Origin: an uncultured Eubacterium sp.
Lineage (GTDB): Bacteria; Bacillota; Clostridia; Oscillospirales; Acutalibacteraceae
Assembly (NCBI RefSeq): GCF_945980375.1
Contig: NZ_CAMFQO010000003.1
Span: 1-64,000 of the forward strand
Length of the DNA stretch: 64,000 bases
Direction of reading: 5' to 3'
Below the pieces are notes generated by a model that worked only from the letters and a program-made list of their open reading frames with translations, searched no databases and was not told the DNA's origin. Of the stretch, positions 1 to 64,000 are shown piece after piece; positions within the stretch are counted from its first letter, which is position 1; each line of letters begins with the position of its first letter. A program made the translations under genes and the position numbers.

Positions 1-57
1 TTAGCTATTTCATAACGCGAAGCGTTATTTCACAAATCCCGCAAGGGATTTATTTAA
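1..57. repeat. Short-hairpin array beside a tRNA terminator
   Basis: Two perfect mini-hairpins lie in a row, one with arms ATAACGC and GCGTTAT around GAA (12-28) and one with arms AAATCCC and GGGATTT around GCAA (34-51). They are joined by the heptamer ATTTCAC or its variant ATTTCAT. The array ends in ATTTAATTGAAAA directly against the tRNA-Leu terminator. The same grammar of stems, loops and spacer recurs at 10886-11056 beside another tRNA terminator. The left edge may be cut by the window. No coding potential is seen. Confidence 0.6.
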
Positions 58-60
58 TTG

Positions 61-101
61 AAAAGAGCCCACACTTGTCGTAAACAAATATGGGCTCTTT
101 T
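61..101 (-). terminator. Terminator of tRNA-Leu
   Basis: A 10-bp stem (62-71 with 91-100, arms AAAGAGCCCA and TGGGCTCTTT) lies immediately downstream of the tRNA in its direction of transcription and ends in a short U-run. This is the form of an intrinsic terminator. Confidence 0.8.
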
Positions 102-102
102 C

Positions 103-189
103 TGGTGCTGGTGACCGGACTTGAACCGGTACGGTATTGCTACCGAGGGATTTTAAGTCCCTTGCGTCTGCCGATTTCGCCACACCAGC
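103..189 (-). tRNA. tRNA-Leu (UAA anticodon)
   Basis: The minus strand folds into a cloverleaf with a 7-bp acceptor stem (GCTGGTG with CACCAGC), a long variable arm typical of class II tRNAs, and anticodon loop CTTAAAA, giving anticodon TAA. The 3' CCA is encoded (103-105). It is transcribed alone from its own promoter at 201-229. Confidence 0.95.
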
Positions 190-200
190 ACAACACATAT

Positions 201-229
201 ATATTAATTGATTTTATGTTTGTTGTCAA
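201..229 (-). promoter_or_regulatory. Promoter of tRNA-Leu
   Basis: On the minus strand TTGACA (224-229) and TAATAT (201-206) are separated by 17 bp, a sigma-A type promoter ending about a dozen bases before the tRNA. The -35 box shares its TGA with the stop codon of spoIIR. Confidence 0.75.
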
Positions 230-822
230 GAATTTATTTTATTTTTTATCTTGTTTATAATTTCAAGAATTTTGAATTTTGGGATGTATTTTTTTGATGT
301 TATCAGCTTCTTTTCCTCCTTGGTTAAAGCTTTATCAAAATCATCACTACAAGCAGAAATGCAAACCGCGGGATACATAACGCACCACCAATTTTTGCCC
401 TTCCCCTCCCCTATTACAACCTTTACGGTATTGTAGTTACCAGATGGCAGAGTAAAGTCCTTGTATTCCCTAACATCGAAGAATTCATTATCAACATATA
501 CCTTTACATCGTAGTTTTTGTTATATTTTTTTATCACCTCTTGGGCTGAAGCCTTTATTAATTCTGTATTACTTTGTGCAATTTCGATTGATTCTTCAAG
601 GTTGTTACAGTCGGTAAATAATTCCCTTGTAGACTTTAGTATATTGTTCTTAACAGCAATTTTAAGACTTTGGTCATCAATGGAGTTACTGTTTGCCAAA
701 ACGTGCATTCTCAAAACCTTGTTACTGATATTATTTGATGCATCATTTGTGTATGATAAAGACCCAAATAATAAAGTGAAAATTAACAAAAGAGGTAAAA
801 ATACAAATAGTTTTTTTGACAT
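226..822 (-). CDS. spoIIR: Stage II sporulation protein R
   Basis: SpoIIR is the forespore-made, secreted signal that triggers SpoIIGA to process pro-sigma-E in the mother cell. The 198-residue product has an N-terminal hydrophobic signal segment (about residues 5-24) and the family hallmark RMHVLANSNS at about residues 39-48, followed by LKIAVKNNIL. The length is usual for clostridial SpoIIR. It is the last gene of a minus-strand run 46 bp after ispE. In Bacillus spoIIR is under sigma-F; no forespore promoter could be assigned here by eye. No separate terminator is seen, because the tRNA-Leu promoter begins at its stop codon. Confidence 0.93.
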   Translation of the reverse strand: MSKKLFVFLPLLLIFTLLFGSLSYTNDASNNISNKVLRMHVLANSNSIDDQSLKIAVKNNILKSTRELFTDCNNLEESIEIAQSNTELIKASAQEVIKKYNKNYDVKVYVDNEFFDVREYKDFTLPSGNYNTVKVVIGEGKGKNWWCVMYPAVCISACSDDFDKALTKEEKKLITSKKYIPKFKILEIINKIKNKINS

Positions 823-868
823 AAATAAACCTGCCTTTCAAAACGATGATTGGCAGGCTTTTCATTTT

Positions 869-1756
869 TTATTCAACAATATCAATGATTTTGCAGCCCT
901 TGTTTACGGGTGTACATATAACAGTATCAGAAACGTTAACGTAATTAATAATCGATTGCTTAGCTGTTAAAGCATCTTCCTTGTTCTCAAATATGCCGAA
1001 AACCGTTGGTCCGGATCCACTCATACAAACACCGAGAGCATTGTTGCTTCGCATAATTTCTTTAATCGTAATTCGTTCAGGTACCTCAACAAATTGTTCA
1101 AATACGTTCTCCATTTTGGCAGAAATTTGAGCTAAATCTCTTGATTGCACAGCATAAAGCATACCTAATTTATCGGGAGTATGTACTTTTCCGTGTTCAT
1201 CAAATTGCTTAAAAGCACCGCCGGTATTTACTCCCCTGTTTGGCTTTGCAAGAAGCAGGTAGCACTTACGCATAGGCTTAACGGGTGTTAATACCTCGCC
1301 GATGCCTTGTGCAAGAAGAGTACCTCCGCAGATGCAAAAAGGAACATCTGCACCGATTTTAACACCGATGTTACATAATTCTTTGTCAGCTAAATCGGTA
1401 TTGAATATTTTATTTAGAGCAACTATAACAGCTGCACCGTCAGCACTGCCTCCTGCAAGTCCGGCGGCGTGAGGTATACGCTTAATAATATCAATGTGTA
1501 TGCCGGTATTTTTTATCTTGTTAGCCTTAAAAAAGGCGTCGGCAGCCTTGTAGGCAATATTCCTTCCATCAAGAGGAATATCATCTATATTACACGATAT
1601 TGTAATTCTTTTACCTTTAACCTTTTCAACCGTAACGGTATCGTAAAGTCCTACTGACTGCATAATCATAAATAAATCATGATAACCGTCTTTCCTTTTT
1701 GCAACAATATCAAGCATTAAGTTTATTTTTGCATATGCGTTAATTACTATTTTCAT
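869..1756 (-). CDS. ispE: 4-diphosphocytidyl-2-C-methyl-D-erythritol kinase
   Basis: IspE phosphorylates the 2-hydroxyl of CDP-ME with ATP in the methylerythritol phosphate route to isoprenoids. The 295-residue protein has the GHMP-kinase signature: the N-terminal AYAKINLML, the ATP-binding glycine loop PHAAGLAGGSADGAA at about residues 95-109, and the C-terminal MSGSGPTVFG. The length matches the family (about 280-300). Its start lies 17 bp inside the end of the aminotransferase gene, which implies translational coupling. The downstream spoIIR neighbour is also common in clostridia. Confidence 0.96.
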   Translation of the reverse strand: MKIVINAYAKINLMLDIVAKRKDGYHDLFMIMQSVGLYDTVTVEKVKGKRITISCNIDDIPLDGRNIAYKAADAFFKANKIKNTGIHIDIIKRIPHAAGLAGGSADGAAVIVALNKIFNTDLADKELCNIGVKIGADVPFCICGGTLLAQGIGEVLTPVKPMRKCYLLLAKPNRGVNTGGAFKQFDEHGKVHTPDKLGMLYAVQSRDLAQISAKMENVFEQFVEVPERITIKEIMRSNNALGVCMSGSGPTVFGIFENKEDALTAKQSIINYVNVSDTVICTPVNKGCKIIDIVE

Positions 1757-2927
1757 TTTTTAATTCCTTAACAAATTCACCGATTCTGCTTATAGCTTCT
1801 TTAATATTATCAATAGAATAGCAGTATGACGCTCTGATATATCCCTCACCGCAATCACCGAATGCGTTGCCGGGCACTACTGCAACATGCTTTTCCTTGA
1901 TAAGTCTTTCGCAAAATTCATCACTTGAAAGACCTGTTGATTTAATGCAGGGAAAAACATAAAACGCTCCCTTTGGCTCAAAGCATTCAAGACCTATTTT
2001 TCTGAATGCGTCAACAGTAAATCTTCTGCGCATATCGTAATCCATAACCATTTTTGATATATCGCTGTCACCGTTTTTGAGAGCGTCAATAGCGGCATAC
2101 TGCGAATTTGTAGGCGCAGACATTATTGCAAACTGATGAAGCTTTGTCATCTGTTCAATAATTTTTGCCGGGCCGAGAGCATAGCCTAATCTCCAGCCCG
2201 TCATAGAATATGTCTTTGAAAAGCCGTTAATAACAATTGTTCTTTCCTGCATATTATCAATGGCTGCAATTGAGGTATGACCCTGAGATGTATATGTCAG
2301 CTCACTGTATATTTCATCGGAAATAACAAAAAGATTATGCTTTATAATTACCTTGCTGATTTCCTTTAGCTCCTGCGCGGTCATGATTGCACCGGTTGGA
2401 TTATTAGGATAAGGAAAAACAATAGCCTTTGTTCTTTCCGTTACATATTGCTCAATATCATCACAGGTTAACTTAAAATCATTTTCAGACTTGGTAGGAA
2501 CAGAAATTGCGACACCTCCGCAAACCTCGACAATCGGCTTGTAGCAAACAAATGACGGCTCCACAACAAGAACCTCATCATCCCTTGATATAATTGCTCT
2601 GATAGCCATATCAATGCCTTCACTGCCGCCTACGGTAACAAGCACCTCTGAGTTGGGATCGTACTTAACAAGATACTTCCTTGCGTAAAAATTTGAAATT
2701 TCGTTTCGTAATTCAATTAATCCGGCATTGGCAGTATATCTTGTTGCACCCCGTTCGAGAAAATCAATTCCCTGCTGTCGTATGTGCCATGGAGTTAAAA
2801 AATCAGGTTCTCCCACACCGAGAGAAATTACATTTTCCATTTCCTTGGCAATAGCAAAAAACTTTCTAATCCCCGATGGCTTAACATCTACAAGGTCCTT
2901 GTTCAAAAAATCATTATAATTTATCAC
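1740..2927 (-). CDS. Class I/II PLP-dependent aminotransferase (AlaT-like)
   Basis: This is a fold-type I transaminase of 395 residues. The visible motifs are PNNPTG at about 174-179 (substrate and pyridine-ring contact) and the Schiff-base lysine in GFSKTY (K238), followed by GWRLGY. It starts with GTG at 2925-2927, overlapping the stop of the upstream Lrp-type gene as GTGA. A GGGGGA ribosome site lies about 10 bases upstream. The Lrp-aminotransferase pair resembles the Bacillus alaR-alaT arrangement, so alanine or aromatic transamination is plausible. The substrate cannot be read from sequence. Confidence 0.88.
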   Translation of the reverse strand: MINYNDFLNKDLVDVKPSGIRKFFAIAKEMENVISLGVGEPDFLTPWHIRQQGIDFLERGATRYTANAGLIELRNEISNFYARKYLVKYDPNSEVLVTVGGSEGIDMAIRAIISRDDEVLVVEPSFVCYKPIVEVCGGVAISVPTKSENDFKLTCDDIEQYVTERTKAIVFPYPNNPTGAIMTAQELKEISKVIIKHNLFVISDEIYSELTYTSQGHTSIAAIDNMQERTIVINGFSKTYSMTGWRLGYALGPAKIIEQMTKLHQFAIMSAPTNSQYAAIDALKNGDSDISKMVMDYDMRRRFTVDAFRKIGLECFEPKGAFYVFPCIKSTGLSSDEFCERLIKEKHVAVVPGNAFGDCGEGYIRASYCYSIDNIKEAISRIGEFVKELKNENSN

Positions 2928-3403
2928 AGTGAGTAAGTCCCCCTGTCATCCTTAATGTTATCGGAAAAGCTTACACCCTGCTCCTTGTATTTTTTGAGTA
3001 TGAAATTAGTTGATGTTGAAACAACATCTTCAAGCGGTGAAAGTCGCTTAACGACAAACATTGCAACCTCTTCAAACGATTTGTTTTTTACTATACAGCA
3101 CAAATCATATCCACCGCTCATAAGGTAAATGCTCTCTACCTCTTCAAGATTGGCAATCCTTTGAGCAACCTCATCAAAGCCGTGACCGAACTTTGGCTGT
3201 ACCTTAATTTCAATCAGAGCAGTACAACCCTGCATATTAATTTTTTCTTTATCAATAATTGCACGATAGCCCTTGATAACACCGCTTTCTTCGTATAATC
3301 TTATTTGCCGTGTAACCTCGTCGGCAGATACGCCAAGAGCAACTGCAATCTCTTCATTTGTTAAACGCGGATTTGTTTCAAGTAAATACAGTAATCTGTC
3401 CAT
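2924..3403 (-). CDS. Lrp/AsnC family transcriptional regulator
   Basis: This is a 159-residue feast/famine regulator. The N-terminus (about 1-50) is a winged helix-turn-helix (NEEIAVALGVSADEVTRQIR). The rest is a RAM/ACT-like effector domain ending in a possible amino-acid-sensing loop (YLMSGGYDLCCIV). The start is supported by AAGGAG seven bases upstream of ATG. It sits directly upstream of an aminotransferase with a 4-bp overlap, so it probably controls that gene in response to an amino acid, as AlaR does for AlaT in Bacillus. The effector is unknown. Confidence 0.88.
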   Translation of the reverse strand: MDRLLYLLETNPRLTNEEIAVALGVSADEVTRQIRLYEESGVIKGYRAIIDKEKINMQGCTALIEIKVQPKFGHGFDEVAQRIANLEEVESIYLMSGGYDLCCIVKNKSFEEVAMFVVKRLSPLEDVVSTSTNFILKKYKEQGVSFSDNIKDDRGTYSL

Positions 3404-3424
3404 AATTAATCTCCTTAGGTTACA

Positions 3425-4231
3425 CTAATCAATTTTTATCAGCTTTGGCTGTCTGTTTTCAAATACGGTAAAGTAATCGTATCCACAGCTTTTCAGTATA
3501 TCATATCCCTTATCAATATTATTGCACACCTTTTCGCAATAATGAGAATCAGAGCCTACAGTTACATATTTTCCGCCCATATCATGAAATCTTTTTATGT
3601 ATTCGGGGCTTGGCAGGGTATCGTTCATTTCCATAGACAGACCTGAAACATTTAGCTCCAATGCCTTTTCATTTGAAATTATTGCTTCAAATATTTCTTC
3701 AATAATATCATCAAACCTTGACATATCAACATTAATTTTTTCTCTTGCAACGATGTATCTTAATGGATATGTCAGGTGAGCAATGCTGTCCGTCTTGTTC
3801 CATTTTGCAACATCAAGCACAGCCTCAAAATAACGACGCAGCAATTGATATATGTCATATTGAGAGTAATCTAAAAAATAGAAATCCTCCATATTTTTTA
3901 GATTATGAACAGAGCCGAGCACAAAATCAAAATTGAATTTTTCTAAAAGCTCTTCGGACAATTCCTTTTCATAAAGTGGCTGACCGAGCTCTATTCCTTT
4001 ATAAACCTTAATGCTGTCAAAATCTTTTTTTGCTTCTTCAACTTCGTTATACTGCTTTTCAAAGCTTTCAAAGGATTCTCTCTTTAAGCCGTCAATATCA
4101 CAGTGGTCGGTAATTGCAATTCCTATTCCGCCGTTTTCAATAATACCCTTGCATAATTCATGGCAGGTGTGATGACCGTCAAAGGAATTAACGGAATGTG
4201 TGTGAGTATCAATAATGCTTTTATATTTCAT
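3425..4231 (-). CDS. PHP-domain phosphatase, histidinol-phosphatase HisJ-like
   Basis: The protein is a metal-dependent PHP-superfamily phosphoesterase of 269 residues. The metal ligands are seen in order as DTHTHS at the N-terminus, AITDHCD, the glutamate in KGIELG, GSVHN, HLTYP and GSDSHY near the C-terminus. The ATG at 4229-4231 is preferred over an earlier in-frame ATG because it has AGGTGAT upstream. The reaction may be L-histidinol-phosphate hydrolysis, but no other his gene is nearby and PHP proteins of this size have varied substrates. It heads the unit running to spoIIR. Confidence 0.82.
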   Translation of the reverse strand: MKYKSIIDTHTHSVNSFDGHHTCHELCKGIIENGGIGIAITDHCDIDGLKRESFESFEKQYNEVEEAKKDFDSIKVYKGIELGQPLYEKELSEELLEKFNFDFVLGSVHNLKNMEDFYFLDYSQYDIYQLLRRYFEAVLDVAKWNKTDSIAHLTYPLRYIVAREKINVDMSRFDDIIEEIFEAIISNEKALELNVSGLSMEMNDTLPSPEYIKRFHDMGGKYVTVGSDSHYCEKVCNNIDKGYDILKSCGYDYFTVFENRQPKLIKID

Positions 4232-4300
4232 ATAATCACCTGAGTACGTATTATACCACAAAACATAGGCAAATTGAATACCAAAATTTGAAATAATTAT

Positions 4301-4329
4301 TTGACAAATCTTTGTTATAAATATATAAT
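4301..4329 (+). promoter_or_regulatory. Promoter of the beta-helix/ACT/UPF0210 unit
   Basis: A perfect TTGACA (4301-4306) and perfect TATAAT (4324-4329) are spaced by 17 bp, 32 bp upstream of the start codon. This should be a strong housekeeping promoter. Confidence 0.85.
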
Positions 4330-4361
4330 AATTTTTAATAATTTAACTTAGGTACTGTTTG

Positions 4362-6350
4362 ATGAAAAAAAGAATTATTTCGTTTGTTTTAAGCATTTGT
4401 ATTTTGATAAGCTCGCTTTCAACTATGATTGCTTATGCAGAAGCTGATATTGAGGTTAATTCCACCCCTAAAATTGTTATATATAATTCAAATTCCGTTA
4501 TACTAAATGAATTTGAGATTACAGGTGACGATATTACAAGTGTATTGAAAAAATCGTTTGCATATTGCAACGACAATGCAGGCTTAAATAACGTATTAAC
4601 TATTAAAATTCCCGAAGGAAAATATTTAATTAAAAAAACAAATGTTGCTTCAAGCAATACAATACTTGATTTGACAGATAATGTAGTGATATATAACGCA
4701 TGTCCCAGACGGGGAAACATCATAAATTCACCAAATGGGTTCTACGGATACGACGGACTGAAAAATTTTACTGTTCGAGGTGGAGAGTTAACATACGATA
4801 TTAACAATAAAAACGGTTCAACCCTGTCAAGAATTGCTCACGCGGACAATGTTACCTTTGAAAATGTAAAATTTTCAAACGGATATAAATCCCACTTTGT
4901 TGAGGTTGCCGCTTCAAAAAACATAAAGTTTGACAGATGTACCTTTGATGGATTTAAGGGCAATCTTTCCTCATCGGGCTGTGAGGCTATTCAAATTGAT
5001 ATTCTTGAGGAGAAAAGCCATTTTACAGGATTTCCTTATTACGACGGAACAATGAACAGTAATATTACCGTTCAAAATTGCACCTTTACAAATATTGTCA
5101 GCGGTGTCGGAACAAAGTCATTATATTACGGCTATTATCAAAGTAAAATCAATATTAAAAATAATACTTTTAAGAATTTGACAGGTACGGCAATTTATTG
5201 CAGCGGATACACAAATTGTGATATTTCAGGCAATACAATAACAAACTGTGCAGAAGGCATTAATTACTTTATGATGAAGCCTGATTCAAGGCTTAGCACG
5301 GTTTGTAAAATAGATAATCTTGGCTCAATAAATAACAATTGCGCTACAAGGATACACGATAATATCATCAGCGTAAACTCAACTGAGGATATATCGACAG
5401 CATCTGCTATATATGTTTTTGGAAATAACGTTACTTCTTCAAAAAAGAGCAAGTATAGCACAAGCGTAAAAGTTGGTAATTACAGAGTTAATAAAATACA
5501 AATCTACAATAATACAATTAAAACCACCGCTCACGGAATTAGGGTATACGATACAACCAATTCAAAAATATTCGGCAATACCGTTACAAGCTCAAAAAGC
5601 AGCGGCGGATACGGTATTTATGCTGCGAATTCTTCAAATTCAAATCAAATCTATTCAAATAAAATAAACAAGTTTTCAAACGGAATATTCATTGCATCAT
5701 CAAGCAAGTGCAACAAGGTTACAAAAAACACTGTTAACGGTACAGGAAACAGCGGAATTGTTATTAACAGTGGATGTGACAGTAATAGTATTGACTCAAA
5801 TACTGTTATGAATTCGGGCAAAAACGGTATTTTGATCGGTGCTTCAAAGACAAGCAGTGTTCAAAGCAATAATATTTCTTCTTCAAAGGCTGATGCAATA
5901 CACTTAAATTCCAAGGCTAATGTAAATGTTATTAAGGGCAATCTGTTCAACGTTCACGGTAAATATGCAATTTACTGCGACAAGGGCTCAACCGCTAATG
6001 TTTATGTAAACAATTACAAAAACTCCTCCGGCAGATACGGCTACAGCAAGGGTGATAAAAAGGATTATAAATTCGCTAATCTTGCTGTTCCTACAGTGAC
6101 AGTTTCAAAGAAAGGCACAACTGCTACCGTAAGCTGGAAGAAGGTTGGCGGGGCAAACGATTACTATGTTTACCGTTCCACAAGCAAAAACGGTACATAC
6201 AGCTATATCGGTCACACTAAATCAACAAAATTCCAAAACAAAAAATTGAAAAAAGGAAAAAAATATTATTACAAGGTATCAGCTGTAAAGGTTGCTAACG
6301 GAATTAAACAACGTTCTAACCTTTCAACAGTTAAAGGCAAAAAAATATAA
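4362..6350 (+). CDS. Secreted right-handed beta-helix protein with fibronectin-like tail
   Basis: The 662-residue product begins with a signal peptide (positive MKKR, a hydrophobic core, probable cleavage after AYA at residue 26). A long middle region of about 470 residues repeats short N-rich, G-rich strands (for example NTVTSSKSSGGYGIYAANSS), as in NosD/PbH1 pectate-lyase-like parallel beta-helices. The last ~85 residues look like a fibronectin type III fold (TVSWKKVGGANDYYVYRS) and end lysine-rich. No sugar-lyase catalytic residue could be assigned. ATG 4362 is chosen over TTG 4359. A polysaccharide-binding or -cleaving surface role is inference. Confidence 0.8.
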   Translation: MKKRIISFVLSICILISSLSTMIAYAEADIEVNSTPKIVIYNSNSVILNEFEITGDDITSVLKKSFAYCNDNAGLNNVLTIKIPEGKYLIKKTNVASSNTILDLTDNVVIYNACPRRGNIINSPNGFYGYDGLKNFTVRGGELTYDINNKNGSTLSRIAHADNVTFENVKFSNGYKSHFVEVAASKNIKFDRCTFDGFKGNLSSSGCEAIQIDILEEKSHFTGFPYYDGTMNSNITVQNCTFTNIVSGVGTKSLYYGYYQSKINIKNNTFKNLTGTAIYCSGYTNCDISGNTITNCAEGINYFMMKPDSRLSTVCKIDNLGSINNNCATRIHDNIISVNSTEDISTASAIYVFGNNVTSSKKSKYSTSVKVGNYRVNKIQIYNNTIKTTAHGIRVYDTTNSKIFGNTVTSSKSSGGYGIYAANSSNSNQIYSNKINKFSNGIFIASSSKCNKVTKNTVNGTGNSGIVINSGCDSNSIDSNTVMNSGKNGILIGASKTSSVQSNNISSSKADAIHLNSKANVNVIKGNLFNVHGKYAIYCDKGSTANVYVNNYKNSSGRYGYSKGDKKDYKFANLAVPTVTVSKKGTTATVSWKKVGGANDYYVYRSTSKNGTYSYIGHTKSTKFQNKKLKKGKKYYYKVSAVKVANGIKQRSNLSTVKGKKI

Positions 6351-6371
6351 ATCTATTGGAGGTTATAAATA

Positions 6372-6641
6372 ATGAGATGTGTAATTACGGTTGTTGGTAA
6401 GGATATGGTAGGTATTCTTGCTTCTGTATCGGGAATTTGTAAGGAATGTAATGTTAATGTTACGGAGGTATCCCAGTCAATTTTACAGGATATGTTTTGT
6501 ATGATGATGATGGCTGATACATCAAAGGCAAACGTTGACTTCCCTGCCTTTTCTGAAAAGCTTTCAAAATACGGCGAGGAAAACGGCCTTTCAATTCATG
6601 CTATGCACGAAGATATTTTTAACTCAATGCACAGAATATAA
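6372..6641 (+). CDS. ACT-domain protein, UPF0237 family
   Basis: This 89-residue protein is essentially one ACT domain (VITVVGKDMVGILASVSGIC at the start, then a beta-strand EVSQSIL). ACT domains bind amino acids or other small ligands and mediate allostery. GGAGG lies about 10 bases upstream of ATG. The gene is 15 bp before a UPF0210 gene, and this pairing is conserved widely in Firmicutes. It is therefore probably the ligand-sensing partner of that protein. The ligand and function are unknown. Confidence 0.9.
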   Translation: MRCVITVVGKDMVGILASVSGICKECNVNVTEVSQSILQDMFCMMMMADTSKANVDFPAFSEKLSKYGEENGLSIHAMHEDIFNSMHRI

Positions 6642-6656
6642 TCGGAGGGCAAAAAA

Positions 6657-8012
6657 TTGATAAATACATATGACATTCTTGAAACTATTAGAATGATACA
6701 GGACGAATGTCTTGACATAAGAACTACCACAATGGGTATTTCGCTTTTGGATTGCGGTGACAGTGATATTGATAAATCCTGCCAAAAGGTTTATGATAAG
6801 ATTTGTAAGAAGGCAGAAAATCTTGTAAAAACCGGCGAGGATATAGAAAAGGAATACGGTATTCCTATCATAAACAAAAGAGTAAGTGTTACTCCGATTT
6901 CAATACTTGCCGGAATAAGCGGCGGTGACCCTGTTAAGTATGCTTTGACACTTGAAAAGGCGGCTAAAACAATCGGAGTAAACTTTATAGGCGGATACTC
7001 CGCGCTTGTTCAAAAAGGCTTTGCTGCAGGAGACAGAGAGCTTATTGAATCTATCCCTCAGGCACTTGCGCAAACCGAGCATCTTTGCTCGTCCGTAAAT
7101 ATCGGCTCAACAAAGGCAGGTATCAATATGGATGCCGTCAAACTTATGGGACAAAAGGTTAAAGAAGCTGCCGAATTAACAAAGGACAATGATTGTATCG
7201 GTGCAGGAAAGCTTGTTGTTTTCTGTAACGCTCCTGAGGATAATCCTTTTATGGCAGGTGCATTTCACGGTGTATCGGAGCCTGACTGTGTAATTAACGT
7301 TGGTGTTTCCGGTCCGGGTGTTGTTAGAGCTGCTGTTGCAAAGCACCCCGACTATAACATTAATCAAATTGCAGAGCTTATTAAGAAAACAGCTTTTAAG
7401 GTAACAAGAATGGGACAGCTTGTAGGTGCTCTTGCAAGTGAAAGATTAGGTGTTCCTTTTGGCATTGTTGATTTGTCATTGGCTCCTACCCCTGCTGTTG
7501 GCGACTCTGTTGCACATATACTTGAGGAAATCGGTCTTGAGCAATGCGGTGCGGCAGGTACAACAGCTTGCCTGGCAATGCTTAACGATGCTGTTAAAAA
7601 AGGCGGTGTTATGGCGTCATCAAGTGTTGGCGGTCTTTCCGGAGCATTTATTCCTGTTTCGGAGGATGCGGGTATGATTGCTGCTGCAAAATCAGGATCC
7701 CTTTGTATAGAAAAGCTTGAGGCAATGACTGCTGTATGCTCAGTCGGTCTTGATATGATTGTTATTCCGGGTGATACTACTCCGGAGGTTATCAGCGGTA
7801 TTATTGCTGATGAGGCCGCTATCGGTATGGTTAACGGAAAAACCACGGCAGTAAGAGTTATTCCGGCTATCGGCAAGAATTTTGGTGATACACTTGAATT
7901 TGGCGGATTGCTTGGCTCCGGCCCGGTAATGAAGGTTAACACAATGTCCCCTGCAAAATTCATATCACGAGGAGGAAAAATTCCTGCTCCGCTTCACTCA
8001 CTTAAAAACTAA
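6657..8012 (+). CDS. PFL-like UPF0210/DUF711 family protein
   Basis: This is a conserved 451-residue cytosolic protein of the UPF0210 family, which is structurally related to pyruvate formate-lyase-type barrels but has no proven reaction. The family style is visible in the glycine-rich [32 protein letters not shown] and [13 protein letters not shown] at the C-terminus. Translation starts at TTG (6657), because CGGAGG is eight bases upstream and no ATG fits. It is cotranscribed with the preceding ACT gene and followed by a terminator. I do not see the Gly-radical motif of true PFL enzymes, so formate-lyase activity should not be assumed. Confidence 0.9.
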
Positions 8013-8020
8013 AGCATAAA

Positions 8021-8063
8021 GAAAAAGCAGATGATTAAAACAATAATCGTCTGCTTTTTCTTA
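8021..8063 (+). terminator. Terminator after the UPF0210 gene
   Basis: A hairpin with arms AAAAAGCAGA and TCTGCTTTTT-like sequence (8022-8059, one mismatch) is followed by a U-rich tail. It lies just after the TAA of the UPF0210 gene. Confidence 0.85.
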
Positions 8064-8065
8064 TA

Positions 8066-8099
8066 CATAAAAACAACCCACAAAAACCTGTGGGTTGTA
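8066..8099 (-). terminator. Terminator of the unknown membrane protein gene
   Basis: On the minus strand ACAACCCACAG pairs with CTGTGGGTTGT-like sequence (8073-8098) and is followed by TTTTTAT. This is an intrinsic terminator back-to-back with the plus-strand one at 8021-8063. Confidence 0.85.
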
Positions 8100-8106
8100 A
8101 ATAATC

Positions 8107-8763
8107 TTATTTTGCAATTAATGCTGTTGAATGGAAGGTGAGAGGATTGTACTCACCGTTTTCGTAAACATATACAGCAGATAGGTTAATTGCAACTGCA
8201 TATGTCTTACCGCTTGAAGTAAACTCATAGCAATCAACATTATTAACGGTAACAATGTTTGATGTATAATTGATAGCAGCGGATGAAGGATCACTTGAGT
8301 AATTGAGGGTTCTCCAATTATCGTGGATAACCTGCTTAAGAAGTGCTTTTGCTTCCGATACGCTATAGCTCTTTGTAGTTGTAATTTCGTGTTCGTTAAC
8401 GTACCTATCATATTCCTGCACGGTAGCCGTATTATCGTCTTCGGCATTTTTGATAGGTGCAACATATGTAAACCACATAACCAAGAAATATACTACCAAC
8501 CAAATCAAAAGAATTAATATGATAAGCTGGAAAATCTTCTTACCTTTGCTTTGTTCTCCACCTGCAAAAGCTTCCTCTTGTGTAGGAATCGGAACAGGTG
8601 TAAACGGCTTCCCTTTTTTGTTTGCCTTTTTTTCAGCCTTTGCATTCTTTTTGTTAATGCTTTTTACAAGCTTTGCATATTGGCCTGCCTGCTTTTTCTC
8701 AACCTTAGCTGCCTTTTTAGCTGCCTTGGCTTCTTTTTTTGCGATTTTAGATTCTTTACTCAA
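8107..8763 (-). CDS. Unknown single-pass membrane protein with Lys/Ala-rich N-terminus
   Basis: I do not recognise this 218-residue protein. Residues 1-55 are an extreme lysine/alanine repeat that should form a charged helix in the cytoplasm. A linker with PVPIPTQEE follows, then a transmembrane helix at about 77-101, then an extracytoplasmic domain of about 115 residues with a beta-rich C-terminus. The TTG at 8761-8763 is taken as start, because GGAGGGG lies seven bases upstream. The gene has its own promoter and terminator, so it is monocistronic. The basic tail could bind nucleic acid, ribosomes or anionic lipid; that is speculation. Confidence 0.7.
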   Translation of the reverse strand: MSKESKIAKKEAKAAKKAAKVEKKQAGQYAKLVKSINKKNAKAEKKANKKGKPFTPVPIPTQEEAFAGGEQSKGKKIFQLIILILLIWLVVYFLVMWFTYVAPIKNAEDDNTATVQEYDRYVNEHEITTTKSYSVSEAKALLKQVIHDNWRTLNYSSDPSSAAINYTSNIVTVNNVDCYEFTSSGKTYAVAINLSAVYVYENGEYNPLTFHSTALIAK

Positions 8764-8792
8764 AGCAGTCCCCTCCTTATAAGTATGAATGT

Positions 8793-8821
8793 AGTATACC
8801 ATTAATTTTTTCAAAATTCAA
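8793..8821 (-). promoter_or_regulatory. Promoter of the unknown membrane protein gene
   Basis: On the minus strand TTGAAT (8816-8821) and TATACT (8793-8798) are separated by 17 bp, 29 bp upstream of the TTG start. Confidence 0.65.
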
Positions 8822-8883
8822 TAACTATTTATAATTTTTATATCAAAATTTATGAACAAACTGTAAATAATGTTAATATATTA

Positions 8884-8956
8884 AACAATAAAATACAATA
8901 TATTGCTTTATTGTTAATAAATTATAATTGAATATTTTGATATTTTGTTCTATTAT
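8884..8956 (+). promoter_or_regulatory. Inverted repeat and promoter upstream of mscS-type gene
   Basis: TTGAAT (8928-8933) and TATTAT (8951-8956) at 17-bp spacing form a likely promoter. Just upstream AACAATAAA (8884-8892) is perfectly inverted as TTTATTGTT (8907-8916 region), a 9-bp palindrome that could be an operator or an upstream hairpin. Confidence 0.5.
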
Positions 8957-8984
8957 AGAATAAACGATATGAAGGGATGGTTAT

Positions 8985-10052
8985 ATGTCAAATTTGATGG
9001 ACAGAATAGTTACCTTTTGTGATACATACGAAAGGATAATTTTAATATCTTTGGGTGTGCTTATATTTGCTGTTTTATTTACTTTGAAAAATAAGATTGC
9101 AAATTCTTTGTTAAGGTTTGCTTCAAAAATATTTTTTAAGGGTAACGATGAAAAAAAGAATTCATTTTGTGATTCTCTTATAAAGCCTTTTTCCTATCTT
9201 ATATTAACTCTCGGTTCGTATCTGGCAATTAGTATAAACATCAGTAACACCTCGGTAAACAGATTTTTCAAGATACTTATTATTTTAATTATATGCTGGT
9301 GTTTGGTAGGTTATCTGTCAAATAATATGTTTATTAGGCTTCATTTTGGCGGTGATGTTTCAGAATCAATGAACACTACTGCTGTTAAATTCCTGTCAAA
9401 CATAATGAAAATAGTCATTATTGCATTTGCAGTTGTAATGGTTATAAGTGAGCTTGGATATAATATTAATGGTCTGCTGACAGGTCTTGGTGTAGGCGGA
9501 TTGGCAGTATCCCTTGCGGCGCAGGATGCTGTGGGTAATCTAATCAGTGGTTTTATTATAATATTTGACAAACCGTTCAAGGTTGGTGATTTGATAGAAA
9601 CACCTACTGTAAAGGGCTTTGTTGAAGAGGTTACGATGCGCAGCACAAAAATACGAAATCTTGACGATAGTGTTATCACTGTTCCCAATTCAACCTTGAC
9701 GAAGGAAGCAATTACAAATATTTCAATGATGGATAAGCGCCGTATAAAGCTTAATTTCGGCCTTATCTACTCTACCCCTAACGATGTATTGGAAAAGGTT
9801 AGAAACGAAATTAAGGCATATATAGACGAAAATGAGAGCATACTCCCTGAACCATGCAGAATACATTTTAGAGAGTTTGCTGACAGCTCACTGAATTTTG
9901 AGGTAATATGCTACACACAAACCCCAGATATGGACGAGTATCTAAATATCAGTAATGATTTGAATTTGGCAATAAAAAGAATAGTTGAGGCAAATAATAC
10001 TGATTTTGCATATCCGACATCAACTGTATATATAAAAAATAAAAAGGAGTAA
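8985..10052 (+). CDS. MscS family small-conductance mechanosensitive channel
   Basis: The protein is a membrane channel that opens on hypo-osmotic shock. The 355 residues show hydrophobic helices at about 17-36, 68-86, 95-115 and 133-156. These are followed by the Ala/Gly-rich pore helix signature GLGVGGLAVSLAAQDAVGN (about 167-185) and the beta-domain FDKPFKVGD. The C-terminus is the cytoplasmic vestibule domain. ATG 8985 is preceded by GAAGGGATGG. It is monocistronic, with the terminator overlapping its stop codon. Confidence 0.93.
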   Translation: MSNLMDRIVTFCDTYERIILISLGVLIFAVLFTLKNKIANSLLRFASKIFFKGNDEKKNSFCDSLIKPFSYLILTLGSYLAISINISNTSVNRFFKILIILIICWCLVGYLSNNMFIRLHFGGDVSESMNTTAVKFLSNIMKIVIIAFAVVMVISELGYNINGLLTGLGVGGLAVSLAAQDAVGNLISGFIIIFDKPFKVGDLIETPTVKGFVEEVTMRSTKIRNLDDSVITVPNSTLTKEAITNISMMDKRRIKLNFGLIYSTPNDVLEKVRNEIKAYIDENESILPEPCRIHFREFADSSLNFEVICYTQTPDMDEYLNISNDLNLAIKRIVEANNTDFAYPTSTVYIKNKKE

Positions 10053-10072
10053 GTGCTCCTTTTTATTTTTTA
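10041..10072. terminator. Bidirectional terminator between mscS and nitroreductase genes
   Basis: AAAAAGGAG (10041-10049) pairs with CTCCTTTTT (10057-10065). T-runs follow on both strands, so one hairpin can end the channel transcript and the convergent nitroreductase transcript. The left arm is the last codons of the channel gene. Confidence 0.8.
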
Positions 10073-10603
10073 TATCCATGTAATAATATCGGCTGTAGTT
10101 TTTCTGCTCGGCATGTCAGGGTTTGCATCCGTATAACCTACTGCTATTACGGAAACGATGGTTTCCTCATCGGGAATTGACAATGCTTTTCTGATAATTT
10201 CAGCATCTCTTATACCCATAACCAATGTACCGAGTCCCATTTCCGTTGCCTTTAGCAAAATGTTTTGGTTTGCCAAGCCTAAATCGTAATATCCCCAACC
10301 GTTACCGCATTCGTTTTCAGGTTCTCCCTGTGCAGTAAAACCCGAACGGTTATGTACAAAGGTTGTAACTATTAATGCGGCACCGTTACATCTTTTTTGA
10401 TTAAACTCAGGCAGTGCGTGTTTGATAACATCTATTGATGTTGGTTCAACAGCACAGTAGTACCTTGCTGTTTGAGAATTTTTCCAAGACGGAGCATAAA
10501 TGGCTGAACTGATTAATTCTTCGATTTGTTCTTTGGATACATTTTTGGTGGTATCATATTTTCTGATACTTCTTCTATTGGTTATAGTGGTTGATAATTC
10601 CAT
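10070..10603 (-). CDS. Nitroreductase family protein
   Basis: This is an FMN-dependent oxidoreductase of the nitroreductase superfamily, 177 residues from the chosen start. Visible signatures are the N-terminal TNRRSIRKYD, the helix with APSWKNSQT that lines the flavin, and near the C-terminus MGIRDAEIIRKAL followed by IAVGY. The start ATG at 10601-10603 has AAGGAG seven bases upstream; a longer in-frame start lacks this. The physiological substrate (quinones, nitro compounds or others) is not readable. It is monocistronic. Confidence 0.9.
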   Translation of the reverse strand: MELSTTITNRRSIRKYDTTKNVSKEQIEELISSAIYAPSWKNSQTARYYCAVEPTSIDVIKHALPEFNQKRCNGAALIVTTFVHNRSGFTAQGEPENECGNGWGYYDLGLANQNILLKATEMGLGTLVMGIRDAEIIRKALSIPDEETIVSVIAVGYTDANPDMPSRKTTADIITWI

Positions 10604-10662
10604 AAGTAATCTCCTTAGATTCAAGTTTTGTGACAGTACGTCTCACTTTAGAACCTTGTATA

Positions 10663-10830
10663 TTAATTTATCAAAAACTCAACAAGTTCAAAATTGTTAT
10701 GAATATTTTTGTAATAATTTCTGCAAACTTGACAATCACAAGGTTTATTAAAATCCGTGCGATACTCTTTTGTTTTTTCTTTGTCGAAAATTATTTTTAC
10801 AGAGTTTATTTCAATTGTTTGCAAGGACAT
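10663..10830 (-). CDS. Small cysteine-motif protein, possibly a truncated family member
   Basis: A 55-codon ORF encodes a product beginning MSLQTIEINSVKIIFD and containing CDCQVCRNYYKN near residues 32-43. This is a C-x-C-x2-C cluster followed by NF-ELVEFL. The style resembles the first part of a longer uncharacterised clostridial family, from memory only. The reading frame ends with TAA just where longer relatives would continue, so truncation is possible. The ribosome site is weak (AAGG about 12 bases upstream). Codon use looks like its neighbours. The function is unknown; metal or Fe-S binding by the cysteines is a guess. Confidence 0.5.
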   Translation of the reverse strand: MSLQTIEINSVKIIFDKEKTKEYRTDFNKPCDCQVCRNYYKNIHNNFELVEFLIN

Positions 10831-10885
10831 CTCATCACAGCCTTAAGTTAATTATAGCATAAAAGCGATAAAGTCGCAAGTATAA

Positions 10886-11056
10886 GTGAAATCGTGCTAT
10901 CGCGCGGTGAAATCAAAGGCTTTCGCCTTTGATGATATATTTTGCTAACGCAAAATGTGAAATTAAATCCACCCACCGCCGCAGCGATTTCACTCGAGCG
11001 AAGCGAGAATTTCACATTGCGAAGCAATATTTCACCCACCCGTTAGGGTGGATTTA
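10886..11056. repeat. Short-hairpin array beside the tRNA-Cys terminator
   Basis: At least five mini-hairpins lie in a row: arms around 10912-10933 (AAAGGC/GCCTTT), 10939-10956 (ATTTTGC/GCAAAAT), 10993-11007 (CTCG/CGAG), 11016-11028 (ATTGC/GCAAT around GAA) and 11036-11051 (CCACCC/GGGTGG). They are separated by GTGAAAT or its complement ATTTCAC. An outer 11-bp pair (10964-10974 TAAATCCACCC with 11046-11056) encloses the last three. The array ends in ATTTAGTTGAAAA against the tRNA terminator, as at 1-57. No mobile-element gene is present. Confidence 0.65.
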
Positions 11057-11060
11057 GTTG

Positions 11061-11094
11061 AAAAAAGTCCTGTTCTTTCGAACAGGACTTTTTT
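11061..11094 (-). terminator. Terminator of the five-tRNA operon
   Basis: Perfect arms AAAAAAGTCCTGTTC and GAACAGGACTTTTTT (11061-11094) surround TTTC. It lies directly after tRNA-Cys, the last gene of the cluster in the transcribed direction. Confidence 0.92.
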
Positions 11095-11095
11095 C

Positions 11096-11169
11096 TGGAG
11101 GCACCACCCAGATTTGAACTGGGGATAAAGGTGTTGCAGACCTCTGCCTTACCCCTTGGCTATGGTGCC
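11096..11169 (-). tRNA. tRNA-Cys (GCA)
   Basis: The cloverleaf has acceptor arms GGCACCA and TGGTGCC, anticodon loop CTGCAAC (anticodon GCA) and an encoded CCA at 11096-11098. It is the last of five tRNAs. Confidence 0.95.
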
Positions 11170-11175
11170 ATAAAA

Positions 11176-11210
11176 TTAATAGAAAACACATTAAAAGTGT
11201 TTTCTATTAA
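11176..11210. other. Perfect 14-bp hairpin between tRNA-Cys and tRNA-Gly
   Basis: TTAATAGAAAACAC (11176-11189) is perfectly inverted at 11197-11210 around a 7-base loop. It lies inside the tRNA transcript with no T-run, so an RNA-processing signal is more likely than a terminator. Confidence 0.55.
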
Positions 11211-11212
11211 TG

Positions 11213-11288
11213 TGGAGCGGATTACGAGACTCGAACTCGCTACCTTCACCTTGGCAAGGTGACGCTCTACCGGATGAGCTAAATCCGC
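11213..11288 (-). tRNA. tRNA-Gly (GCC)
   Basis: The acceptor stem GCGGATT pairs with AATCCGC, the anticodon loop is TTGCCAA (anticodon GCC), the T-loop is GTTCGAGTC and CCA is encoded. Confidence 0.95.
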
Positions 11289-11293
11289 AAATT

Positions 11294-11369
11294 TGGTGCT
11301 TCCGGACGGAATCGAACCATCGACACGTGGATTTTCAGTCCACTGCTCTACCGACTGAGCTACAGAAGC
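11294..11369 (-). tRNA. tRNA-Phe (GAA)
   Basis: The acceptor stem GCTTCTG pairs with CGGAAGC (one G-U), the anticodon loop is CTGAAAA (anticodon GAA), and CCA is encoded. Confidence 0.95.
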
Positions 11370-11375
11370 ATTAAA

Positions 11376-11452
11376 TGGCGACCCGGAACGGGCTCGAACC
11401 GTCGACCTCCAGCGTGACAGGCTGGCGTTCTAACCAACTGAACTACCGGGCC
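11376..11452 (-). tRNA. tRNA-Asp (GTC)
   Basis: The cloverleaf starts GGCCCGGTAGTTCAG, with anticodon loop CTGTCAC (anticodon GTC) and an encoded CCA at 11376-11378. Confidence 0.95.
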
Positions 11453-11478
11453 ATTTATCCAAGGCAAAGCCTTGGATG

Positions 11479-11554
11479 TGGTGGGAACAACAGGGCTCGA
11501 ACCTGTGACCCTCTGCTTGTAAGGCAGATGCTCTCCCAGCTGAGCTATGCTCCC
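11479..11554 (-). tRNA. tRNA-Val (TAC)
   Basis: The cloverleaf starts GGGAGCATAGCTCAG, with anticodon loop CTTACAA (anticodon TAC) and an encoded CCA at 11479-11481. It is the first gene of the five-tRNA operon. Confidence 0.95.
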
Positions 11555-11578
11555 GAATTGCTACTTGCAACGTGTTAT

Positions 11579-11607
11579 ACTATACAGTATTTTAACTAAA
11601 TTGTCAA
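11579..11607 (-). promoter_or_regulatory. Promoter of the five-tRNA operon
   Basis: On the minus strand TTGACA (11602-11607) and TATAGT (11579-11584) are spaced 17 bp, about 25 bp before tRNA-Val. Confidence 0.85.
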
Positions 11608-11633
11608 TACTTTTTTTCAATTTTTTATATTTT

Positions 11634-12518
11634 TTATTTTTGCGTTGAATCGACTATTAACTGTTTAATATCGTTTGGTGTAAATTCGTATTCCTTGTTG
11701 CAAAAATGGCATTCTACCCTTGTATTTTTGGTATCATTTGCCATTTCGGTTAAAGCCTCAATTCCGGTAGAAATCAAAGCATTTTCTACTTTTGCCTTTG
11801 AACAATTGCACCTGTATTCTGCTTTGCTTTCATCAAGCTTATCAATTTCTATTCCGGACATGGCAAGCTTTGCAATATCGTCGGGTGTCATTGAGTCATC
11901 AAGCATTTTTGTTACAGAAGGAATCTCCGATATATTCTTTTCTATAATATCAATAACACTATCAGGACAACCGGGTAACAGCTGAATTATATAGCCCCCT
12001 GCCCTTTTGACAGTTAAATCCGGATTTACAAGAACACCTAATGCACAAACTGAAGGGGTTTGCTCTGATGTAGCAAAATAATTTGTTATATCCTCGGCAA
12101 TTTCACCGCTTATAATCGGCACTTGACCGACGTACGGCTCCTTCATTCCGATGTCCTTAATGACGTAAAGTTGACCGTTTGTTCCGACAGCGCCCGATAC
12201 ATCAAGCTTTCCGTTGGGCTTTAGCGGAATTTCAACAATCGGATTTTGAACATATGCTCTTGCATTGCCCTCATAATCGGAAACAGCAATAATATCACCG
12301 CAGGGACCTCCGCCGTTGATTCTTATCGTAATGCTGTCATCCTTGCTTTTGAGCATATCACCCATCATAGATGCGGCGGTAATCGTTCTGCCCAAGGCAG
12401 CAGTAACTGTTGCAGAGGTTTTGTGGATTTGCTCTGCCTCATATACAATATCGGTAGAATCGGTTGCAATTATAAATGCAGAACCGTCTACTGTAATATA
12501 TCTAACAATTTTTCCCAT
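11634..12518 (-). CDS. hslO: Hsp33 redox-regulated chaperone
   Basis: Hsp33 is a cytosolic holdase switched on by oxidation and unfolding. The 294-residue protein has the Hsp33 fold and the C-terminal zinc redox switch with both cysteine pairs intact: CNC (about C237 and C239) and CHFC (about C270 and C273). The N-terminus MGKIVRYITVDGSAFIIATDST and the central GGPCGDI are typical. The gene follows a methyltransferase gene by 2 bp and is probably cotranscribed with it and the TrpR-like regulator. Confidence 0.96.
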   Translation of the reverse strand: MGKIVRYITVDGSAFIIATDSTDIVYEAEQIHKTSATVTAALGRTITAASMMGDMLKSKDDSITIRINGGGPCGDIIAVSDYEGNARAYVQNPIVEIPLKPNGKLDVSGAVGTNGQLYVIKDIGMKEPYVGQVPIISGEIAEDITNYFATSEQTPSVCALGVLVNPDLTVKRAGGYIIQLLPGCPDSVIDIIEKNISEIPSVTKMLDDSMTPDDIAKLAMSGIEIDKLDESKAEYRCNCSKAKVENALISTGIEALTEMANDTKNTRVECHFCNKEYEFTPNDIKQLIVDSTQK

Positions 12519-12520
12519 TA

Positions 12521-13270
12521 TTACACCTTTTTACAAATAAAATATAATCGTTCACTTTTCTCTCTCGGAGAATTCAGCGTTAGCTCGTCATAAACGGAAA
12601 TATCAGAAAAGCCTGCTTTGCATAAAGCATCAAGTAAGTCATCAATTGAATATGCAGTTTCCTCAAAGCTTTCGCTGAATCTGTCGTAAGATTTTCCGTT
12701 CCAAACAAACATATCAAGCAGTATTCTAACTACTCTGTCGCTGACAAATTCATTGTCCCATACAAGATAAAAATCCTCTTCATCAAACACAAAGGTATTG
12801 TTTGCAAGGATTTCGTTGTGCTTATAAATTGTGTTTACATCAAAAACAAAAACACCGTTTTCATCAAGAGAATTATAAACATTGCAAAACGTCTTTTCAA
12901 CGTCATTAATGTCATTCAAATGGTTTATACTGTCAAGACTGCAAATACATGCTTTAACACTTTTGTCAAGGCGATAATCTGTCATACTTCCTTTCAACAA
13001 GGAAAAGTTGTCACCATACTCTAAAAGACGATTAGAGGCAATCTCGAGCATATTTTCAGATAAATCTATGCCAATAACATCAAATCCGTTTTTTATTAGC
13101 TCAATGCTAATAGAGCCTGTTCCGCAGGCTAAATCCAAAACTGTACCGTTTGTAATATTATTCTCAATCAAAAAATGATTAATGTATTCAAATCTTTTTG
13201 GATAATCGACATTTTGTGTCAGTTCATCGTAAACAGCAGAGAATTCGCAATAACTATTCATTTGCTTCAT
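12521..13270 (-). CDS. Class I SAM-dependent methyltransferase
   Basis: This is a 249-residue Rossmann-fold methyltransferase. The SAM-binding motif I is VLDLACGTGSISIELI at about residues 43-58, with the acidic motif II DVIGIDLSENML downstream. The N-terminal YDELTQNVDYPKRFEYI is typical of the YqeM/UbiE-like group in Firmicutes. The substrate is unknown. Its start overlaps the 3' end of the TrpR-like gene by 17 bp, or by 8 bp if the second ATG (13261) is used; neither ribosome site is strong. Confidence 0.85.
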   Translation of the reverse strand: MKQMNSYCEFSAVYDELTQNVDYPKRFEYINHFLIENNITNGTVLDLACGTGSISIELIKNGFDVIGIDLSENMLEIASNRLLEYGDNFSLLKGSMTDYRLDKSVKACICSLDSINHLNDINDVEKTFCNVYNSLDENGVFVFDVNTIYKHNEILANNTFVFDEEDFYLVWDNEFVSDRVVRILLDMFVWNGKSYDRFSESFEETAYSIDDLLDALCKAGFSDISVYDELTLNSPREKSERLYFICKKV

Positions 13271-13556
13271 CTTTAGCTATTCTTTCAAAAATTTTATCAT
13301 AGCCGTCACAACCGTATTGCAATGAACGGTTTACTCTGCTGATTGTTGCAGTTGATGCACCTGTTTGTTCAACAATATCTGTATATACACATTTTTCAGA
13401 CAGCATTTTTGCAACAACAATACGCTGACTTAATGTTTTCAATTCCTGAACAGTGCACAAATCCTCAAAAAAATCATAACATTCCTCTGTGGTTTCAAGT
13501 GATAAAATGGCCTTAAACAAGAAATCGACATTTTCATTTTGTAACTTGTTATTCAT
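13254..13556 (-). CDS. TrpR-like protein, YerC/YecD family
   Basis: This 100-residue helical DNA-binding protein has the TrpR-like helix-turn-helix (CTVQELKTLSQRIVVAKML, then GASTATISRVNRSLQYG). The family is widespread in Firmicutes, but the ligand and targets are unsettled. CGGAGG lies upstream of its ATG. It begins a minus-strand run with the methyltransferase and hslO and may autoregulate that run. Confidence 0.9.
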   Translation of the reverse strand: MNNKLQNENVDFLFKAILSLETTEECYDFFEDLCTVQELKTLSQRIVVAKMLSEKCVYTDIVEQTGASTATISRVNRSLQYGCDGYDKIFERIAKDEANE

Positions 13557-13624
13557 AATCGAGCCTCCGATTTTCAGTATAGTAACATTTTAGCACATTA
13601 AATCGTGATAGTAAAGTAAAAAAT

Positions 13625-13652
13625 TAAAAAGGGTGAAAAAATCACCCTTTTG
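13625..13652 (-). terminator. Terminator of lon-engB-lysA
   Basis: Arms AAAAGGGTGA and TCACCCTTTT surround a short A-rich loop, with T-run on the minus strand. It is placed just after lysA and before the promoter region of the TrpR-like gene. Confidence 0.88.
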
Positions 13653-13668
13653 TAAGATATTCCGTAAG

Positions 13669-14943
13669 TTATTCCGTAATTAAGTCGTTATAAAAATCAA
13701 AGCAATCAAAGGTTGCAAAGTAATCCTTTGGAGTTTCGGCTCTTCTGATAAGCTGATAAGAGCCGTCTTCCTTAAGGAGAATCTCTGCGCTCTTGAGTTT
13801 TCCGTTGTAGTTATATCCCATAGAAAAGCCGTGAGCACCTGTATCATGAATAAAAAGTATATCACCCATATCAATTTTAGGTAACATTCTGTCTATTGCG
13901 AACTTATCGCAGTTCTCGCACAATGAACCTGTAACATCATACTTGGTATTACATTCTTCAATTTCCTTACCAAGTACGGTAATGTGATGATATGCTCCGT
14001 AAATTGCGGGACGCATAAGGTTTACTGCACAGGCATCAACACCGATATATTCCTTATGAGTGTGTTTTTCGTTAATAGCAGTTGTAACAAGACCTCCGTA
14101 CGGACCCATCATAAATCTGCCGAGCTCTGTGCAAAGCTTAACATCGCCCATACCGGCAGGCAAAAGCACCTCATCAAATACCTTGTGAACACCCTCACCG
14201 ATAGCCATAATATCGTTTGGAGTTTGATCCGGTCTGTATGGAATACCGACACCGCCTGAAAGATTGATAAAGCCAATATGAACACCAATCTTTTCCTTAA
14301 GCTCCACAGCAAGCTCAAACAATACCTTTGCAAGCATTGGATAATATTCGTTGGTTACTGTGTTTGAAGCAAGAAATGCGTGAATACCAAATTCTTCTAC
14401 TCCCTTTTCCTTCATAATCTTGAATGCCTCAAAGATTTGCTCTGTGGTCATACCATACTTTGCATCACCGGGATTATCCATAATATCATTGCTGATTTTG
14501 AATACACCGCCCGGATTGTAACGACAGCTCATTTTCTTTGGCAATTTTCCGCAAGCCTTTTCAACAGCATTGATATGAGTAATGTCATCAAGGTTAATTA
14601 TACCACCCAAATCGTTACAATACTTAAATTCCTCGATAGGTGTATCGTTTGATGAAAACATAATATCATCGCCTGTTGCACCCAAGGTTTTAGCCATCAT
14701 CAATTCGGTTTTCGATGAACAGTCACATCCACATCCGTATTCCTGAAGTATTTTGATAAGAAACGGATTTGGAGTAGCCTTAACCGCAAAGTATTCCTTG
14801 TACCCCTCATTCCATGAAAATGCGTCCTTAAGAGCTTTAACGTTATCTCTTATTCCTTTTTCATCGTAAATATGAAAAGGTGTTGGATACTCCTTAATAA
14901 TTTCCTGTGCTTTTTCTAATGATAAAAACGGTGTCTTGTTCAT
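13669..14943 (-). CDS. lysA: Diaminopimelate decarboxylase-like PLP enzyme
   Basis: This is a fold-type III PLP decarboxylase, predicted to convert meso-diaminopimelate to L-lysine. The protein has 424 residues from the chosen start. The PLP lysine is in EYFAVKATPNP near the N-terminus. The phosphate-binding glycine stretch NLSGGVGIPYRP and the C-terminal GSLCENCDKFA and DTGAHGFSMGYNYNG match the LysA group. The ATG at 14941-14943 has AGGAGG eight bases upstream; an upstream in-frame ATG lacks this. It is the last gene after lon and engB. A related carboxynorspermidine-type activity is less likely. Confidence 0.87.
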   Translation of the reverse strand: MNKTPFLSLEKAQEIIKEYPTPFHIYDEKGIRDNVKALKDAFSWNEGYKEYFAVKATPNPFLIKILQEYGCGCDCSSKTELMMAKTLGATGDDIMFSSNDTPIEEFKYCNDLGGIINLDDITHINAVEKACGKLPKKMSCRYNPGGVFKISNDIMDNPGDAKYGMTTEQIFEAFKIMKEKGVEEFGIHAFLASNTVTNEYYPMLAKVLFELAVELKEKIGVHIGFINLSGGVGIPYRPDQTPNDIMAIGEGVHKVFDEVLLPAGMGDVKLCTELGRFMMGPYGGLVTTAINEKHTHKEYIGVDACAVNLMRPAIYGAYHHITVLGKEIEECNTKYDVTGSLCENCDKFAIDRMLPKIDMGDILFIHDTGAHGFSMGYNYNGKLKSAEILLKEDGSYQLIRRAETPKDYFATFDCFDFYNDLITE

Positions 14944-14965
14944 TAGTATATCCTCCTCTGTTCGC

Positions 14966-15550
14966 CTATTGTTCAAGCGATTTTTCAATTAACATTTTTA
15001 TATTATCAAGTCCAAGACCTGTTTGTGAAGAAAAAGGAACGATTAAGCCTTCATCAACCATATTAAGCTCCTGCTTAATTTCCCGTTCTCTTTTTTGGAA
15101 TTCCTTTACCTTAAGCTTGTCTGCCTTTGTGCACGCAATGATAAACGGAATGTTCATTTGTTGCATAAAGTCTATCATTCCAAAGTCATCCTGTGACGGC
15201 TTGTGTCGCATATCAACGAGCTGCACAACGAGCTTTATATTTCTTCCGCTTTGAAAGTATCCCTCCATAAGCTCACCGAATCGGTCACGCTCGGTTTTGC
15301 TTAGCTTTGCATAGCCGTATCCCGGTAAATCTACAAATTTACAATCATCAACATTGTAAAAATTTATTGTAATTGTTTTACCCGGAACAGAGCTGACTCT
15401 TGCCAAAGATTTTCGGTTAAAAAGCTTGTTTAGCAACGAGCTTTTGCCTACATTTGACCTGCCTGAAAACGCTATTTCGGGCGATGTGCTTTGTGGGAGC
15501 TGGCTTGATATTCCAAATGCTTTTTCAAATTCTGCTTTATTATAATTCAT
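14966..15550 (-). CDS. engB: Ribosome biogenesis GTPase YsxC/EngB
   Basis: EngB is an essential small TRAFAC GTPase needed for late 50S subunit assembly. The 194 residues show G1 GRSNVGKSS (about 31-39), the G2 threonine in PGKTITINFY, G3 DLPGYG, and G4 TKAD. The length is usual. It follows lon by 2 bp, the same gene pair as lonA-ysxC in Bacillus, and precedes lysA in the same direction. Confidence 0.96.
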   Translation of the reverse strand: MNYNKAEFEKAFGISSQLPQSTSPEIAFSGRSNVGKSSLLNKLFNRKSLARVSSVPGKTITINFYNVDDCKFVDLPGYGYAKLSKTERDRFGELMEGYFQSGRNIKLVVQLVDMRHKPSQDDFGMIDFMQQMNIPFIIACTKADKLKVKEFQKREREIKQELNMVDEGLIVPFSSQTGLGLDNIKMLIEKSLEQ

Positions 15551-15552
15551 AT

Positions 15553-17955
15553 CTACTGCGTTACAACTGATGATGCAGCATCATCACGATTAATAATTAT
15601 ATTTTGTTTATTGGATTTTTTTGGTATATATTCAAGTGCCTGCTTGACAACATCATCAAAGGATGAAACAGGAATAAATCGTACGGAAGCCTTAACCTCG
15701 TCGCTGATTTCAGCCAAATCCTTAAAATTATCCTTTGGAATAATAACTGTGTCACAGCCTGCCTTGTATGCAGCCATGGATTTTTCCTTTAATCCACCGA
15801 TAGCAAGTGCTCTGCCTTTTAGAGATATTTCGCCTGTCATTGCTACATTGCGTTTTATCGGTATACCTGTAAGCTCGCTCACTAACGCAGTTGTTATAGC
15901 TAATCCGGCAGATGGTCCGTCCTTTGGAACTGCAGCCTCAGGAGCGTGAATATGTATATCCTTTGTTTTATAGAAATCCTCGGCAATATCATATTTTGAA
16001 GCCTTACTTCTTATATAGCTGACTGCGGTTTTAGCACTTTCCTTCATCACATCTCCAAGATTACCGGTAAGTTCAATTTTGCCTGTACCGTCAAGAGCAG
16101 AAATCTCTATTGGAAGAATAGTACCTCCGACCGAAGTCCAAGCCAGTCCGTTAACAACTCCTACCAAGTTTTCCTTAGGTATTTCATCTTTTGAATATTT
16201 TTCAGCTCCGAGATAATCCGAAAGATTGTCGGCGGTTACCTTAAAGCTTTTTTCACCGTTTTCAAGAGCAACGGAAGCCTTTCGACAAAGAGCTGCGATA
16301 TTCTTTTCAAGACCTCTTACGCCTGCCTCCCTTGTATAACATTCAATTATTTTGTAAATTGCGTCATCGCTTATTTTGAATTCTCTGCCGGTGAGGCTGT
16401 GCTTTTTCATTTCTTTTTTTACAAGATGTTTTTTTGCAATATTGAACTTTTCTTCAACAGTATAGGAATTAAGCTCAATTACCTCCATTCTGTCATACAA
16501 AGGTGCAGAAATGGTAGATACATCATTTGCGGTTGTAATAAACAAAACCTTGCTCAAATCAATTGGAAAATCAATGTAATGGTCGTTGAAGGAATTGTTC
16601 TGCTCGGGATCAAGAGCCTCAAGCAATGCTGATGACGGATCCCCCTTATAGTCAGAGCCTACCTTATCAATTTCATCAAGTAAAATTATAGGATTCATTG
16701 TTCCGGCGCTGATTATTGCTTCAACAATTCTGCCTGCCATTGAGCCGATATATGTTTTTCTGTGGCCTCTTATCTCAGCCTCATCGTGCACTCCGCCAAG
16801 AGCTATGCGAACATATTTTCTGTTCATGGATTTTGCAAGTGATTTTACGATGCTTGTTTTACCTACACCCGGCGGACCGTAAAGACAGATTATTTGACCG
16901 TTAAACTGTGGGTTTCTTTTAAGAACCGCAAGCGATTCCACTATTCTTTCCTTAACCTTATCAAGACCGTAATGGTCTGCATCAAGAATTTTTCTTGATT
17001 TGTCAAGACTGATTCTGTCCTTTGTATACTTGCCAAAAGGAATTTCAAGGCATTTGTCAAGGTATGACCTTACAACTGTTCCCTCATGTGATCCTGACGG
17101 CATTTTCATAAGCTTATCACATTCCTTGAAAAGCTTTTCTTTTATATCGTCAGAGCAGGACATCATATTTATCTTTGCTCTGTATTCGTCAGCCTCCTGA
17201 AGAGGAGAATCACCCTCACCGAGCTCGTCGGAAATTACCTTCATTTCCTCGCGAAGATAATACTCTCTTTGGCTTTTATCAATTTCCTTTTGAAGCTTAT
17301 CGTGAATTTCTGCTTCGATTTCAAGAGATGCAGTTTCCTTTCGAAGCAAGGTTAAAAGGCTTTTTGTACGCTTTTCAGGATCAAATTCCTCCAAAAGCAT
17401 TTGCTTATCGGAAAAAGAGAAAAAGCTGTTTTCGCAAATATAATCGGTAAGCTCGTCCATATTTTCACAGCAAATAATTTTTGCAACAACCTCGTTTGAG
17501 ATTTTTTTGAACATAGAGGCATACTTTTCATATTCTTTTTTTACACAACGTATGTATGCGGTGTTTTCCGCATTTGGTTGAGGAAAAAATTCAGGAGCTC
17601 TGTCAACAACTGCATTGTAATGATTATCGTCATAATACATTGTAACTATGCTTGCTCTGGCAATACCTTCAACTATTACGCGAAGATTTGATGAATTTGG
17701 TATTCTAATCATCTGCTTTATTTTGCAAATAACACCTACATCAAATACATCCTTTTCGGTTGGATCCTCAACGCTTGAATCGATTTGTGACACAAGGAAA
17801 ATAAGCTGATTTGTTTCCATAGCAAGATTCAAAGCAGCCACACTCTTTTTTCTGCCAACATCAAAGTGAAGGTTCATATTCGGATAAACAACAAGTCCTC
17901 TTAACGGAACAACCGGAATATCCTCAAAATTGTTCAAATCAATATAATTTTCCAT
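15553..17955 (-). CDS. lon: ATP-dependent protease Lon
   Basis: This is a cytosolic homohexameric AAA+ serine protease for damaged and regulatory proteins. The 800 residues contain the N-terminal substrate domain (PVVPLRGLVVYPNMN at about 14-28), a coiled coil, Walker A GPPGVGKTS, Walker B ILLDEIDK, and the protease domain with catalytic serine in PKDGPSAG and the paired lysine in GGLKEKSMAA. All key residues are present. It has its own promoter (17987-18015). No CIRCE or CtsR palindrome is visible upstream. Confidence 0.97.
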   Translation of the reverse strand: MENYIDLNNFEDIPVVPLRGLVVYPNMNLHFDVGRKKSVAALNLAMETNQLIFLVSQIDSSVEDPTEKDVFDVGVICKIKQMIRIPNSSNLRVIVEGIARASIVTMYYDDNHYNAVVDRAPEFFPQPNAENTAYIRCVKKEYEKYASMFKKISNEVVAKIICCENMDELTDYICENSFFSFSDKQMLLEEFDPEKRTKSLLTLLRKETASLEIEAEIHDKLQKEIDKSQREYYLREEMKVISDELGEGDSPLQEADEYRAKINMMSCSDDIKEKLFKECDKLMKMPSGSHEGTVVRSYLDKCLEIPFGKYTKDRISLDKSRKILDADHYGLDKVKERIVESLAVLKRNPQFNGQIICLYGPPGVGKTSIVKSLAKSMNRKYVRIALGGVHDEAEIRGHRKTYIGSMAGRIVEAIISAGTMNPIILLDEIDKVGSDYKGDPSSALLEALDPEQNNSFNDHYIDFPIDLSKVLFITTANDVSTISAPLYDRMEVIELNSYTVEEKFNIAKKHLVKKEMKKHSLTGREFKISDDAIYKIIECYTREAGVRGLEKNIAALCRKASVALENGEKSFKVTADNLSDYLGAEKYSKDEIPKENLVGVVNGLAWTSVGGTILPIEISALDGTGKIELTGNLGDVMKESAKTAVSYIRSKASKYDIAEDFYKTKDIHIHAPEAAVPKDGPSAGLAITTALVSELTGIPIKRNVAMTGEISLKGRALAIGGLKEKSMAAYKAGCDTVIIPKDNFKDLAEISDEVKASVRFIPVSSFDDVVKQALEYIPKKSNKQNIIINRDDAASSVVTQ

Positions 17956-17986
17956 TCTACTTAACTATCCTAAATAAATTTCTATT

Positions 17987-18015
17987 ATTATAATATAAAA
18001 ATATATAAATTTCAA
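17987..18015 (-). promoter_or_regulatory. Promoter of lon
   Basis: On the minus strand TTGAAA (18010-18015) and a perfect TATAAT (17987-17992) are separated by 17 bp, about 30 bp before the lon start. Confidence 0.8.
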
Positions 18016-18020
18016 TAGTA

Positions 18021-18051
18021 AAAAGACATCCAAATTGATGAATGTCTTTTT
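18021..18051 (-). terminator. Terminator after spoVM
   Basis: AAAAGACAT and ATGTCTTTT arms (18021-18050) surround a loop, with TTTTTA following on the minus strand. It ends the long run that starts at yicC. Confidence 0.85.
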
Positions 18052-18057
18052 TACCGT

Positions 18058-18147
18058 TTAATCGTCATAATTTACCTTTTTAACCTTAAATATTCCTCTT
18101 AATATCGGTGCTAAAATTTTTGGACTTTTAATAAGTATAACCTTCAT
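18058..18147 (-). CDS. spoVM: Stage V sporulation protein M (29 residues)
   Basis: SpoVM is a tiny amphipathic helix that recognises the convex forespore membrane and anchors the SpoIVA coat basement layer. The 29-codon ORF starts MKVILIKSPKIL and continues with LRGIFKVKK. It keeps the family pattern: a hydrophobic N-terminus, K-x-P-K-x-L, a helix with conserved arginine and a basic tail. The Bacillus protein is 26 residues. GGGGGA lies just before the ATG. The location is decisive: in Bacillus spoVM also lies next to thiN, downstream of prpC-prkC-rsgA. Here rpe, which Bacillus has between rsgA and thiN, is absent. Confidence 0.85.
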   Translation of the reverse strand: MKVILIKSPKILAPILRGIFKVKKVNYDD

Positions 18148-18154
18148 AATCCCC

Positions 18155-18301
18155 CTACTTTCTGCAACAGATTAGTATTCCGAGGATAATTACAGCTATA
18201 GCAAGAATTCTTGTAACCCATATCGTAGGCATGCAGCAAGCCAAAACACAGCCACAGCCAAATGCAATCCACAAAAAATCCCTTTTACACATTTTATTCA
18301 T
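18155..18301 (-). CDS. Small membrane peptide between thiN and spoVM
   Basis: A 48-codon ORF starts MNKMCKRDFLWIAFGCG. It has two hydrophobic segments (about 9-24 and 27-45) separated by a short turn and ends in CCRK. Five cysteines are present, unusual for such a short protein. GGGGGTG lies six bases upstream of the ATG. It ends seven bases before the spoVM start, so the two are coupled. Similar short CR/CC-ended peptides occur in clostridia, from memory. A spore-membrane role is inferred from the neighbour only. Confidence 0.7.
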   Translation of the reverse strand: MNKMCKRDFLWIAFGCGCVLACCMPTIWVTRILAIAVIILGILICCRK

Positions 18302-18352
18302 AGCAAACACCCCCGAATTATCTGTGCTTACTACAATATATGTAAAAACAAA

Positions 18353-18997
18353 TTAATCGTTACTTTCAATTAAAAGTAAAACACCGCTTTCAAGTGTAAC
18401 CTCAGCATAATCCTCATTTACAAAGTTACTTTGTGCAAACTGATCATCAAGGCTTATGTCAAGACTTTCCCTGTCATAAAAGCCTGCCGTATAATAAGCA
18501 CCTTTAATTTTTACACCCTTACAGCTGTGTAAAAAGGCGAAAAGCGAAAAGCTTTTGTAATCCTTATTAATTACAGCTCTTTCTTCAATCAAGGAAAGCC
18601 TGTTTTGTCTGTTTTGAATACAGCATTTAACATTGTTTTTTCTGCAATATTCAAGACAAAGAATGTTTGAATATGTATGGTCAAGGCGGGAGCCGATTGC
18701 GCAAAAGATTTGAATATTCTTGTATCCTCTTTCAACGGCCTCCATAACACAATGAAAGGTGTCTGTATATGCTTTTTCGGGATTTAACGTAATAATTTCA
18801 CAATCAATGTTTGGCTTTGGCGATGAATCAAAATCACCTATAATCAAATTTGGTGTAAATCCGGCGTTAATGCAGGATTTATATCCTGAATCGGCACAAA
18901 TAATATATGATTCCCTGTTAATATTTTCCTTTAAGTATTGTAAATCATTATCAGGCGCACCTGAAATGATTGTGCACAGATTTGTTACAGTTCCCAT
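18353..18997 (-). CDS. thiN: Thiamine pyrophosphokinase
   Basis: ThiN transfers pyrophosphate from ATP to thiamine to make thiamine diphosphate. The 214-residue protein has the family core CADSGYKSC and NLIIGDFDS, then the DTFHCVMEA and GSRLDHTYSN motifs that bind nucleotide and substrate, and a C-terminal thiamine-binding beta domain. Its start overlaps rsgA by 13 bp. The rsgA-thiN-spoVM order is a Firmicutes hallmark, minus rpe here. Confidence 0.94.
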   Translation of the reverse strand: MGTVTNLCTIISGAPDNDLQYLKENINRESYIICADSGYKSCINAGFTPNLIIGDFDSSPKPNIDCEIITLNPEKAYTDTFHCVMEAVERGYKNIQIFCAIGSRLDHTYSNILCLEYCRKNNVKCCIQNRQNRLSLIEERAVINKDYKSFSLFAFLHSCKGVKIKGAYYTAGFYDRESLDISLDDQFAQSNFVNEDYAEVTLESGVLLLIESND

Positions 18998-19866
18998 TCC
19001 TTTATGTTTTTTACCTCGTTGTACATAGAAATGTAGCTTTCATGTCTTGATTTTGAAATTTCGTAATTATTAACCGCTTCAACTATCGCACAGCCCTTGT
19101 CATTTGTATGAGAGCAGGTGGAAAATTTACAGCAACCCAGGTATTTTTCAAATTCCTTAAAGCAATAAGGCAAATCCTCCTTTAAGATTCTTTCACATCT
19201 TTCAAATTCTAATGAAGAAAATCCCGGAGTATCAGCGATATAACCGTTATCAACCTTAAATAACTCGCAATGCCTTGTGGTATGTTTTCCCCTGCCGAGT
19301 TTTTTGCTTGTTTCCCCTGTTTTAAGATTAAGCTTGGGAAACAATCTGTTAAGCAAGGTAGATTTACCTACACCTGTGTTTCCTGTAAATGCAGAGCATT
19401 TGCCGGCCATCATTGTATGAATTTTGGCATATGAAGGTGAATTTTCGCTGTTATTGCAAAGTATTACCCTATACCCTGCTTTTTCGTAAATATTTTGGTA
19501 AAGTTCAGCATTGTCCTGCAAATCGGTTTTTGTAATTATAACAACAGGATTTATATTTTTGTATTCTGCAATGGCGATAAGATTATCAATTATAGTTGTA
19601 TTGATTTTCGGATCAACCAATGAAGCAACAATAAACAACTGATCAATATTTGCAAGAGGAGGTCTAACAAGCTCATTTTTCCTTTGCAAAATTGTATCAA
19701 TGGTGTTTTCCGAATTATCGTTAACGGATATTTCTACATTGTCTCCGACGAGCGGAGTGATTTTCTGATTTCTGAAATTCCCTCTTGCCTTACATTCGTA
19801 AACATCATTTCCGGTATCAACATAATAAAATCCGCCGATACCTTTAATAATTTTTCCTTTTATCAT
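18985..19866 (-). CDS. rsgA: Ribosome small subunit-dependent GTPase A
   Basis: RsgA is a circularly permuted GTPase that checks 30S maturation. The 293 residues begin with an OB fold. They show the permuted order G4 TKTD, then G1 GNTGVGKSTLLN, then G3 DTPGFS, and a C-terminal zinc knuckle with C-C-H-C spacing (LGCCKFSTCSHTNDKGC). All motifs are intact. It lies 51 bp after prkC, with a GC-rich hairpin in the gap, and overlaps thiN. Confidence 0.96.
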   Translation of the reverse strand: MIKGKIIKGIGGFYYVDTGNDVYECKARGNFRNQKITPLVGDNVEISVNDNSENTIDTILQRKNELVRPPLANIDQLFIVASLVDPKINTTIIDNLIAIAEYKNINPVVIITKTDLQDNAELYQNIYEKAGYRVILCNNSENSPSYAKIHTMMAGKCSAFTGNTGVGKSTLLNRLFPKLNLKTGETSKKLGRGKHTTRHCELFKVDNGYIADTPGFSSLEFERCERILKEDLPYCFKEFEKYLGCCKFSTCSHTNDKGCAIVEAVNNYEISKSRHESYISMYNEVKNIKEWEL

Positions 19867-19886
19867 AAAATCCTTTCAAATAACAT

Positions 19887-19909
19887 CAACGGCGAATTTT
19901 TCGCCGTTG
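19887..19909. other. GC-rich hairpin between prkC and rsgA
   Basis: CAACGGCGAA (19887-19896) is perfectly inverted at 19900-19909 around a 3-base loop. The minus-strand tail ATGTTATTT is a poor terminator, so partial termination or RNA processing inside the operon is possible. Confidence 0.55.
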
Positions 19910-19917
19910 GTATTATG

Positions 19918-21924
19918 CTAATTATTGGTTTGAGTCGACTCGGGCTGAGTTGTAGAAGCTGACGGATAGTTAGAAGCAGATGAAAAATCAATGGATATAT
20001 TCTTTGATTTTTTACCGTCTACGGTCTTGGTTTCCGTAACACCTGTTGTCTTTAACGAAACCTTGATGTTTTGAGTTTTGTCAAAATCTGTTGAAATGTC
20101 AACAGGGATTGAGCTACCGTCAAGAGTAATTCTTCTGCTTGAGTAGGTATCTTTGCCAACCTTAACAACCATTGTGTCGGTTGCGTATGTTCCGTCGTCG
20201 TTTAGTACAACAGGAAGAACAATTCTAAGTGAATATTTTACGGATTGAACTGCTGTAGTAGTAACTCCGGAGCTGATGATTACCTTAATTGAATCGTTAG
20301 CCTTAGCCTGAGAGCCTGCGGCAGGGCTTTGCGAAATTACAACACCCTTTTTAATTGCATCGTCCTGTGTTACAAAGGAAATGTTTGTAAATCCATACTT
20401 TTCAAGGAACGCTCTTGCACCGCTTTGCGATAAGCCTAAAACATCGGGAACAGTAATTGTTTCAATAACAGTTGTTGAAGGCCCTGAAGATACGTAAATT
20501 GTGATTTCCTGTTCTGCGGAAACAATGGTTGCAGCCTTTGGATCTGTATAAATAACCTTGCCTTCCTCAACATTTTCACTTGCTATATTCATTGTTTTGA
20601 AGCTTTGCAATCCCTCAAGCTGTAATGTTTGCTGTGCAAGCTCAAGCGTTAATCCGTATACATTTGGCATAGTAATATCTTTATCCGAGGATGCAACAAC
20701 AAGAGTAACCTTTGAACCCTCCATAACCTTAGAGCCTGCCTCAGGTGATTGTCTAATAACTGTGCCCGGATCATACTGGTCTGACTTTTCATACTCTGCA
20801 ATAAACTCGTAATCGTAAGCTTCGTTATCCTGAAGCTGATCATATGAAAATCCAACAAAGTTTGGAAGCTTTTGAGTTTTTGTATTAAAGCCTGATGTAA
20901 ACATCATAATGATAGCAACGATAGCGGCGATAAGAACAACTATACCTGAAACAACAGCAAAAGCAATTTTTCTTTTTCTTGATGGATCTTCGTATTCTTC
21001 CTCATCGTAGTATTCTTCATCGTTATCAACAATAGGCTCTATTTCATTTATTTCCTCATTAGCAGCGGAATTGTTGATGTAATTAAATGTTTTTGAAGGG
21101 TCTTTTATTATTTCCTCCAAATCCAAAAGCATTTCGGTAGCAGATTGATATCTATCGGCAGGATTCTTTTGCATTGCGTGGAAGCAAATTTGCTCAAGTC
21201 CGTACGGTATATCGGGATTTGCAGAGCGTAAATCCTCTGCATTTTTGTTTACCTGCATCAATGCAACGGAAACAGCACTGTCTGCCTCAAACGGAACCTT
21301 GCCTGAAAGCATTTCGTACAAAACAACACCGATTGAATAAATATCTGCCTTTTCGTCTGTATACTCACCCTTTGCCTGTTCAGGCGAAATGTAATGCACA
21401 GAGCCGATTGCCTGCTCGGTTAAGGTTTTTGTATCGGAGCGAGAGAACCTTGCAATGCCAAAATCGGTAACCTTAAGATTACCGTTTGGCAAAAGAATAA
21501 TATTTTGCGGTTTAATATCGCGGTGAACAATACCCTTATCGTGAGCATGTTGAACAGCTTTAAGGATTTGAGTCATAAAGAACAAGGCGTCGTTCCATGT
21601 AATTGAACCTTGCTTATTTATGAACTCTTTAAGGGTAATACCGTCAATATATTCCATTACGATATATTGAAGCTTCTCACCAAAATTTACATCGTATACC
21701 TTTACAATGTTTTCATGAGATAAAAGTGCAATAGCCTTCGATTCGTTCTTAAATCTACGTTTGAAATCCTCGTTATTAAGGAATTCCTCCTTTAGAATTT
21801 TTACGGCAACAATTCTATCATCAATATTATCATAAGCCTTATAGACAACAGACATACCTCCAACGCCGATAATCTCCTGAATCTCATATCTGCCATCTAA
21901 TCTTTTTCCTACATAATTATCCAT
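19918..21924 (-). CDS. prkC: PASTA-domain Ser/Thr protein kinase PrkC/Stk1
   Basis: This is a membrane kinase that senses cell-wall fragments and controls wall synthesis, germination and translation. The 668 residues comprise a Hanks-type kinase (about 1-275; glycine loop GVGGMSVV, HRDIKPQN near 134, DFG at 154, APE-type SPEQAKG), an acidic linker, a transmembrane helix at about 320-342, and three PASTA repeats to about 560. A final Ser/Thr-rich region of about 100 residues follows. It lies 18 bp after its cognate phosphatase prpC. The kinase is complete. Confidence 0.96.
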   Translation of the reverse strand: MDNYVGKRLDGRYEIQEIIGVGGMSVVYKAYDNIDDRIVAVKILKEEFLNNEDFKRRFKNESKAIALLSHENIVKVYDVNFGEKLQYIVMEYIDGITLKEFINKQGSITWNDALFFMTQILKAVQHAHDKGIVHRDIKPQNIILLPNGNLKVTDFGIARFSRSDTKTLTEQAIGSVHYISPEQAKGEYTDEKADIYSIGVVLYEMLSGKVPFEADSAVSVALMQVNKNAEDLRSANPDIPYGLEQICFHAMQKNPADRYQSATEMLLDLEEIIKDPSKTFNYINNSAANEEINEIEPIVDNDEEYYDEEEYEDPSRKRKIAFAVVSGIVVLIAAIVAIIMMFTSGFNTKTQKLPNFVGFSYDQLQDNEAYDYEFIAEYEKSDQYDPGTVIRQSPEAGSKVMEGSKVTLVVASSDKDITMPNVYGLTLELAQQTLQLEGLQSFKTMNIASENVEEGKVIYTDPKAATIVSAEQEITIYVSSGPSTTVIETITVPDVLGLSQSGARAFLEKYGFTNISFVTQDDAIKKGVVISQSPAAGSQAKANDSIKVIISSGVTTTAVQSVKYSLRIVLPVVLNDDGTYATDTMVVKVGKDTYSSRRITLDGSSIPVDISTDFDKTQNIKVSLKTTGVTETKTVDGKKSKNISIDFSSASNYPSASTTQPESTQTNN

Positions 21925-21942
21925 AATTTCTCCTAAACCCTT

Positions 21943-22671
21943 TTATATAGCAATAGCAACAACTGTTATGTTATCATTTCCGCCGTTTTTGTTAGCTCGT
22001 TTTACCAATCTGTCAGCGAAAGCGTAGTATTGACCGTCCTTAATTTCCTCTGACATTTCTCTGTTGTTAATACAATTACTTAATCCGTCTGTACAAAGGA
22101 TTAAAGTTTCATTTTCGCACAAATCAACCTCAGAAAAGTCAACGTCAATTCTTTTATCAACACCCAAGGCACGTGTAATCAAATTCTTTTTAGGGTGTCT
22201 TTCAGCCTCTTCGGGTGTAATTTCTCCCCTATCTACAAGATTTTGAACAAGGCTGTGGTCAACAGTTATTTGTTTAACATCATCCTTGCTTACAAGATAT
22301 GCTCTGCTGTCGCCTGCATGCGCAATATATGCAATATTATCCCTTACAATAACGGCAACAACGGTTGTGCCCATGCCGTTAAGGTCAGAACGGGAATATG
22401 CCAAATCGTAAACCTCGATATTTGCGGCAGCAATGGCCGAATCAAGAAGGTTTTTGATGGATGCATCTCTCATTCTTTCATTGTAAGCGGATGTAATTTT
22501 TTCACTGATAACCTTTACGGCGAGTGCCGATGCAATATTTCCTCCGGCGGCACCGCCCATTCCGTCACATACAACAGCCCAGGCAACCTCTCCCGGAAGC
22601 TCACCTACTGCATATGCGTCCTGGTTATTTTCTCTAACCAAACCTTTATCTGTTTTAGCAACAATTTTCAT
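21943..22671 (-). CDS. prpC: PP2C-type protein phosphatase PrpC/Stp1
   Basis: This is a Mn-dependent Ser/Thr phosphatase that reverses PrkC phosphorylation. It has about 242 residues from the chosen ATG (22669-22671), which has GAGGGTG at good spacing; two earlier in-frame ATGs lie too close to it. PP2C motifs are intact: KGLVRENNQDA, VVCDGMGGAAGG, AHAGDSRAYL, DHSLVQ, TDGLSNC and GGNDNITVV. It overlaps the 3' end of rlmN by 17 bp. Confidence 0.95.
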   Translation of the reverse strand: MKIVAKTDKGLVRENNQDAYAVGELPGEVAWAVVCDGMGGAAGGNIASALAVKVISEKITSAYNERMRDASIKNLLDSAIAAANIEVYDLAYSRSDLNGMGTTVVAVIVRDNIAYIAHAGDSRAYLVSKDDVKQITVDHSLVQNLVDRGEITPEEAERHPKKNLITRALGVDKRIDVDFSEVDLCENETLILCTDGLSNCINNREMSEEIKDGQYYAFADRLVKRANKNGGNDNITVVAIAI

Positions 22672-23704
22672 TGGCATCACCCTCATTCTTCCTGCGTCTC
22701 AGCTGACCGCAGGAGGCATTAATATCAGAACCAAGAGTTCTTCTTATTGTAGCATTAATTCCTAATTTACATAAGGTATCACAAAATATTTTAATAGATT
22801 TATCTGTCGATCTTACATTACCCCGTTCCTTTACATCGTTAACGGGAATAAGGTTTACATGGCAAAGCATACCCTTAAGTTTGCCTGCCAATTCCTTTGC
22901 ATTTTCTTCACTGTCATTTACACCATTTATCAGTGTGTATTCAAACGACACCCTTCTGCCTGTTTTCTTTGCATATTCTTTACAGGCACCTATTGCCTCA
23001 TCAACACACCATTTATCATTAACCGGCATTGTTTTACTTCTTATTTCATCATTTGGAGCATGAAGTGAAAGCGTTAAGGTAATAGGTATATTCTCTTCTA
23101 TCAGGTCATAGATTTTAGGTACTATTCCGCAGGTTGACAGTGTTATATCCCGCATAGAAATATTCAGTCCATTGTCATTGTTAACTGTTCGAATAAATTT
23201 TATAACATTATCGTAATTGTCAAGGGGCTCGCCTATACCCATTAAAACAATATGCGAAATTCTTATACCTAAATCCCTTTGAGCAATATGTATTTGAGAT
23301 TCCATTTCACTCGGCATAAGGTTACGCTTAAAGCCCGCCAGTGTGGAAGCACAAAATTTACAGCCCATTTTACAGCCGACCTGTGACGAAATACAAATCG
23401 TATATCCGTATTTATATTTCATTACAACGGATTCGATGTATTCACCGTCACAAAGCTTAAATAGGTATTTAACCGTATCATCGATTTTTGATGTGTACTT
23501 ATCCTCAATTTTTACCATAGGAATAAAGTACTCATCAGAAAGCTTTAAACGCAAATCCTTTGAAAGATTTGTCATTTCATCAAAGCTTTGTACACCTTTT
23601 TGATGAAGCCAAGAATAGATTTGTTCGGCTCTAAACCTTGGTAAACCAAGTGACTGTACGGCATTATTCAGTTCCTCGTATGATAAAGATTTAATATCAG
23701 TCAT
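22655..23704 (-). CDS. rlmN: 23S rRNA/tRNA adenine-2 methyltransferase RlmN
   Basis: RlmN is a radical-SAM enzyme that methylates C2 of A2503 in 23S rRNA and A37 of some tRNAs. The 349 residues carry the Fe-S motif CKMGCKFC (CxxxCxxC), the GGxGEPL-like VLMGIGEPLDNYDNV, and the C-terminal catalytic cysteine in DINASCGQLR. Length and domain order are standard. It overlaps rsmB by 8 bp and prpC by 17 bp. Confidence 0.97.
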   Translation of the reverse strand: MTDIKSLSYEELNNAVQSLGLPRFRAEQIYSWLHQKGVQSFDEMTNLSKDLRLKLSDEYFIPMVKIEDKYTSKIDDTVKYLFKLCDGEYIESVVMKYKYGYTICISSQVGCKMGCKFCASTLAGFKRNLMPSEMESQIHIAQRDLGIRISHIVLMGIGEPLDNYDNVIKFIRTVNNDNGLNISMRDITLSTCGIVPKIYDLIEENIPITLTLSLHAPNDEIRSKTMPVNDKWCVDEAIGACKEYAKKTGRRVSFEYTLINGVNDSEENAKELAGKLKGMLCHVNLIPVNDVKERGNVRSTDKSIKIFCDTLCKLGINATIRRTLGSDINASCGQLRRRKNEGDANENCC

Positions 23705-24935
23705 TTCTCTTTTTCAGTATTGAATAAAAAAATCCGTCTCCGCCGTTTTTAGTCGGAAAAACAGTTTTGCTTTCTACAAGTGAAAAATCTGTATTATCGT
23801 TCAAAAAACGGTCAACAACCTGTTCGTTTTCTTTTTTGTTAAGTGTGCAGGTGGAGTAAATAATGACTCCTCCCGATTTCAAATATCTTGACGATGTAAA
23901 CAAAATATTATATTGAATTTGCGGTAATTCCTTAATATAATCAAGATTTTTATAACGAATCTCCGGCTTTCGTCTAATTATACCGAAGCCACTGCACGGA
24001 ACATCGCAAATAATTCTGTCGGCAAAAGGAAGATTTGCGTTATAAATTAATGCATCATTTATGCCCGTAATAATATTATTAAGACCTAATCTTTGTGCAG
24101 ACCTTTTAATAAGCTCTACTCTGTGCTCATAAATATCATAAGCATAAACAGTAGCGCCTGATTGAGCTATTGTAAAAGCTTTGCCTCCCGGTGCAGAACA
24201 CAAATCAAGAACTACATCATCAGGCTCTGCCTCAAGCACCTTCGCACAGGAATATGAACTGTAATCCTCTATGTAGAATAATCCGTCGTTAAAGGCTTTT
24301 AGTCCCGATAAATCAAATGACGAATTGATTTTTACAACGTCATTAAATATTTCACAATCTATTCCGGCAGAAAAAAGCTCATAATACAATTCCTCTGCGT
24401 CAACATATTTACTGTTTGGTATAGCAAATACGGGCGGTCTGTTATTTATTGACTCGAGAATATCAAGCACATTATCTTCGCCGTACATCTTTGTCCACAT
24501 ATTTATCAAATGCTGTGGGCAGGAATATTTTATACTTAAATCATCGATAACGTCAAATTCGGTTTTGTAGTCAATTATCCTATGTAAAACGGCATTGATT
24601 AGCTTTTTGTAATATGACAAACCAATATTATCACAAAGACTTACGGTCTCGTACACGGCAACAGCATCGGGAATTTTATCCATATATAACACCTGATATG
24701 CTCCGATGTATAAAAGTATTTTTACCTTTGGCTTTGTTTTACCGTTAAGAAACTTATTAATAGCATAATCAAGCGAAAGCCTGCGTTCAATGATTCCGTA
24801 CACAAGTCTTGACACAAAGCCCTTGTCCTTTGATTCAACTGCTTTAAGCCCCTTTTCAAGAACAATGTTTGAATATGCACCACCGTATATTATGTCATAT
24901 AGCATATCAAATGCCGAAAGTCGTGCGTTTTTCAA
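23697..24935 (-). CDS. rsmB: 16S rRNA cytosine-967 C5-methyltransferase
   Basis: This protein has 412 residues, with an N-terminal NusB-like RNA-binding domain (about 1-130) and a C-terminal Rossmann methyltransferase. It shows the SAM loop DLCSAPGGKAFTIA, the motif IV cysteine CDVPCSGFG and the catalytic cysteine YSTCTL. It methylates C967 of 16S rRNA. It sits between the zinc protease gene (4-bp overlap) and rlmN. Confidence 0.94.
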   Translation of the reverse strand: MKNARLSAFDMLYDIIYGGAYSNIVLEKGLKAVESKDKGFVSRLVYGIIERRLSLDYAINKFLNGKTKPKVKILLYIGAYQVLYMDKIPDAVAVYETVSLCDNIGLSYYKKLINAVLHRIIDYKTEFDVIDDLSIKYSCPQHLINMWTKMYGEDNVLDILESINNRPPVFAIPNSKYVDAEELYYELFSAGIDCEIFNDVVKINSSFDLSGLKAFNDGLFYIEDYSSYSCAKVLEAEPDDVVLDLCSAPGGKAFTIAQSGATVYAYDIYEHRVELIKRSAQRLGLNNIITGINDALIYNANLPFADRIICDVPCSGFGIIRRKPEIRYKNLDYIKELPQIQYNILFTSSRYLKSGGVIIYSTCTLNKKENEQVVDRFLNDNTDFSLVESKTVFPTKNGGDGFFYSILKKRND

Positions 24936-25627
24936 CGTCTTCCTCCATTGTTAACTACTAATAATAATCTGAATATGGTTGCAATAGCGGAAGCCAAAGC
25001 AGCAACATATGTTAATGCGGCACTTGTGAGAACCTTTTTAGCACCTGAAAATTCTGTTTCTGTCAAAAAATGGTTTGCTTCTATTGTTTGCAAAGCACGC
25101 TTACTTGCGTTAAATTCTACCGGCAATGTGATAAGCTGAAACAAAGCAACAAAGCAGTACATAATAATGCCGATATATGCAACAGATTCGGACCTGATAA
25201 GCATACCGATTAAGCACAAAGGTATGCCGAGAGATGAGCCTATTCGTGTTGCAGGGATAACGAGATTTCTGATTTTCAATGGGAAATAACCCTGTGCGTG
25301 CTGACACGCATGACCTGCCTCGTGACATGCAACACCTATTGCAGCAATTGAGCGAGAATCAAATACATCCTCGCTGAGACAGATTTCCTTTGTTCTCGGA
25401 TCATAATAATCGGTAAGCCTTCCGGCAACTCTTTTGATTTTTACATCGTTTATTCCGTTAAGCTGTAAAAGTCTCCAAGCGGCATCGGCACCTGTCATAC
25501 CCGATCTGCTGACAACCTGAGAATATCTATTAAAATTTCTTTTTACACTACCCTGACATATAAGAGCAAATATAAATACAGGAATCATAATAAATCCTGT
25601 CATATAATACATTAAATAATATCCCAT
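24932..25627 (-). CDS. Zinc-dependent membrane protease, YugP type
   Basis: This 231-residue integral membrane metallopeptidase carries the zinc motif HEAGHACQH at about residue 100. Hydrophobic helices flank it at the N-terminus (about 5-25) and after the motif (about 120-165 and 200-222). It belongs to the YugP family found beside rsmB and fmt in many clostridia. The substrate is unknown. It starts 1 bp after fmt ends and overlaps rsmB by 4 bp. Confidence 0.9.
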   Translation of the reverse strand: MGYYLMYYMTGFIMIPVFIFALICQGSVKRNFNRYSQVVSRSGMTGADAAWRLLQLNGINDVKIKRVAGRLTDYYDPRTKEICLSEDVFDSRSIAAIGVACHEAGHACQHAQGYFPLKIRNLVIPATRIGSSLGIPLCLIGMLIRSESVAYIGIIMYCFVALFQLITLPVEFNASKRALQTIEANHFLTETEFSGAKKVLTSAALTYVAALASAIATIFRLLLVVNNGGRR

Positions 25628-25628
25628 A

Positions 25629-26558
25629 TTACTCTCCCAAAACAGTACCTAATTTTATGTTATTCCCTTGTAAAAATGATTTTACATCCATACGCTTTTT
25701 TCCGTCTAACTGCAATTCAAGAATTTCAAGACATTTTCCGTCACCGCAGCATACGATTAGTCTGTTGTTATTATCAACAATAGTTCCCGGCTTATCAGAG
25801 GTAATTGTTGTATGAACGGTTTTGTGAATTTTTACATTTCTGCCGTTTAGCGTTGTCATTGCAACGGGCCAGGTTTGAAGTCCTCTGACCTGATTATGAA
25901 TTTCATCAGCAGATTTGCTCCAATCAATAGGACTCATAGCCTTGCTGATCATTGATGCGTATTGAGTTTCGATATTTGGTTGCTTGGTTGCAGTGACTGC
26001 TCCGTTACTTATCATATCAAGAGTTTTTACTAACGCATCGGCGCCTATTACCGACAATCTGTCAAAAAGGTCTGCACTTGTTTCATTTTCGCCTATTTGA
26101 GTTTTTTCAACGTAAAGTACATCGCCTGTATCAAGCCCCTCATCCATTTGCATAATGGAAACACCGGTTTCCTTATCTCCGTTAAGAACTGCCCATTGAA
26201 TTGGCGCAGCACCTCTGTAAAGCGGTAATAAAGACGCGTGAACGTTTATGCATCCGTATGGTGCAGAGGTTAAAATCTCCTTTGGTAATATCTTGCCGTA
26301 TGCAACTACAATAATTACATCGGGGGAATACTCCTTGATTATTTGAACTGTATTTGAGCCTTTGATTTTTTCAGGCTGATACACGGGGAGGTTATGCTTA
26401 ATTGCACATGCTTTAACCTCGGGTGAAGTTAAAATCTGCTTTCTTCCGACAGGCTTATCCGGCTGAGTAAACACTGCACAAACCTCGTGACCTGATGTAA
26501 TTAGCTTTTCGAGACAAGGTACTGCGAAATCAGGAGTACCCATAAAAACAATTCTCAT
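25629..26558 (-). CDS. fmt: Methionyl-tRNA formyltransferase
   Basis: Fmt formylates initiator Met-tRNA with 10-formyl-THF. The 309 residues start MRIVFMGTPDFAVPCLEKL. They show the catalytic asparagine-histidine region CINVHASLLPLYRGAAPI, the conserved aspartate in MDEGLDTGD, and the C-terminal tRNA-binding domain. It overlaps def by one base; the two act in sequence on nascent proteins. Confidence 0.97.
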   Translation of the reverse strand: MRIVFMGTPDFAVPCLEKLITSGHEVCAVFTQPDKPVGRKQILTSPEVKACAIKHNLPVYQPEKIKGSNTVQIIKEYSPDVIIVVAYGKILPKEILTSAPYGCINVHASLLPLYRGAAPIQWAVLNGDKETGVSIMQMDEGLDTGDVLYVEKTQIGENETSADLFDRLSVIGADALVKTLDMISNGAVTATKQPNIETQYASMISKAMSPIDWSKSADEIHNQVRGLQTWPVAMTTLNGRNVKIHKTVHTTITSDKPGTIVDNNNRLIVCCGDGKCLEILELQLDGKKRMDVKSFLQGNNIKLGTVLGE

Positions 26559-27010
26559 TAGCCTTCCAACTTTCCTATAACCTTTGATACAAACAAAATT
26601 CCATCAAGGTGATCAATTTCGTGGCAAAAGCATCTTGCTTTAAGATCTTCACCGGTATATACATGCCACTTGCCTGTTCTGTCCTGTGCCTTAACCTGTA
26701 CCTTTGCCGGTCGCTTGCACACACCGTATTTTCCCGGAACAGAAAGACAGCCCTCTGATTCCATTTGTTCACCCTCTGTCATTGTAATTTCAGGGTTAAC
26801 AAGCTCAATAGGCTCGTCGCCGCAGTCCATTACAACAACTCTTTTGAGCAATCCAACCTGCGGTGCAGCCAGTCCGACACCGTTTGATGCGTACATTGTT
26901 TCAAACATATCATCTATTAATGTGGAGAGCTTTTCATCAAATTTTTCCACTACCCTGCACTTTTTTGATAAAACGGGATCACCCATTTTAACAACATTTC
27001 TTAATGCCAT
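26558..27010 (-). CDS. def: Peptide deformylase
   Basis: Def removes the N-formyl group from nascent peptides. The 150 residues contain all three metal and active-site motifs: GVGLAAPQ, EGCLS and HEIDH. The length fits the type 1 class. It lies between priA and fmt, a classic arrangement. Confidence 0.97.
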   Translation of the reverse strand: MALRNVVKMGDPVLSKKCRVVEKFDEKLSTLIDDMFETMYASNGVGLAAPQVGLLKRVVVMDCGDEPIELVNPEITMTEGEQMESEGCLSVPGKYGVCKRPAKVQVKAQDRTGKWHVYTGEDLKARCFCHEIDHLDGILFVSKVIGKLEG

Positions 27011-27023
27011 AATATTTTCCTCT

Positions 27024-29240
27024 TTATGATATATCGGGAGGATTTAAGCTAATGCTTATCCTTACACTTGAATATATCTTATTTTTATTAACATCCTTTA
27101 GAATATTTGTTAGCATTTGGCGAACTCTTTGTGAATTTTTACACTTTATCGCCAATCTATACCTGTAAGTATTGTTTATTTTTGAAATTTTTGCCGGTGT
27201 AGGACCTAATACAACAAGCTTAATATCAGCATATTCACTTGTATTTAATTCTACGAGCCTATCAAAAAAGGTCTTTGCACACATAGCAGTTGTATTTTCA
27301 TTAATATCTGTAAATGTTACACAGTAAATATCGCAAAACGGAGGATAAATCATTAGCCGTCTAATCATTATTTCGTTATTATAAAAGCCGATATAATCTT
27401 GATTAGAAGCAAATTCGATAGTCTCGTTTTGAGGATTAATTGTTTGAATAATTGAAGTTCCCTCAAAATCTCGTCTGCCTGCCCTGCCGACAACCTGCGT
27501 AATTAAATCAAATGATTTTTCGTTTGCGGTATAGTTTTGGTCATACAGGGAATTGTCCGCGTTAACAACACCGACAAGCGTAACATCGTCAAAATCAAGC
27601 CCCTTTGCCACCATTTGCGTGCCGATTAATATGTTGTATTCTTTATTTGCAAACTGTTCTAATAATCTTTCGTGTGAAAATTTTGCAGAGGTTGTATCGG
27701 CATCCATTCGCAAAATTCTCGCATTTGGTAACAATGCCTGAAGCTCCTCTTCAATTCTTTGAGTTCCGAAGCCACTGTATCTAACTGCATCACTGCCGCA
27801 GCTTGTACAAATATTATCAAGCTGTTTTGAATATCCACAGTAATGGCACACAAGCCTGTTGTTATAGCTGTGATAAGTTAATGAAATTGAGCAATTTGGA
27901 CAGGTTATAACATGTCCGCACTCGTTGCAGGCTATAAATGTATTATATCCTCTGCGGTTTAGCAACAATATTGCCTGCTTGCCGTTATCAATAGTTTGTG
28001 TCAAATGGTCGAGTAAAATTGATGAAATAGGACTTTTATTGCCTAATTTCATTTCTTTCTTCATATCAACCGTTATAACCTTAGGGAGCTTTGCATTGCC
28101 ATATCTATTGTTTACGGTGGTTAAAAGATATTTTCCGTTAACAGCATTGCTGTAAGATTCAATCGACGGAGTTGCGGATGTCATTAAAAAATATGCTTTG
28201 TTATACGCAACTCTAAATCTTGCGACATCCTTTGCATTGTATCGAGGAGTACGCTCGGATTTGTATGTTTGCTCCTGCTCCTCGTCCATAACAATTAAAC
28301 CAAGGTTATGAACCGGTGCAAAAACAGCAGACCTTGTGCCAACGACAATTTTGGCAAGACCGCTGTCAATGCGCTTGTATTCGTCGTTGCGTTCACCCAA
28401 AGAAAGACCGCTGTGTATAACAGCAACATTTTCACCGTATCTCGTATGAAAAATTGACAGAGTCTGAGGTGTAAGTGAAATTTCGGGAACGAGAACAATA
28501 ACGTCCTTGCCGTTGTTGATTACATCATCAATAAGCTTAAGATAAATTTGTGTTTTGCCGCTTCCTGTTACACCGAACAGCAGTCCGCATCCGCCTGAGC
28601 AAAGCATTTTTTTGTTTTGCTCGTATGCAATTTCCTGCTCCTTTGACAAAGTGATGCTTTCGTTATTTGTAACAGAAATATTTTTATACGGATTTCTGTA
28701 AATCTCTTTTTGATACAGCTTTATAATACCGTTTTTCTCAAGATTTTTAAGAACACCTATACCAACACCGCAAAATTCACAAATCTCGTTTGCACCTGCG
28801 CAGCCTATATCAAGCAGCAAATCACAAACCGTTTTTTGCTTTTTTGTTAAGCCGGAAATAACAGCCTCATCATCAACTAAAAGCATTGCCATACGCTCTG
28901 ATTTTGCTTTTAATTTTGAATATTTTCGAGGAAGCATTTGCTTCAAGCAATCATAAGTTGTGCAAAAGCATCTGCTTTTCATCCACAATGCAAGCCCTAT
29001 CATCTCTTCGCTTAATGCAGTATAGTTAACGGATATTATACTTTTAAGCTTTGAAGCATCCTCTTCCTTTAATTCAACAACAATTCCCTCTCTGCTTTTG
29101 TTACCCTTTCCAAACGGAACTGTAACATTAGAGCCGATTTTAATATCGTTCAGAAGCTCATCGGGAACAGCATAGCTGTAATCTGTATCAAGGCTAAAGT
29201 ATGTGTTGTCAACGGCAACGGTTGCAACAATCCTTTTCAT
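27024..29240 (-). CDS. priA: Primosomal helicase PriA
   Basis: PriA is a 3'-5' helicase that reloads the replisome at stalled forks. The 738 residues have an N-terminal DNA-binding domain, Walker A GVTGSGKTQ, a Walker B reading DEEQ where most PriA proteins have DEEH, the eight-cysteine zinc region (CNECGHVITCPNCS then CHYCGY and CTSCGS), and motif VI region VGRAGR. It overlaps rpoZ by one base and is followed by def. Confidence 0.95.
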   Translation of the reverse strand: MKRIVATVAVDNTYFSLDTDYSYAVPDELLNDIKIGSNVTVPFGKGNKSREGIVVELKEEDASKLKSIISVNYTALSEEMIGLALWMKSRCFCTTYDCLKQMLPRKYSKLKAKSERMAMLLVDDEAVISGLTKKQKTVCDLLLDIGCAGANEICEFCGVGIGVLKNLEKNGIIKLYQKEIYRNPYKNISVTNNESITLSKEQEIAYEQNKKMLCSGGCGLLFGVTGSGKTQIYLKLIDDVINNGKDVIVLVPEISLTPQTLSIFHTRYGENVAVIHSGLSLGERNDEYKRIDSGLAKIVVGTRSAVFAPVHNLGLIVMDEEQEQTYKSERTPRYNAKDVARFRVAYNKAYFLMTSATPSIESYSNAVNGKYLLTTVNNRYGNAKLPKVITVDMKKEMKLGNKSPISSILLDHLTQTIDNGKQAILLLNRRGYNTFIACNECGHVITCPNCSISLTYHSYNNRLVCHYCGYSKQLDNICTSCGSDAVRYSGFGTQRIEEELQALLPNARILRMDADTTSAKFSHERLLEQFANKEYNILIGTQMVAKGLDFDDVTLVGVVNADNSLYDQNYTANEKSFDLITQVVGRAGRRDFEGTSIIQTINPQNETIEFASNQDYIGFYNNEIMIRRLMIYPPFCDIYCVTFTDINENTTAMCAKTFFDRLVELNTSEYADIKLVVLGPTPAKISKINNTYRYRLAIKCKNSQRVRQMLTNILKDVNKNKIYSSVRISISLNPPDIS

Positions 29241-29449
29241 TACTTTGACTTAATTTCTTCAGGCTCTTCTATAACATATTTGCCGTCACAAATTTCCTCA
29301 ATAGCAGTAGAAACTGTTTTAACATCAAGCTTTGTATCGTTTTCGATAGCTTCATCTCTGATTTCTCTTGCTCTTTTAGCAGTACCTACAACAAGGCTGT
29401 ATCTGCTGTTTACATTACCTAACATTTTCTTCAAATCTGGATTAAACAT
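29240..29449 (-). CDS. rpoZ: RNA polymerase omega subunit
   Basis: Omega helps fold and stabilise the beta-prime subunit. The 69-residue protein has the family pattern NSRYSLVVGTAKRAREI and a C-terminal helix STAIEEICDGKYVIEE. The position between gmk and priA is the standard Firmicutes order and confirms the assignment. Confidence 0.95.
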   Translation of the reverse strand: MFNPDLKKMLGNVNSRYSLVVGTAKRAREIRDEAIENDTKLDVKTVSTAIEEICDGKYVIEEPEEIKSK

Positions 29450-29460
29450 TACTTATCTCC

Positions 29461-30042
29461 TTATTTACTATTAAGAGTTAACAACTCTTTATTAATTATT
29501 TCGTTTATTTTATTTACACATTCTTCAAGATCATCATTTACCACAGAGTATTTGTACAGCGGAGCCATATCAATTTCTCTTTTAGCGATTGTCATTCTGT
29601 TTTTAACATCCTCAATGTCGTTTGTAGAACGGTTAACTAAGCGTTTTTCAAGAACCTCAAGACTTGGCGGAAGCAAAAATATTGAAATTGCATCGGGTCG
29701 TACCTTAAGAATGCTTTGAGCACCCTGAACATCAATTATAAGAAAACAGATTTTGCCGTTGTTAATTGCCTTTTCAACCTCTGATACAGGGGTACCGTAA
29801 TAGCAATTATTGTACCTTGCATATTCAAGAAGCTCGTCGTTAACAACCATAAGCTGAAAATCGGACTCGGTCTTGAAGTAGTAGTTTACTCCGTCAACCT
29901 CACCCTCTCGCGGCTTTCGCGTTGTTGCAGAAACAGATTCAACAACATCGTTTCTTATTTTCTTTATCTCCTGAAATACAGTATCCTTACCGCAACCGCT
30001 TGGTGCAGACAAAATTATAAGCAATCCTTTGTTATTCATCAT
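29461..30042 (-). CDS. gmk: Guanylate kinase
   Basis: Gmk converts GMP to GDP with ATP. It has about 194 residues from the ATG at 30040-30042, chosen because GGAGG lies six bases upstream. The P-loop SAPSGCGKDT carries a D after K where S or T is usual at the +1 position (GKDT). The GMP-binding TRKPREGEVDGVNYYF and the DVQGAQS helix are present. Its start overlaps remA by 11 bp. Confidence 0.95.
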   Translation of the reverse strand: MMNNKGLLIILSAPSGCGKDTVFQEIKKIRNDVVESVSATTRKPREGEVDGVNYYFKTESDFQLMVVNDELLEYARYNNCYYGTPVSEVEKAINNGKICFLIIDVQGAQSILKVRPDAISIFLLPPSLEVLEKRLVNRSTNDIEDVKNRMTIAKREIDMAPLYKYSVVNDDLEECVNKINEIINKELLTLNSK

Positions 30043-30283
30043 TTTGCACCTCCACACCAAAGCGTAACGCAATTTGCTTTAAGTCCATATAGCTCAAAAC
30101 AACATTGTCACTATCGGTAATAATTATGCTCATCGTTTTTCTGCCGTGAGTTGCATCAATAAGAGTTCCGTCCTCTTTTCCCTTTTGGACAAGACGCTTT
30201 GCAGGAGCACTTTCGGGAGAGATTATGGATATAACTCTGTCGGCATTAATTAGATTTCCAAAACCGATATTTACTAAATTCAT
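30032..30283 (-). CDS. remA: RemA-like regulatory protein (DUF370)
   Basis: RemA is an oligomeric DNA-binding regulator that activates matrix and osmolyte genes in Bacillus. The 83-residue product keeps the whole family pattern: NIGFGNLINADRVISI, SPESAPAKRLV, and ATHGRKTMSIIITDS. The order yicC-remA-gmk-rpoZ is the same as in Bacillus. Its targets here are unknown. Confidence 0.93.
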   Translation of the reverse strand: MNLVNIGFGNLINADRVISIISPESAPAKRLVQKGKEDGTLIDATHGRKTMSIIITDSDNVVLSYMDLKQIALRFGVEVQNDE

Positions 30284-30298
30284 ATTGTTTCTCCGTAA

Positions 30299-31177
30299 TT
30301 ATTCAATGTTTTGGATTTGTTCTCTGATTTTTTCAACCTCTGCTTTGATGTCAACAACCTTGCGTGCAATATCAACATCATTTGCCTTTGAGCCGATGGT
30401 ATTTGTTTCTCTGTTAATTTCCTGAACAAGAAAATCCATCTTTCTGCCCACAGGCTCATCGGAAGAAATAAAAGCATTAAGCTGATCAATATGAGAACGA
30501 AGACGAACCGTTTCCTCTGCAACGGCAACCTTGTCTGCATAAATTGCAACCTCTTGAAGAATTCTGCTTTCGTCAAGCGATACTTCACCCAAAAGATCGT
30601 GTACTCTTTGCACAAGCTTGTCGTTATATTCCTTAACGGTTTGCGGAGAACGTTCTTCAATATATCCGACACAATCCAAGATAAACTGTCCTCTTGAATA
30701 AATATCGTCCTTCATTTTTGCACCCTCTGTTGTTCTCATAGCAACAAATCTGTCTATTGCCTCATCACAAACAGCTTTTACATAGGACCAAAGAAGTTCT
30801 TCGTCATCCTCTGACTTTCTTACAACAAGCACCTCCGGAAAACGAGAGATAGAAGACGCGCCGAAATCCTCTTTAAGATTATATTCGGTTGAAATCTCTT
30901 TTAATGCCTTTACATAAGCGTTTGCAAGTGTATGATTAACAACAACATCTGCAGTGTCGGTATCAAGAGCGTCAATGGTGACATAGCATTCAATTTTACC
31001 TCGAGAAACCTTACTGTTAATGTAGGACTTTAGCTTTTCGTCAAGAAAACCGTATTGACGAGGTACTCTTGATGAAAATTCAAAATATCTGTGATTGACA
31101 GACTTTAGCTCAACGGTAATAACGTAGCCGTCAATTTCCTTTTGAGCTCTGCCAAAACCGGTCATTGATTTTATCAT
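30299..31177 (-). CDS. yicC: YicC/YloC family endoribonuclease
   Basis: This family has metal-dependent endoribonuclease activity. The 292-residue protein starts with the hallmark MIKSMTGFGRA. It has the N-terminal ELKSVNHRYFE and ends with the C-terminal domain EPVGRKMDFLVQEINRETNTIGSKAND. It is the first gene of the long minus-strand run and has a strong promoter. Confidence 0.94.
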   Translation of the reverse strand: MIKSMTGFGRAQKEIDGYVITVELKSVNHRYFEFSSRVPRQYGFLDEKLKSYINSKVSRGKIECYVTIDALDTDTADVVVNHTLANAYVKALKEISTEYNLKEDFGASSISRFPEVLVVRKSEDDEELLWSYVKAVCDEAIDRFVAMRTTEGAKMKDDIYSRGQFILDCVGYIEERSPQTVKEYNDKLVQRVHDLLGEVSLDESRILQEVAIYADKVAVAEETVRLRSHIDQLNAFISSDEPVGRKMDFLVQEINRETNTIGSKANDVDIARKVVDIKAEVEKIREQIQNIE

Positions 31178-31203
31178 GGCAATCCCCTTTCCTAAATAAT
31201 AAA

Positions 31204-31232
31204 ATTATATATTTATTCAAATTATAAGTCAA
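31204..31232 (-). promoter_or_regulatory. Promoter of the yicC-spoVM run
   Basis: On the minus strand TTGACT (31227-31232) and a perfect TATAAT (31204-31209) are spaced 17 bp, about 27 bp before yicC. No other strong promoter was seen down to spoVM, although internal ones cannot be excluded. Confidence 0.8.
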
Positions 31233-31275
31233 CATTTTGTTAACAGTTTGTTTACAATTTTAATATTATATTTAC

Positions 31276-31300
31276 AAAAGCCCCGTAAAACGAGGCTTTA
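31276..31300 (-). terminator. Terminator of the nanA-hypothetical unit
   Basis: On the minus strand AAGCCTCG pairs with CGGGGCTT (one G-U) around TTTTA and is followed by TTG and T-rich sequence, 12 bp after the 216-residue hypothetical gene. Confidence 0.75.
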
Positions 31301-31311
31301 ATATAAAATAT

Positions 31312-31962
31312 TTAGTTTTGTGATACTTGAACTGTTGTTGATATAGTAGTAGATTCGGTAGTAGTAATTGTAGTTTCCTCTGCTGCCATTAATCCCGTAT
31401 ATCCCCTGTGAATAATCTCTGTATTTTCGTCATAAAAACCTAAATCCATCAATGTCGGCAAAACACCGTTGTTAAGCAAATCGGAATTAGCGTCCTCATC
31501 AATGATTTGATATGCGGTTGTTGATTTGTCGACATATCTCAATGCATCCTGCATACCTTCAATACCATTAACCTCAACACCGTCAACAAAAATATACATT
31601 CCCTTTACAACAATAGTACCGGCATATGCCTCCTGTATTGATGTTGTTGTTTCGGTTGTAGTTTGCTTTGCGGCAGTTTCCTTTTCGTTGCCAAAGCTGA
31701 TGTTTCCTGTTAAATACAGAACACCAAAAACAACAGCGATAACAATGATAAAAATAACAATTATAATAGGTTTATTACTCTTTTTATTTGGATCCTTTTT
31801 GAATCTGTGCCTTTCAAGTGTAGGCTTGTTGTTTGTAATATGAGTTTCATTCATATCAACATTTGTTACGCCATCCTGATATGAAGCATCACTTTTTTTA
31901 TGTACAACAAGAGGTGCATCAAGTGCTTCCTCTACAATATCGTTTTTCTTTTCTTCAGCCAT
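31312..31962 (-). CDS. Unknown membrane-anchored protein downstream of nanA
   Basis: I do not recognise this 216-residue protein. It has a polar cytoplasmic N-terminus of about 66 residues, one transmembrane helix at about 67-89 (IIIVIFIIVIAVVFGVLYL), a Thr-rich linker, and an outer domain of about 80 residues (GTIVVKGMYIFVDGVEVNG). A second low-complexity Thr-rich tail ends the protein. The outer domain resembles ExbD-like or substrate-binding folds only superficially. It lies 2 bp after nanA and must be cotranscribed with it. Confidence 0.7.
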   Translation of the reverse strand: MAEEKKNDIVEEALDAPLVVHKKSDASYQDGVTNVDMNETHITNNKPTLERHRFKKDPNKKSNKPIIIVIFIIVIAVVFGVLYLTGNISFGNEKETAAKQTTTETTTSIQEAYAGTIVVKGMYIFVDGVEVNGIEGMQDALRYVDKSTTAYQIIDEDANSDLLNNGVLPTLMDLGFYDENTEIIHRGYTGLMAAEETTITTTESTTISTTVQVSQN

Positions 31963-31964
31963 AA

Positions 31965-32882
31965 TTATTCTCCTAATTCATTTAATTGAGCAACATATTT
32001 TTCGATTTTTTCAACTATCGCAGAAATTTTTTCATCATTTTCTACCGGTAAAAACGGAGATCTCGGGACACCGGCATCAATACCGAAACGTCTTGAAATT
32101 ACATTTTTAGCTGCACCGTAAAGTGACGGAAGACTGATTAAATCAAAAATAACATCATTGATTTTGTACTGAAGTTCTTTAGCTTTGTCAATTTTGTTTT
32201 GATTAATAAGCTCATCAAGCTTAACAAAAAGCTCGGGCATAGTTCCGTATGTTCCGCCTATACCTGCATTCGCTCCCATTAATCTTCCGCCGAGGTACTG
32301 TTCATCAGAGCCGTTAAATATGATAAAGTCGTCACCTGCGACTGTTCTGTATCTTTCCATATTATATACAGGTTCCTCGGAATTCTTAATGCCTATTACC
32401 TTTGGATTTTTGGCCATTCGTTCAAACAAATCAAGCGGAAGGTTAAATGATGTAAGCTGTGGGATATTGTAAATAATAAAAGGTAAATCGGTAGAATCAA
32501 TTATCCCGTTCCAATGCTTTTCTACGCTTGCGGGAGAAAGATGATAGTATACCGACGGAACTGCAGAAACAGCGTCAACACCGATTTTTTCAGCATGCCT
32601 TGCAAGGCGTATGCTCTCCTTTGTTCCTGCGCATCCAACATGAACGATAACAGTGAAATCGCCATCTGCAGCATCCATTACCGCTTCGGCAACCTGCATC
32701 CTCTCCTCTGTCGAAAGAAGAAAGCCCTCGCCTGTTGATCCGCAAACATAAACACCCTTGACACCCTTGCTCTTGTATATTCTAACAAGCTTCTTGATGG
32801 CATCAACATTTATTTCGTCATTTTTGTCGTAAATAGTATTAAGTGCGACAAATATACCCTTAAATTTTTCTAAATCTCTCAT
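31965..32882 (-). CDS. nanA: N-acetylneuraminate lyase
   Basis: NanA cleaves sialic acid to ManNAc and pyruvate. It is a DHDPS-family TIM barrel of about 305 residues from the chosen ATG (32880-32882). That start has GGTG six bases upstream, and earlier in-frame ATGs lack spacing. Key motifs are GSTGEGFLLS (carboxylate binding), the tyrosine in IIYNIPQLTSF, and the Schiff-base lysine in VIGIKNSEE. The divergent nanE-nanK partners make a sialic acid role much more likely than dihydrodipicolinate synthase. Confidence 0.93.
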   Translation of the reverse strand: MRDLEKFKGIFVALNTIYDKNDEINVDAIKKLVRIYKSKGVKGVYVCGSTGEGFLLSTEERMQVAEAVMDAADGDFTVIVHVGCAGTKESIRLARHAEKIGVDAVSAVPSVYYHLSPASVEKHWNGIIDSTDLPFIIYNIPQLTSFNLPLDLFERMAKNPKVIGIKNSEEPVYNMERYRTVAGDDFIIFNGSDEQYLGGRLMGANAGIGGTYGTMPELFVKLDELINQNKIDKAKELQYKINDVIFDLISLPSLYGAAKNVISRRFGIDAGVPRSPFLPVENDEKISAIVEKIEKYVAQLNELGE

Positions 32883-32898
32883 TTTCATCACCAAAAAA

Positions 32899-32970
32899 AT
32901 AATATCACATAAATTATACATTTTCAATATTAATGTTGAAAATATGTAAATCACTTGCTATAATTAATTT
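32899..32970. promoter_or_regulatory. Overlapping divergent promoters and palindromic operator of the nan genes
   Basis: Rightward TTGAAA (32936-32941) and TATAAT (32959-32964) are 17 bp apart. Leftward TTGAAA (32922-32927) and TATTAT (32899-32904) are also 17 bp apart. Both -35 boxes are arms of a 22-bp near-perfect palindrome (32921-32942; TTTTCAA, ATTAAT centre, TTGAAAA). One repressor dimer there would shut both promoters. The regulator itself is not in the window. Confidence 0.75.
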
Positions 32971-33663
32971 ATGGAAAAGAATACTAAAATTTTAGAACAA
33001 ATTAAAGGCGGATTAATTGTCTCATGTCAGGCATTGCCGCATGAGCCCCTTTATGACTCTTACATTATGTCCAAAATGGCATATGCAGCTATGCTCGGCG
33101 GTGCCGTTGGCATCAGAGCAAATACAATAGTTGATATTTTGGCAATAAGAAAAAGAGTTGATTTACCGATAATCGGTATTATTAAGCAGGAATATAACGG
33201 CAGTGATGTGTATATCACTCCGACAATGGATGAAGTGGATGCTCTTGTTGAAATAGGTTGTGACATTATAGCAACCGATGCAACAAATCGTATTAGACCA
33301 AACGGAAAAACCTTTGAGGATTTTTTCAGCGAGGTCAGAGCAAAATATCCAAATCAACTATTTATGGCTGACACCTCGTGCTTTGAGGAGGGACAGCTTG
33401 CTGAAAGGCTTGGTTTTGACCTGATCGGTACAACTATGGCAGGTTATACCCCATACACAAAGGGTAGATCTTTACCTGATTTGGAGCTTATTGAAAAGTA
33501 TTCAAAGGAGCTTAACGTACCTATTATTGCCGAGGGTGGAATATGGTCACCCGAAGACTTAAAGAACGTATACAAGGCGGGTGCATTCAGTGCTGTTTGC
33601 GGAACAGCTATAACAAGACCTATGGATATTACAAAGCGTTTTGTCAAGGCATTAGATGAATAA
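32971..33663 (+). CDS. nanE: N-acylglucosamine-6-phosphate 2-epimerase
   Basis: NanE converts ManNAc-6-P to GlcNAc-6-P. The 230-residue TIM barrel shows the family features LIVSCQALPHEPLYDS, PIIGIIKQEY (catalytic lysine), DIIATDATNR and the phosphate-binding PIIAEGGIWSPED. The ATG lies only six bases after the TATAAT box, with no ribosome-binding site between, so the message is predicted to start at or next to the start codon. It is followed 27 bp later by nanK. Confidence 0.94.
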   Translation: MEKNTKILEQIKGGLIVSCQALPHEPLYDSYIMSKMAYAAMLGGAVGIRANTIVDILAIRKRVDLPIIGIIKQEYNGSDVYITPTMDEVDALVEIGCDIIATDATNRIRPNGKTFEDFFSEVRAKYPNQLFMADTSCFEEGQLAERLGFDLIGTTMAGYTPYTKGRSLPDLELIEKYSKELNVPIIAEGGIWSPEDLKNVYKAGAFSAVCGTAITRPMDITKRFVKALDE

Positions 33664-33690
33664 TTATAATACCAAAGGATGTGTTATGAT

Positions 33691-34572
33691 ATGAGAATAT
33701 TAGCATTTGATATAGGCGGTACTTTTATTAAGTATGCTTTATGTAATGATAATTTTGAATTAACCGAAAAGAATAAAATTCCAACCAATGCCAAGCAAGG
33801 CGGTCAGGTAATTATTCAGCGAATTATTGATATTATCGAAAGCTATGAAAATATCGATAGAGTTGCTATTTCCACCGCAGGTCAGGTTGACAGCGAGCAC
33901 GGTGTTGTTGTTTATTCAACCGATAACATTCCATACTACACAGGAATGATGGTAAAAAGCCTTATTGAAAACAAAACAGGTATTCCCACCTTTGTTGAAA
34001 ATGATGTTAATGCCGCTGCTTTAGGTGAGGCTCACTTTGGTGCAGCCAAGGGCGAAAATGATTTTATATGCTTAACACTCGGAACCGGTGTCGGTGGTGC
34101 TATTTTCCTAAATAATAAGCTATATAAGGGCTCTGCATCTGCGGCAGGTGAAATCGGTCATATGGTTATTCATGCGGGAGGCAGACAGTGTACTTGTGGC
34201 GGTGAAGGATGCTTTGAATGTTATGCTTCGGCTAATGCGTTAATTAAGGCAGTTAATAAGATTTCAGATGAGCCGCTTGACGCCTTTCAGATATTCCAAA
34301 AGGAAAATATGCAAAGACCTGAAATAAGATCGGAAATTGACAAATGGATTGACGAAATTATTATCGGTCTTATGAATTTGATTTATATTTTCAATCCCCC
34401 GCTTATTGTCATCGGCGGCGGTATTATGAATGAAGATTACATCATTGAACTTATTGACAGAAAGATTTACAGCAGACTTATGAAAAGCTTTAAGAATGTT
34501 AGAATTGAAAGAAGTCAAAAAGGTAATGATTCTGCGCTGTTGGGCGTTGCTTACGAGGCTTCAAAGCTTTAA
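33691..34572 (+). CDS. nanK: ROK-family sugar kinase, probable N-acetylmannosamine kinase
   Basis: This is a ROK kinase of about 293 residues from the ATG at 33691; the earlier ATG at 33679 gives an unlikely N-terminus. It shows the ATP loop DIGGTFIKYAL, the sugar-binding ENDVNAAALGE and GEIGHM, and the zinc motif CTCGGEGCFECYAS. ROK sequences alone do not fix the sugar. The position after nanE and opposite nanA points to ManNAc, although glucose or GlcNAc remain possible. Confidence 0.85.
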   Translation: MRILAFDIGGTFIKYALCNDNFELTEKNKIPTNAKQGGQVIIQRIIDIIESYENIDRVAISTAGQVDSEHGVVVYSTDNIPYYTGMMVKSLIENKTGIPTFVENDVNAAALGEAHFGAAKGENDFICLTLGTGVGGAIFLNNKLYKGSASAAGEIGHMVIHAGGRQCTCGGEGCFECYASANALIKAVNKISDEPLDAFQIFQKENMQRPEIRSEIDKWIDEIIIGLMNLIYIFNPPLIVIGGGIMNEDYIIELIDRKIYSRLMKSFKNVRIERSQKGNDSALLGVAYEASKL

Positions 34573-34585
34573 TAAACAAAAAATT

Positions 34586-34608
34586 GCTCCCGACTAATCA
34601 TCGGGAGC
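34586..34608. terminator. Terminator of the structured RNA, possibly shared with nanK
   Basis: GCTCCCGA (34586-34593) is inverted as TCGGGAGC (34601-34608). The minus strand continues AATTTTTTG, a good U-run; the plus strand tail is poor. It mainly serves the minus-strand RNA. Confidence 0.85.
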
Positions 34609-34612
34609 ATAA

Positions 34613-34741
34613 CTATATTTACTTGTACATTGGACTATACCTCAAAAATTAATTTTTGAAAAATACTACTTAGCCCATTGGAATTTACCTCTTTATACTA
34701 ATAATCAAAATCAAACTATTTAGTACATCGGAGTTTACCTC
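34613..34741 (-). repeat. Three ~50-nt tandem units in the tail of the RNA
   Basis: The units begin at 34741, 34691 and 34643 on the minus strand. They read GAGGTAAACTCCGATGTACT, GAGGTAAATTCCAATGGGCT and GAGGTATAGTCCAATGTACA. Each has GAGG about nine bases before an ATG that meets a stop after two or three codons. The period is 50 then 48 bases, and the DNA between units is not conserved. Confidence 0.75.
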
Positions 34742-34940
34742 TTTCAAAATTATAGGTTGAATTTTAAGAGCCATCTACTCTGATTATCTGCAGGAAAATA
34801 ATCTTATATATCCTTATTATTAAGTTTTTACGACACCTATAAGTATTTATCCAACCCTGCAATAACTATTTAATTCATCTGATAAGATACCGGTCGGTGA
34901 TTAATTCCGTTTTAATACTCTCAACCGTTAGTTCCGTTAT

Positions 34941-34988
34941 TTATTGGAATACTGTATAGGTGGCTGAATTATCAATCTGAAGTTTCAT
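34941..34988 (-). CDS. Possible 15-residue peptide in the RNA leader
   Basis: The ORF encodes MKLQIDNSATYTVFQ and has AAAGGAGG exactly eight bases upstream of ATG, as good a ribosome site as any in the window. However, the same bases form the GGCTGAA/TTCAGCC and CTGAAG/CTTCAG stems, so the frame may be accidental. It could be a leader peptide or only RNA structure. Confidence 0.3.
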   Translation of the reverse strand: MKLQIDNSATYTVFQ

Positions 34989-35033
34989 ATCTTCAGCCTC
35001 CTTTCCTTCGAACCCTCTCTTAAGTTCAACTAA

Positions 35034-35062
35034 ATAGTAGCATACTTTTTAGTAAAAGTCAA
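35034..35062 (-). promoter_or_regulatory. Promoter of the structured RNA
   Basis: On the minus strand TTGACT (35057-35062) and TACTAT (35034-35039) are spaced 17 bp; the predicted start is near 35027. Confidence 0.8.
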
Positions 35063-35120
35063 TAGTTTTTTTCAACATTTTTCAAAAAATATATAAAATG
35101 TTACAAAAGAAAGAAGCCTA

Positions 35121-35150
35121 TTGACTAATTTATATATTATATATTATAAT
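35121..35150 (+). promoter_or_regulatory. Promoter of the DUF1292 gene
   Basis: TTGACT (35121-35126) and TATAAT (35145-35150) are spaced 18 bp, 20 bp upstream of the ATG at 35171. It diverges from the RNA promoter at 35034-35062. Confidence 0.75.
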
Positions 35151-35170
35151 GACAAAAAGGAGTGATAAAT

Positions 35171-35488
35171 ATGGATAACGAAGAAATTTACGAGCCTGAT
35201 CTCCTCTCTGTTACCGATGAGGACGGAAACGAGATTGTTTTTGAATTGCTTGAAAGATACGAAACAGATGACGATGTTTATGTTGCAATAACCGAGTATC
35301 ACGATGTTGCACAGGATATCGTTGAGGCTGATTATGAGGTAATTATCCTTAAGGTTGTTGAGGATGAAAACGGTGATGAGTATCTTGAAGAAATTCAGGA
35401 TGAAATGGAATACGAGCAGATTTCCGACATCTTAATGGCTAAGGTTGAGGAAAAATATGATGTAGAGTATTTTGAACCTGAACAGTAA
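35171..35488 (+). CDS. DUF1292 family protein
   Basis: This is a very acidic 105-residue cytosolic protein of the DUF1292 family, whose function is unknown. The typical pattern is LLSVTDEDGNEIVFELLE, then YVAITEY and ILKVVEDENGDEYLEEI. In many Firmicutes such a protein is found with the ireB-yrrK-mutS2 or alaS area, which is not present here. ATG 35171 is preferred over GTG 35162, because AAGGAG lies eight bases upstream. It is directly followed by the 6S RNA gene. Confidence 0.88.
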   Translation: MDNEEIYEPDLLSVTDEDGNEIVFELLERYETDDDVYVAITEYHDVAQDIVEADYEVIILKVVEDENGDEYLEEIQDEMEYEQISDILMAKVEEKYDVEYFEPEQ

Positions 35489-35518
35489 TAATTTTTATAA
35501 CTATTCATAAAATAATAA

Positions 35519-35703
35519 TGTCTGCGCATCTCGACAACCTATCGCCAAATAACCCGAACAAACAATTTTTAATGGGAACTAAGCTCCGATTTATGTGATG
35601 CAGACCTCCCTACTTTGTAGGACGCTGGGAGCACTGATTACATCGGGCAGTAACCCACCTGCTTTAACCGCAGGTTATATTCGGCATAGGCGGATGCGTG
35701 GAT
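35519..35703 (+). ncRNA. ssrS: 6S RNA
   Basis: 6S RNA binds sigma-A RNA polymerase by mimicking an open promoter. The sequence folds as the canonical rod. The closing stems are CGCATC (35525-35530) with GGATGCG (35692-35698) and CCTATCGCC (35538-35546) with GGCATAGG (35683-35690). A large central bubble carries a 3'-side hairpin CCTGC/GCAGG (35658-35674). Inner helices are GCTCCG/CGGGC and ATGTGAT/ATTACAT, with an apical CTCCC/GGGAG stem. Ends are estimated to within a few bases. It ends in a strong terminator. Confidence 0.88.
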
Positions 35704-35739
35704 AAAAAAACGGCGGCACGTAGCCGCCGTTTATTTTTT
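35703..35739. terminator. Bidirectional terminator between 6S RNA and the epimerase gene
   Basis: ACGGCGGC and GCCGCCGT arms (35709-35731) surround ACGTA. There are seven A residues on one side and a T-run on the other, so it ends both the 6S RNA and the convergent epimerase gene. Confidence 0.9.
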
Positions 35740-35740
35740 A

Positions 35741-36760
35741 TTATTCGCCCTTCATTTCAAGAAGCTTTGCCTTACCCTCAAAGGAGTCCTTTGAAAGCTT
35801 GATAGAATCGAAGATAGCCGCCTCAATATCGTCAGGAGTACAACCAAGCTCCTTGGTGTCGTCAGTAGGAATGAAAAGATTCATGCCCATAATATCAGCA
35901 AGACCAACAGGATCAATTCCTGATTCAACATTTCTCTTTGCATAATCCTTTCTCATAACGAGACCGAAAGCCTGGAATGTCCACTTTGGAACATCAACAA
36001 TCTTTCTGTCAGGAATTCCATCCATTGCTCTGTAAACAATCTTAAGGAATTCTCTCCAAGTCATATTGTAGCAGGAAATGCCATATGCTCTTGCGCCCTT
36101 AACCTGCTCTGCAGCACCAACAATAGCCTCACCAACCTGGCGAACTGTAAGCATTGCTGTGCCTCCCTTTGGATACATGGTGAAAGGCATTTTTTCAAAT
36201 CTTTGAAGCTGTTCAATAAGGATAACCCAAACAGGTCTTCTGCCCGGCTGTGTACCGAATATGTACGGAAGCTCAAGAACACCGACGCCCATATTTTCAT
36301 CAGCATACTTAAATGCAACCTCTTCCTGATCAATCCTTGAACGGATATATGGATGCTTTTCGCAAAGCTTCATATCAGGACGCTCCTTTGCAAGCCATGC
36401 AAAGTATGAACCAAGAACAACACAACGCTTAACACCGCATTTTTTAGCCATAGCAAGACATCTGTCAACCGGGTCAATATTGTACTTTTTGTATGCTTCG
36501 TATACAGGAGCAGGAAATTCAACTCTTTCATCAACACCTGCAGCATAAACAAATGCATCAACACCTGTCATTGCCTTTTCAAGCTCTTCATCTGTAAGCT
36601 CAAGGAAATTGCCGAATTCAATTTCCATTTCCTCCGGAATAGGAGCACCTTCCGGTAGAGGTGGAAGAGCAATAGTCTTTACCTTGTGTCCTCTGTCAAT
36701 AAAAATTTGTGCGGCAGCCGAGCCAAGAAGACCGGTACCACCGAAAATCAATACGTTCAT
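35741..36760 (-). CDS. NAD(P)-dependent epimerase/dehydratase family protein
   Basis: This is an extended short-chain dehydrogenase fold of 339 residues. The cofactor loop GGTGLLGSAAA is at about 7-17 (GxxGxxG). An ELPYIFGTQPGRRP segment follows the usual substrate region. The catalytic YxxxK appears displaced: I see YIRSRIDQEE rather than a clear YxxxK, so catalysis may be atypical. It is monocistronic with its own promoter (36797-36825). The substrate is unknown; sugar nucleotide or flavonoid-type substrates cannot be distinguished. Confidence 0.82.
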   Translation of the reverse strand: MNVLIFGGTGLLGSAAAQIFIDRGHKVKTIALPPLPEGAPIPEEMEIEFGNFLELTDEELEKAMTGVDAFVYAAGVDERVEFPAPVYEAYKKYNIDPVDRCLAMAKKCGVKRCVVLGSYFAWLAKERPDMKLCEKHPYIRSRIDQEEVAFKYADENMGVGVLELPYIFGTQPGRRPVWVILIEQLQRFEKMPFTMYPKGGTAMLTVRQVGEAIVGAAEQVKGARAYGISCYNMTWREFLKIVYRAMDGIPDRKIVDVPKWTFQAFGLVMRKDYAKRNVESGIDPVGLADIMGMNLFIPTDDTKELGCTPDDIEAAIFDSIKLSKDSFEGKAKLLEMKGE

Positions 36761-36796
36761 AATACCCTCCCGTATCTAAAATAATTTAACATTATT

Positions 36797-36825
36797 ATAA
36801 TACTACATATTTTTCCATTCGTCAA
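36797..36825 (-). promoter_or_regulatory. Promoter of the epimerase gene
   Basis: On the minus strand TTGACG (36820-36825) and TATTAT (36797-36802) are separated by 17 bp, about 37 bp upstream of the start. Confidence 0.7.
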
Positions 36826-36842
36826 TAAATAAATATCATTGT

Positions 36843-38243
36843 TTATACAAGTATATTAATTAACACATAATCCTTTGAATTAATGCATCCATCGTTATTT
36901 ACATCGACATATGGATTATATCTGCTGTTGCTTTTATTTGCAGGATAAGCGCTATCAAAAAGTGGTGCTTTATCTATCGCAAAATAATTGTATCTGTCAC
37001 TGTACAAAGAATAGTACAAGATACCGTTTTCTTCACCTAAACCGGCATTTTTGTCGGTATGATTGTATACCAAATATGTATCCCCTGTTTTCAAATCATA
37101 CGAACGGATATATGCCAATGTATTCGTTGAATGGCTGAAATAAAGCACATCCCCTATTCTTACCAGCTTTGCAAGCGGAACATTTATTCCGTTTGAATAT
37201 TGCGAATATACGGTTTGATAGTTAGCGGTGTTAAGCCTTGTGGTGTTTGCGTTTACATCTCTTTTAATAAGGTTGATATAAAAGTTTTCGGCATCCAAAT
37301 CAAGATAATAGTAATCTCCGTTATAAACATAAATATTGGATGTTAAGCTGTCCCAAAAAGCATCGTCAAACGATGTGTCCGTACATTCTATGTTATCAGG
37401 AAATGTACTGTCGGAGTGGCCTTTATTAGCTTCAAAATCCGCAGTGCTTTTCAAAAAGTATATATGAGCATAAGTACCCATACTGTTTTTGCCTGTTGTT
37501 GTAAACGTAGTGTCATCCCATGTTAAATCCGCATTATACCATTTTCCGTTAATACAAACCGCGTTCCACGCATGTTCCATAGAATTGGAAATTACATATC
37601 GGCAAGGAATGCCAATCTCTTTAAGTATTGCAGAGTATACTAAGGCATATCCCGCACATACAATTTTGTAATCCTTAAAAAATCCGTAGGCAGAATGATA
37701 TATATCCTTTTCATCAGTTGGATAGATTGCCTTTGAGCAAACATAATCGTGAATAACAATTGCCTTTTGCAAATCGGTCATTGTGTCGTCAACAAGTGAC
37801 AATGCCTTTGCCATACCTAGATTATATTCATATTTTGCTGATTCGATTTCAGCACTTGTACAGGAATATTTTGGATAAACGGATGCTACTGTATTATTGC
37901 TTTCATAATAGCCGTACTGAATATTGCTTGATACATAAAACAGCTCCGGATTGTCATTAATAACATTTGAATATATCAAAAGAAATTCAGGTATCGGTAT
38001 TTTGTAAGATGAAAGGTCAAAATATGATTTAACATTAATTAACCCGTTATAAATAGTATCTTGAGCAGTAGCCAATGTTGAATCGCTTATTGAATATTTA
38101 GGGCTGAATGTGTCAACAACTTCGCCCTCCTGTAAAAGGGGTACATTATCCTGGGCTATATCTGTATTTGCATAAACAGCTAAAGGAGCAAAAACAGAAA
38201 TTAATAAGATAAGACTTAGTATAATACAACTAATTTTTTTCAC
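36843..38243 (-). CDS. Secreted transglutaminase-like protein with half dockerin
   Basis: The 466-residue product has a signal peptide (MKKISCIILSLILLISVFAP, cleavage after VYA at about residue 25). A transglutaminase-core domain follows, with catalytic cysteine in VCAGYALVYS, histidine in EHAWNAV and aspartate in ADLTWDD, so it is predicted to be an active papain-like peptidase or cross-linker. A beta-rich region of about 150 residues comes next. The C-terminus is DVNNDGCINSKDYVLINILV, one copy of the calcium-binding dockerin repeat instead of two, ending at the stop. Surface or cellulosome-like attachment is inference. Confidence 0.82.
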   Translation of the reverse strand: MKKISCIILSLILLISVFAPLAVYANTDIAQDNVPLLQEGEVVDTFSPKYSISDSTLATAQDTIYNGLINVKSYFDLSSYKIPIPEFLLIYSNVINDNPELFYVSSNIQYGYYESNNTVASVYPKYSCTSAEIESAKYEYNLGMAKALSLVDDTMTDLQKAIVIHDYVCSKAIYPTDEKDIYHSAYGFFKDYKIVCAGYALVYSAILKEIGIPCRYVISNSMEHAWNAVCINGKWYNADLTWDDTTFTTTGKNSMGTYAHIYFLKSTADFEANKGHSDSTFPDNIECTDTSFDDAFWDSLTSNIYVYNGDYYYLDLDAENFYINLIKRDVNANTTRLNTANYQTVYSQYSNGINVPLAKLVRIGDVLYFSHSTNTLAYIRSYDLKTGDTYLVYNHTDKNAGLGEENGILYYSLYSDRYNYFAIDKAPLFDSAYPANKSNSRYNPYVDVNNDGCINSKDYVLINILV

Positions 38244-38283
38244 AAAATCACATCCTTTTTATCTAAATTATATATCCATTTAT

Positions 38284-38335
38284 ATAATACTAAAAAAACA
38301 GCGCTCCGTCAAGAACGCTGTTTTTTTAGTATTAT
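38284..38335. terminator. Long bidirectional terminator before the transglutaminase gene
   Basis: A perfect 20-bp stem (ATAATACTAAAAAAACAGCG and its complement) surrounds a 12-base loop. Runs of A and T in the stem make it work on both strands. It serves the transcarboxylase operon on the minus strand. Confidence 0.85.
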
Positions 38336-38338
38336 AAA

Positions 38339-39736
38339 TTATACCGGATGAACCTTTGTTTCGATATTATCATGCTTTCCGTCAAGGCCGTATTTTTTGT
38401 CTCTTCTCTTTTCAAAGAATTTAACGGCAACCTGTCCGAATTGTGCGTAGGAAAGAACATCTTCCTCCTGCTCATAGAATTCGGAAATTTCACTCTTGAA
38501 CTGATCGATGGTATCGTTAAGAAGGTCGGCAGGACGGCAATTAATTATATCATCATCACCGACAATCATCTTTCTGAATTCAGGATCAATTTCACATGGA
38601 GTAGCACCGTACTTACCTGCAACCATATCCTTAAATTCCTTTGTAACCATCTTGTATCTTTCACCCATGATAACGTTAAATACAGCCTGTGTACCTACGA
38701 TTTGAGATGTAGGTGTAACAAGTGGAGGATAACCTGAATCCTTACGAACTCTCGGAACCTCAGCCAAAACCTCTTCAAGCTTATCTTCCTTGCCTGCCTG
38801 TTTAAGCTGGCTATTAAGGTTTGAAAGCATACCGCCCGGTACCTGATAAAGCAAGGTGTTAGCATCAACGCCAAGCATTTTAGGATCAAGCAGACCGCTG
38901 TCAAGGTATTTTTGACGAAGCGGAGCAAAGAAATCTCTAACCTCACTCAATGCTTTAAGGTCAAGACCTGTGTCATATTCTGTACCCTGAAGAGCGGCAA
39001 CCATTGACTCTGTTGCGGCGTGTGATGTGCCCATAGCAAGTGGTGACATTGCTGTATCAATAACATCAACACCGGCCTCAATGCCCTTTAGAAGCACCAT
39101 TGAAGCAAGTCCCGATGTATAATGGGTATGAAGTTGAATAGGAATATTAACGGTTTCCTTGAGTGCTTTAACCAAATCATATGTGCCGTAAGGAGTCAGC
39201 AAGCCTGCCATATCCTTAATACAGATTGATGAAGCACCTGCATTCTCAAGCTGCTTTGCATAATTGCAATAATACTTTGTATCAAATACAGGACCTGTGG
39301 TATATGAAATCGCAGCCTGTACGTGACCGCCATATTTATTTGCGGCATTTATTGCAGTTTCAAGGTTGCGCACGTCGTTAAGAGCATCAAATATACGAAG
39401 AATATCAATACCGTTATCTATGCTCTTTTTTACAAAGTAATCAACTACCTCATCACTGTAATGACGGTAGCCAAGCATATTTTGCCCTCTGAAAAGCATT
39501 TGAAGCTTTGTGTTTGGACACTTTTTTCTTATAGTTCTTAATCTCTCCCACGGATCTTCGTCAAGAAAGCGAAGACAGCTGTCGAAGGTTGCACCGCCCC
39601 AGCACTCTAACGAATGAAAACCGATAGCATCCATTTTGTCAAGAATATCAACAAATTCTTCTGTTCTCATACGGGTAGCAATCAACGACTGATGTGCATC
39701 ACGTAAGACAGTTTCGGTAATTCCAATTTTTGCCAT
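38339..39736 (-). CDS. oadA: Oxaloacetate/pyruvate carboxyltransferase subunit (OadA/5S type)
   Basis: The protein is the biotin-dependent carboxyltransferase TIM barrel that moves CO2 between oxaloacetate/pyruvate and carboxybiotin. The 465 residues show DAHQSLIATRMRT (metal and pyruvate site), LECWGGATFDSCLRFL, the carbamylated-lysine region CIKDMAGLLTPY, and HTHYTSG. It ends without an attached biotin domain; that is encoded separately just upstream. With the acyl-CoA carboxyltransferase-like gene it forms a three-gene unit without a membrane OadB. Confidence 0.92.
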   Translation of the reverse strand: MAKIGITETVLRDAHQSLIATRMRTEEFVDILDKMDAIGFHSLECWGGATFDSCLRFLDEDPWERLRTIRKKCPNTKLQMLFRGQNMLGYRHYSDEVVDYFVKKSIDNGIDILRIFDALNDVRNLETAINAANKYGGHVQAAISYTTGPVFDTKYYCNYAKQLENAGASSICIKDMAGLLTPYGTYDLVKALKETVNIPIQLHTHYTSGLASMVLLKGIEAGVDVIDTAMSPLAMGTSHAATESMVAALQGTEYDTGLDLKALSEVRDFFAPLRQKYLDSGLLDPKMLGVDANTLLYQVPGGMLSNLNSQLKQAGKEDKLEEVLAEVPRVRKDSGYPPLVTPTSQIVGTQAVFNVIMGERYKMVTKEFKDMVAGKYGATPCEIDPEFRKMIVGDDDIINCRPADLLNDTIDQFKSEISEFYEQEEDVLSYAQFGQVAVKFFEKRRDKKYGLDGKHDNIETKVHPV

Positions 39737-39746
39737 ATTGCACCTC

Positions 39747-40118
39747 TTATGCCAAAGTGATAATAGTTTGACCTGCTTCTACAGAATCACCCTTGTTTAC
39801 ATTGATTGAAGCAACGGTACCGTCCTGCGGAGCAACAATATCATTTTCCATTTTCATTGCTTCAAGAACACAAAGCACCTGACCTGCCTTTACAGCATCA
39901 CCGTTTGATACCTTAATATCCAAAATGTTACCCGGCATAGGAGCATCAACCTTTACGCTTCCTGCACCGGCAGGAGCAGGAGCTGCCTTTGGTGCCGGAG
40001 CATCCTGTGGAGCAGGTGCCTGAACAGGAGCAGCAACCGGAGCAGCTGCAGTTGAAGTGCCCTCCTCAACAGTTACGTTATATGGTGTACCGTTTACAGT
40101 AATAGTATAATTTTTCAT
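39747..40118 (-). CDS. Biotin carboxyl carrier protein
   Basis: This 123-residue carrier has an N-terminal segment, a Pro/Ala-rich flexible linker (about 25-55), and a C-terminal biotinyl domain with the biotinylation motif EAMKMEN at about 90. The linker lets biotin swing between the two carboxyltransferase active sites encoded on either side. It corresponds to the 1.3S subunit of transcarboxylase. Confidence 0.94.
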   Translation of the reverse strand: MKNYTITVNGTPYNVTVEEGTSTAAAPVAAPVQAPAPQDAPAPKAAPAPAGAGSVKVDAPMPGNILDIKVSNGDAVKAGQVLCVLEAMKMENDIVAPQDGTVASINVNKGDSVEAGQTIITLA

Positions 40119-40132
40119 TTTTATATCCTCCG

Positions 40133-41455
40133 TTATTTTACAGAATGTTTTCTTGGAATAGTTGTTTCTCTTTTGCTTGCAAGCATATCAAGATACTGAG
40201 AAATCTTTGCCCTCGTTTCCTCCGGAGCAAAAACATCATCAACAGCTCCGCATGCAGCTGCTGTATACACAGAGCCGACTGTTTGTCTGTATTCGTCCTC
40301 AAGCTTTGCACGATCCTCGTTATTTGCAAGTCTGTCATTATAAAGGAAAGAAACGGCAGCCTCAACATCAAGCGGAGAAGCAACGGCATTGTTCCAAGCC
40401 AATGTAACATCGGCATTTGCACCCTTGCCGGCAAGAATAATATACGAGCAACCGATAGCCTGTCCTGTAATTAAGCTGATTTTAGGACAGGTAGCACTTG
40501 CGTATGCTGATGTAAGCTTTGTTGCAGCGACAAGCATTTGTGACTCCTTGTCTTTAGCCAATCCTGTGCTGTTAGCAATTGTAATAACAGGAATGTTAAA
40601 TGAATCGCAAAGCTTAACCATAGCCTCTGCTTTGTAAGACGCAGACGGACAAACAAAGTCATCAGCAAATGCAACCACACCTACTGTGCATCCGTCAACC
40701 GTACCGAGCTTTGTAATAACGCGATTAGCATAATCAGCCTTAAGCTCAACAGAAACGGTTGAATCAAGAATTGAATCAATAATATCATTTACAGCTGAGC
40801 CATTTGCTGCAACAACTGACGGAGCTGAATATTCAAAATCAACCATAGGTGCGCTGTACAAATTATTTTTAGGAAGCATACAGGCAAGCTTCTTTGCCTG
40901 CTCAACAGCGTCATCAAATGTATCACAGGTAATGTCAACAATTCCCTGCTTTGCGCTTTCTTCAACTGTAATATCGCTCGGAGCTGTGATGTAAAAATCG
41001 CTGTCCTTTACTGCAATAACAACATCAGCCAAATTAGCTATAAGAGCTGATGTTCCGAGGCAGGCACCGGTAATTACGGAAATCTGCGGCACAACACCCG
41101 AGAGCATAGAAGCTGCTTTTACAACCTCACCGAAGGCATTAAGCACCTCAAATCCCTCTGTAAGCTGAACACCGTTTGAATCATAAATACCTATAATTCC
41201 ACAGCCTGTTTTTTTAGCTAAATTAAAAACCTTTGAAAGCTTTGTGCACTGTGCAACTGTTATCGCGCCGCTGTTAACGTTACTGTCCTGTGCAAAAGCA
41301 TAACATTCGGTTCCGTTTACATAACCGAATCCGGCTACAACCTCAACATCACCGTCAGCACCCTTTGCAAACGGATCAATCTCGGTAAAGATACCGTCAT
41401 CAAAAAGAGATGCAAGCCTTTGAATGGCAACATTCTCTTTGTTTGAATTGCTCAT
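40133..41455 (-). CDS. Acyl-CoA carboxyltransferase-like subunit (12S/MmdA relative)
   Basis: This is a crotonase-fold carboxyltransferase of about 440 residues from the ATG at 41453-41455, which has AAGGAGG seven bases upstream. It shows weak but clear family features (YAFAQDSNVNSGAITVAQ, GACLGTSALIANLADVVIAV, TGQAIGCSYIILAGKGANAD). It is shorter and more divergent than typical 510-residue MmdA or 12S subunits, so the acyl-CoA substrate (methylmalonyl-, malonyl- or other) is uncertain. It is the first gene of the three-gene transcarboxylase unit. Confidence 0.85.
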   Translation of the reverse strand: MSNSNKENVAIQRLASLFDDGIFTEIDPFAKGADGDVEVVAGFGYVNGTECYAFAQDSNVNSGAITVAQCTKLSKVFNLAKKTGCGIIGIYDSNGVQLTEGFEVLNAFGEVVKAASMLSGVVPQISVITGACLGTSALIANLADVVIAVKDSDFYITAPSDITVEESAKQGIVDITCDTFDDAVEQAKKLACMLPKNNLYSAPMVDFEYSAPSVVAANGSAVNDIIDSILDSTVSVELKADYANRVITKLGTVDGCTVGVVAFADDFVCPSASYKAEAMVKLCDSFNIPVITIANSTGLAKDKESQMLVAATKLTSAYASATCPKISLITGQAIGCSYIILAGKGANADVTLAWNNAVASPLDVEAAVSFLYNDRLANNEDRAKLEDEYRQTVGSVYTAAACGAVDDVFAPEETRAKISQYLDMLASKRETTIPRKHSVK

Positions 41456-41563
41456 TGAGAATCCTCCTTGCGAGTTAATTAAAGTAAACCCGAATATCAA
41501 AATATCCAAATTTCGCTATTTTATATATTAACATTATTAGGTAAAAATATCAATATAAAAATA

Positions 41564-41594
41564 AAAAAAGTCAAATATAAATCTGACTTTTTTG
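41564..41594 (-). terminator. Terminator after the rluB-type gene
   Basis: AAAAAAAGTCA and TGACTTTTTT arms (41564-41593, small mismatch) surround an AT loop just after the pseudouridine synthase stop. It ends the long run that begins at 52003. Confidence 0.8.
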
Positions 41595-41598
41595 CAAA

Positions 41599-42342
41599 TT
41601 ATTTGTCCGAATGACCCGCAGAGCGAAGCAGTTTTTTTACATCCTGCTCCGAAAGCTCTCTGTAATCACCCTGCTTTAGCATACCGAGCTTTATCGGACC
41701 GATAGATATTCTTTTGAGTCTTGCAACCTCGAGTCCCTGACTTTCACACATTTTACGGATTTGTCGATTTCTGCCCTCATGAAGAACAAACTCGAGAACA
41801 ACTCTGTTTTCCTCCTCGGTTAAAACAGTTACCTCGCACGGTGCAGTAACCCTACCGTCTATTTCTATTCCGTTTCGAAGATTATAAAGAATGTTATCAT
41901 CAACAGAAGGTCTGACTGTAACACGATATACCTTTGCATATTCGTGTGACGGATGCGTCATACAGTTGGTAAATGAACCATCATTGGTAAGAAGCAGTAA
42001 CCCTTCGCTGTCCTTATCCAGTCTGCCGACAGGATAAATTCTCACACCGAAATCAGGAAGTAAATCCATAACTGTTTTTCTTCCAAGCTCGTCTGACACG
42101 GTTGTAACATATCCACGTGGTTTATTTAGCATAATATAAACCATTTTTCTGTTTTTTACATTAGTAAGCTTTTGCTTTCCAACTGTTACCAAATCCTTAC
42201 GCGGATTTATTTTCATACCGATTTGGGCAACATGACCGTTGACCTTTACCTTGCCTGCAAGGATAAGCTCCTCGCTCTTTCTTCGGGAGGCAACTCCCTG
42301 CTCTGCCATAAATTTTTGTAATCTTACCTCGTTGTTTGCCAT
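41599..42342 (-). CDS. rluB: Ribosomal large subunit pseudouridine synthase B type
   Basis: The protein isomerises a uridine in 23S or 16S rRNA. The 247 residues have an N-terminal S4 RNA-binding domain (VRLQKFMAEQGVASRRKSEE) and the RsuA-family catalytic motif GRLDKDSEGLLLLTNDG with the essential aspartate. The C-terminal motif EGRNRQIRKM is present. RsuA- and RluB-type cannot be separated fully by eye. It overlaps the carboxypeptidase gene by 19 bp. Confidence 0.9.
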   Translation of the reverse strand: MANNEVRLQKFMAEQGVASRRKSEELILAGKVKVNGHVAQIGMKINPRKDLVTVGKQKLTNVKNRKMVYIMLNKPRGYVTTVSDELGRKTVMDLLPDFGVRIYPVGRLDKDSEGLLLLTNDGSFTNCMTHPSHEYAKVYRVTVRPSVDDNILYNLRNGIEIDGRVTAPCEVTVLTEEENRVVLEFVLHEGRNRQIRKMCESQGLEVARLKRISIGPIKLGMLKQGDYRELSEQDVKKLLRSAGHSDK

Positions 42343-43373
42343 ACCCTTACACTTTCCGGGGCAATAATATCTACTGTCCCAATCAATCTGTTATTTGAAT
42401 AAATCTCTGCCTTACCTACAACTGTATTCTGCAAAACAGGTGTGTACAGTATAGGATAATAATAATACTTTATGCTAATGTCGTCAAAGTATGATATATC
42501 AAACCTTGCAACACAACTGACGGTTGATTCATTTGCACCGACTATGCTTATATTTATAATTTCGTTTTTAGCTAAGGTTTTATATTTTCTTTTTGCATAA
42601 TCATAAAGCTTTTTGTGGTCGTTCCAATCGTCACTGTCGTTTAGGGTTACAATTATTATTGTGTTCCCCTTGTATTCGTATGCCGTTACAAGACATCTGC
42701 CTGCTTTTGTTGTAAATCCTGTTTTAACGCCGATGCAATCCTCTATTTGATACAAAAGCTTATTATGATTATATATTGTTTGTGTTTTACCGTTAATGCT
42801 TATGTCGGCTTTTTGCATAGAACATACTGACTTAAAAAGCTCATTATCAAGAGCATATGCCGTTAATTTTGCCATATCATAAGCGGTTGAATAATGCTTT
42901 GCACTGTCAAGCCCCGACGGAGTGGCAAAGCTTGTGCTTTCCATTCCTATTGCTTTTGCATAATCATTCATAAGTGATACAAAGCTCTCAATACTACCAC
43001 CGATATACACGGCAAGAGCATTTGCCGCATCATTACCCGAGGCAAGCATAGCACCCTTAATTAAATCATAAACACTTATTCTGTCGCCTGCTTTAAGATA
43101 AATAAGCGAGCCCTCTGTTCCCTTTAGCATATTATCTGAAATGAAAACAACATCATCTGCATTTAATTTTTCACAGGCAATTAAGCAGGTCATTATCTTT
43201 GTTGTAGAAGCCATGGCGACGCGTTTATCGGAATTTTTTTGATACAAAACCGCAGAGCTTATTTTATCATAAACTACGGCGTTATCTGCGCTGATAGAAA
43301 TGCCCTGCGCATACACGGTTGACGGAAAAGCAAAAATAAATGCGAAAATAAATGCTACTATTCTTTTACACAA
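42324..43373 (-). CDS. dacF: D-alanyl-D-alanine carboxypeptidase, DacF/PBP5 type
   Basis: This is a serine peptidase that trims peptidoglycan pentapeptides. The three active-site motifs are STTK, SGN (SGNDAANAL) and KTG (GVKTGFT). A signal peptide is at the N-terminus (ending VYA). The TTG at 43371-43373 is taken as start, because GGGTGA lies at correct spacing, whereas an upstream ATG has no ribosome site. The site lies in a possible hairpin (43377-43406). It follows gerW, so a sporulation role like Bacillus DacF is likely. Confidence 0.88.
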   Translation of the reverse strand: MCKRIVAFIFAFIFAFPSTVYAQGISISADNAVVYDKISSAVLYQKNSDKRVAMASTTKIMTCLIACEKLNADDVVFISDNMLKGTEGSLIYLKAGDRISVYDLIKGAMLASGNDAANALAVYIGGSIESFVSLMNDYAKAIGMESTSFATPSGLDSAKHYSTAYDMAKLTAYALDNELFKSVCSMQKADISINGKTQTIYNHNKLLYQIEDCIGVKTGFTTKAGRCLVTAYEYKGNTIIIVTLNDSDDWNDHKKLYDYAKRKYKTLAKNEIINISIVGANESTVSCVARFDISYFDDISIKYYYYPILYTPVLQNTVVGKAEIYSNNRLIGTVDIIAPESVRVWQTTR

Positions 43374-43376
43374 AAC

Positions 43377-43406
43377 AATCACCCACATAAATATATGCAG
43401 GTGATT
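43377..43406. promoter_or_regulatory. Hairpin covering the dacF ribosome-binding site
   Basis: AATCACC (43377-43383) is inverted as GGTGATT (43400-43406). On the mRNA the GGGTGATT arm holds the ribosome-binding site of the carboxypeptidase gene, so pairing could limit its translation. The tail TTGTTTTG could also act as a weak attenuator. Confidence 0.4.
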
Positions 43407-43427
43407 ATATTTAATTAAACAAAATAT

Positions 43428-43817
43428 TTATTCCTCAGCCGGTGTTGAATCCTTTTTCTTTGCCTCTGTAAGCTCAGTGAGCTTATCAACAAGCTCAGGA
43501 ATCATAGCAATAGCTCTGTCGGCAGATGATGTGTAGTTGTTAATCTGCATCAATCTAACCTTTGAATCCTGAATAACAATGAATGCAACAGGAGTAATGG
43601 AAATTCCGCCACCGCCTGCACCGCCAAACAATTCCTTGTTCTGTTTTGACGGAAGGTCGGTACCGCCTGTTGTAAAGCCATATGATACCTTTGATACAGG
43701 AATAAGTGTTGTATCGCCTGTAACCATAGGCTCGCCGATAATGGTTGAAACATCAACCATTTCTCTCATTTTTTCAAGTGTTGATTCCATAATTTTGTTT
43801 ACCGGAGTCTCTCTCAT
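43428..43817 (-). CDS. gerW: Spore protein GerW (YtfJ)
   Basis: GerW is a forespore protein needed for normal germination in Bacillus. The 129 residues match the family: STIIGEPMVTGDTTLIPVSK, VSYGFTTGG, then a Gly-rich stretch and ISITPVAFIVIQD. The order DUF2953-gerW follows scpA-scpB here as in Bacillus (ytfI-ytfJ). Confidence 0.93.
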   Translation of the reverse strand: MRETPVNKIMESTLEKMREMVDVSTIIGEPMVTGDTTLIPVSKVSYGFTTGGTDLPSKQNKELFGGAGGGGISITPVAFIVIQDSKVRLMQINNYTSSADRAIAMIPELVDKLTELTEAKKKDSTPAEE

Positions 43818-43835
43818 AATCTTTCCCCTTAAATA

Positions 43836-44591
43836 TTATCTGTTTTTTATTAAATTAATCAGGAATGTTTTTCCTGCCTTAAGTCCGACTTTAAGTATAA
43901 GTGCAACATTAAGCGATGCTATAAGCTGAAATTCGTATTCATTATGCGTTGCCAAGAAATCAGGCTGAATATAGTCGTCGTATTGGTCAACCTTCATACC
44001 GTTAAGTATGATACCCTTTATAGGATAATACATACCGCAGATGTTACCGTATGAACGTGCAATTTCATCGGCATCACCACCGCCTATAATCATTTTAACA
44101 TATAATGAGTAAATATGCAAACCCCTAAATAAAGTTACTACTGCCGTGTTAACGGTTTCCAAAAGATTTGATACAAGAAGCATAATACCGACAATGCCGT
44201 CCTCATCAATAATCTTTTGAATAATATTTTTCTTTGGTGGTTGTTGCGGCTGTGCTTCACTGTTTACAGCAGGATTGGTTGCGTCTGCCTTAATTTCATC
44301 TGTATTTTCCTGTGTTTCCTGAACAATGTCAGTATTATCAGGTTGTTTTTGAGTATTGTCAGGCTTTTGTTCTTTTTTTTGCTTCTTTTTTTCGGCGGCT
44401 TCCTTGCCTGCCTTTTCCGGAAAAAGAACAAAGTTCAAAATCTTTGAAAGCTCAACATCCTTTTTGATAAAAAGAATCTGTACGGATGTGTGCCAGCCAT
44501 TATCATAAATTATGGTTGCTTCGGCAGATAATGATAAAATTACTGCAATAAGAAATACAATGACAGCAAGTATAATTAAAAATACCTTCAT
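43836..44591 (-). CDS. DUF2953 domain protein
   Basis: The 251-residue protein starts with a hydrophobic membrane anchor (about 4-24). A low-complexity Lys/Gln/Pro/Thr-rich linker (about 65-120) follows, and the C-terminal part carries the DUF2953 pattern (YSLYVKMIIGGGDADEIARSYG). Its molecular role is unknown, but it is constantly linked to gerW, which suggests a spore envelope role. Confidence 0.85.
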   Translation of the reverse strand: MKVFLIILAVIVFLIAVILSLSAEATIIYDNGWHTSVQILFIKKDVELSKILNFVLFPEKAGKEAAEKKKQKKEQKPDNTQKQPDNTDIVQETQENTDEIKADATNPAVNSEAQPQQPPKKNIIQKIIDEDGIVGIMLLVSNLLETVNTAVVTLFRGLHIYSLYVKMIIGGGDADEIARSYGNICGMYYPIKGIILNGMKVDQYDDYIQPDFLATHNEYEFQLIASLNVALILKVGLKAGKTFLINLIKNR

Positions 44592-45224
44592 TTATTCCTC
44601 CTCAATATGAGCAATTTCTGATATTTCCTTTTCCTTTAGTATATCATTTTTATTCTCATTGTCAAATAAAGATGTTTGGCTTTCATCCCTTGCTATACTG
44701 TCAATCTCATCATTTTTCGGCAAATCGGGCAAATCCTCAAGAGAATTTAACGAAAAGCATCTTAAAAATCTGTCGGTAGTTCCGTAGATAAGAGGTCTTC
44801 CGGGTAGATCCATTCTTCCCTTTTCCTCAATCAAACCCTTTTGAACAAGTGAAGAAATAGGTCCTGAGCAATCTACTCCCCTAACCTGCTCAATAAATGA
44901 ACGGGTAACGGTTTTGTTGTATGCAATAACTGCAAGCACCTCAAAGGCAGCATTGCTTAACGGAGTGTTTTTCTTTATCTCCATAAGCTTTCTTACTTCC
45001 TCGCTGTATTTCTCTCTTGTGCATATTTGATACTTGTTATCAATGCGAATAATCATTAAGCCTGAGCTTCGTTCATCATAAAGAGCGCTTAAATGCCCAA
45101 GCATTTTTTCAACTGTTTCTATATCAATATCAAGCACCTCTGCAAGCTTTGATGCCTCAACGGGATCTCCCGAAGCAAAAAGCATTGCCTCAATTGTTGA
45201 TATCAAATTATCTGTTTTATTCAA
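44592..45224 (-). CDS. scpB: Segregation and condensation protein B
   Basis: ScpB is a non-SMC subunit that, with ScpA, bridges the Smc head domains. The 210 residues form two winged helices; the start IEAMLFASGDPVEASKLA and the conserved LEVLAVIAYNKTVTRSFIEQVRG are seen (A in place of L at the first position). It overlaps scpA by 8 bp. Confidence 0.95.
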   Translation of the reverse strand: MNKTDNLISTIEAMLFASGDPVEASKLAEVLDIDIETVEKMLGHLSALYDERSSGLMIIRIDNKYQICTREKYSEEVRKLMEIKKNTPLSNAAFEVLAVIAYNKTVTRSFIEQVRGVDCSGPISSLVQKGLIEEKGRMDLPGRPLIYGTTDRFLRCFSLNSLEDLPDLPKNDEIDSIARDESQTSLFDNENKNDILKEKEISEIAHIEEE

Positions 45225-45945
45225 CTGCTTCTACCTCATTAGCTTCGTTTACTATTTGAACGGTTGGATTGTGCATATCACCATCAACCGTAATTCTTTT
45301 TGTTTTTGCAAGCTCAAGCACTGCCAAAAAGGTTGCCACTATATCTGATTTTGATTTTGCTCCGTCAAACAGATTAAGAAAGCTAACCTTTTTTCCACTC
45401 CAAAGCTTTCGCATAACGGTTCTAACCTTTGACGCTACATTTACAAATTTCTTTGCAACGATAACCTTAAAGGAATCAATGGGCGGGGGTAATCTCCTTT
45501 GTGCCTTGCCTGCAACATTAATGTATGCATCAAGTAATTCATCAGGCTCATGAAAGCGTTCGTAATCATAGTTAACCCATCCGCCTTGAGGCTGTCTTAC
45601 AAACCTGCCAAAGCCCTCGGTTTGATTTGAAAGCTTTTCAGCCATCAGCTTACAGTCACGGTATTCAATAAGCTCTCCCGTCAGTTCTTTTTTAAGCACC
45701 TCCGCCTCCTCGTGACGAGGTAAAAGAGAAACAGTTTTGATATAAATTAACCTTGCGGCCATTTCAAGAAAATCACCTGCAATATCAAAATCAGCCTCCT
45801 CCATTTGACGAACGTAATCAAGATACTGATTAACAAGCTCAACAATGGGAATGTCGTTAATATTCAGTTTATGCTTACTTATAAGATGCAGGAGCAAATC
45901 CATGGGCCCCTCAAACACCTCAATTTTATACGTTAAATTATCCAT
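45217..45945 (-). CDS. scpA: Segregation and condensation protein A
   Basis: ScpA is the kleisin that closes the Smc ring. The 242 residues begin YKIEVFEGPMDLLLHLISKH, the family hallmark, and contain YLDYVRQMEEADFDIAGDFL. The C-terminal winged helix ends about residue 235. It lies between the M50 protease gene and scpB. Confidence 0.96.
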   Translation of the reverse strand: MDNLTYKIEVFEGPMDLLLHLISKHKLNINDIPIVELVNQYLDYVRQMEEADFDIAGDFLEMAARLIYIKTVSLLPRHEEAEVLKKELTGELIEYRDCKLMAEKLSNQTEGFGRFVRQPQGGWVNYDYERFHEPDELLDAYINVAGKAQRRLPPPIDSFKVIVAKKFVNVASKVRTVMRKLWSGKKVSFLNLFDGAKSKSDIVATFLAVLELAKTKRITVDGDMHNPTVQIVNEANEVEAVE

Positions 45946-45960
45946 AAAGCCTCTTGTATA

Positions 45961-46650
45961 TTATCCAAAAATCAAGCTTGGAATAATTGAAATTATGTTC
46001 AACAGCTTATTTGTTAAAAACATTATAGGTGTATCAAGAATACCTGTAAACAATAGAATCATAAGACCGATCATTACATATCTTTCATACATCATATACT
46101 TGTAATAAACCTTATCGGGTAAGATTGCGGCGAGGATTTTTGAGCCGTCAAGCGGTGGAATAGGAAACAAATTAAACACTGCAAGCATAACATTTATCTG
46201 TGCAGAATAAAGGAAGAATGCAGCTATTGCACCGCCAAAGCCTGCCATTGATCCGCCAACCTGCGAAAAAGCAGGAATTGCATTAACAATAAAAAATCCC
46301 CATACAGATACAAATCCCATAAGAATATTTGCAAGCGGACCTGCAAGTGCAGTTAATGCCATACCGCCTTTTACATTTTTGAAATTGCGGGGATTAACCG
46401 GAACGGGATTTGCGTATCCTATACCAAACAGAAAAATCATTACCGTACCGATAGGGTTAAGATGTGAAAAGGGATTAAATGTAAGTCTGCCTTGATTTTT
46501 TGCTGTATTATCACCAAGAAGATGCGCCATAAAACCGTGTGCCAACTCGTGAATCGGTAAACAGCAAAATACAACAAAGCATCTTGACAATACTGCTATT
46601 ACGGCAAGAAGATACTCACCCTGCTGAATATATCTAAAAATAGAAATCAT
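45961..46650 (-). CDS. Site-2 protease family (M50) membrane protein
   Basis: This is an intramembrane zinc metalloprotease, about 229 residues from the ATG at 46648-46650, which has GAGGG upstream; an earlier ATG overlaps prmC without a site. Zinc ligands are [10 protein letters not shown] and the distal asparagine-proline-aspartate region [11 protein letters not shown]. Five to six hydrophobic segments are seen. This short group is common next to scpA in clostridia; its substrate is unknown. Confidence 0.9.
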
Positions 46651-46654
46651 ACAC

Positions 46655-47470
46655 TCACCCTCTTGCAACAACCATTCTATCGTTGCCGTACAAATCTTTT
46701 TTTACCTCAACATTCCTGAAATTTGTTAAAACCTCAAGAATATCACTACCCTGATCATTACCGATTTCAAGTAAAAGTAAACCGTTTTTCTTTATAAAAC
46801 CAAACCACTTATCATTGATTACTCGGTAAAAATCAAGTCCGTCAACTCCTCCGTCAAGTGCCATTGCAGGCTCTCGTTTAACCTCATCCTGAAGATTTTG
46901 AATATCACAGGATTTGATATACGGTGGATTTGAAATAATTAAATCAACCTTTTCTATATTAATATCATTAAAAATGTCGTCGTTGATTGGAACAACATTA
47001 TCAACACCGTTTGCATTTTTAAGTAAATATGAATAAGCCTTTTTGCTTTTTTCAATACAATAAACCTTTGAATCGGTCAAAGCCTCTGCAATGCTGATGC
47101 CTATACATCCTGTACCGCTGCACAAATCAATAACAATGGGATTATTGACATTTTTAAGAATATTTATTGCAAGCTCAACTAACTCCTCGGTTTCCGGTCT
47201 TGGAATCAATACGCCTTCGCCAACATAAAATTCACTGTCAAAAAAATCCCATTTACCGATAATGTATTGCAATGGCTCACCGGATTTTAATCTACATAGA
47301 CAATCGTCAAGCTTTTTGTCGGAAATAATCTGCTCTTTGTTAAAATGGTATTCACTGTTGCGTATGCCTGCAATATGACAGCAAACAGTCAATGCCTTAA
47401 AGTCAGGCTCATCAATTCCGTTTGCATTAAGAAAGCTAAAGCTGTAATCAAATGCTTCTTTAAGAGTCAT
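46655..47470 (-). CDS. prmC: Peptide chain release factor N5-glutamine methyltransferase
   Basis: PrmC methylates the GGQ glutamine of release factors. The 271 residues have an N-terminal helical domain, the SAM motif VIDLCSGTGCIGISIA and the catalytic SNPPYIKS (NPPY). PRPETEELVE is also typical. In many Firmicutes it is next to prfA; here the neighbour is DUF1385, which overlaps by one base, also a frequent clostridial order. Confidence 0.95.
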   Translation of the reverse strand: MTLKEAFDYSFSFLNANGIDEPDFKALTVCCHIAGIRNSEYHFNKEQIISDKKLDDCLCRLKSGEPLQYIIGKWDFFDSEFYVGEGVLIPRPETEELVELAINILKNVNNPIVIDLCSGTGCIGISIAEALTDSKVYCIEKSKKAYSYLLKNANGVDNVVPINDDIFNDINIEKVDLIISNPPYIKSCDIQNLQDEVKREPAMALDGGVDGLDFYRVINDKWFGFIKKNGLLLLEIGNDQGSDILEVLTNFRNVEVKKDLYGNDRMVVARG

Positions 47471-48441
47471 TACTTTACTTCATCATCCTCAATATTATCG
47501 GTGATAACAGCCTTTATTGCCTCGATGCCGACCTCAATAATATCGTCATCAGGCTCCTTGGTTGTAATTCTTTGCATCCAAAGACCCGGAGCAGAAACAA
47601 TCTTTACAAAGACATTATCATGTTTTCCTGCGTACTTTATGAATTCGTAGCCAATACCCATAATTAATGGAATAAGAGGTAGCTTAATTAACATCCAAAT
47701 TATTGTATTTTGCTTTAGCTCTGCGGGTACTACAAGCGAAAGCAGAGTTACAATTATAATGCTTAATATCAGCATTACAAACATAAATGATGTACCGCAA
47801 CGAGGATGAAAGCGGCAGCATTTTTTTACATTCTCTACCGTAAGCTCTTCGCCCGATTCATAACAGGCAATGCTTTTATGCTCCGCACCGTGATACTGAA
47901 ACAGCCTTTTAATATCCTTCATTTGAGACACCAAAAGCATATATACAACAAAAATAATAATTTTCATTGTGCCCTCGATGGTGCCCTGCCAAGGAGTAAG
48001 AGCCATATCGGTCCATGAATTAAGCTTATTAAAAACGAATACAGGCAAAAAGAAGAATATAACAAACGCAAGTGCAAATCCTAACAAGCTTGCAAATGCC
48101 ATAATTATGTCCATAAATTTGTCACCGAGCTTGTCTGTCAGCCACTTTTCAAATTTGTTCATTTCTACATCCTCAAGGTCCTCCATACCGGAAGCCTCTG
48201 CGGAATACATAAGAAGCTTATAGCCCATAATCATAGATTCAAAAAAGGCAACAATGCCTCTGATTACAGGCAAGCCGAAAAATTTGTTTTTATCCTTTAG
48301 ATGAGTGAATTTATGATACTCAACAAGAATTGATTTGTCGGTTTTTCTGACAGCAGTAGCAATTCCCCTTGGCCCCTGCATCATTATTCCCTCAATAAGC
48401 GCCTGTCCGCCGACAGATGTTATGTGTTGTTTTTTACTCAT
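47470..48441 (-). CDS. DUF1385 (YqhQ-type) membrane protein
   Basis: The 323-residue polytopic protein begins with the family motif GGQALIEGIMMQGP. It has about four hydrophobic helices (about 110-140, 155-175, 225-245 and 255-275) and a conserved FQYHGAEHKSIACYESGE motif that may bind metal. Its function is unknown; it is constantly adjacent to prmC in clostridia. Confidence 0.9.
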   Translation of the reverse strand: MSKKQHITSVGGQALIEGIMMQGPRGIATAVRKTDKSILVEYHKFTHLKDKNKFFGLPVIRGIVAFFESMIMGYKLLMYSAEASGMEDLEDVEMNKFEKWLTDKLGDKFMDIIMAFASLLGFALAFVIFFFLPVFVFNKLNSWTDMALTPWQGTIEGTMKIIIFVVYMLLVSQMKDIKRLFQYHGAEHKSIACYESGEELTVENVKKCCRFHPRCGTSFMFVMLILSIIIVTLLSLVVPAELKQNTIIWMLIKLPLIPLIMGIGYEFIKYAGKHDNVFVKIVSAPGLWMQRITTKEPDDDIIEVGIEAIKAVITDNIEDDEVK

Positions 48442-48455
48442 TATTTTCCTTTCAA

Positions 48456-49937
48456 TTAAGAATGTTGAGAGCTGTCAATTAAAGGAAGAAGAATAGTAAC
48501 CAAGGTTCCCTTTCCTTCAACGCTGTCAATATCCAAATATCCATTATGTAAATTTACAATTTCCGATGTCACGGCAAGTCCGATACCCGAACCCTTAACA
48601 CTGACATTAGCCTTATAAAATTTTTCTTTAACATGAGGTAAATCCTCTGCTGAAATTCCGCATCCTTGGTCGGCAATTGCTATTTTTACATAATCATTGC
48701 CATCCCTTTCCGTAAGTTCGGCTTTAACAAGAATTTTACTGCCCGGACGCGAATATTTTAACGCATTGTCAAGTATATTCATAAATACCTGCTTTAATCT
48801 GTTTGCATCTGCATTTGCTATACAGGGAGTTTCGGGTATGCTGTATTTAACCTCGTATCCCTCGCGAACAGCACGCTCAATAAATGTAAACAGAGTTTCC
48901 TCAAGCTCGGCAAGAATATCCACCTTTGACAGACGAAGTGTCATTCTTCCGCTTTGGAGCCTTGAAAAATCCAAAAGCTCCTCAACAAAGCCTTCAAGCC
49001 TGCCTGCTTCCTTAACAATAACCTGCAAGCCTTTTTTTGTAAGCTCATCAACATTATCTTGATTGCCGAGAGTTAAGGTTTCTCCCCAGCCTTTAATTGA
49101 GGTTAAAGGGGTCCTCAGCTCGTGAGATATAGTTGAAATAAAATCATTTTTCATTTTATCGGCGGTTGCAATTTCCGATGCCATAGTGTTAATACTGTCT
49201 GCAAGGTCGCCGATTTCATCGTTGTATTTTTTCTCAATTCGAACATCAAGATTGCCCTGTGCAATCACCTTTGTGGCTTGGTTTACCTCTTTAAGAGGTG
49301 TAATAATCGTCCTGATAAAATACAGATTTGACAAAATAACAATTGCAAAAATAATTATAAAAATAAATGCAATCATTACGGAAATACCTGCAATTTGTTT
49401 GTCAACCCGTTCTACCGCTGTCATAACGCGAATGGCGCCTACCTTGATGTTATCGGAGCTTTTTATTACGCGCGTTACAGCCATAACCTTTTGACCGTTA
49501 GAAAGCTTGCCTATATATTTGCCCTTGCCCTCATCATTTTCCATAGCAGAATTGTAATCGGGCATTTCCTGCTTTTCAACAGCAAATCCGTTTGAAGAAA
49601 TGATTATATTACCCTCATTATCAACAATCCAAACTGTTGTAGAATTTTTGTTGGAATATGTATCAATGTATAAAGCTGCAGATGACTCAAGCGATTCGCC
49701 GTTATTTATACTGTTTTCAAAGTAATTAACTGCAGAATCGGATGCGGCAGAATTAACGATGCTTTCTACCGAATTATAATAATAAACCCTTATAAGCGAT
49801 GTACAAACAATAAATGCAACGGTAAACAAAAGAACAATCAGACCTATAATTAAAACAAGCCATCTGCGAGTAATACCCTCGATTTTTTTGCTTTTTAATT
49901 TTTTTACATAAGCATTAAAATCCTTGTTCATTTGCAA
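48456..49937 (-). CDS. Sensor histidine kinase with HAMP domain
   Basis: This is a membrane sensor of about 490 residues. A first transmembrane helix is at about 27-49 and an extracytoplasmic sensing domain covers about 50-190. The second helix is near 192-215, followed by HAMP, the phosphoacceptor histidine in ISHELRTPLTSIKGW (about 270), and the ATPase with NANRLKQV and DQGCGI and GSGIGLAV. TTG 49937 has AAAGG at nine bases, while ATG 49931 is farther; either may start. The cognate regulator lies 18 bp upstream. The architecture is WalK/PhoR-like. Confidence 0.92.
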   Translation of the reverse strand: MQMNKDFNAYVKKLKSKKIEGITRRWLVLIIGLIVLLFTVAFIVCTSLIRVYYYNSVESIVNSAASDSAVNYFENSINNGESLESSAALYIDTYSNKNSTTVWIVDNEGNIIISSNGFAVEKQEMPDYNSAMENDEGKGKYIGKLSNGQKVMAVTRVIKSSDNIKVGAIRVMTAVERVDKQIAGISVMIAFIFIIIFAIVILSNLYFIRTIITPLKEVNQATKVIAQGNLDVRIEKKYNDEIGDLADSINTMASEIATADKMKNDFISTISHELRTPLTSIKGWGETLTLGNQDNVDELTKKGLQVIVKEAGRLEGFVEELLDFSRLQSGRMTLRLSKVDILAELEETLFTFIERAVREGYEVKYSIPETPCIANADANRLKQVFMNILDNALKYSRPGSKILVKAELTERDGNDYVKIAIADQGCGISAEDLPHVKEKFYKANVSVKGSGIGLAVTSEIVNLHNGYLDIDSVEGKGTLVTILLPLIDSSQHS

Positions 49938-49955
49938 ACAAATTTACCTTTCAAT

Positions 49956-50669
49956 TTACTGTTCACTTGTAATCCACTTATATCCAAGTCCCCAAATTGT
50001 AACAAGCCTTGTTGGACTTGAGGGATTGTCCTCAAGCTTCATACGAAGTCTTCTTATGTTAACATCAACTATCTTTTCGTCTCCGAAATAATTTGCACCC
50101 CAAACCTGCTTAAGTATATCATTTCTTGAAAGTGCAGCATTTGGATTACGGAAGAAATATTCGACAATTTGAAATTCAACCTGAGTTAATTCAATCATAT
50201 TGCCTGATTTCATAAGAGTTCTGTTGCGAAGATTAAGCTCAAATTCATCAAGAACGATGCTGTCGGAATTAGTATCTACGTTCTTAAAGCCCCTTGTCAT
50301 TTCAACACGACGGTAAACAGCGTCTACTCTTGCCATCAATTCGCTTGGAGAAAACGGCTTTGTAACATAATCGTCTGCACCTACAAGCAAGCCTGTAACC
50401 TTATCCATTTCCTGTGTTTTGGCACTAAGCATAATGATACCCAAATCGGATGACAGCTTCCTAAGCTCCTTGCAAACCGATAAGCCGTCAAGCTCCGGCA
50501 TCATAATGTCAAGAATGGCAACATCAAAGCCTTCCTCATCCTGCTTGAATTTTTGAAGAGCAACAAGGCCGTTTTCAGCCTGCTCAACATTATATCCGGA
50601 GCGGGAAAGGTTAATTACTATAAATTCTCTGATAGATTCTTCATCCTCGGCAACAAGTACCTTTTTCAT
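49956..50669 (-). CDS. OmpR/PhoB-type response regulator
   Basis: The 237 residues have a receiver domain (acidic pocket VAEDEES, phosphoacceptor aspartate in DVAILDIMMPELDG at about 54, lysine in VTKPFSPSEL) and a C-terminal winged helix (DEKIVDVNIRRLRMKLEDNP). It precedes the kinase gene and follows the lipoprotein gene, so the three probably form one signalling unit. The target genes are unknown. Confidence 0.94.
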   Translation of the reverse strand: MKKVLVAEDEESIREFIVINLSRSGYNVEQAENGLVALQKFKQDEEGFDVAILDIMMPELDGLSVCKELRKLSSDLGIIMLSAKTQEMDKVTGLLVGADDYVTKPFSPSELMARVDAVYRRVEMTRGFKNVDTNSDSIVLDEFELNLRNRTLMKSGNMIELTQVEFQIVEYFFRNPNAALSRNDILKQVWGANYFGDEKIVDVNIRRLRMKLEDNPSSPTRLVTIWGLGYKWITSEQ

Positions 50670-50698
50670 ACGAACACCTTACCTTTCAGTAAAATTGA

Positions 50699-52003
50699 TT
50701 AACTGACCTTAATTAGTTTTTTCAGTTCATCGGTTGATATTTTTATTGATTTATCATTACCCGTTCTTGCTAAATAATAATATCCTGACTGATCAAGTAT
50801 TACAGTGTAATCAGTATACTCTGCTTCGTTATAAACTGCTTTAAGCACAGGCATAACGGAGAATACGGTATTTTTAGTTTTCTTGTTTGAGACAGTCATT
50901 TCTTTTTTTTCGGCATCATAGCTGACAGATATGTTTTTGTAAATTTTATCGGGAATTACTATGTTGTATTTGTCAGCAGTAGAATACAATGAATAGCACC
51001 TGTGAACAAGAACAGTTTTGTCGTATACAACCCAATCAAGAGCCTTTATTCCCTTTGGAAGCTTATTCATTGATGCATCTGTAGGAATTTCTATTCTGTC
51101 ATCATCATTAATGTCAACAGAATTTACAAGACAGCCTCTTGATGTGCCTGTTGTTCTTCCTGTTGAATAGCTGTAAAACGGAGAAACAATAGAGCGATAC
51201 ATATTTGACCAATATATAACCTCTGTTCTTATGCTGTCACCGTCAGAGCCTATAGCATCGGCATAAACACGAACATCGCCTTCAGCCTTTTCAACATTAA
51301 TGTTTCTGTAAGAGATTACTCTTGAATCAAGCTTGGTTTCACCCTTTAGAACAAAATCGTTTTTACTGATAGAATAAAGCTCAGCCTTTGCACTTGTTTT
51401 TGTTCCGGAGTTTATTTCAAACATTAAGATATCATTTTTACCTGTTTGATTAAAATCAACAACTATATAATTATTTAAGTATATTTCATCGTTGCCTATT
51501 CTTTTTACGGAAATTTTTTCGTTGCTGAATTTAAGATTGTATGCAACAAAATAATGACTGTTTGAATTGGAGATAGTATTCCAACAAACTAAAATTTCCG
51601 GCTTTCTGTCATTATTTACATCGGCAAAGTCAAGACGGTATGCATCATCACCGTAGCCCTTTACATTTGAAACAACCTGCCACTTACCGTCAAGCTCCTT
51701 TATAATTGCCATACACACTGTGCCAAGGTTATCGTTAGACTCATAGAAGGCAACCGCTTCATCCTTTGAATCCGAGTCCAAATCATAAAAATTGTACGAA
51801 GTTATATAATCACCCGATGACGGATTTTTCAATATGTAGCCGTTTGGCAAAAAGCTGTCAAGCGCATTTTTTACATCTGCGTTATCACCAAACGGAGCAA
51901 CGGCAGAAATAAGGTCGTTTACCGATGAGGCGAGCCTAAAGCTGCAACCGGAAAGCAAAGCAACAATTAAAACAATACAAGCAAATACCTTAATCTGTTT
52001 CAT
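50699..52003 (-). CDS. Lipoprotein with repeat (FG-GAP/VCBS-like) domain, linked to two-component genes
   Basis: The 434-residue product has a lipoprotein signal (lipobox LLSGC at about 16-20) and then beta-propeller-like repeats with Asp-rich loops (FYDLDSDSKDEAVAFYE, FADVNNDRKPEILVCW, DFNQTGKNDILMFE, VDINDDDRIEIP). The loops could bind calcium. It may give a cell-surface input to the adjacent kinase; this is inference from position. A strong ribosome site (AAGGAGGG) precedes the ATG. Confidence 0.85.
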   Translation of the reverse strand: MKQIKVFACIVLIVALLSGCSFRLASSVNDLISAVAPFGDNADVKNALDSFLPNGYILKNPSSGDYITSYNFYDLDSDSKDEAVAFYESNDNLGTVCMAIIKELDGKWQVVSNVKGYGDDAYRLDFADVNNDRKPEILVCWNTISNSNSHYFVAYNLKFSNEKISVKRIGNDEIYLNNYIVVDFNQTGKNDILMFEINSGTKTSAKAELYSISKNDFVLKGETKLDSRVISYRNINVEKAEGDVRVYADAIGSDGDSIRTEVIYWSNMYRSIVSPFYSYSTGRTTGTSRGCLVNSVDINDDDRIEIPTDASMNKLPKGIKALDWVVYDKTVLVHRCYSLYSTADKYNIVIPDKIYKNISVSYDAEKKEMTVSNKKTKNTVFSVMPVLKAVYNEAEYTDYTVILDQSGYYYLARTGNDKSIKISTDELKKLIKVS

Positions 52004-52034
52004 TTTGCCCTCCTTATTACAGTAAACTATTCTA

Positions 52035-52040
52035 ATTATA
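52035..52040 (-). promoter_or_regulatory. Extended -10 promoter of the lipoprotein/two-component run
   Basis: On the minus strand TGTTATAAT is an extended -10 element (TGnTATAAT), about 32 bases before the lipoprotein start. No good -35 box is present at 17 bp. Confidence 0.5.
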
Positions 52041-52096
52041 ACAGATAATTAAAATAAAATAAATAGTAAATTAATAAAAAATAACATTTTATTACA

Positions 52097-52282
52097 AAAA
52101 TAAAAAGACTTGATACAATTATCAAGCCTCGGTAACAATTAAAATACAAAAAAATGGTGGATTGGAGCATTTTTAAAGACAACGGTTAGAGGAGAAACAA
52201 TGAAAAGAGAAACATTATACCGACTCCGTTCAGCTTTGCTGTTAGGCTGGAGAAACCCAATACTTGTCTTCCACCATATTGT
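52097..52282 (-). ncRNA. Small RNA with three UUUCUC motifs, own promoter and terminator
   Basis: The ~185-base RNA is bounded by a promoter (52289-52317) and an intrinsic terminator (52106-52129 plus T-run). Its ends close by ATGGTGGA with TCCACCAT (52154-52161 and 52270-52277) and AAGACAA with TTGTCTT. It has a CAGC-AAA-GCTG hairpin and a CGGT/ACCG helix. Three loops carry GUUUCUC (near 52256, 52213 and 52198), and the last reads GUUUCUCCUCU, complementary to AGAGGAG ribosome sites. I do not match it to a named class. A role as a translation-repressing RNA is inference. Confidence 0.72.
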
Positions 52283-52288
52283 AAATGT

Positions 52289-52317
52289 ATTATAACACTA
52301 AATTTATAAATAAACAA
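52289..52317 (-). promoter_or_regulatory. Promoter of the small RNA
   Basis: On the minus strand TTGTTT (52312-52317) and a perfect TATAAT (52289-52294) are spaced 17 bp; transcription should begin near 52282. It is independent of mnmA upstream. Confidence 0.78.
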
Positions 52318-52361
52318 TTTAATAATAATTAAATTTTAATGAAATTTTCGTTAATTAAGAA

Positions 52362-53420
52362 CTAAATTATTGTACCGCCGCCAAGGACATAGTCACCGTC
52401 ATACAGCACAACAGCCTGTCCAGGAGTGATAGCTCTGACAGGATTTTCAAACTCTACCACTACCCTGTCACCCTCACAATATGCCGTACAAGGTACCTCC
52501 TTCATATTGTATCTGGTTTTTGCGCAGCAATTAATTCTGTCTGTTGGCTTTTGAGCAATCCAATTAAAATCATCGGCAATCAGTGATGTTTTATTCAAGT
52601 CCTCGTTGGAGCCTAAAATAACAGTATTCTCATTAAGATTTTTATCTATAACATAAACAGGATGACCCAGAGCAATATTTAGTCCCTTGCGTTGTCCTAT
52701 CGTGTACTTTATTATTCCCTGATGCTCACCGAGAACATTGCCCTGCTTATCAACAAAATTTCCCTTTGGATAAGAGCAGCCTTTATAATGCTCAATAAAC
52801 GCAGAATAATCCCCGTCGGGAACAAAGCAAATATCTTGACTGTCACGCTTATGGGCATTAATAAAGCCGTTTTCTTCTGCGATTTTTCTTATATCCTCTT
52901 TGGAATATTTACCTAAAGGGAAAATAGTGTGCTGAAGCTGATACTGCGTTAATGAATACAAAACATAGCTTTGATCCTTTGATAAGTCCTTACCTTTTTT
53001 AAGCATATATCTGCCGTTAACATATTCTATATCGGCATAATGCCCTGTAACGACAAAATCAAATTTCAGCTCTTGCATACGCCTCATAAGCTTTTCAAAC
53101 TTGAGGTGACGGTTACAGTCTATGCATGGATTTGGAGTGCCTCCGTTTTCGTATGTTGCAACAAATTTTTTTATAACCTTTTCATTAAATTCATCCTTAA
53201 AATTAAATACGTAATAAGGCATTCCGAGCTTTGTTGCAACAGCCCTTGCATCCTCGATATCATCAAGCGAGCAACAGGTTTTATCAGAGCATACACCAAT
53301 ATCCTCGTTATCGTAAAGCTTCATTGTTGCTCCGATACATTCATATCCCTGCTCTTTCATAAGCAAGGCAGATACACTTGAATCAACTCCGCCGCTCATT
53401 GCTATAATTGCTTTTTTCAT
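52362..53420 (-). CDS. mnmA: tRNA-specific 2-thiouridylase
   Basis: MnmA adds the 2-thio group to uridine 34 of Lys, Glu and Gln tRNAs. The 352 residues have the PP-loop AMSGGVDSS, the first catalytic cysteine in TPNPCIDCNRH, and KYTIGQRKGLN and HKRDSQDICFV motifs. Sulfur comes from a cysteine desulfurase, and nifS is encoded in the same run. It follows nadA by 3 bp. Confidence 0.96.
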   Translation of the reverse strand: MKKAIIAMSGGVDSSVSALLMKEQGYECIGATMKLYDNEDIGVCSDKTCCSLDDIEDARAVATKLGMPYYVFNFKDEFNEKVIKKFVATYENGGTPNPCIDCNRHLKFEKLMRRMQELKFDFVVTGHYADIEYVNGRYMLKKGKDLSKDQSYVLYSLTQYQLQHTIFPLGKYSKEDIRKIAEENGFINAHKRDSQDICFVPDGDYSAFIEHYKGCSYPKGNFVDKQGNVLGEHQGIIKYTIGQRKGLNIALGHPVYVIDKNLNENTVILGSNEDLNKTSLIADDFNWIAQKPTDRINCCAKTRYNMKEVPCTAYCEGDRVVVEFENPVRAITPGQAVVLYDGDYVLGGGTII

Positions 53421-53423
53421 AGA

Positions 53424-54338
53424 TTAACCTAATTCAATCATTTTATCTATACAGCGTCTTGCTCCGTCCATTACATCCTTTTCAAGAATGATTTCCTCAC
53501 CTGCAATGCCCTTAACGCAATTAAGAACATCAACTATTGTTGTAAGCTTCATATTATGGCAAACAAGGTCCTTTGACAGAGGATAAAACATTTTGTCGGG
53601 ACATTCAAGCTGAAGATGAGAAACAATGCTGTTTTCCGTTCCGATAATGAATTCCTTTGCATCGCTGTTCTTGGCAAAATCCATAATGCCTGTTGTAGAG
53701 CCGACATAATCTGCAAGCTCAACAACCTCCGGTACACATTCGGGGTGTACAAGAAATAAAGCATCGGGATGCATTGCCTTTGCTTTTTTTACGTTTTCGG
53801 CACTCATCCTTGCATGAGTTGGGCATCCGCCCGATAAAAGCTTGAACTCCTTTTCGGGCAACTGTTTAGCAATATATGCACCAAGATTCTTATCAGGAAT
53901 AAATAAGATTTTATCATTATCAATCTTTTTACAGATTTTGAGTGCAGAAGATGATGTAACGCAAACATCACAAACAGTTTTTAGCTCGCTTGTCGTATTA
54001 ACATATGCAACAACTGTGTAATCGGGATATTGCTCTTTAACCTGTTTTATCAGATCCTTATCCATCATTTCAGCCATAGGACAGCCGGCATCTGCATTGG
54101 AAAGAATTACCTTTTTGTCAGGCGAAAGAATCTTAACTGTTTCAGCCATAAATCTTACACCGCACATAATTACGGTTTTGTTTGTAACCTTTGATGCGGA
54201 GACCGACAAAGCAAAGCTGTCGCCGACAAAATCTGCAACCTCAAGTATATCAGGTGATTGATAGCAATGTGCTAATATACAAATATCGTTTTCTTTTTTT
54301 AATCTGATTATTTCGTCTTGAATGTCTTTTAACGCCAT
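53424..54338 (-). CDS. nadA: Quinolinate synthase
   Basis: NadA condenses iminoaspartate with dihydroxyacetone phosphate to make quinolinate for NAD. The 304-residue protein holds the three cysteines for its 4Fe-4S cluster in the usual places (MCGVRFMAE, SGGCPTHA and the C-terminal LECPDK region) and the substrate motif LAHCYQSPD. No nadB or nadC is adjacent. Placement within an Fe-S and sulfur operon fits its cofactor need. Confidence 0.95.
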   Translation of the reverse strand: MALKDIQDEIIRLKKENDICILAHCYQSPDILEVADFVGDSFALSVSASKVTNKTVIMCGVRFMAETVKILSPDKKVILSNADAGCPMAEMMDKDLIKQVKEQYPDYTVVAYVNTTSELKTVCDVCVTSSSALKICKKIDNDKILFIPDKNLGAYIAKQLPEKEFKLLSGGCPTHARMSAENVKKAKAMHPDALFLVHPECVPEVVELADYVGSTTGIMDFAKNSDAKEFIIGTENSIVSHLQLECPDKMFYPLSKDLVCHNMKLTTIVDVLNCVKGIAGEEIILEKDVMDGARRCIDKMIELG

Positions 54339-54362
54339 AAAGCAAGCTCCTAATCAAAATAA

Positions 54363-54791
54363 TTATTCGTGTTCGTGGGTATTTAATTCCTTAAATGTTT
54401 CAGGATCATATTCAATACCGTTTTTATCGTAATAATCCTTAACTGCAGCCTTGATAGCCTCCTCTGCAAGTACAGAGCAGTGAATTTTTACCGGTGGCAA
54501 TCCGTCAAGAGCCTCAACAACTGCTTTGTTTGTAAGCTCAAGAGCGTCGCTGATTGGCTTGCCTTTAATAAGGCAGGTAGCCATAGAGCTTGATGCAATA
54601 GCCGAAGCACAGCCAAAGGTGTTAAACTTTACATCGGTGATAATATGGTTTTCATCAACCTTTAGGTAGATTTTCATAATATCTCCGCATTTTGCATTTC
54701 CTACCTCGCCGACACCGTCAGCATCATCAATTTTACCGACATTACGAGGATTGGTAAAATGATCCATAACCTTTTCTGAATATAAAGCCAT
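54363..54791 (-). CDS. iscU: Fe-S cluster scaffold IscU/NifU
   Basis: This is a scaffold protein of about 142 residues, from the ATG at 54789-54791 that shares its A with the TAA of nifS and has AGGAAG upstream. Cluster ligands are seen as GNAKCGD, NTFGCASAIASSS and KIHCSVLAEEAIKAA. The C-terminus is a little long and acidic (ELNTHEHE). Confidence 0.95.
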   Translation of the reverse strand: MALYSEKVMDHFTNPRNVGKIDDADGVGEVGNAKCGDIMKIYLKVDENHIITDVKFNTFGCASAIASSSMATCLIKGKPISDALELTNKAVVEALDGLPPVKIHCSVLAEEAIKAAVKDYYDKNGIEYDPETFKELNTHEHE

Positions 54792-55975
54792 TATAATACT
54801 TCCTCTCCGTTTTGTATTTTTTCCCAAACAGGTGATATTGATCTTAAATAAGATACTACCTTATGAATTGATTTAATAATGGTTTCAACCTCCTCCTCGG
54901 TGTTGTATTCACTCAAGGAGATACGCAGTGAGCCGTGTGCTACCGCAACGGGAATTCCCATTGAAAGAAGAACATGTGACGGGTCAAGCGAACCGCTTGT
55001 ACACGCAGAGCCCGATGATGCACAAATTCCGTCTTGGTCAAGAAGCAAAAGCAAGCCTTCACCCTCAATTCCCTCAAAGCAGAAATTAACTGTTCCGGGC
55101 AATCTTTTATATCTGTCGCCGTTTAATCTGTGCAGTTCAATATCGCTGCAGCCTTCAATTATCCTGTCACGAAGCCTTGAAACATATTGAGCATTGCTTT
55201 CAAGATTATTTACAGCATCCTCCATAGCCTTTGCCATGCCGACAATGGACGCCATATTTTCCGTTCCTGCTCTTTTTCCTCTTTCCTGTGCACCGCCGTT
55301 AATGATGTTTTGAAGAATTATACCCTTGCGGCAATACAAAACACCGACACCCTTTGGACCGTGGAATTTGTGAGCGGATACGGAAAGCATATCAATATTC
55401 ATATCCTGAACATCAACAGGTATATGACCAATAGCCTGCACTGCATCTGTATGAAATATAACCTTTCTTTCCTTACAAAGAGCGCCTATTTCCTTAATTG
55501 GCTGAACCGTACCAACCTCATTGTTCGCTGTCATTATGGTTACAAGTGCCGTATCCTCGCGAATAGCATTTGCAACATCCTCAACGCGAACAATTCCGTT
55601 TTCGTACACATCAAGAAGTTGAATTTCAAAGCCTTCTTTTTCAAGTTTGTCAAGAGTATGAAGAACTGCATGATGCTCAAACTTTGACGAAATTATGTGC
55701 TTCTTTCCTTTTTTAGCACCGTTGTATGCAGCGGTTACAATAGCCTGGTTGTCGGCCTCACTGCCCCCTGATGTAAAATATATTTCATTGGGATTTGCGT
55801 TTATACATTTTGCAACCCTCGCTCTTGCATCCTCCAATCGCTCCTTTGCAATTTGACCGATATGGTGCAGTGATGACGGATTTCCGTAAACATCCTGCAT
55901 CATATCCTTCATTGCATCAAGAGCACTGTCGGACAATCGAGTTGTTGCAGCATTGTCAACATAAATCGTTTTCAT
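54791..55975 (-). CDS. nifS: Cysteine desulfurase
   Basis: NifS/IscS releases sulfur from cysteine through a persulfide. The 394 residues start KTIYVDNAATTRLSD. The PLP lysine is in VSAHKFHGPKGVG and the catalytic cysteine loop is SSGSACTSGSLDPSHVL (the longer IscS-type loop). It is the first gene of the nifS-iscU-nadA-mnmA run. Its promoter region carries two palindromes. Confidence 0.96.
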   Translation of the reverse strand: MKTIYVDNAATTRLSDSALDAMKDMMQDVYGNPSSLHHIGQIAKERLEDARARVAKCINANPNEIYFTSGGSEADNQAIVTAAYNGAKKGKKHIISSKFEHHAVLHTLDKLEKEGFEIQLLDVYENGIVRVEDVANAIREDTALVTIMTANNEVGTVQPIKEIGALCKERKVIFHTDAVQAIGHIPVDVQDMNIDMLSVSAHKFHGPKGVGVLYCRKGIILQNIINGGAQERGKRAGTENMASIVGMAKAMEDAVNNLESNAQYVSRLRDRIIEGCSDIELHRLNGDRYKRLPGTVNFCFEGIEGEGLLLLLDQDGICASSGSACTSGSLDPSHVLLSMGIPVAVAHGSLRISLSEYNTEEEVETIIKSIHKVVSYLRSISPVWEKIQNGEEVL

Positions 55976-55995
55976 ATCTATTGCCTGCCTTTATT

Positions 55996-56061
55996 CCTAT
56001 TAATCTAATAGGTTTTTCGTTGTATAATATATACTTTATTTCCTACTTTGTCAATAGGAAA
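55996..56061 (-). promoter_or_regulatory. Promoter of nifS with two palindromes
   Basis: On the minus strand TTGACA (56049-56054) and TATATT (56026-56031) are spaced 17 bp. The 7-bp palindrome TTTCCTA/TAGGAAA (56039-56061) covers the -35 box. A second, CCTATTA-GAT-TAATAGG (55996-56012), lies near the start point. The CCTAT/AGG style resembles Rrf2-family (IscR-like) sites; that is a resemblance only. No Rrf2 gene is in the window. Confidence 0.65.
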
Positions 56062-56105
56062 TTGTACTTTTTATCATATTGTTATCAAATTAAGTAAAAA
56101 TATAA

Positions 56106-56127
56106 GGGTATTCCGTAAAGAATACCC
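56106..56127 (-). terminator. Terminator after dfrA
   Basis: GGGTATTC and GAATACCC arms surround a loop, with TTATATTTTTA on the minus strand, six bases after dfrA. Confidence 0.8.
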
Positions 56128-56132
56128 AAAAA

Positions 56133-56606
56133 CTATTTTTTATACACAACGTGATAAAACTCCACACCGTCAATATCGTAGTAGTTAATTATTTCCTTAA
56201 TATATTCGGATTTGTTAAATTGAGGAAAATATGTGTCCGCATCCGCACACTCGGCATCAATTTCGGTAAGATAAAGTTTATCTGCATACGGCAAAAACTC
56301 GGCATAGATTTTTCCTCCGCCAATAACGAAAACTTCCTCATTATCGGCAATTTGTAAGGCTTCTTCAACAGAAGTAACAACAGTTGCTCCCTGTGCTTGA
56401 TATTCGGCATTGGAGGAAATTACAATATTTTTTCTACCCGGTAATGCCTTTGGCAAGGACTCAAACGTTTTTCTGCCCATAACAACGGTATGCCCCATTG
56501 TTGTATCCTTAAAAAATTTCATATCTTCCTTGAAATGCCAAATTAAATCATTATTTTTACCAAGCTCAAGATTTTTGCCTACAGCGGCAATCATAGAAAC
56601 AGACAT
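56133..56606 (-). CDS. dfrA: Dihydrofolate reductase
   Basis: Dfr regenerates tetrahydrofolate from the dihydrofolate made by ThyA. The 157 residues include IAAVGKNLELGKNNDLIWH, MGRKTFESLP and VIGGGKIYAEFLP. The active-site acid is replaced or shifted: W-H-F-K-E-D follows the NDLI stretch as usual. It follows thyA by 14 bp, a functional pair. Confidence 0.95.
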   Translation of the reverse strand: MSVSMIAAVGKNLELGKNNDLIWHFKEDMKFFKDTTMGHTVVMGRKTFESLPKALPGRKNIVISSNAEYQAQGATVVTSVEEALQIADNEEVFVIGGGKIYAEFLPYADKLYLTEIDAECADADTYFPQFNKSEYIKEIINYYDIDGVEFYHVVYKK

Positions 56607-56620
56607 ATTCTCTCCTTAAT

Positions 56621-57523
56621 CTACTGTGCAATGGGAAATGCAATTTTACCCAAATGATTATAATCCACAAGCTTTACATCCTTGCAATCTCTTGAATTAT
56701 CAAATTTGAAGAAATCCTTAACTTCGGGATTAAGCCAAAGCTTTGGTGCCGGCAAATCACCCTGCTCATCAAAGCGTCTGATTTGCTCTTTTATTCCATC
56801 AATTTGATTAACGTATATATGGGCATCCTTTATTGACCAATCAATTGTACCCGGCTTAAGCCCGCATACCTGCGCAAGCATACAGTTAAGTACGGCATAT
56901 TGCGTAACGTTAAACGGTAATCCAAGCGGAACATCACAGCTTCTTTGATGTACCCAACAATTAAGCTTACCATCGGTTACATCCCATTCACTTGACCAAA
57001 CACAGCTTGGCAAAACGGCAGTATCAAGATAATCGTTCTGCCACAACGTCATAACCATTCGCCTATCCTCAGGATGATTTTTAATCTTGTCAATAAGGTT
57101 TTGTGTCATAGAAAACTTATTTACGATATATCCGTACGCGGTGCCGATGGTGTGTGCATATTCCTTACCGAAGAATTTGTGGACCTCTTGTCTGATAAGA
57201 TTTCCGTTTTCATCAGGAAGCATTTGAGAAGCATTCCAATATCCCTCATCATCAATCTCCCATTCGTTCCAAATCTTTACATCGCGTTCCTTAAGCCAAC
57301 GGACATCGTTTGACTGTGCCTGATAAATCCAAAGCATTTCCAAAACAGCCTGTCTGATAAACAACTGCTTTGTAGTTAAAATAGGAAATTCCTCACCGAT
57401 ATCAAGATGAAAATGATGCGACGGAATTTTAATAGTGTTAACACCTGTTCTGTTAACAACCTCTGTGCCCTCACTCAATATCTTTTTACAAAGGCTTATA
57501 TATTCCTTATCCCAAAGTCCCAT
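56621..57523 (-). CDS. thyA: Thymidylate synthase, with altered active-site neighbours
   Basis: ThyA methylates dUMP with methylene-THF. The 300-residue protein keeps the fold and the dUMP-binding QRSCDVPLGLPFNVTQYA and DAHIYVNQID motifs. The nucleophile region reads LPSCVWSSEWDV. The catalytic cysteine is present, but the usual C-H is C-V and the usual glutamine four residues on is glutamate. Known mutants of that histidine keep partial activity in other bacteria, so it is probably functional. It is followed by dfrA. Confidence 0.92.
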   Translation of the reverse strand: MGLWDKEYISLCKKILSEGTEVVNRTGVNTIKIPSHHFHLDIGEEFPILTTKQLFIRQAVLEMLWIYQAQSNDVRWLKERDVKIWNEWEIDDEGYWNASQMLPDENGNLIRQEVHKFFGKEYAHTIGTAYGYIVNKFSMTQNLIDKIKNHPEDRRMVMTLWQNDYLDTAVLPSCVWSSEWDVTDGKLNCWVHQRSCDVPLGLPFNVTQYAVLNCMLAQVCGLKPGTIDWSIKDAHIYVNQIDGIKEQIRRFDEQGDLPAPKLWLNPEVKDFFKFDNSRDCKDVKLVDYNHLGKIAFPIAQ

Positions 57524-57591
57524 AACAATGCTCCTAAATATTAATATGTATAAATAATATCACAAAAAATAATTTTAGTAAATACCGAAAG

Positions 57592-57617
57592 AAAAAAAGC
57601 CTCGGTTTACGAGGCTT
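57592..57617 (-). terminator. Terminator of the six-tRNA operon
   Basis: AAAGCCTCG and CGAGGCTTT arms, with a run of T on the minus strand, lie immediately after tRNA-Lys. The outer base pair overlaps the tRNA 3' end. Confidence 0.88.
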
Positions 57618-57693
57618 TGGTGACCCATCGGGGATTCGAACCCCGGACACCTTGATTAAAAGTCAAGTGCTCTACCGCCTGAGCTAATGGATC
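57618..57693 (-). tRNA. tRNA-Lys (TTT)
   Basis: The acceptor stem GATCCAT pairs with ATGGGTC (wobble), the anticodon loop is CTTTTAA (anticodon TTT) and CCA is encoded. It is a substrate for the MnmA thiolation pathway encoded nearby. Confidence 0.95.
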
Positions 57694-57699
57694 GTATTT

Positions 57700-57774
57700 T
57701 GGCTGGGGAGGCGGGATTTGAACCCACGCATGACGGAGTCAAAGTCCGTTGCCTTACCACTTGGCGACTCCCCA
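57700..57774 (-). tRNA. tRNA-Gln (TTG)
   Basis: The cloverleaf starts TGGGGAGTCGCC with anticodon loop CTTTGAC (anticodon TTG), and CCA is encoded. It is also an MnmA-type substrate. Confidence 0.95.
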
Positions 57775-57784
57775 ACATAAAAAG

Positions 57785-57861
57785 TGGGGTGGGATATCAG
57801 AGTCGAACTGATGACCTCCAGTGCCACAAACTGGCGCCCTAACCAACTAGGCCAATCCCAC
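57785..57861 (-). tRNA. tRNA-His (GTG)
   Basis: The acceptor stem GTGGGAT pairs with ATCCCAC, the anticodon loop is TTGTGGC (anticodon GTG) and CCA is encoded. The extra G-1 base would be 57862. Confidence 0.94.
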
Positions 57862-57868
57862 CATAACC

Positions 57869-57945
57869 TGGCGCGCTGTGGGGGACTCGAACCTCCGGCC
57901 TACTGCTTAGAAGGCAGTTGCTCTATCCAGCTGAGCTAACAGCGC
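57869..57945 (-). tRNA. tRNA-Arg (TCT)
   Basis: The acceptor stem GCGCTGT pairs with ACAGCGC, the anticodon loop is CTTCTAA (anticodon TCT) and CCA is encoded. Confidence 0.95.
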
Positions 57946-57957
57946 ATATAAAAAATT

Positions 57958-58031
57958 TGGAGCGGGTGATGGGAATCGAACCCACGCGACCAGCTTGGAA
58001 GGCTGGGATTCTACCATTGAACTACACCCGC
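57958..58031 (-). tRNA. tRNA-Gly (TCC)
   Basis: The acceptor stem GCGGGTG pairs with CACCCGC, the anticodon loop is CTTCCAA (anticodon TCC) and CCA is encoded. It is the first gene of the six-tRNA cluster. Confidence 0.95.
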
Positions 58032-58037
58032 GTATCA

Positions 58038-58077
58038 CAACGGACATTATTATATCTAATGTCCGTTGAAATGTCAA
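58038..58077 (-). promoter_or_regulatory. Promoter of the six-tRNA operon, with palindrome centred on the -10
   Basis: On the minus strand TTGACA (58072-58077) and a perfect TATAAT (58049-58054) are spaced 17 bp. A perfect 12-bp inverted repeat (58038-58049 and 58057-58068; CAACGGACATTA) has the -10 box in its centre. The predicted start point falls in one arm, so it is more likely an operator than an RNA hairpin. Confidence 0.8.
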
Positions 58078-58095
58078 TACTTTTGTAAAAAATAT

Positions 58096-60402
58096 TTAAT
58101 TAATTTTTACACTGATTTCCTCCCCGCCGGTGAGAGAAATTGATTTAATAGCAGTGTTTTGATTGAATACAATTGCGTTTGCAATCTTTTCTTCAACATC
58201 GCGTCTAACGGCATCACGAAGCCCTCTTGCATTCTTTTTTGAGCCATAAGCTTTTTTTGCAAGATATACGGGAACACTGTAATCATAGATTAATTCTATG
58301 CCTTTATCCTTAAGACTCGGAACAAGCTCATCAAGCATAATTTTTGCAATCTTTTCGAAATTATCAAAGGTAAGCTTATTGAAAATAACAATTTCGTCAA
58401 CTCTGCCGAGAAATTCAGGACGCAAAAATCTTTCAAGAGCCTTCATAGTAACCTCTTTATTAATATCATCCTGTGATTTTGCAAAGCCCATTGTATTTTG
58501 GTCGGTAGAGCCTGCATTTGAGGTCATTATAATTACAGTGTTTTCAAAATTAACCGTTCTTCCCTGTGCATCGGTTATTCTGCCCTCATCAAGAATTTGA
58601 AGAAGAATATTCAAAACATCCTTATGTGCCTTTTCAATCTCGTCAAACAAGATAACGCTGTAAGGCTTTCTTCTTACCTTTTCGGTCAACTGACCTGCAT
58701 CATCATATCCAACATATCCCGGAGGTGATCCGATAATTCTTGAAACGCTGAATTTTTCCATATATTCGCTCATATCAAGCCTTATAAGATTTTCCGGAGA
58801 ATCAAATAATGAATTTGCAAGCTGCTTAACAAGCTCCGTTTTGCCGACACCCGTAGGACCGACAAAAATGAATGACTGCGGTCTTTTCTTCGGACTGATT
58901 TGTATTCTGCCCCTACGAACTGCATTGGCAACCTTTTCGATAGCATCATCCTGACCGATAATATGAGCCTTTAGCTCGTTATCAAGTGTTGCAAGCTTTG
59001 CAATCTCTCCCTGTTCAACCTTTGAAACAGGAATTCCCGTCCAAAGAGAGATAACCTTTGCAAGATCGGCCTCAAGCACCTGATTATCCTTTGCTTTTTC
59101 CTCAAGCTCGGGCAGCTCGTTGTCGATGTTAATAAGCTGTGATTTTAGCTTGGAAATAAGCTCATAGTCAATATCCTCACCCTCTTCCGGAGAAGAAAGC
59201 CTGTCGATACCATCCATAATATTGTTTTTCTTTTCAAGCATCATTTGATACTTGCTGATTGCAGGATTACGCAGATTTGCGCAGGTGCAGGATTCATCCA
59301 AAAGGTCGATAGCTTTATCAGGAAGATAGCGGTCTGTAATAAATCTTTCACTCATGGTGACAGCCTTGTATACAAGAGAATCATTAATACAAACCTTATG
59401 GTAATCCTCATAATAACTCTTAATTCCAAGAAGCATTCTGTATGCCTCGTCAATTGAAGGCTCCTCAATTTTTACCGGCTGAAATCTTCTTTCAAGTGCA
59501 GCATCCTTTTCAATATATTTTCTGTATTCATTAAAGGTTGTAGCACCGATAACCTGAATTTCACCGCGGGAAAGTGCAGGCTTAAGAATATTTGCAGCAT
59601 TCATTGTGCCCTCGCTATCACCTGTTCCTACAAGATTATGCACCTCGTCAATAAAGAGAATAATATTTCCCTCCTGCTTTACCTCATCAACAAGACCTTT
59701 AATTCTGCCTTCAAACTGACCTCTAAACTGTGTGCCTGCAACAAGAGCAGTTAAATCAAGAAGATATATTTCCTTATCCATTAAGCGAGCAGGAACCTCA
59801 CCCTTTGCAATTTTAATTGCGAGTCCCTCTGCAATGGCGGTTTTGCCGACACCCGGCTCACCTATTAGGCAGGGGTTATTCTTTGTTCTTCTGCAAAGGA
59901 TTTGAACGGTACGGTTGATTTCACTGTCTCTGCCGATAATGTTATCAATATCGCCCCTTCTTGCCTTTTCGGTTAGATTATTGCAGTAGTTGTTAAGGAA
60001 TTTCTTTGAATCGTCAATATTCTTTTTTCTATTCCTTTTGCCCTTACCTTTGCTTTTTTCATTGCCTGACGGTTCACCGCCATCAAAGCCGTTAAATATC
60101 TCGGCAAACGGCATAGTCTGCGCTCCATCGGAGTTTTCGGGGTTAAACATTGAGCCAAGGTCGCCGAAATCAAAATCGTCCATATTTTCCATGAACATAC
60201 TCATTTGCTCACTTGCCTGTTCGAGTTCTTCCTCGCTAATGCCCATTTTTTCCATAAGTCCCTGAATTGGTCCCATATCAACATTAAGCTCCTTGGCACA
60301 CTTATAGCAAAGGCCCTCAGGCTTCATAACGCCATCTTCCATTTTTTGAATAAACACAATTGCAGGACGTTCGCCGCAACGTGTACACATTGGCTGTTTC
60401 AT
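58096..60402 (-). CDS. clpE: ClpE-like Clp ATPase with N-terminal zinc finger
   Basis: This is an AAA+ unfoldase partner of ClpP. The 768 residues begin with a four-cysteine finger (CTRCGERP, then LCYKCAKEL) as in ClpE instead of the ClpC double Clp_N domain. A Gly-rich and Lys-rich linker follows, then AAA module 1 (Walker [14 protein letters not shown]), a short coiled-coil insert, and AAA module 2 (GPTGVGKTE). No IGF/LGF ClpP loop was checked by alignment. It lies downstream of pgsA in the same direction; no CtsR box is seen. ClpC is the alternative name used for some clostridial copies. Confidence 0.88.
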
Positions 60403-60440
60403 TAATTCACAGTCTCCTATAATTTTTTATTATTATTGTT

Positions 60441-61067
60441 TTAGTTTTTATTCTTGTTTTCCTTGATTTGTCTGATAAAGCCTGGTGCATATCCAAACAA
60501 TGATACAAAAGCAAGAATAACAGAGATAATTACCATTACATATACAACAGGTGTCGGCAAGGCCTTAAAGAACCAAACACCTACCAACGCACCGTTAGGT
60601 CCTATTGCAATAATGGCAATCATAAAGATATAAAACACAGTTGTTGCCACCTTGCCCCACATTTCTGCAGCAACGGGACGCATACCCTTGGCAAGTAATA
60701 CAGCACCGGCTATAACCATAATCAATTCCTTTGCAATGAAAAGGAAAAGCAAATATTTGAGTATTCCCTCAAAAGACCAAAACTTAAATATCAAAATAAT
60801 TACAATTGCAACCTGAGAAAGCTTATCTGCAATAGGATCAAGTATCTTACCGAGGTTAGACACCATGTTGTATTTTCTTGCAATTTTGCCGTCAAGCAAA
60901 TCGGTAACGGCAGCAATAATCATCAATACAAATGCAATTATGTAATGCTCTTTAATAAACAATACCGAAAAAATAGGAATAAGTGCTATTCTTAAAAAGC
61001 AAAGCCAGTTAGGAATAGTGTTCCAATTTTCAAACAATTCACCTACATTTTCTTTGAATTTACTCAT
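60441..61067 (-). CDS. pgsA: CDP-diacylglycerol-glycerol-3-phosphate 3-phosphatidyltransferase
   Basis: PgsA makes phosphatidylglycerol phosphate. The 208-residue polytopic membrane protein has the CDP-alcohol motif (DLLDGKIARKYNMVSNLGKI then DPIADKL) matching DGxxAR-x8-Gx3Dx3D. Six or so hydrophobic segments are visible. It overlaps the cvpA gene by 4 bp. Confidence 0.93.
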   Translation of the reverse strand: MSKFKENVGELFENWNTIPNWLCFLRIALIPIFSVLFIKEHYIIAFVLMIIAAVTDLLDGKIARKYNMVSNLGKILDPIADKLSQVAIVIILIFKFWSFEGILKYLLFLFIAKELIMVIAGAVLLAKGMRPVAAEMWGKVATTVFYIFMIAIIAIGPNGALVGVWFFKALPTPVVYVMVIISVILAFVSLFGYAPGFIRQIKENKNKN

Positions 61068-61789
61068 AATATTCCCTCCGTTATTACATTAAAAGGATTG
61101 TAATCTAACAGTAGCTGATATAAAGAGCTGTCAGACGCTGTATTGATAAAGCTGTTATCGGCAAGGCTTGGAACCCCGATTAAATATGTAGTTATGCTTA
61201 TAAGGACAAATACAACCAACGCACCCTTTAATAAACCAAAAACAAAACCTATTAAGCCGTTTGCAACAGATAAAGGACTTTTATTTTTTCCGTTTTTAGA
61301 TTTATCCTTGTTCTTCTTTTTAATGCTATGAATTATTATTCCTGTAATACCAAAAAATAAAACAAATACAGCAATAAATACAGCAACCTTAATTAAGCCT
61401 AAAACAATAGGCTCAAACGCCTCATCCATAAGGCTTTGAACAATTTTATCCGATGAAAAATCAATTTTTAATCCATTCAAATCCTGCTTAAGAAAGCTTG
61501 GCATAGAGCTTACGGCATTATTAAAATTTGAATAAATCTCATCAATATTAGACGAGGTAACAATTCTTTGTTTAATATAATTTTCCAGCTGATCCTTTAC
61601 AAAGGTATTATAAATCGGCACAGGAAGCCTGTCAGCACAAAATACGCAAAGAAAGAATCCTACTACATATCTTATAAAATTCACCAATGTAATAAATATT
61701 CCCCGTTTGGCACCTACAATACCGAAAATCAGAAGAATACCGGTAATAATTACATCAAAATAATTAACACTGTAATTAAATATAGTCAT
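61064..61789 (-). CDS. CvpA family membrane protein
   Basis: The 241-residue protein has about four membrane helices (about 11-31, 34-50, 120-150 and 175-200) and the CvpA-type start FDVIITGILLIFGIVGAKRGI. It has a Lys/Asn-rich cytoplasmic loop between helices 3 and 4. CvpA was first linked to colicin V export, but the general function is not settled. It is encoded between a DUF5711 gene and pgsA. Confidence 0.85.
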   Translation of the reverse strand: MTIFNYSVNYFDVIITGILLIFGIVGAKRGIFITLVNFIRYVVGFFLCVFCADRLPVPIYNTFVKDQLENYIKQRIVTSSNIDEIYSNFNNAVSSMPSFLKQDLNGLKIDFSSDKIVQSLMDEAFEPIVLGLIKVAVFIAVFVLFFGITGIIIHSIKKKNKDKSKNGKNKSPLSVANGLIGFVFGLLKGALVVFVLISITTYLIGVPSLADNSFINTASDSSLYQLLLDYNPFNVITEGIL

Positions 61790-61801
61790 TTTATATCCCT
61801 T

Positions 61802-62971
61802 CTATTTTGCAATATCTATATACTGTCCGTACTGTACATACACCCTTGAGGAAGCCTTTACAGCACTGTTAACAGAGCCGTCACAGGAAATTGATTCCTT
61901 TTTTTCTCCTTTGGTTAAAGAGTATATGCAAATCTTTTGCGGAAGAAGAACGGTAATCTCATTTGAACTTGAGCTGATAGACTTTGCCTCTCCCTTAATA
62001 CTGAATGAAGATTTAACCTTACCGTTAGATTTTATGTAAGCAACCTTTGATTTTGAAGATTTGTTGTATCCGCTGTAATTGATTACAAGCTCATTTGACG
62101 ATGTGTAGCAATAATTAATTGTTGATATTGAGCCCTTCTTAAATACAACCTCTTCCTTTTTTTGTGATTTTATCACAGAAAGAAAATTATCACCCAGTAC
62201 ATAAAGATTTCCCGAGTCGTTAAAATGCAAATCAATTATATTTGATTTGTCATACTCCAAGGTAAATTCATCTTCGCCACTACCGATATTCAAAATATGA
62301 ACGGTAGTTGTTAAAAATGCATTCTTTGAATTAACACTTGTATATGCAAGCAATGAAGCATTTTGGTTCAGTGAAACATATGTAACATAACCGTCCTTAA
62401 CATTATAGTCAAGCTTTTTATTCTCATTCTTGTTAAGAACAATAATTCGTGATTTTGCTTCATCAGAAAACAAAGCACATGCAATAGTACCGTTATTTGC
62501 AACATCAGCAGTGATAATGCTCTTGTCAAATGATTTTTCATATAACTCTTCACTTGTTGTATCAAGACGGAGCCTTGTACCCCCTCTGTCAAACAGGCAG
62601 GTATAATTTCCGTTTGATTTGAAAACAGGTGATGCATACCCGTGATCAAACGAGTATGATTGTGAAGCAGATGCAGGATCAACAGAAACAACACTGCTTT
62701 CATTAAGTGCATATAATTTGCCATTAACAAGCTTAATGCTTTCTCCGTTAGATACATTTACCGTAACAGGATAATTATTTTCCGAAACGGCTGATGTTAC
62801 CGACAATGAGTTTATTCTGTTCTTTATGTCGGCAAAATCAATTTCACAGACCTTTAGAACAAGAAGAACTGCTAACACAACAAAAAGAGCTATCCAAATT
62901 ATTCTTTTTGCTTTTTTCTCTTTTTGCTTTTTATTCTCTATTCTTTGATTTTCTCTTTCATTACTCGGCAT
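61802..62971 (-). CDS. DUF5711 family membrane-anchored beta-propeller protein
   Basis: The 389-residue protein has a basic cytoplasmic start (EKKAKR), one transmembrane helix (about 25-45), and an outer domain of about 340 residues built of short beta repeats ending in Y/D-G motifs that resembles a PQQ/WD-type propeller. The function is unknown. It sits between truA and cvpA, a frequent clostridial neighbour set. Confidence 0.82.
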   Translation of the reverse strand: MPSNERENQRIENKKQKEKKAKRIIWIALFVVLAVLLVLKVCEIDFADIKNRINSLSVTSAVSENNYPVTVNVSNGESIKLVNGKLYALNESSVVSVDPASASQSYSFDHGYASPVFKSNGNYTCLFDRGGTRLRLDTTSEELYEKSFDKSIITADVANNGTIACALFSDEAKSRIIVLNKNENKKLDYNVKDGYVTYVSLNQNASLLAYTSVNSKNAFLTTTVHILNIGSGEDEFTLEYDKSNIIDLHFNDSGNLYVLGDNFLSVIKSQKKEEVVFKKGSISTINYCYTSSNELVINYSGYNKSSKSKVAYIKSNGKVKSSFSIKGEAKSISSSSNEITVLLPQKICIYSLTKGEKKESISCDGSVNSAVKASSRVYVQYGQYIDIAK

Positions 62972-62979
62972 AGTAACTC

Positions 62980-63714
62980 CTAATAATTTACCTTATTCAA
63001 ATACAGGCCTTGTGGCGGAGCGGTTTTTCCTGCTCGCGCTCTGTCCTTTGAAAGAATAATATCTTTAAGCTCACCGCTTTTAATTTTGCCCTCTGAAACG
63101 AAAAGCAACGTGCCTACCATAATTCTAACCATATTATACAAAAAGCCGTCACCGACAACCTTAAAATACACATAATCGCCCTCACGCCAAACATCAAAGC
63201 TGTATATTTCTCTTACGGTATCATCTACATCGGACTTAACACTGCAAAAACCGGAGTAGTCATATTTACCGACAAATGCCTGTGCCTCTTCGTTAAGATA
63301 ATCAGCGTCGATGCTATATCTGTACCAAAAAGCATATCTTGCACAAAACGGATTTCTGTACTTTCCGTTATAAATTTTATAAACATATTCCTTTGATTTG
63401 CAGCAATACCTTGGGTGAAAATCAAGGCTAACCTCTTTGCAATCATATACTGCAATATCGTCAGGTAAATATGTATTCAGTGCAAGCACGGTATTGCTTG
63501 GTGAAATAGACATATCGGTATCAAGCGTAATGCAATACATATTTGCGTGAACGCCGCTATCGGTACGACTGCAACCGATAACATTGAGTCGTGAGTTAAA
63601 CACCTTTTCAACAGCATCCTGAAATACTTCCTGTACCGTTATCGAATTACTTTGCACCTGGTAGCCGTGGTATGCAGAGCCATCATATCTTATTGTAAGC
63701 AACAATCTTCTCAT
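62980..63714 (-). CDS. truA: tRNA pseudouridine(38-40) synthase
   Basis: TruA isomerises U38-U40 in tRNA anticodon stems. The protein has about 244 residues from the ATG at 63712-63714, which has AAGG upstream and gives MRRLLLTIRYDGSAYHG; the longer upstream frame overlaps ecfT and is not used. The catalytic aspartate is in GCSRTDSGVHA. It overlaps the 3' end of ecfT by 4 bp. Confidence 0.96.
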   Translation of the reverse strand: MRRLLLTIRYDGSAYHGYQVQSNSITVQEVFQDAVEKVFNSRLNVIGCSRTDSGVHANMYCITLDTDMSISPSNTVLALNTYLPDDIAVYDCKEVSLDFHPRYCCKSKEYVYKIYNGKYRNPFCARYAFWYRYSIDADYLNEEAQAFVGKYDYSGFCSVKSDVDDTVREIYSFDVWREGDYVYFKVVGDGFLYNMVRIMVGTLLFVSEGKIKSGELKDIILSKDRARAGKTAPPQGLYLNKVNY

Positions 63715-64000
63715 ATAACCTTTTTCAAAAGAAAGCCTGCAACAATGATGCCTGTAAAATATATAATTGAAAAAATAAGAATAGCATAATCCCTTGCAGA
63801 CATTTTCATTATTTTCATTTTTGTTCTTCCGCTTCCGCCTCTGTAACACCTACATTCCATAGCGTACTCAAGCTCATTTGCCCTTCTGAACGAAGACACA
63901 AACAGCGGTATCATAACAGGTACAACAGCCTTTACTCTTTTTAATACACCGCCTGATTCCATATCTGCACCTCTGCTTTTTTGGGCAGACATAATTTTAT
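63711..64000 (-). CDS. ecfT: Energy-coupling factor transporter transmembrane protein EcfT (5' end cut)
   Basis: Only the C-terminal ~96 residues are in the window; the frame is open to the edge. It shows the coupling motif AQKSRGADMESGG that contacts the EcfA ATPases, a second motif EYAMECRCYRGG, and a last membrane helix (about 70-90). EcfT is the scaffold of vitamin and metal ECF importers. Its position before truA matches the common ecfA1-ecfA2-ecfT-truA order. Confidence 0.9.
   Translation of the reverse strand, partial: KIMSAQKSRGADMESGGVLKRVKAVVPVMIPLFVSSFRRANELEYAMECRCYRGGSGRTKMKIMKMSARDYAILIFSIIYFTGIIVAGFLLKKVI

Follow-up and report, generated by a model that had tools for sequence, protein, structure and literature searches.

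What occupies a segment that a promoter and a terminator enclose and no long gene fills? The question is raised by positions 34575 to 35027 of the window (the whole stretch of DNA analysed, 64,000 nucleotides from an uncultured Eubacterium sp.), which a sequence-only reading had interpreted as a structured RNA with switch-like helices that no gene explains. Sequence comparison confirms the segment as an independent structured RNA, promoter to terminator: the promoter, the 10-pair terminator, the folding energy and homologues with covariation all bear this out. The absence of a gene holds for long genes, but not for short ones, because the RNA contains a conserved open reading frame (ORF) of 15 codons and three ORFs of two or three codons. 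This conserved short ORF and the tandem array of minigenes, both of which had gone unmentioned, are the most distinctive features of the RNA. A standalone 'noncoding' RNA can hide ORFs of 2-15 codons, which gene finders drop for their shortness. The chances are about even that the RNA is a standalone, structured and translated molecule of a family not yet described, which would work by engaging ribosomes.

Transcription unit and folded core

The RNA lies on the minus strand, as do all of the features of it given below, and spans approximately 443 nt (34585..35027) from promoter to terminator. Its promoter (35034..35062), TTGACT-17-TACTAT with TG ahead of the -10 box, was read from the sequence and found by scan (-35 TTGACT at 35062-35057, a 17-nt spacer, -10 TACTAT at 35039-35034), and the intrinsic terminator of 10 pairs was found by scan at 34585..34609. 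The promoter pattern recurs in homologues: a sigma-A-type promoter lies within 330 nt in 59 of 62 and within 700 nt in the remaining three, and a terminator is present in 59 of the 62. Conservation of a putative sigma-A-type promoter speaks for housekeeping rather than sporulation-sigma transcription. The homologues range from 437 to 728 nt, as judged from the 56 of 62 in which both ends were located. The minimum free energy of the window RNA is -100.7 kcal/mol, versus -84.8 +/- 5.8 kcal/mol for shuffled sequences (z = -2.76), none of 100 of which folded as low.

A structured core at 34766..34965 (models R1 and R2) is defined by covariation across homologues. In an alignment of 62 sequences that was fitted to the covariance model, standard pairing is seen in 92.7% of the pair cells, and changes on both sides in 28 of the 29 core pairs, which upholds the covariation in relatives to which the structural claim had been tied, with the qualification that the 62 homologues share ancestry, so that these pair counts, and the codon counts below, are not counts of independent events. 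Doubly changed cells in the core number 361, versus 105 in shuffles and 34-78 when the partners are slid. The first alignment, made with MAFFT and not fitted to a model, gave 92.5% of cells paired and 22 of 34 pairs doubly changed, the core pairs having been picked while viewing the same alignment; none of 500 shuffles was as good, and none matched the core on any of five measures. The weakest core helix (90-93 with 98-101) has 69% of its cells paired in the MAFFT alignment.

The 8-bp helix proposed earlier, CACCTATA/TATAGGTG, is the long-range helix P1 (34834..34962), in which 34962-34955 pairs with 34841-34834; it is present, and conserved with compensatory changes, and its 5' strand falls within the leader ORF sORF1. 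The pseudoknot that had been suggested by a loop match was also substantiated. It joins GCAGG (34860-34856) to CCTGC (34794-34790) across 34790..34860, with 98.8% of cells paired and double changes in two of the five pairs tested (MAFFT alignment), the full loop match in the window being TGCAGG/CCTGCA (34861-34856 with 34794-34789). A further helix, P0 (34962..34998), pairs GGCTGAA (34998-34992) with TTCAGCC (34968-34962) and encloses the start codon of sORF1; in a partner-swap test, its run was 6.5 pairs with its own partner versus 5.0 with swapped partners, the maximum of 300 swaps being 5.34.

The switch by mutually exclusive helices that had been read into this RNA did not survive comparison with its homologues. 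The competing site ACCTATAA (34757-34750) is present in the letters of the window, but is not conserved and is no better than chance: of the 62 arrays, only that of the window RNA has an exact match of at least 6 nt to the complement of the P1 3' strand, and the longest match averages 3.76 nt in the arrays versus 3.72 nt in shuffles. The competitor pairing ACCTATAA/TATAGGTG was therefore rejected as not conserved (1/62). GAGGUAUAGUCC was considered for its likeness to an element of group I introns, and dropped because no intron model matched.

A leader ORF and an array of minigenes

The leader ORF, sORF1 (34941..34988), has 15 codons, a predicted product MKLQIDNSATYTVFQ and a TAA stop. Its Shine-Dalgarno (SD) sequence at 34997..35002 is AGGAGG in 59 and AGGGGG in three of the 62 homologues, and sORF1 pairs with an assumed 16S tail sequence at -14.7 kcal/mol. 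An AUG-started sORF1 of 10-17 codons is present in all 62 RNAs (exactly 15 codons in 37 of them, 16 in 14) and ends with TAA in 46, TAG in 14 and TGA in two. Its stop sits 13-28 nt inside the core in all 62, and at 22 nt in 51. Because the last codons of sORF1 overlap the 5' strand of P1, a ribosome finishing sORF1 must open P1, and translation and the folded core should be mutually exclusive.

Single changes between close pairs of sequences show an in-frame synonymous excess in the first eight codons of sORF1, which precede the core: 286 of 733 changes are synonymous versus 196 expected, compared with 161 of 989 (205 expected) and 211 of 848 (215 expected) in the shifted frames, these counts and those for the whole ORF giving a direction and not a probability because the pairs share ancestry. 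Third-position differences in the same eight codons amount to 0.239, versus 0.131 and 0.138 in the shifted frames. Over the whole 15-codon sORF1, core overlap included, the excess is small (484 of 1545, 427 expected; shifted frames 480 of 1886, 452 expected, and 416 of 1687, 411 expected). The product contains an EP motif in 42 of the 62 RNAs.

From the core to the terminator runs an array of elements, each counted by the rule of an SD, CC directly ahead of the start, and AUG or UUG as the start codon; the rule overlooks some sites through spacing (e.g. in L064, L093 and L095). The window RNA has three such elements: minigene 1 (34720..34741), with GAGGT at 34741-34737 and ATG TAC TAA at 34728-34720 (Met-Tyr); minigene 2 (34670..34691), with GAGGT at 34691-34687 and ATG GGC TAA at 34678-34670 (Met-Gly); and minigene 3 (34619..34643), with GAGGT at 34643-34639 and ATG TAC AAG TAA at 34630-34619 (Met-Tyr-Lys). 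Over the 62 RNAs, 161 elements were counted, one to four per RNA, 154 of which start with AUG and seven with UUG. Their ORFs have two codons in 99 cases, three in 30, four to seven in 11, ten in 17, twelve in three and fifteen in one, so that 129 of the 161 are minigenes in the sense of a strong SD, an ORF of two or three codons and a stop.

The stops of these ORFs vary in identity and keep close to the start. At codon 3, TAA is found in 70, TAG in 20 and TGA in nine. Of the ORFs with fewer than 10 codons, 41 lack a stop at codon 3 and 99 have one; codon 4 is a stop in 30 of the former and in four of the latter. The first of these proportions becomes 30 of 62 once the 21 longer ORFs are added. 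On the tree, the Met-Gly element (25 RNAs) has changed the identity of its stop at least 8 times, and the last element has changed the position of its stop at least 15 times. The second codon of the two-codon ORFs varies (Tyr, Gly, His, Phe, Asp, Arg and others) with the stop position kept. A first stop after at most two sense codons occurs in 129 of 161 elements in frame 0, 61 in frame +1 and 22 in frame +2; that early stops are also numerous in frame +1 counts against the engagement of ribosomes.

The array is set apart from its surroundings by density. The same rule yields 161 sites in 12.6 kb inside the RNA (129 with an ORF of at most three codons) and 393 sites in 823 kb outside it, both strands counted (46 with an ORF of at most three codons). 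Clusters of at least two AUG elements with ORFs of at most four codons within 260 nt are found in 49 of the 62 RNAs versus none in the 823 kb of flanking strands. With the same assumed 16S tail, the elements pair at a mean of -10.9 kcal/mol, and sites at or below -9.5 kcal/mol number 2.25 per array versus 0.37 in shuffles (59 arrays). Prediction gives the elements no greater openness than the remainder of the array (mean unpaired fraction 0.41 versus 0.49; higher in 8 of 56), and this predicted pairing counts against an open array and against ribosome engagement. One element of L106, which by reading lacks an AUG, also counts against ribosome engagement. In 17 RNAs (e.g. L115, L120 and L217), a middle element has an ORF of exactly 10 codons, 16 of them with Phe at position 5, and often of one pattern (MLRKFIRLIK, MLRSFIVSKK, MRRNFNILIK); the window RNA has no such element. 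The product of these ORFs is a possible small basic peptide.

Distribution within and beyond the genus

The RNA has a divergent, syntenic neighbour, a gene for a DUF1292 protein on the plus strand (35162..35488; Pfam PF06949, 53.1 bits), which is not claimed as part of the mechanism. The divergence noticed in the window recurs at 59 of 62 loci, a contig end truncating the remaining three. By BLAST, the RNA was found in 19 of 60 genomes including that of the window, all of one genus. The first covariance model, built from 17 of the BLAST-found sequences, matched one copy each in 60 of 80 genomes of the genus, among them 44 of the 51 of good quality; one more was recognized by eye, which brings the latter to 45 of 51. 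Fifteen of the 20 genomes without a model match also lack a match to the DUF1292 gene and are mostly incomplete drafts, and three of these 15 are of good quality, so that loss of the locus is possible there. The remainder are three cut at a contig end, one with a weak, distant DUF1292 match, and G441, which plainly has the RNA and was missed by the models. In none of the 80 genomes was an intact DUF1292 locus found without the RNA.

In an even sample of the order, the RNA was found in 4 of 394 genomes, all from the window's genus, and in a sample of the family in 6 of 250 genomes, two of them of other genera. The second model, R2, made from 62 sequences, matched 30 of 398 family genomes at E <= 1. 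Nine of these matches are strong (seven genomes of the genus, plus G498 and G530 of the same two other genera); the other 21, with E of 0.004 or worse and no DUF1292 gene at the fetched loci, were left uncounted. No array was found at 20 order-level loci, one per other family, two of which (L193 and L207) are shortened by contig ends. The last element with the terminator behind it was also found on sixteen named public contigs, under the labels Eubacterium sp., Ruminococcaceae, Oscillospiraceae, Clostridia, Clostridiales or Clostridium sp. CAG:678; goat rumen or sheep ileum is mentioned in some of the titles. A phage or plasmid origin of the RNA was considered and rejected, no match having been found. 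Viral pattern scans gave one hit, none, and 35 stretches with one match each, which are attributed to chance because the single hit lacks a core match and no element cluster is present in any of the 35 stretches.

Related units occur in other genera. A DUF1292 match was found in 53 of 60 family genomes, and 30 loci were examined; three of these (the window's own genome, G025 and G498) are known carriers of the RNA, and the other 27 were compared. Nine of the 27 have a divergent promoter, a terminator and short ORFs, mostly of 10-25 codons, with SD and CC ahead of the start; the other 18 comprise three with a promoter-like site only and 15 with none. Model R2 fails to match the nine units. An AUG or GUG ORF of at most five codons is found in four of the nine, and its absence from the other five, by the rule used, counts against ribosome engagement.

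A minigene pattern found 22 places in 20 of the 398 family genomes, from 13 genera, versus one for the reversed-pattern control; the seven genomes of the window's genus in this sample, in which the spacing is different, gave no match. At 13 of the 20 pattern loci (L220-L239, one per genome), promoter, minigene and terminator are all present; the other seven, each missing a part, may be due to chance. A leader ORF of 13-30 codons is found in 12 of the 13 complete loci, with an EP motif in five of the 12. DUF1292 adjoins seven of the 13, and the 1.5 kb to each side of the other six (L223, L226, L234 and L236-L238) yielded no match to it, so the predicted unit of promoter, minigene and terminator occurs at non-DUF1292 loci too. 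The RNAs of L223-L226 measure only 245-266 nt. Judged by sequence, the core of the related units in other genera is either different or very short. The short ORF and the minigenes stay there, so that the plan of ORFs extends over a wider range of genera than the fold does.

Some elements of L173, L179, L187, L223, L224 and L226 keep SD-UCC with AAG or AAA in place of AUG, and several of these retain the in-frame stop. Together with the element of L106 without AUG, they suggest that some sites may do without initiation; the SD-UCC part of the elements may matter by itself.

Class assignment and candidate functions

A search of 4227 Rfam families (E <= 10; 34560-35730) gave only weak matches over the RNA, each far under its gathering score; no known class covers it at full length, in keeping with the novelty that the sequence-only reading had claimed. 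The family models of OLE, ROOL, GOLLD and 6S have no match over the RNA. The raiA motif (ModT), which had been offered as a possibility, is not borne out: its model, RF03072, is unmatched over the RNA, with no gathering-score match in the window, none at E <= 10 in 34560-35730, and none in the window's own genome, where a copy may nevertheless lie elsewhere, since control genomes were equally blank in that search. Rfam scans of 20 and of 8 relatives likewise found nothing over the RNA, with 6S, T-box, tRNA and Gut-1 matches outside it. The RNA is by model not raiA, OLE, ROOL, GOLLD or 6S, and by context not a cis-acting leader.

Comparison with known systems sharpens the difference. The dual-function small RNAs RNAIII/hld, SgrS/SgrT and SR1 are also structured RNAs that hold a short ORF, but the present RNA has several ORFs of two or three codons and no Rfam match. 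Minigenes are known as artificial translation inhibitors or as leader elements; the lambda bar minigene, for example, has two codons. Bacterial minigenes have in common with the present elements a strong SD, an AUG, one sense codon and a stop, most frequently UAA. Those known to us are single or overlapping leader elements, whereas the present RNA carries one to four in tandem, conserved in its genus and present also in other genera, in a standalone, terminated transcript with a folded core. To our knowledge, conserved tandem minigenes have been described for no other RNA. The raiA motif resembles the RNA in being a standalone structured Bacillota RNA that presumably acts in trans, but differs in model and probably in neighbours, and in the present RNA ORFs are conserved; the synteny of modT varies (PMC11706538). 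OLE RNA (RF01071), a large structured Bacillota RNA linked to SD/anti-SD contact and the 30S platform, is a precedent for a structured RNA that touches the SD machinery; OLE bears an SD/anti-SD mimic by which it binds ribosomal protein bS21 (PMC12054373), whereas the present RNA bears SDs and ORFs. A bacterial two-codon minigene, mg2 of axe-txe, is described in PMC8708949. In the open-access literature of PubMed Central, no report was found of a standalone RNA built of conserved tandem minigenes; we regard the architecture of the RNA as new.

Comparison shows that sORF1 and the array are conserved; that they are translated, that they park ribosomes and that the RNA has an effect in trans is inferred. 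Both sORF1 and the minigenes would be translated. Ribosome traffic on sORF1 and folding of the core would exclude each other, so that the RNA would report translation status, and the minigenes would load ribosomes, with slow termination or drop-off because the strong SD still touches the ribosome. The RNA may in this way park 30S or 70S particles, or slow translation when it is abundant. A fuller version of this proposal is tentative, and somewhat doubtful: that a family of RNAs in gut Clostridia captures ribosomes, its arrays of minimal ORFs with extended SDs parking or recycling 30S/70S as a programmed brake or ribosome store, and its leader ORF coupling ribosome supply to the folding of a variable core. 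If ribosomes are indeed engaged, the ribosome pool itself would be the target of a bacterial RNA device. According to PMC8708949, growth is inhibited most by minigenes of two codons that combine a strong SD with UAA, through release of peptidyl-tRNA, and such minigenes can protect mRNA in cis; the natural two-codon minigene reported there was not growth-inhibiting and acted in cis only, which counts against ribosome engagement. Extended SD pairing has been demonstrated in S. aureus (PMC13009471).

Protection of transcripts in cis by minigenes and SD occupancy (PMC8708949 and work cited there) would also suit an RNA whose folded core works in trans and whose minigenes only carry ribosomes that shield it from RNases. 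This is rather unlikely: the core is strongly conserved within the genus, as such a function would predict, but in other genera it has changed beyond the reach of the model, or the whole RNA has shrunk to the length seen at L223-L226, while the short ORF and minigenes are kept. It is improbable that the products themselves matter and that the locus is an operon for a peptide of approximately 15 residues, in some species a basic peptide of 10 residues, and formyl-dipeptides. The surplus of synonymous changes early in sORF1, the EP motif shared by its products and those of other-genus leader ORFs, and the recurrent Phe of the exactly 10-codon ORFs agree with a peptide function, whereas the second codon of the two-codon ORFs varies under a kept stop position, and a gene for peptides only would need no covarying core.

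The replacement of AUG by AAG or AAA at six loci, and the binding of bS21 by the SD/anti-SD mimic of OLE RNA (PMC12054373), are what would be expected if the repeats bound the 16S 3' end or a protein as untranslated motifs, in a noncoding RNA that docks on the 30S subunit. Such motifs leave unexplained that in-frame stops are kept through interchange of TAA, TAG and TGA and through the shift from codon 3 to codon 4, and this alternative appears quite improbable. A riboswitch or attenuator for the next gene is extremely improbable; the RNA does end with an intrinsic terminator, and valS follows it in some genomes, but three of the relatives scanned (L101, L115 and L120) have a separate T-box leader of its own between the RNA and valS. 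The earlier statement that no constant gene lies downstream in cis stands, since the downstream gene differs among relatives and is convergent in the window; a cis-acting leader was rejected on this ground.

On the far side of the terminator, window positions 31965-34572 appear to encode a ROK kinase, an epimerase and an aldolase of the dihydrodipicolinate/neuraminate lyase type, the kinase having been assigned by Pfam and the other two by eye; these genes are perhaps a sialic-acid set, and the same three clusters come after the RNA in three relatives. Downstream of the DUF1292 gene, a 6S RNA match at 35516-35708 on the plus strand scores 35.5 bits, below the Rfam cut-off of 46.4. It is probably a real, divergent 6S RNA because the corresponding stretches of relatives match above the cut-off (12 of 20 and 4 of 8 scanned), lying just downstream of DUF1292 at the other-genus loci. 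At window positions 10982-11060 on the minus strand there is a Gut-1 RNA (RF01706), which adjoins a tRNA cluster; at L234, the promoter of the minigene RNA is preceded by a tRNA and a Gut-1 RNA on the opposite strand.
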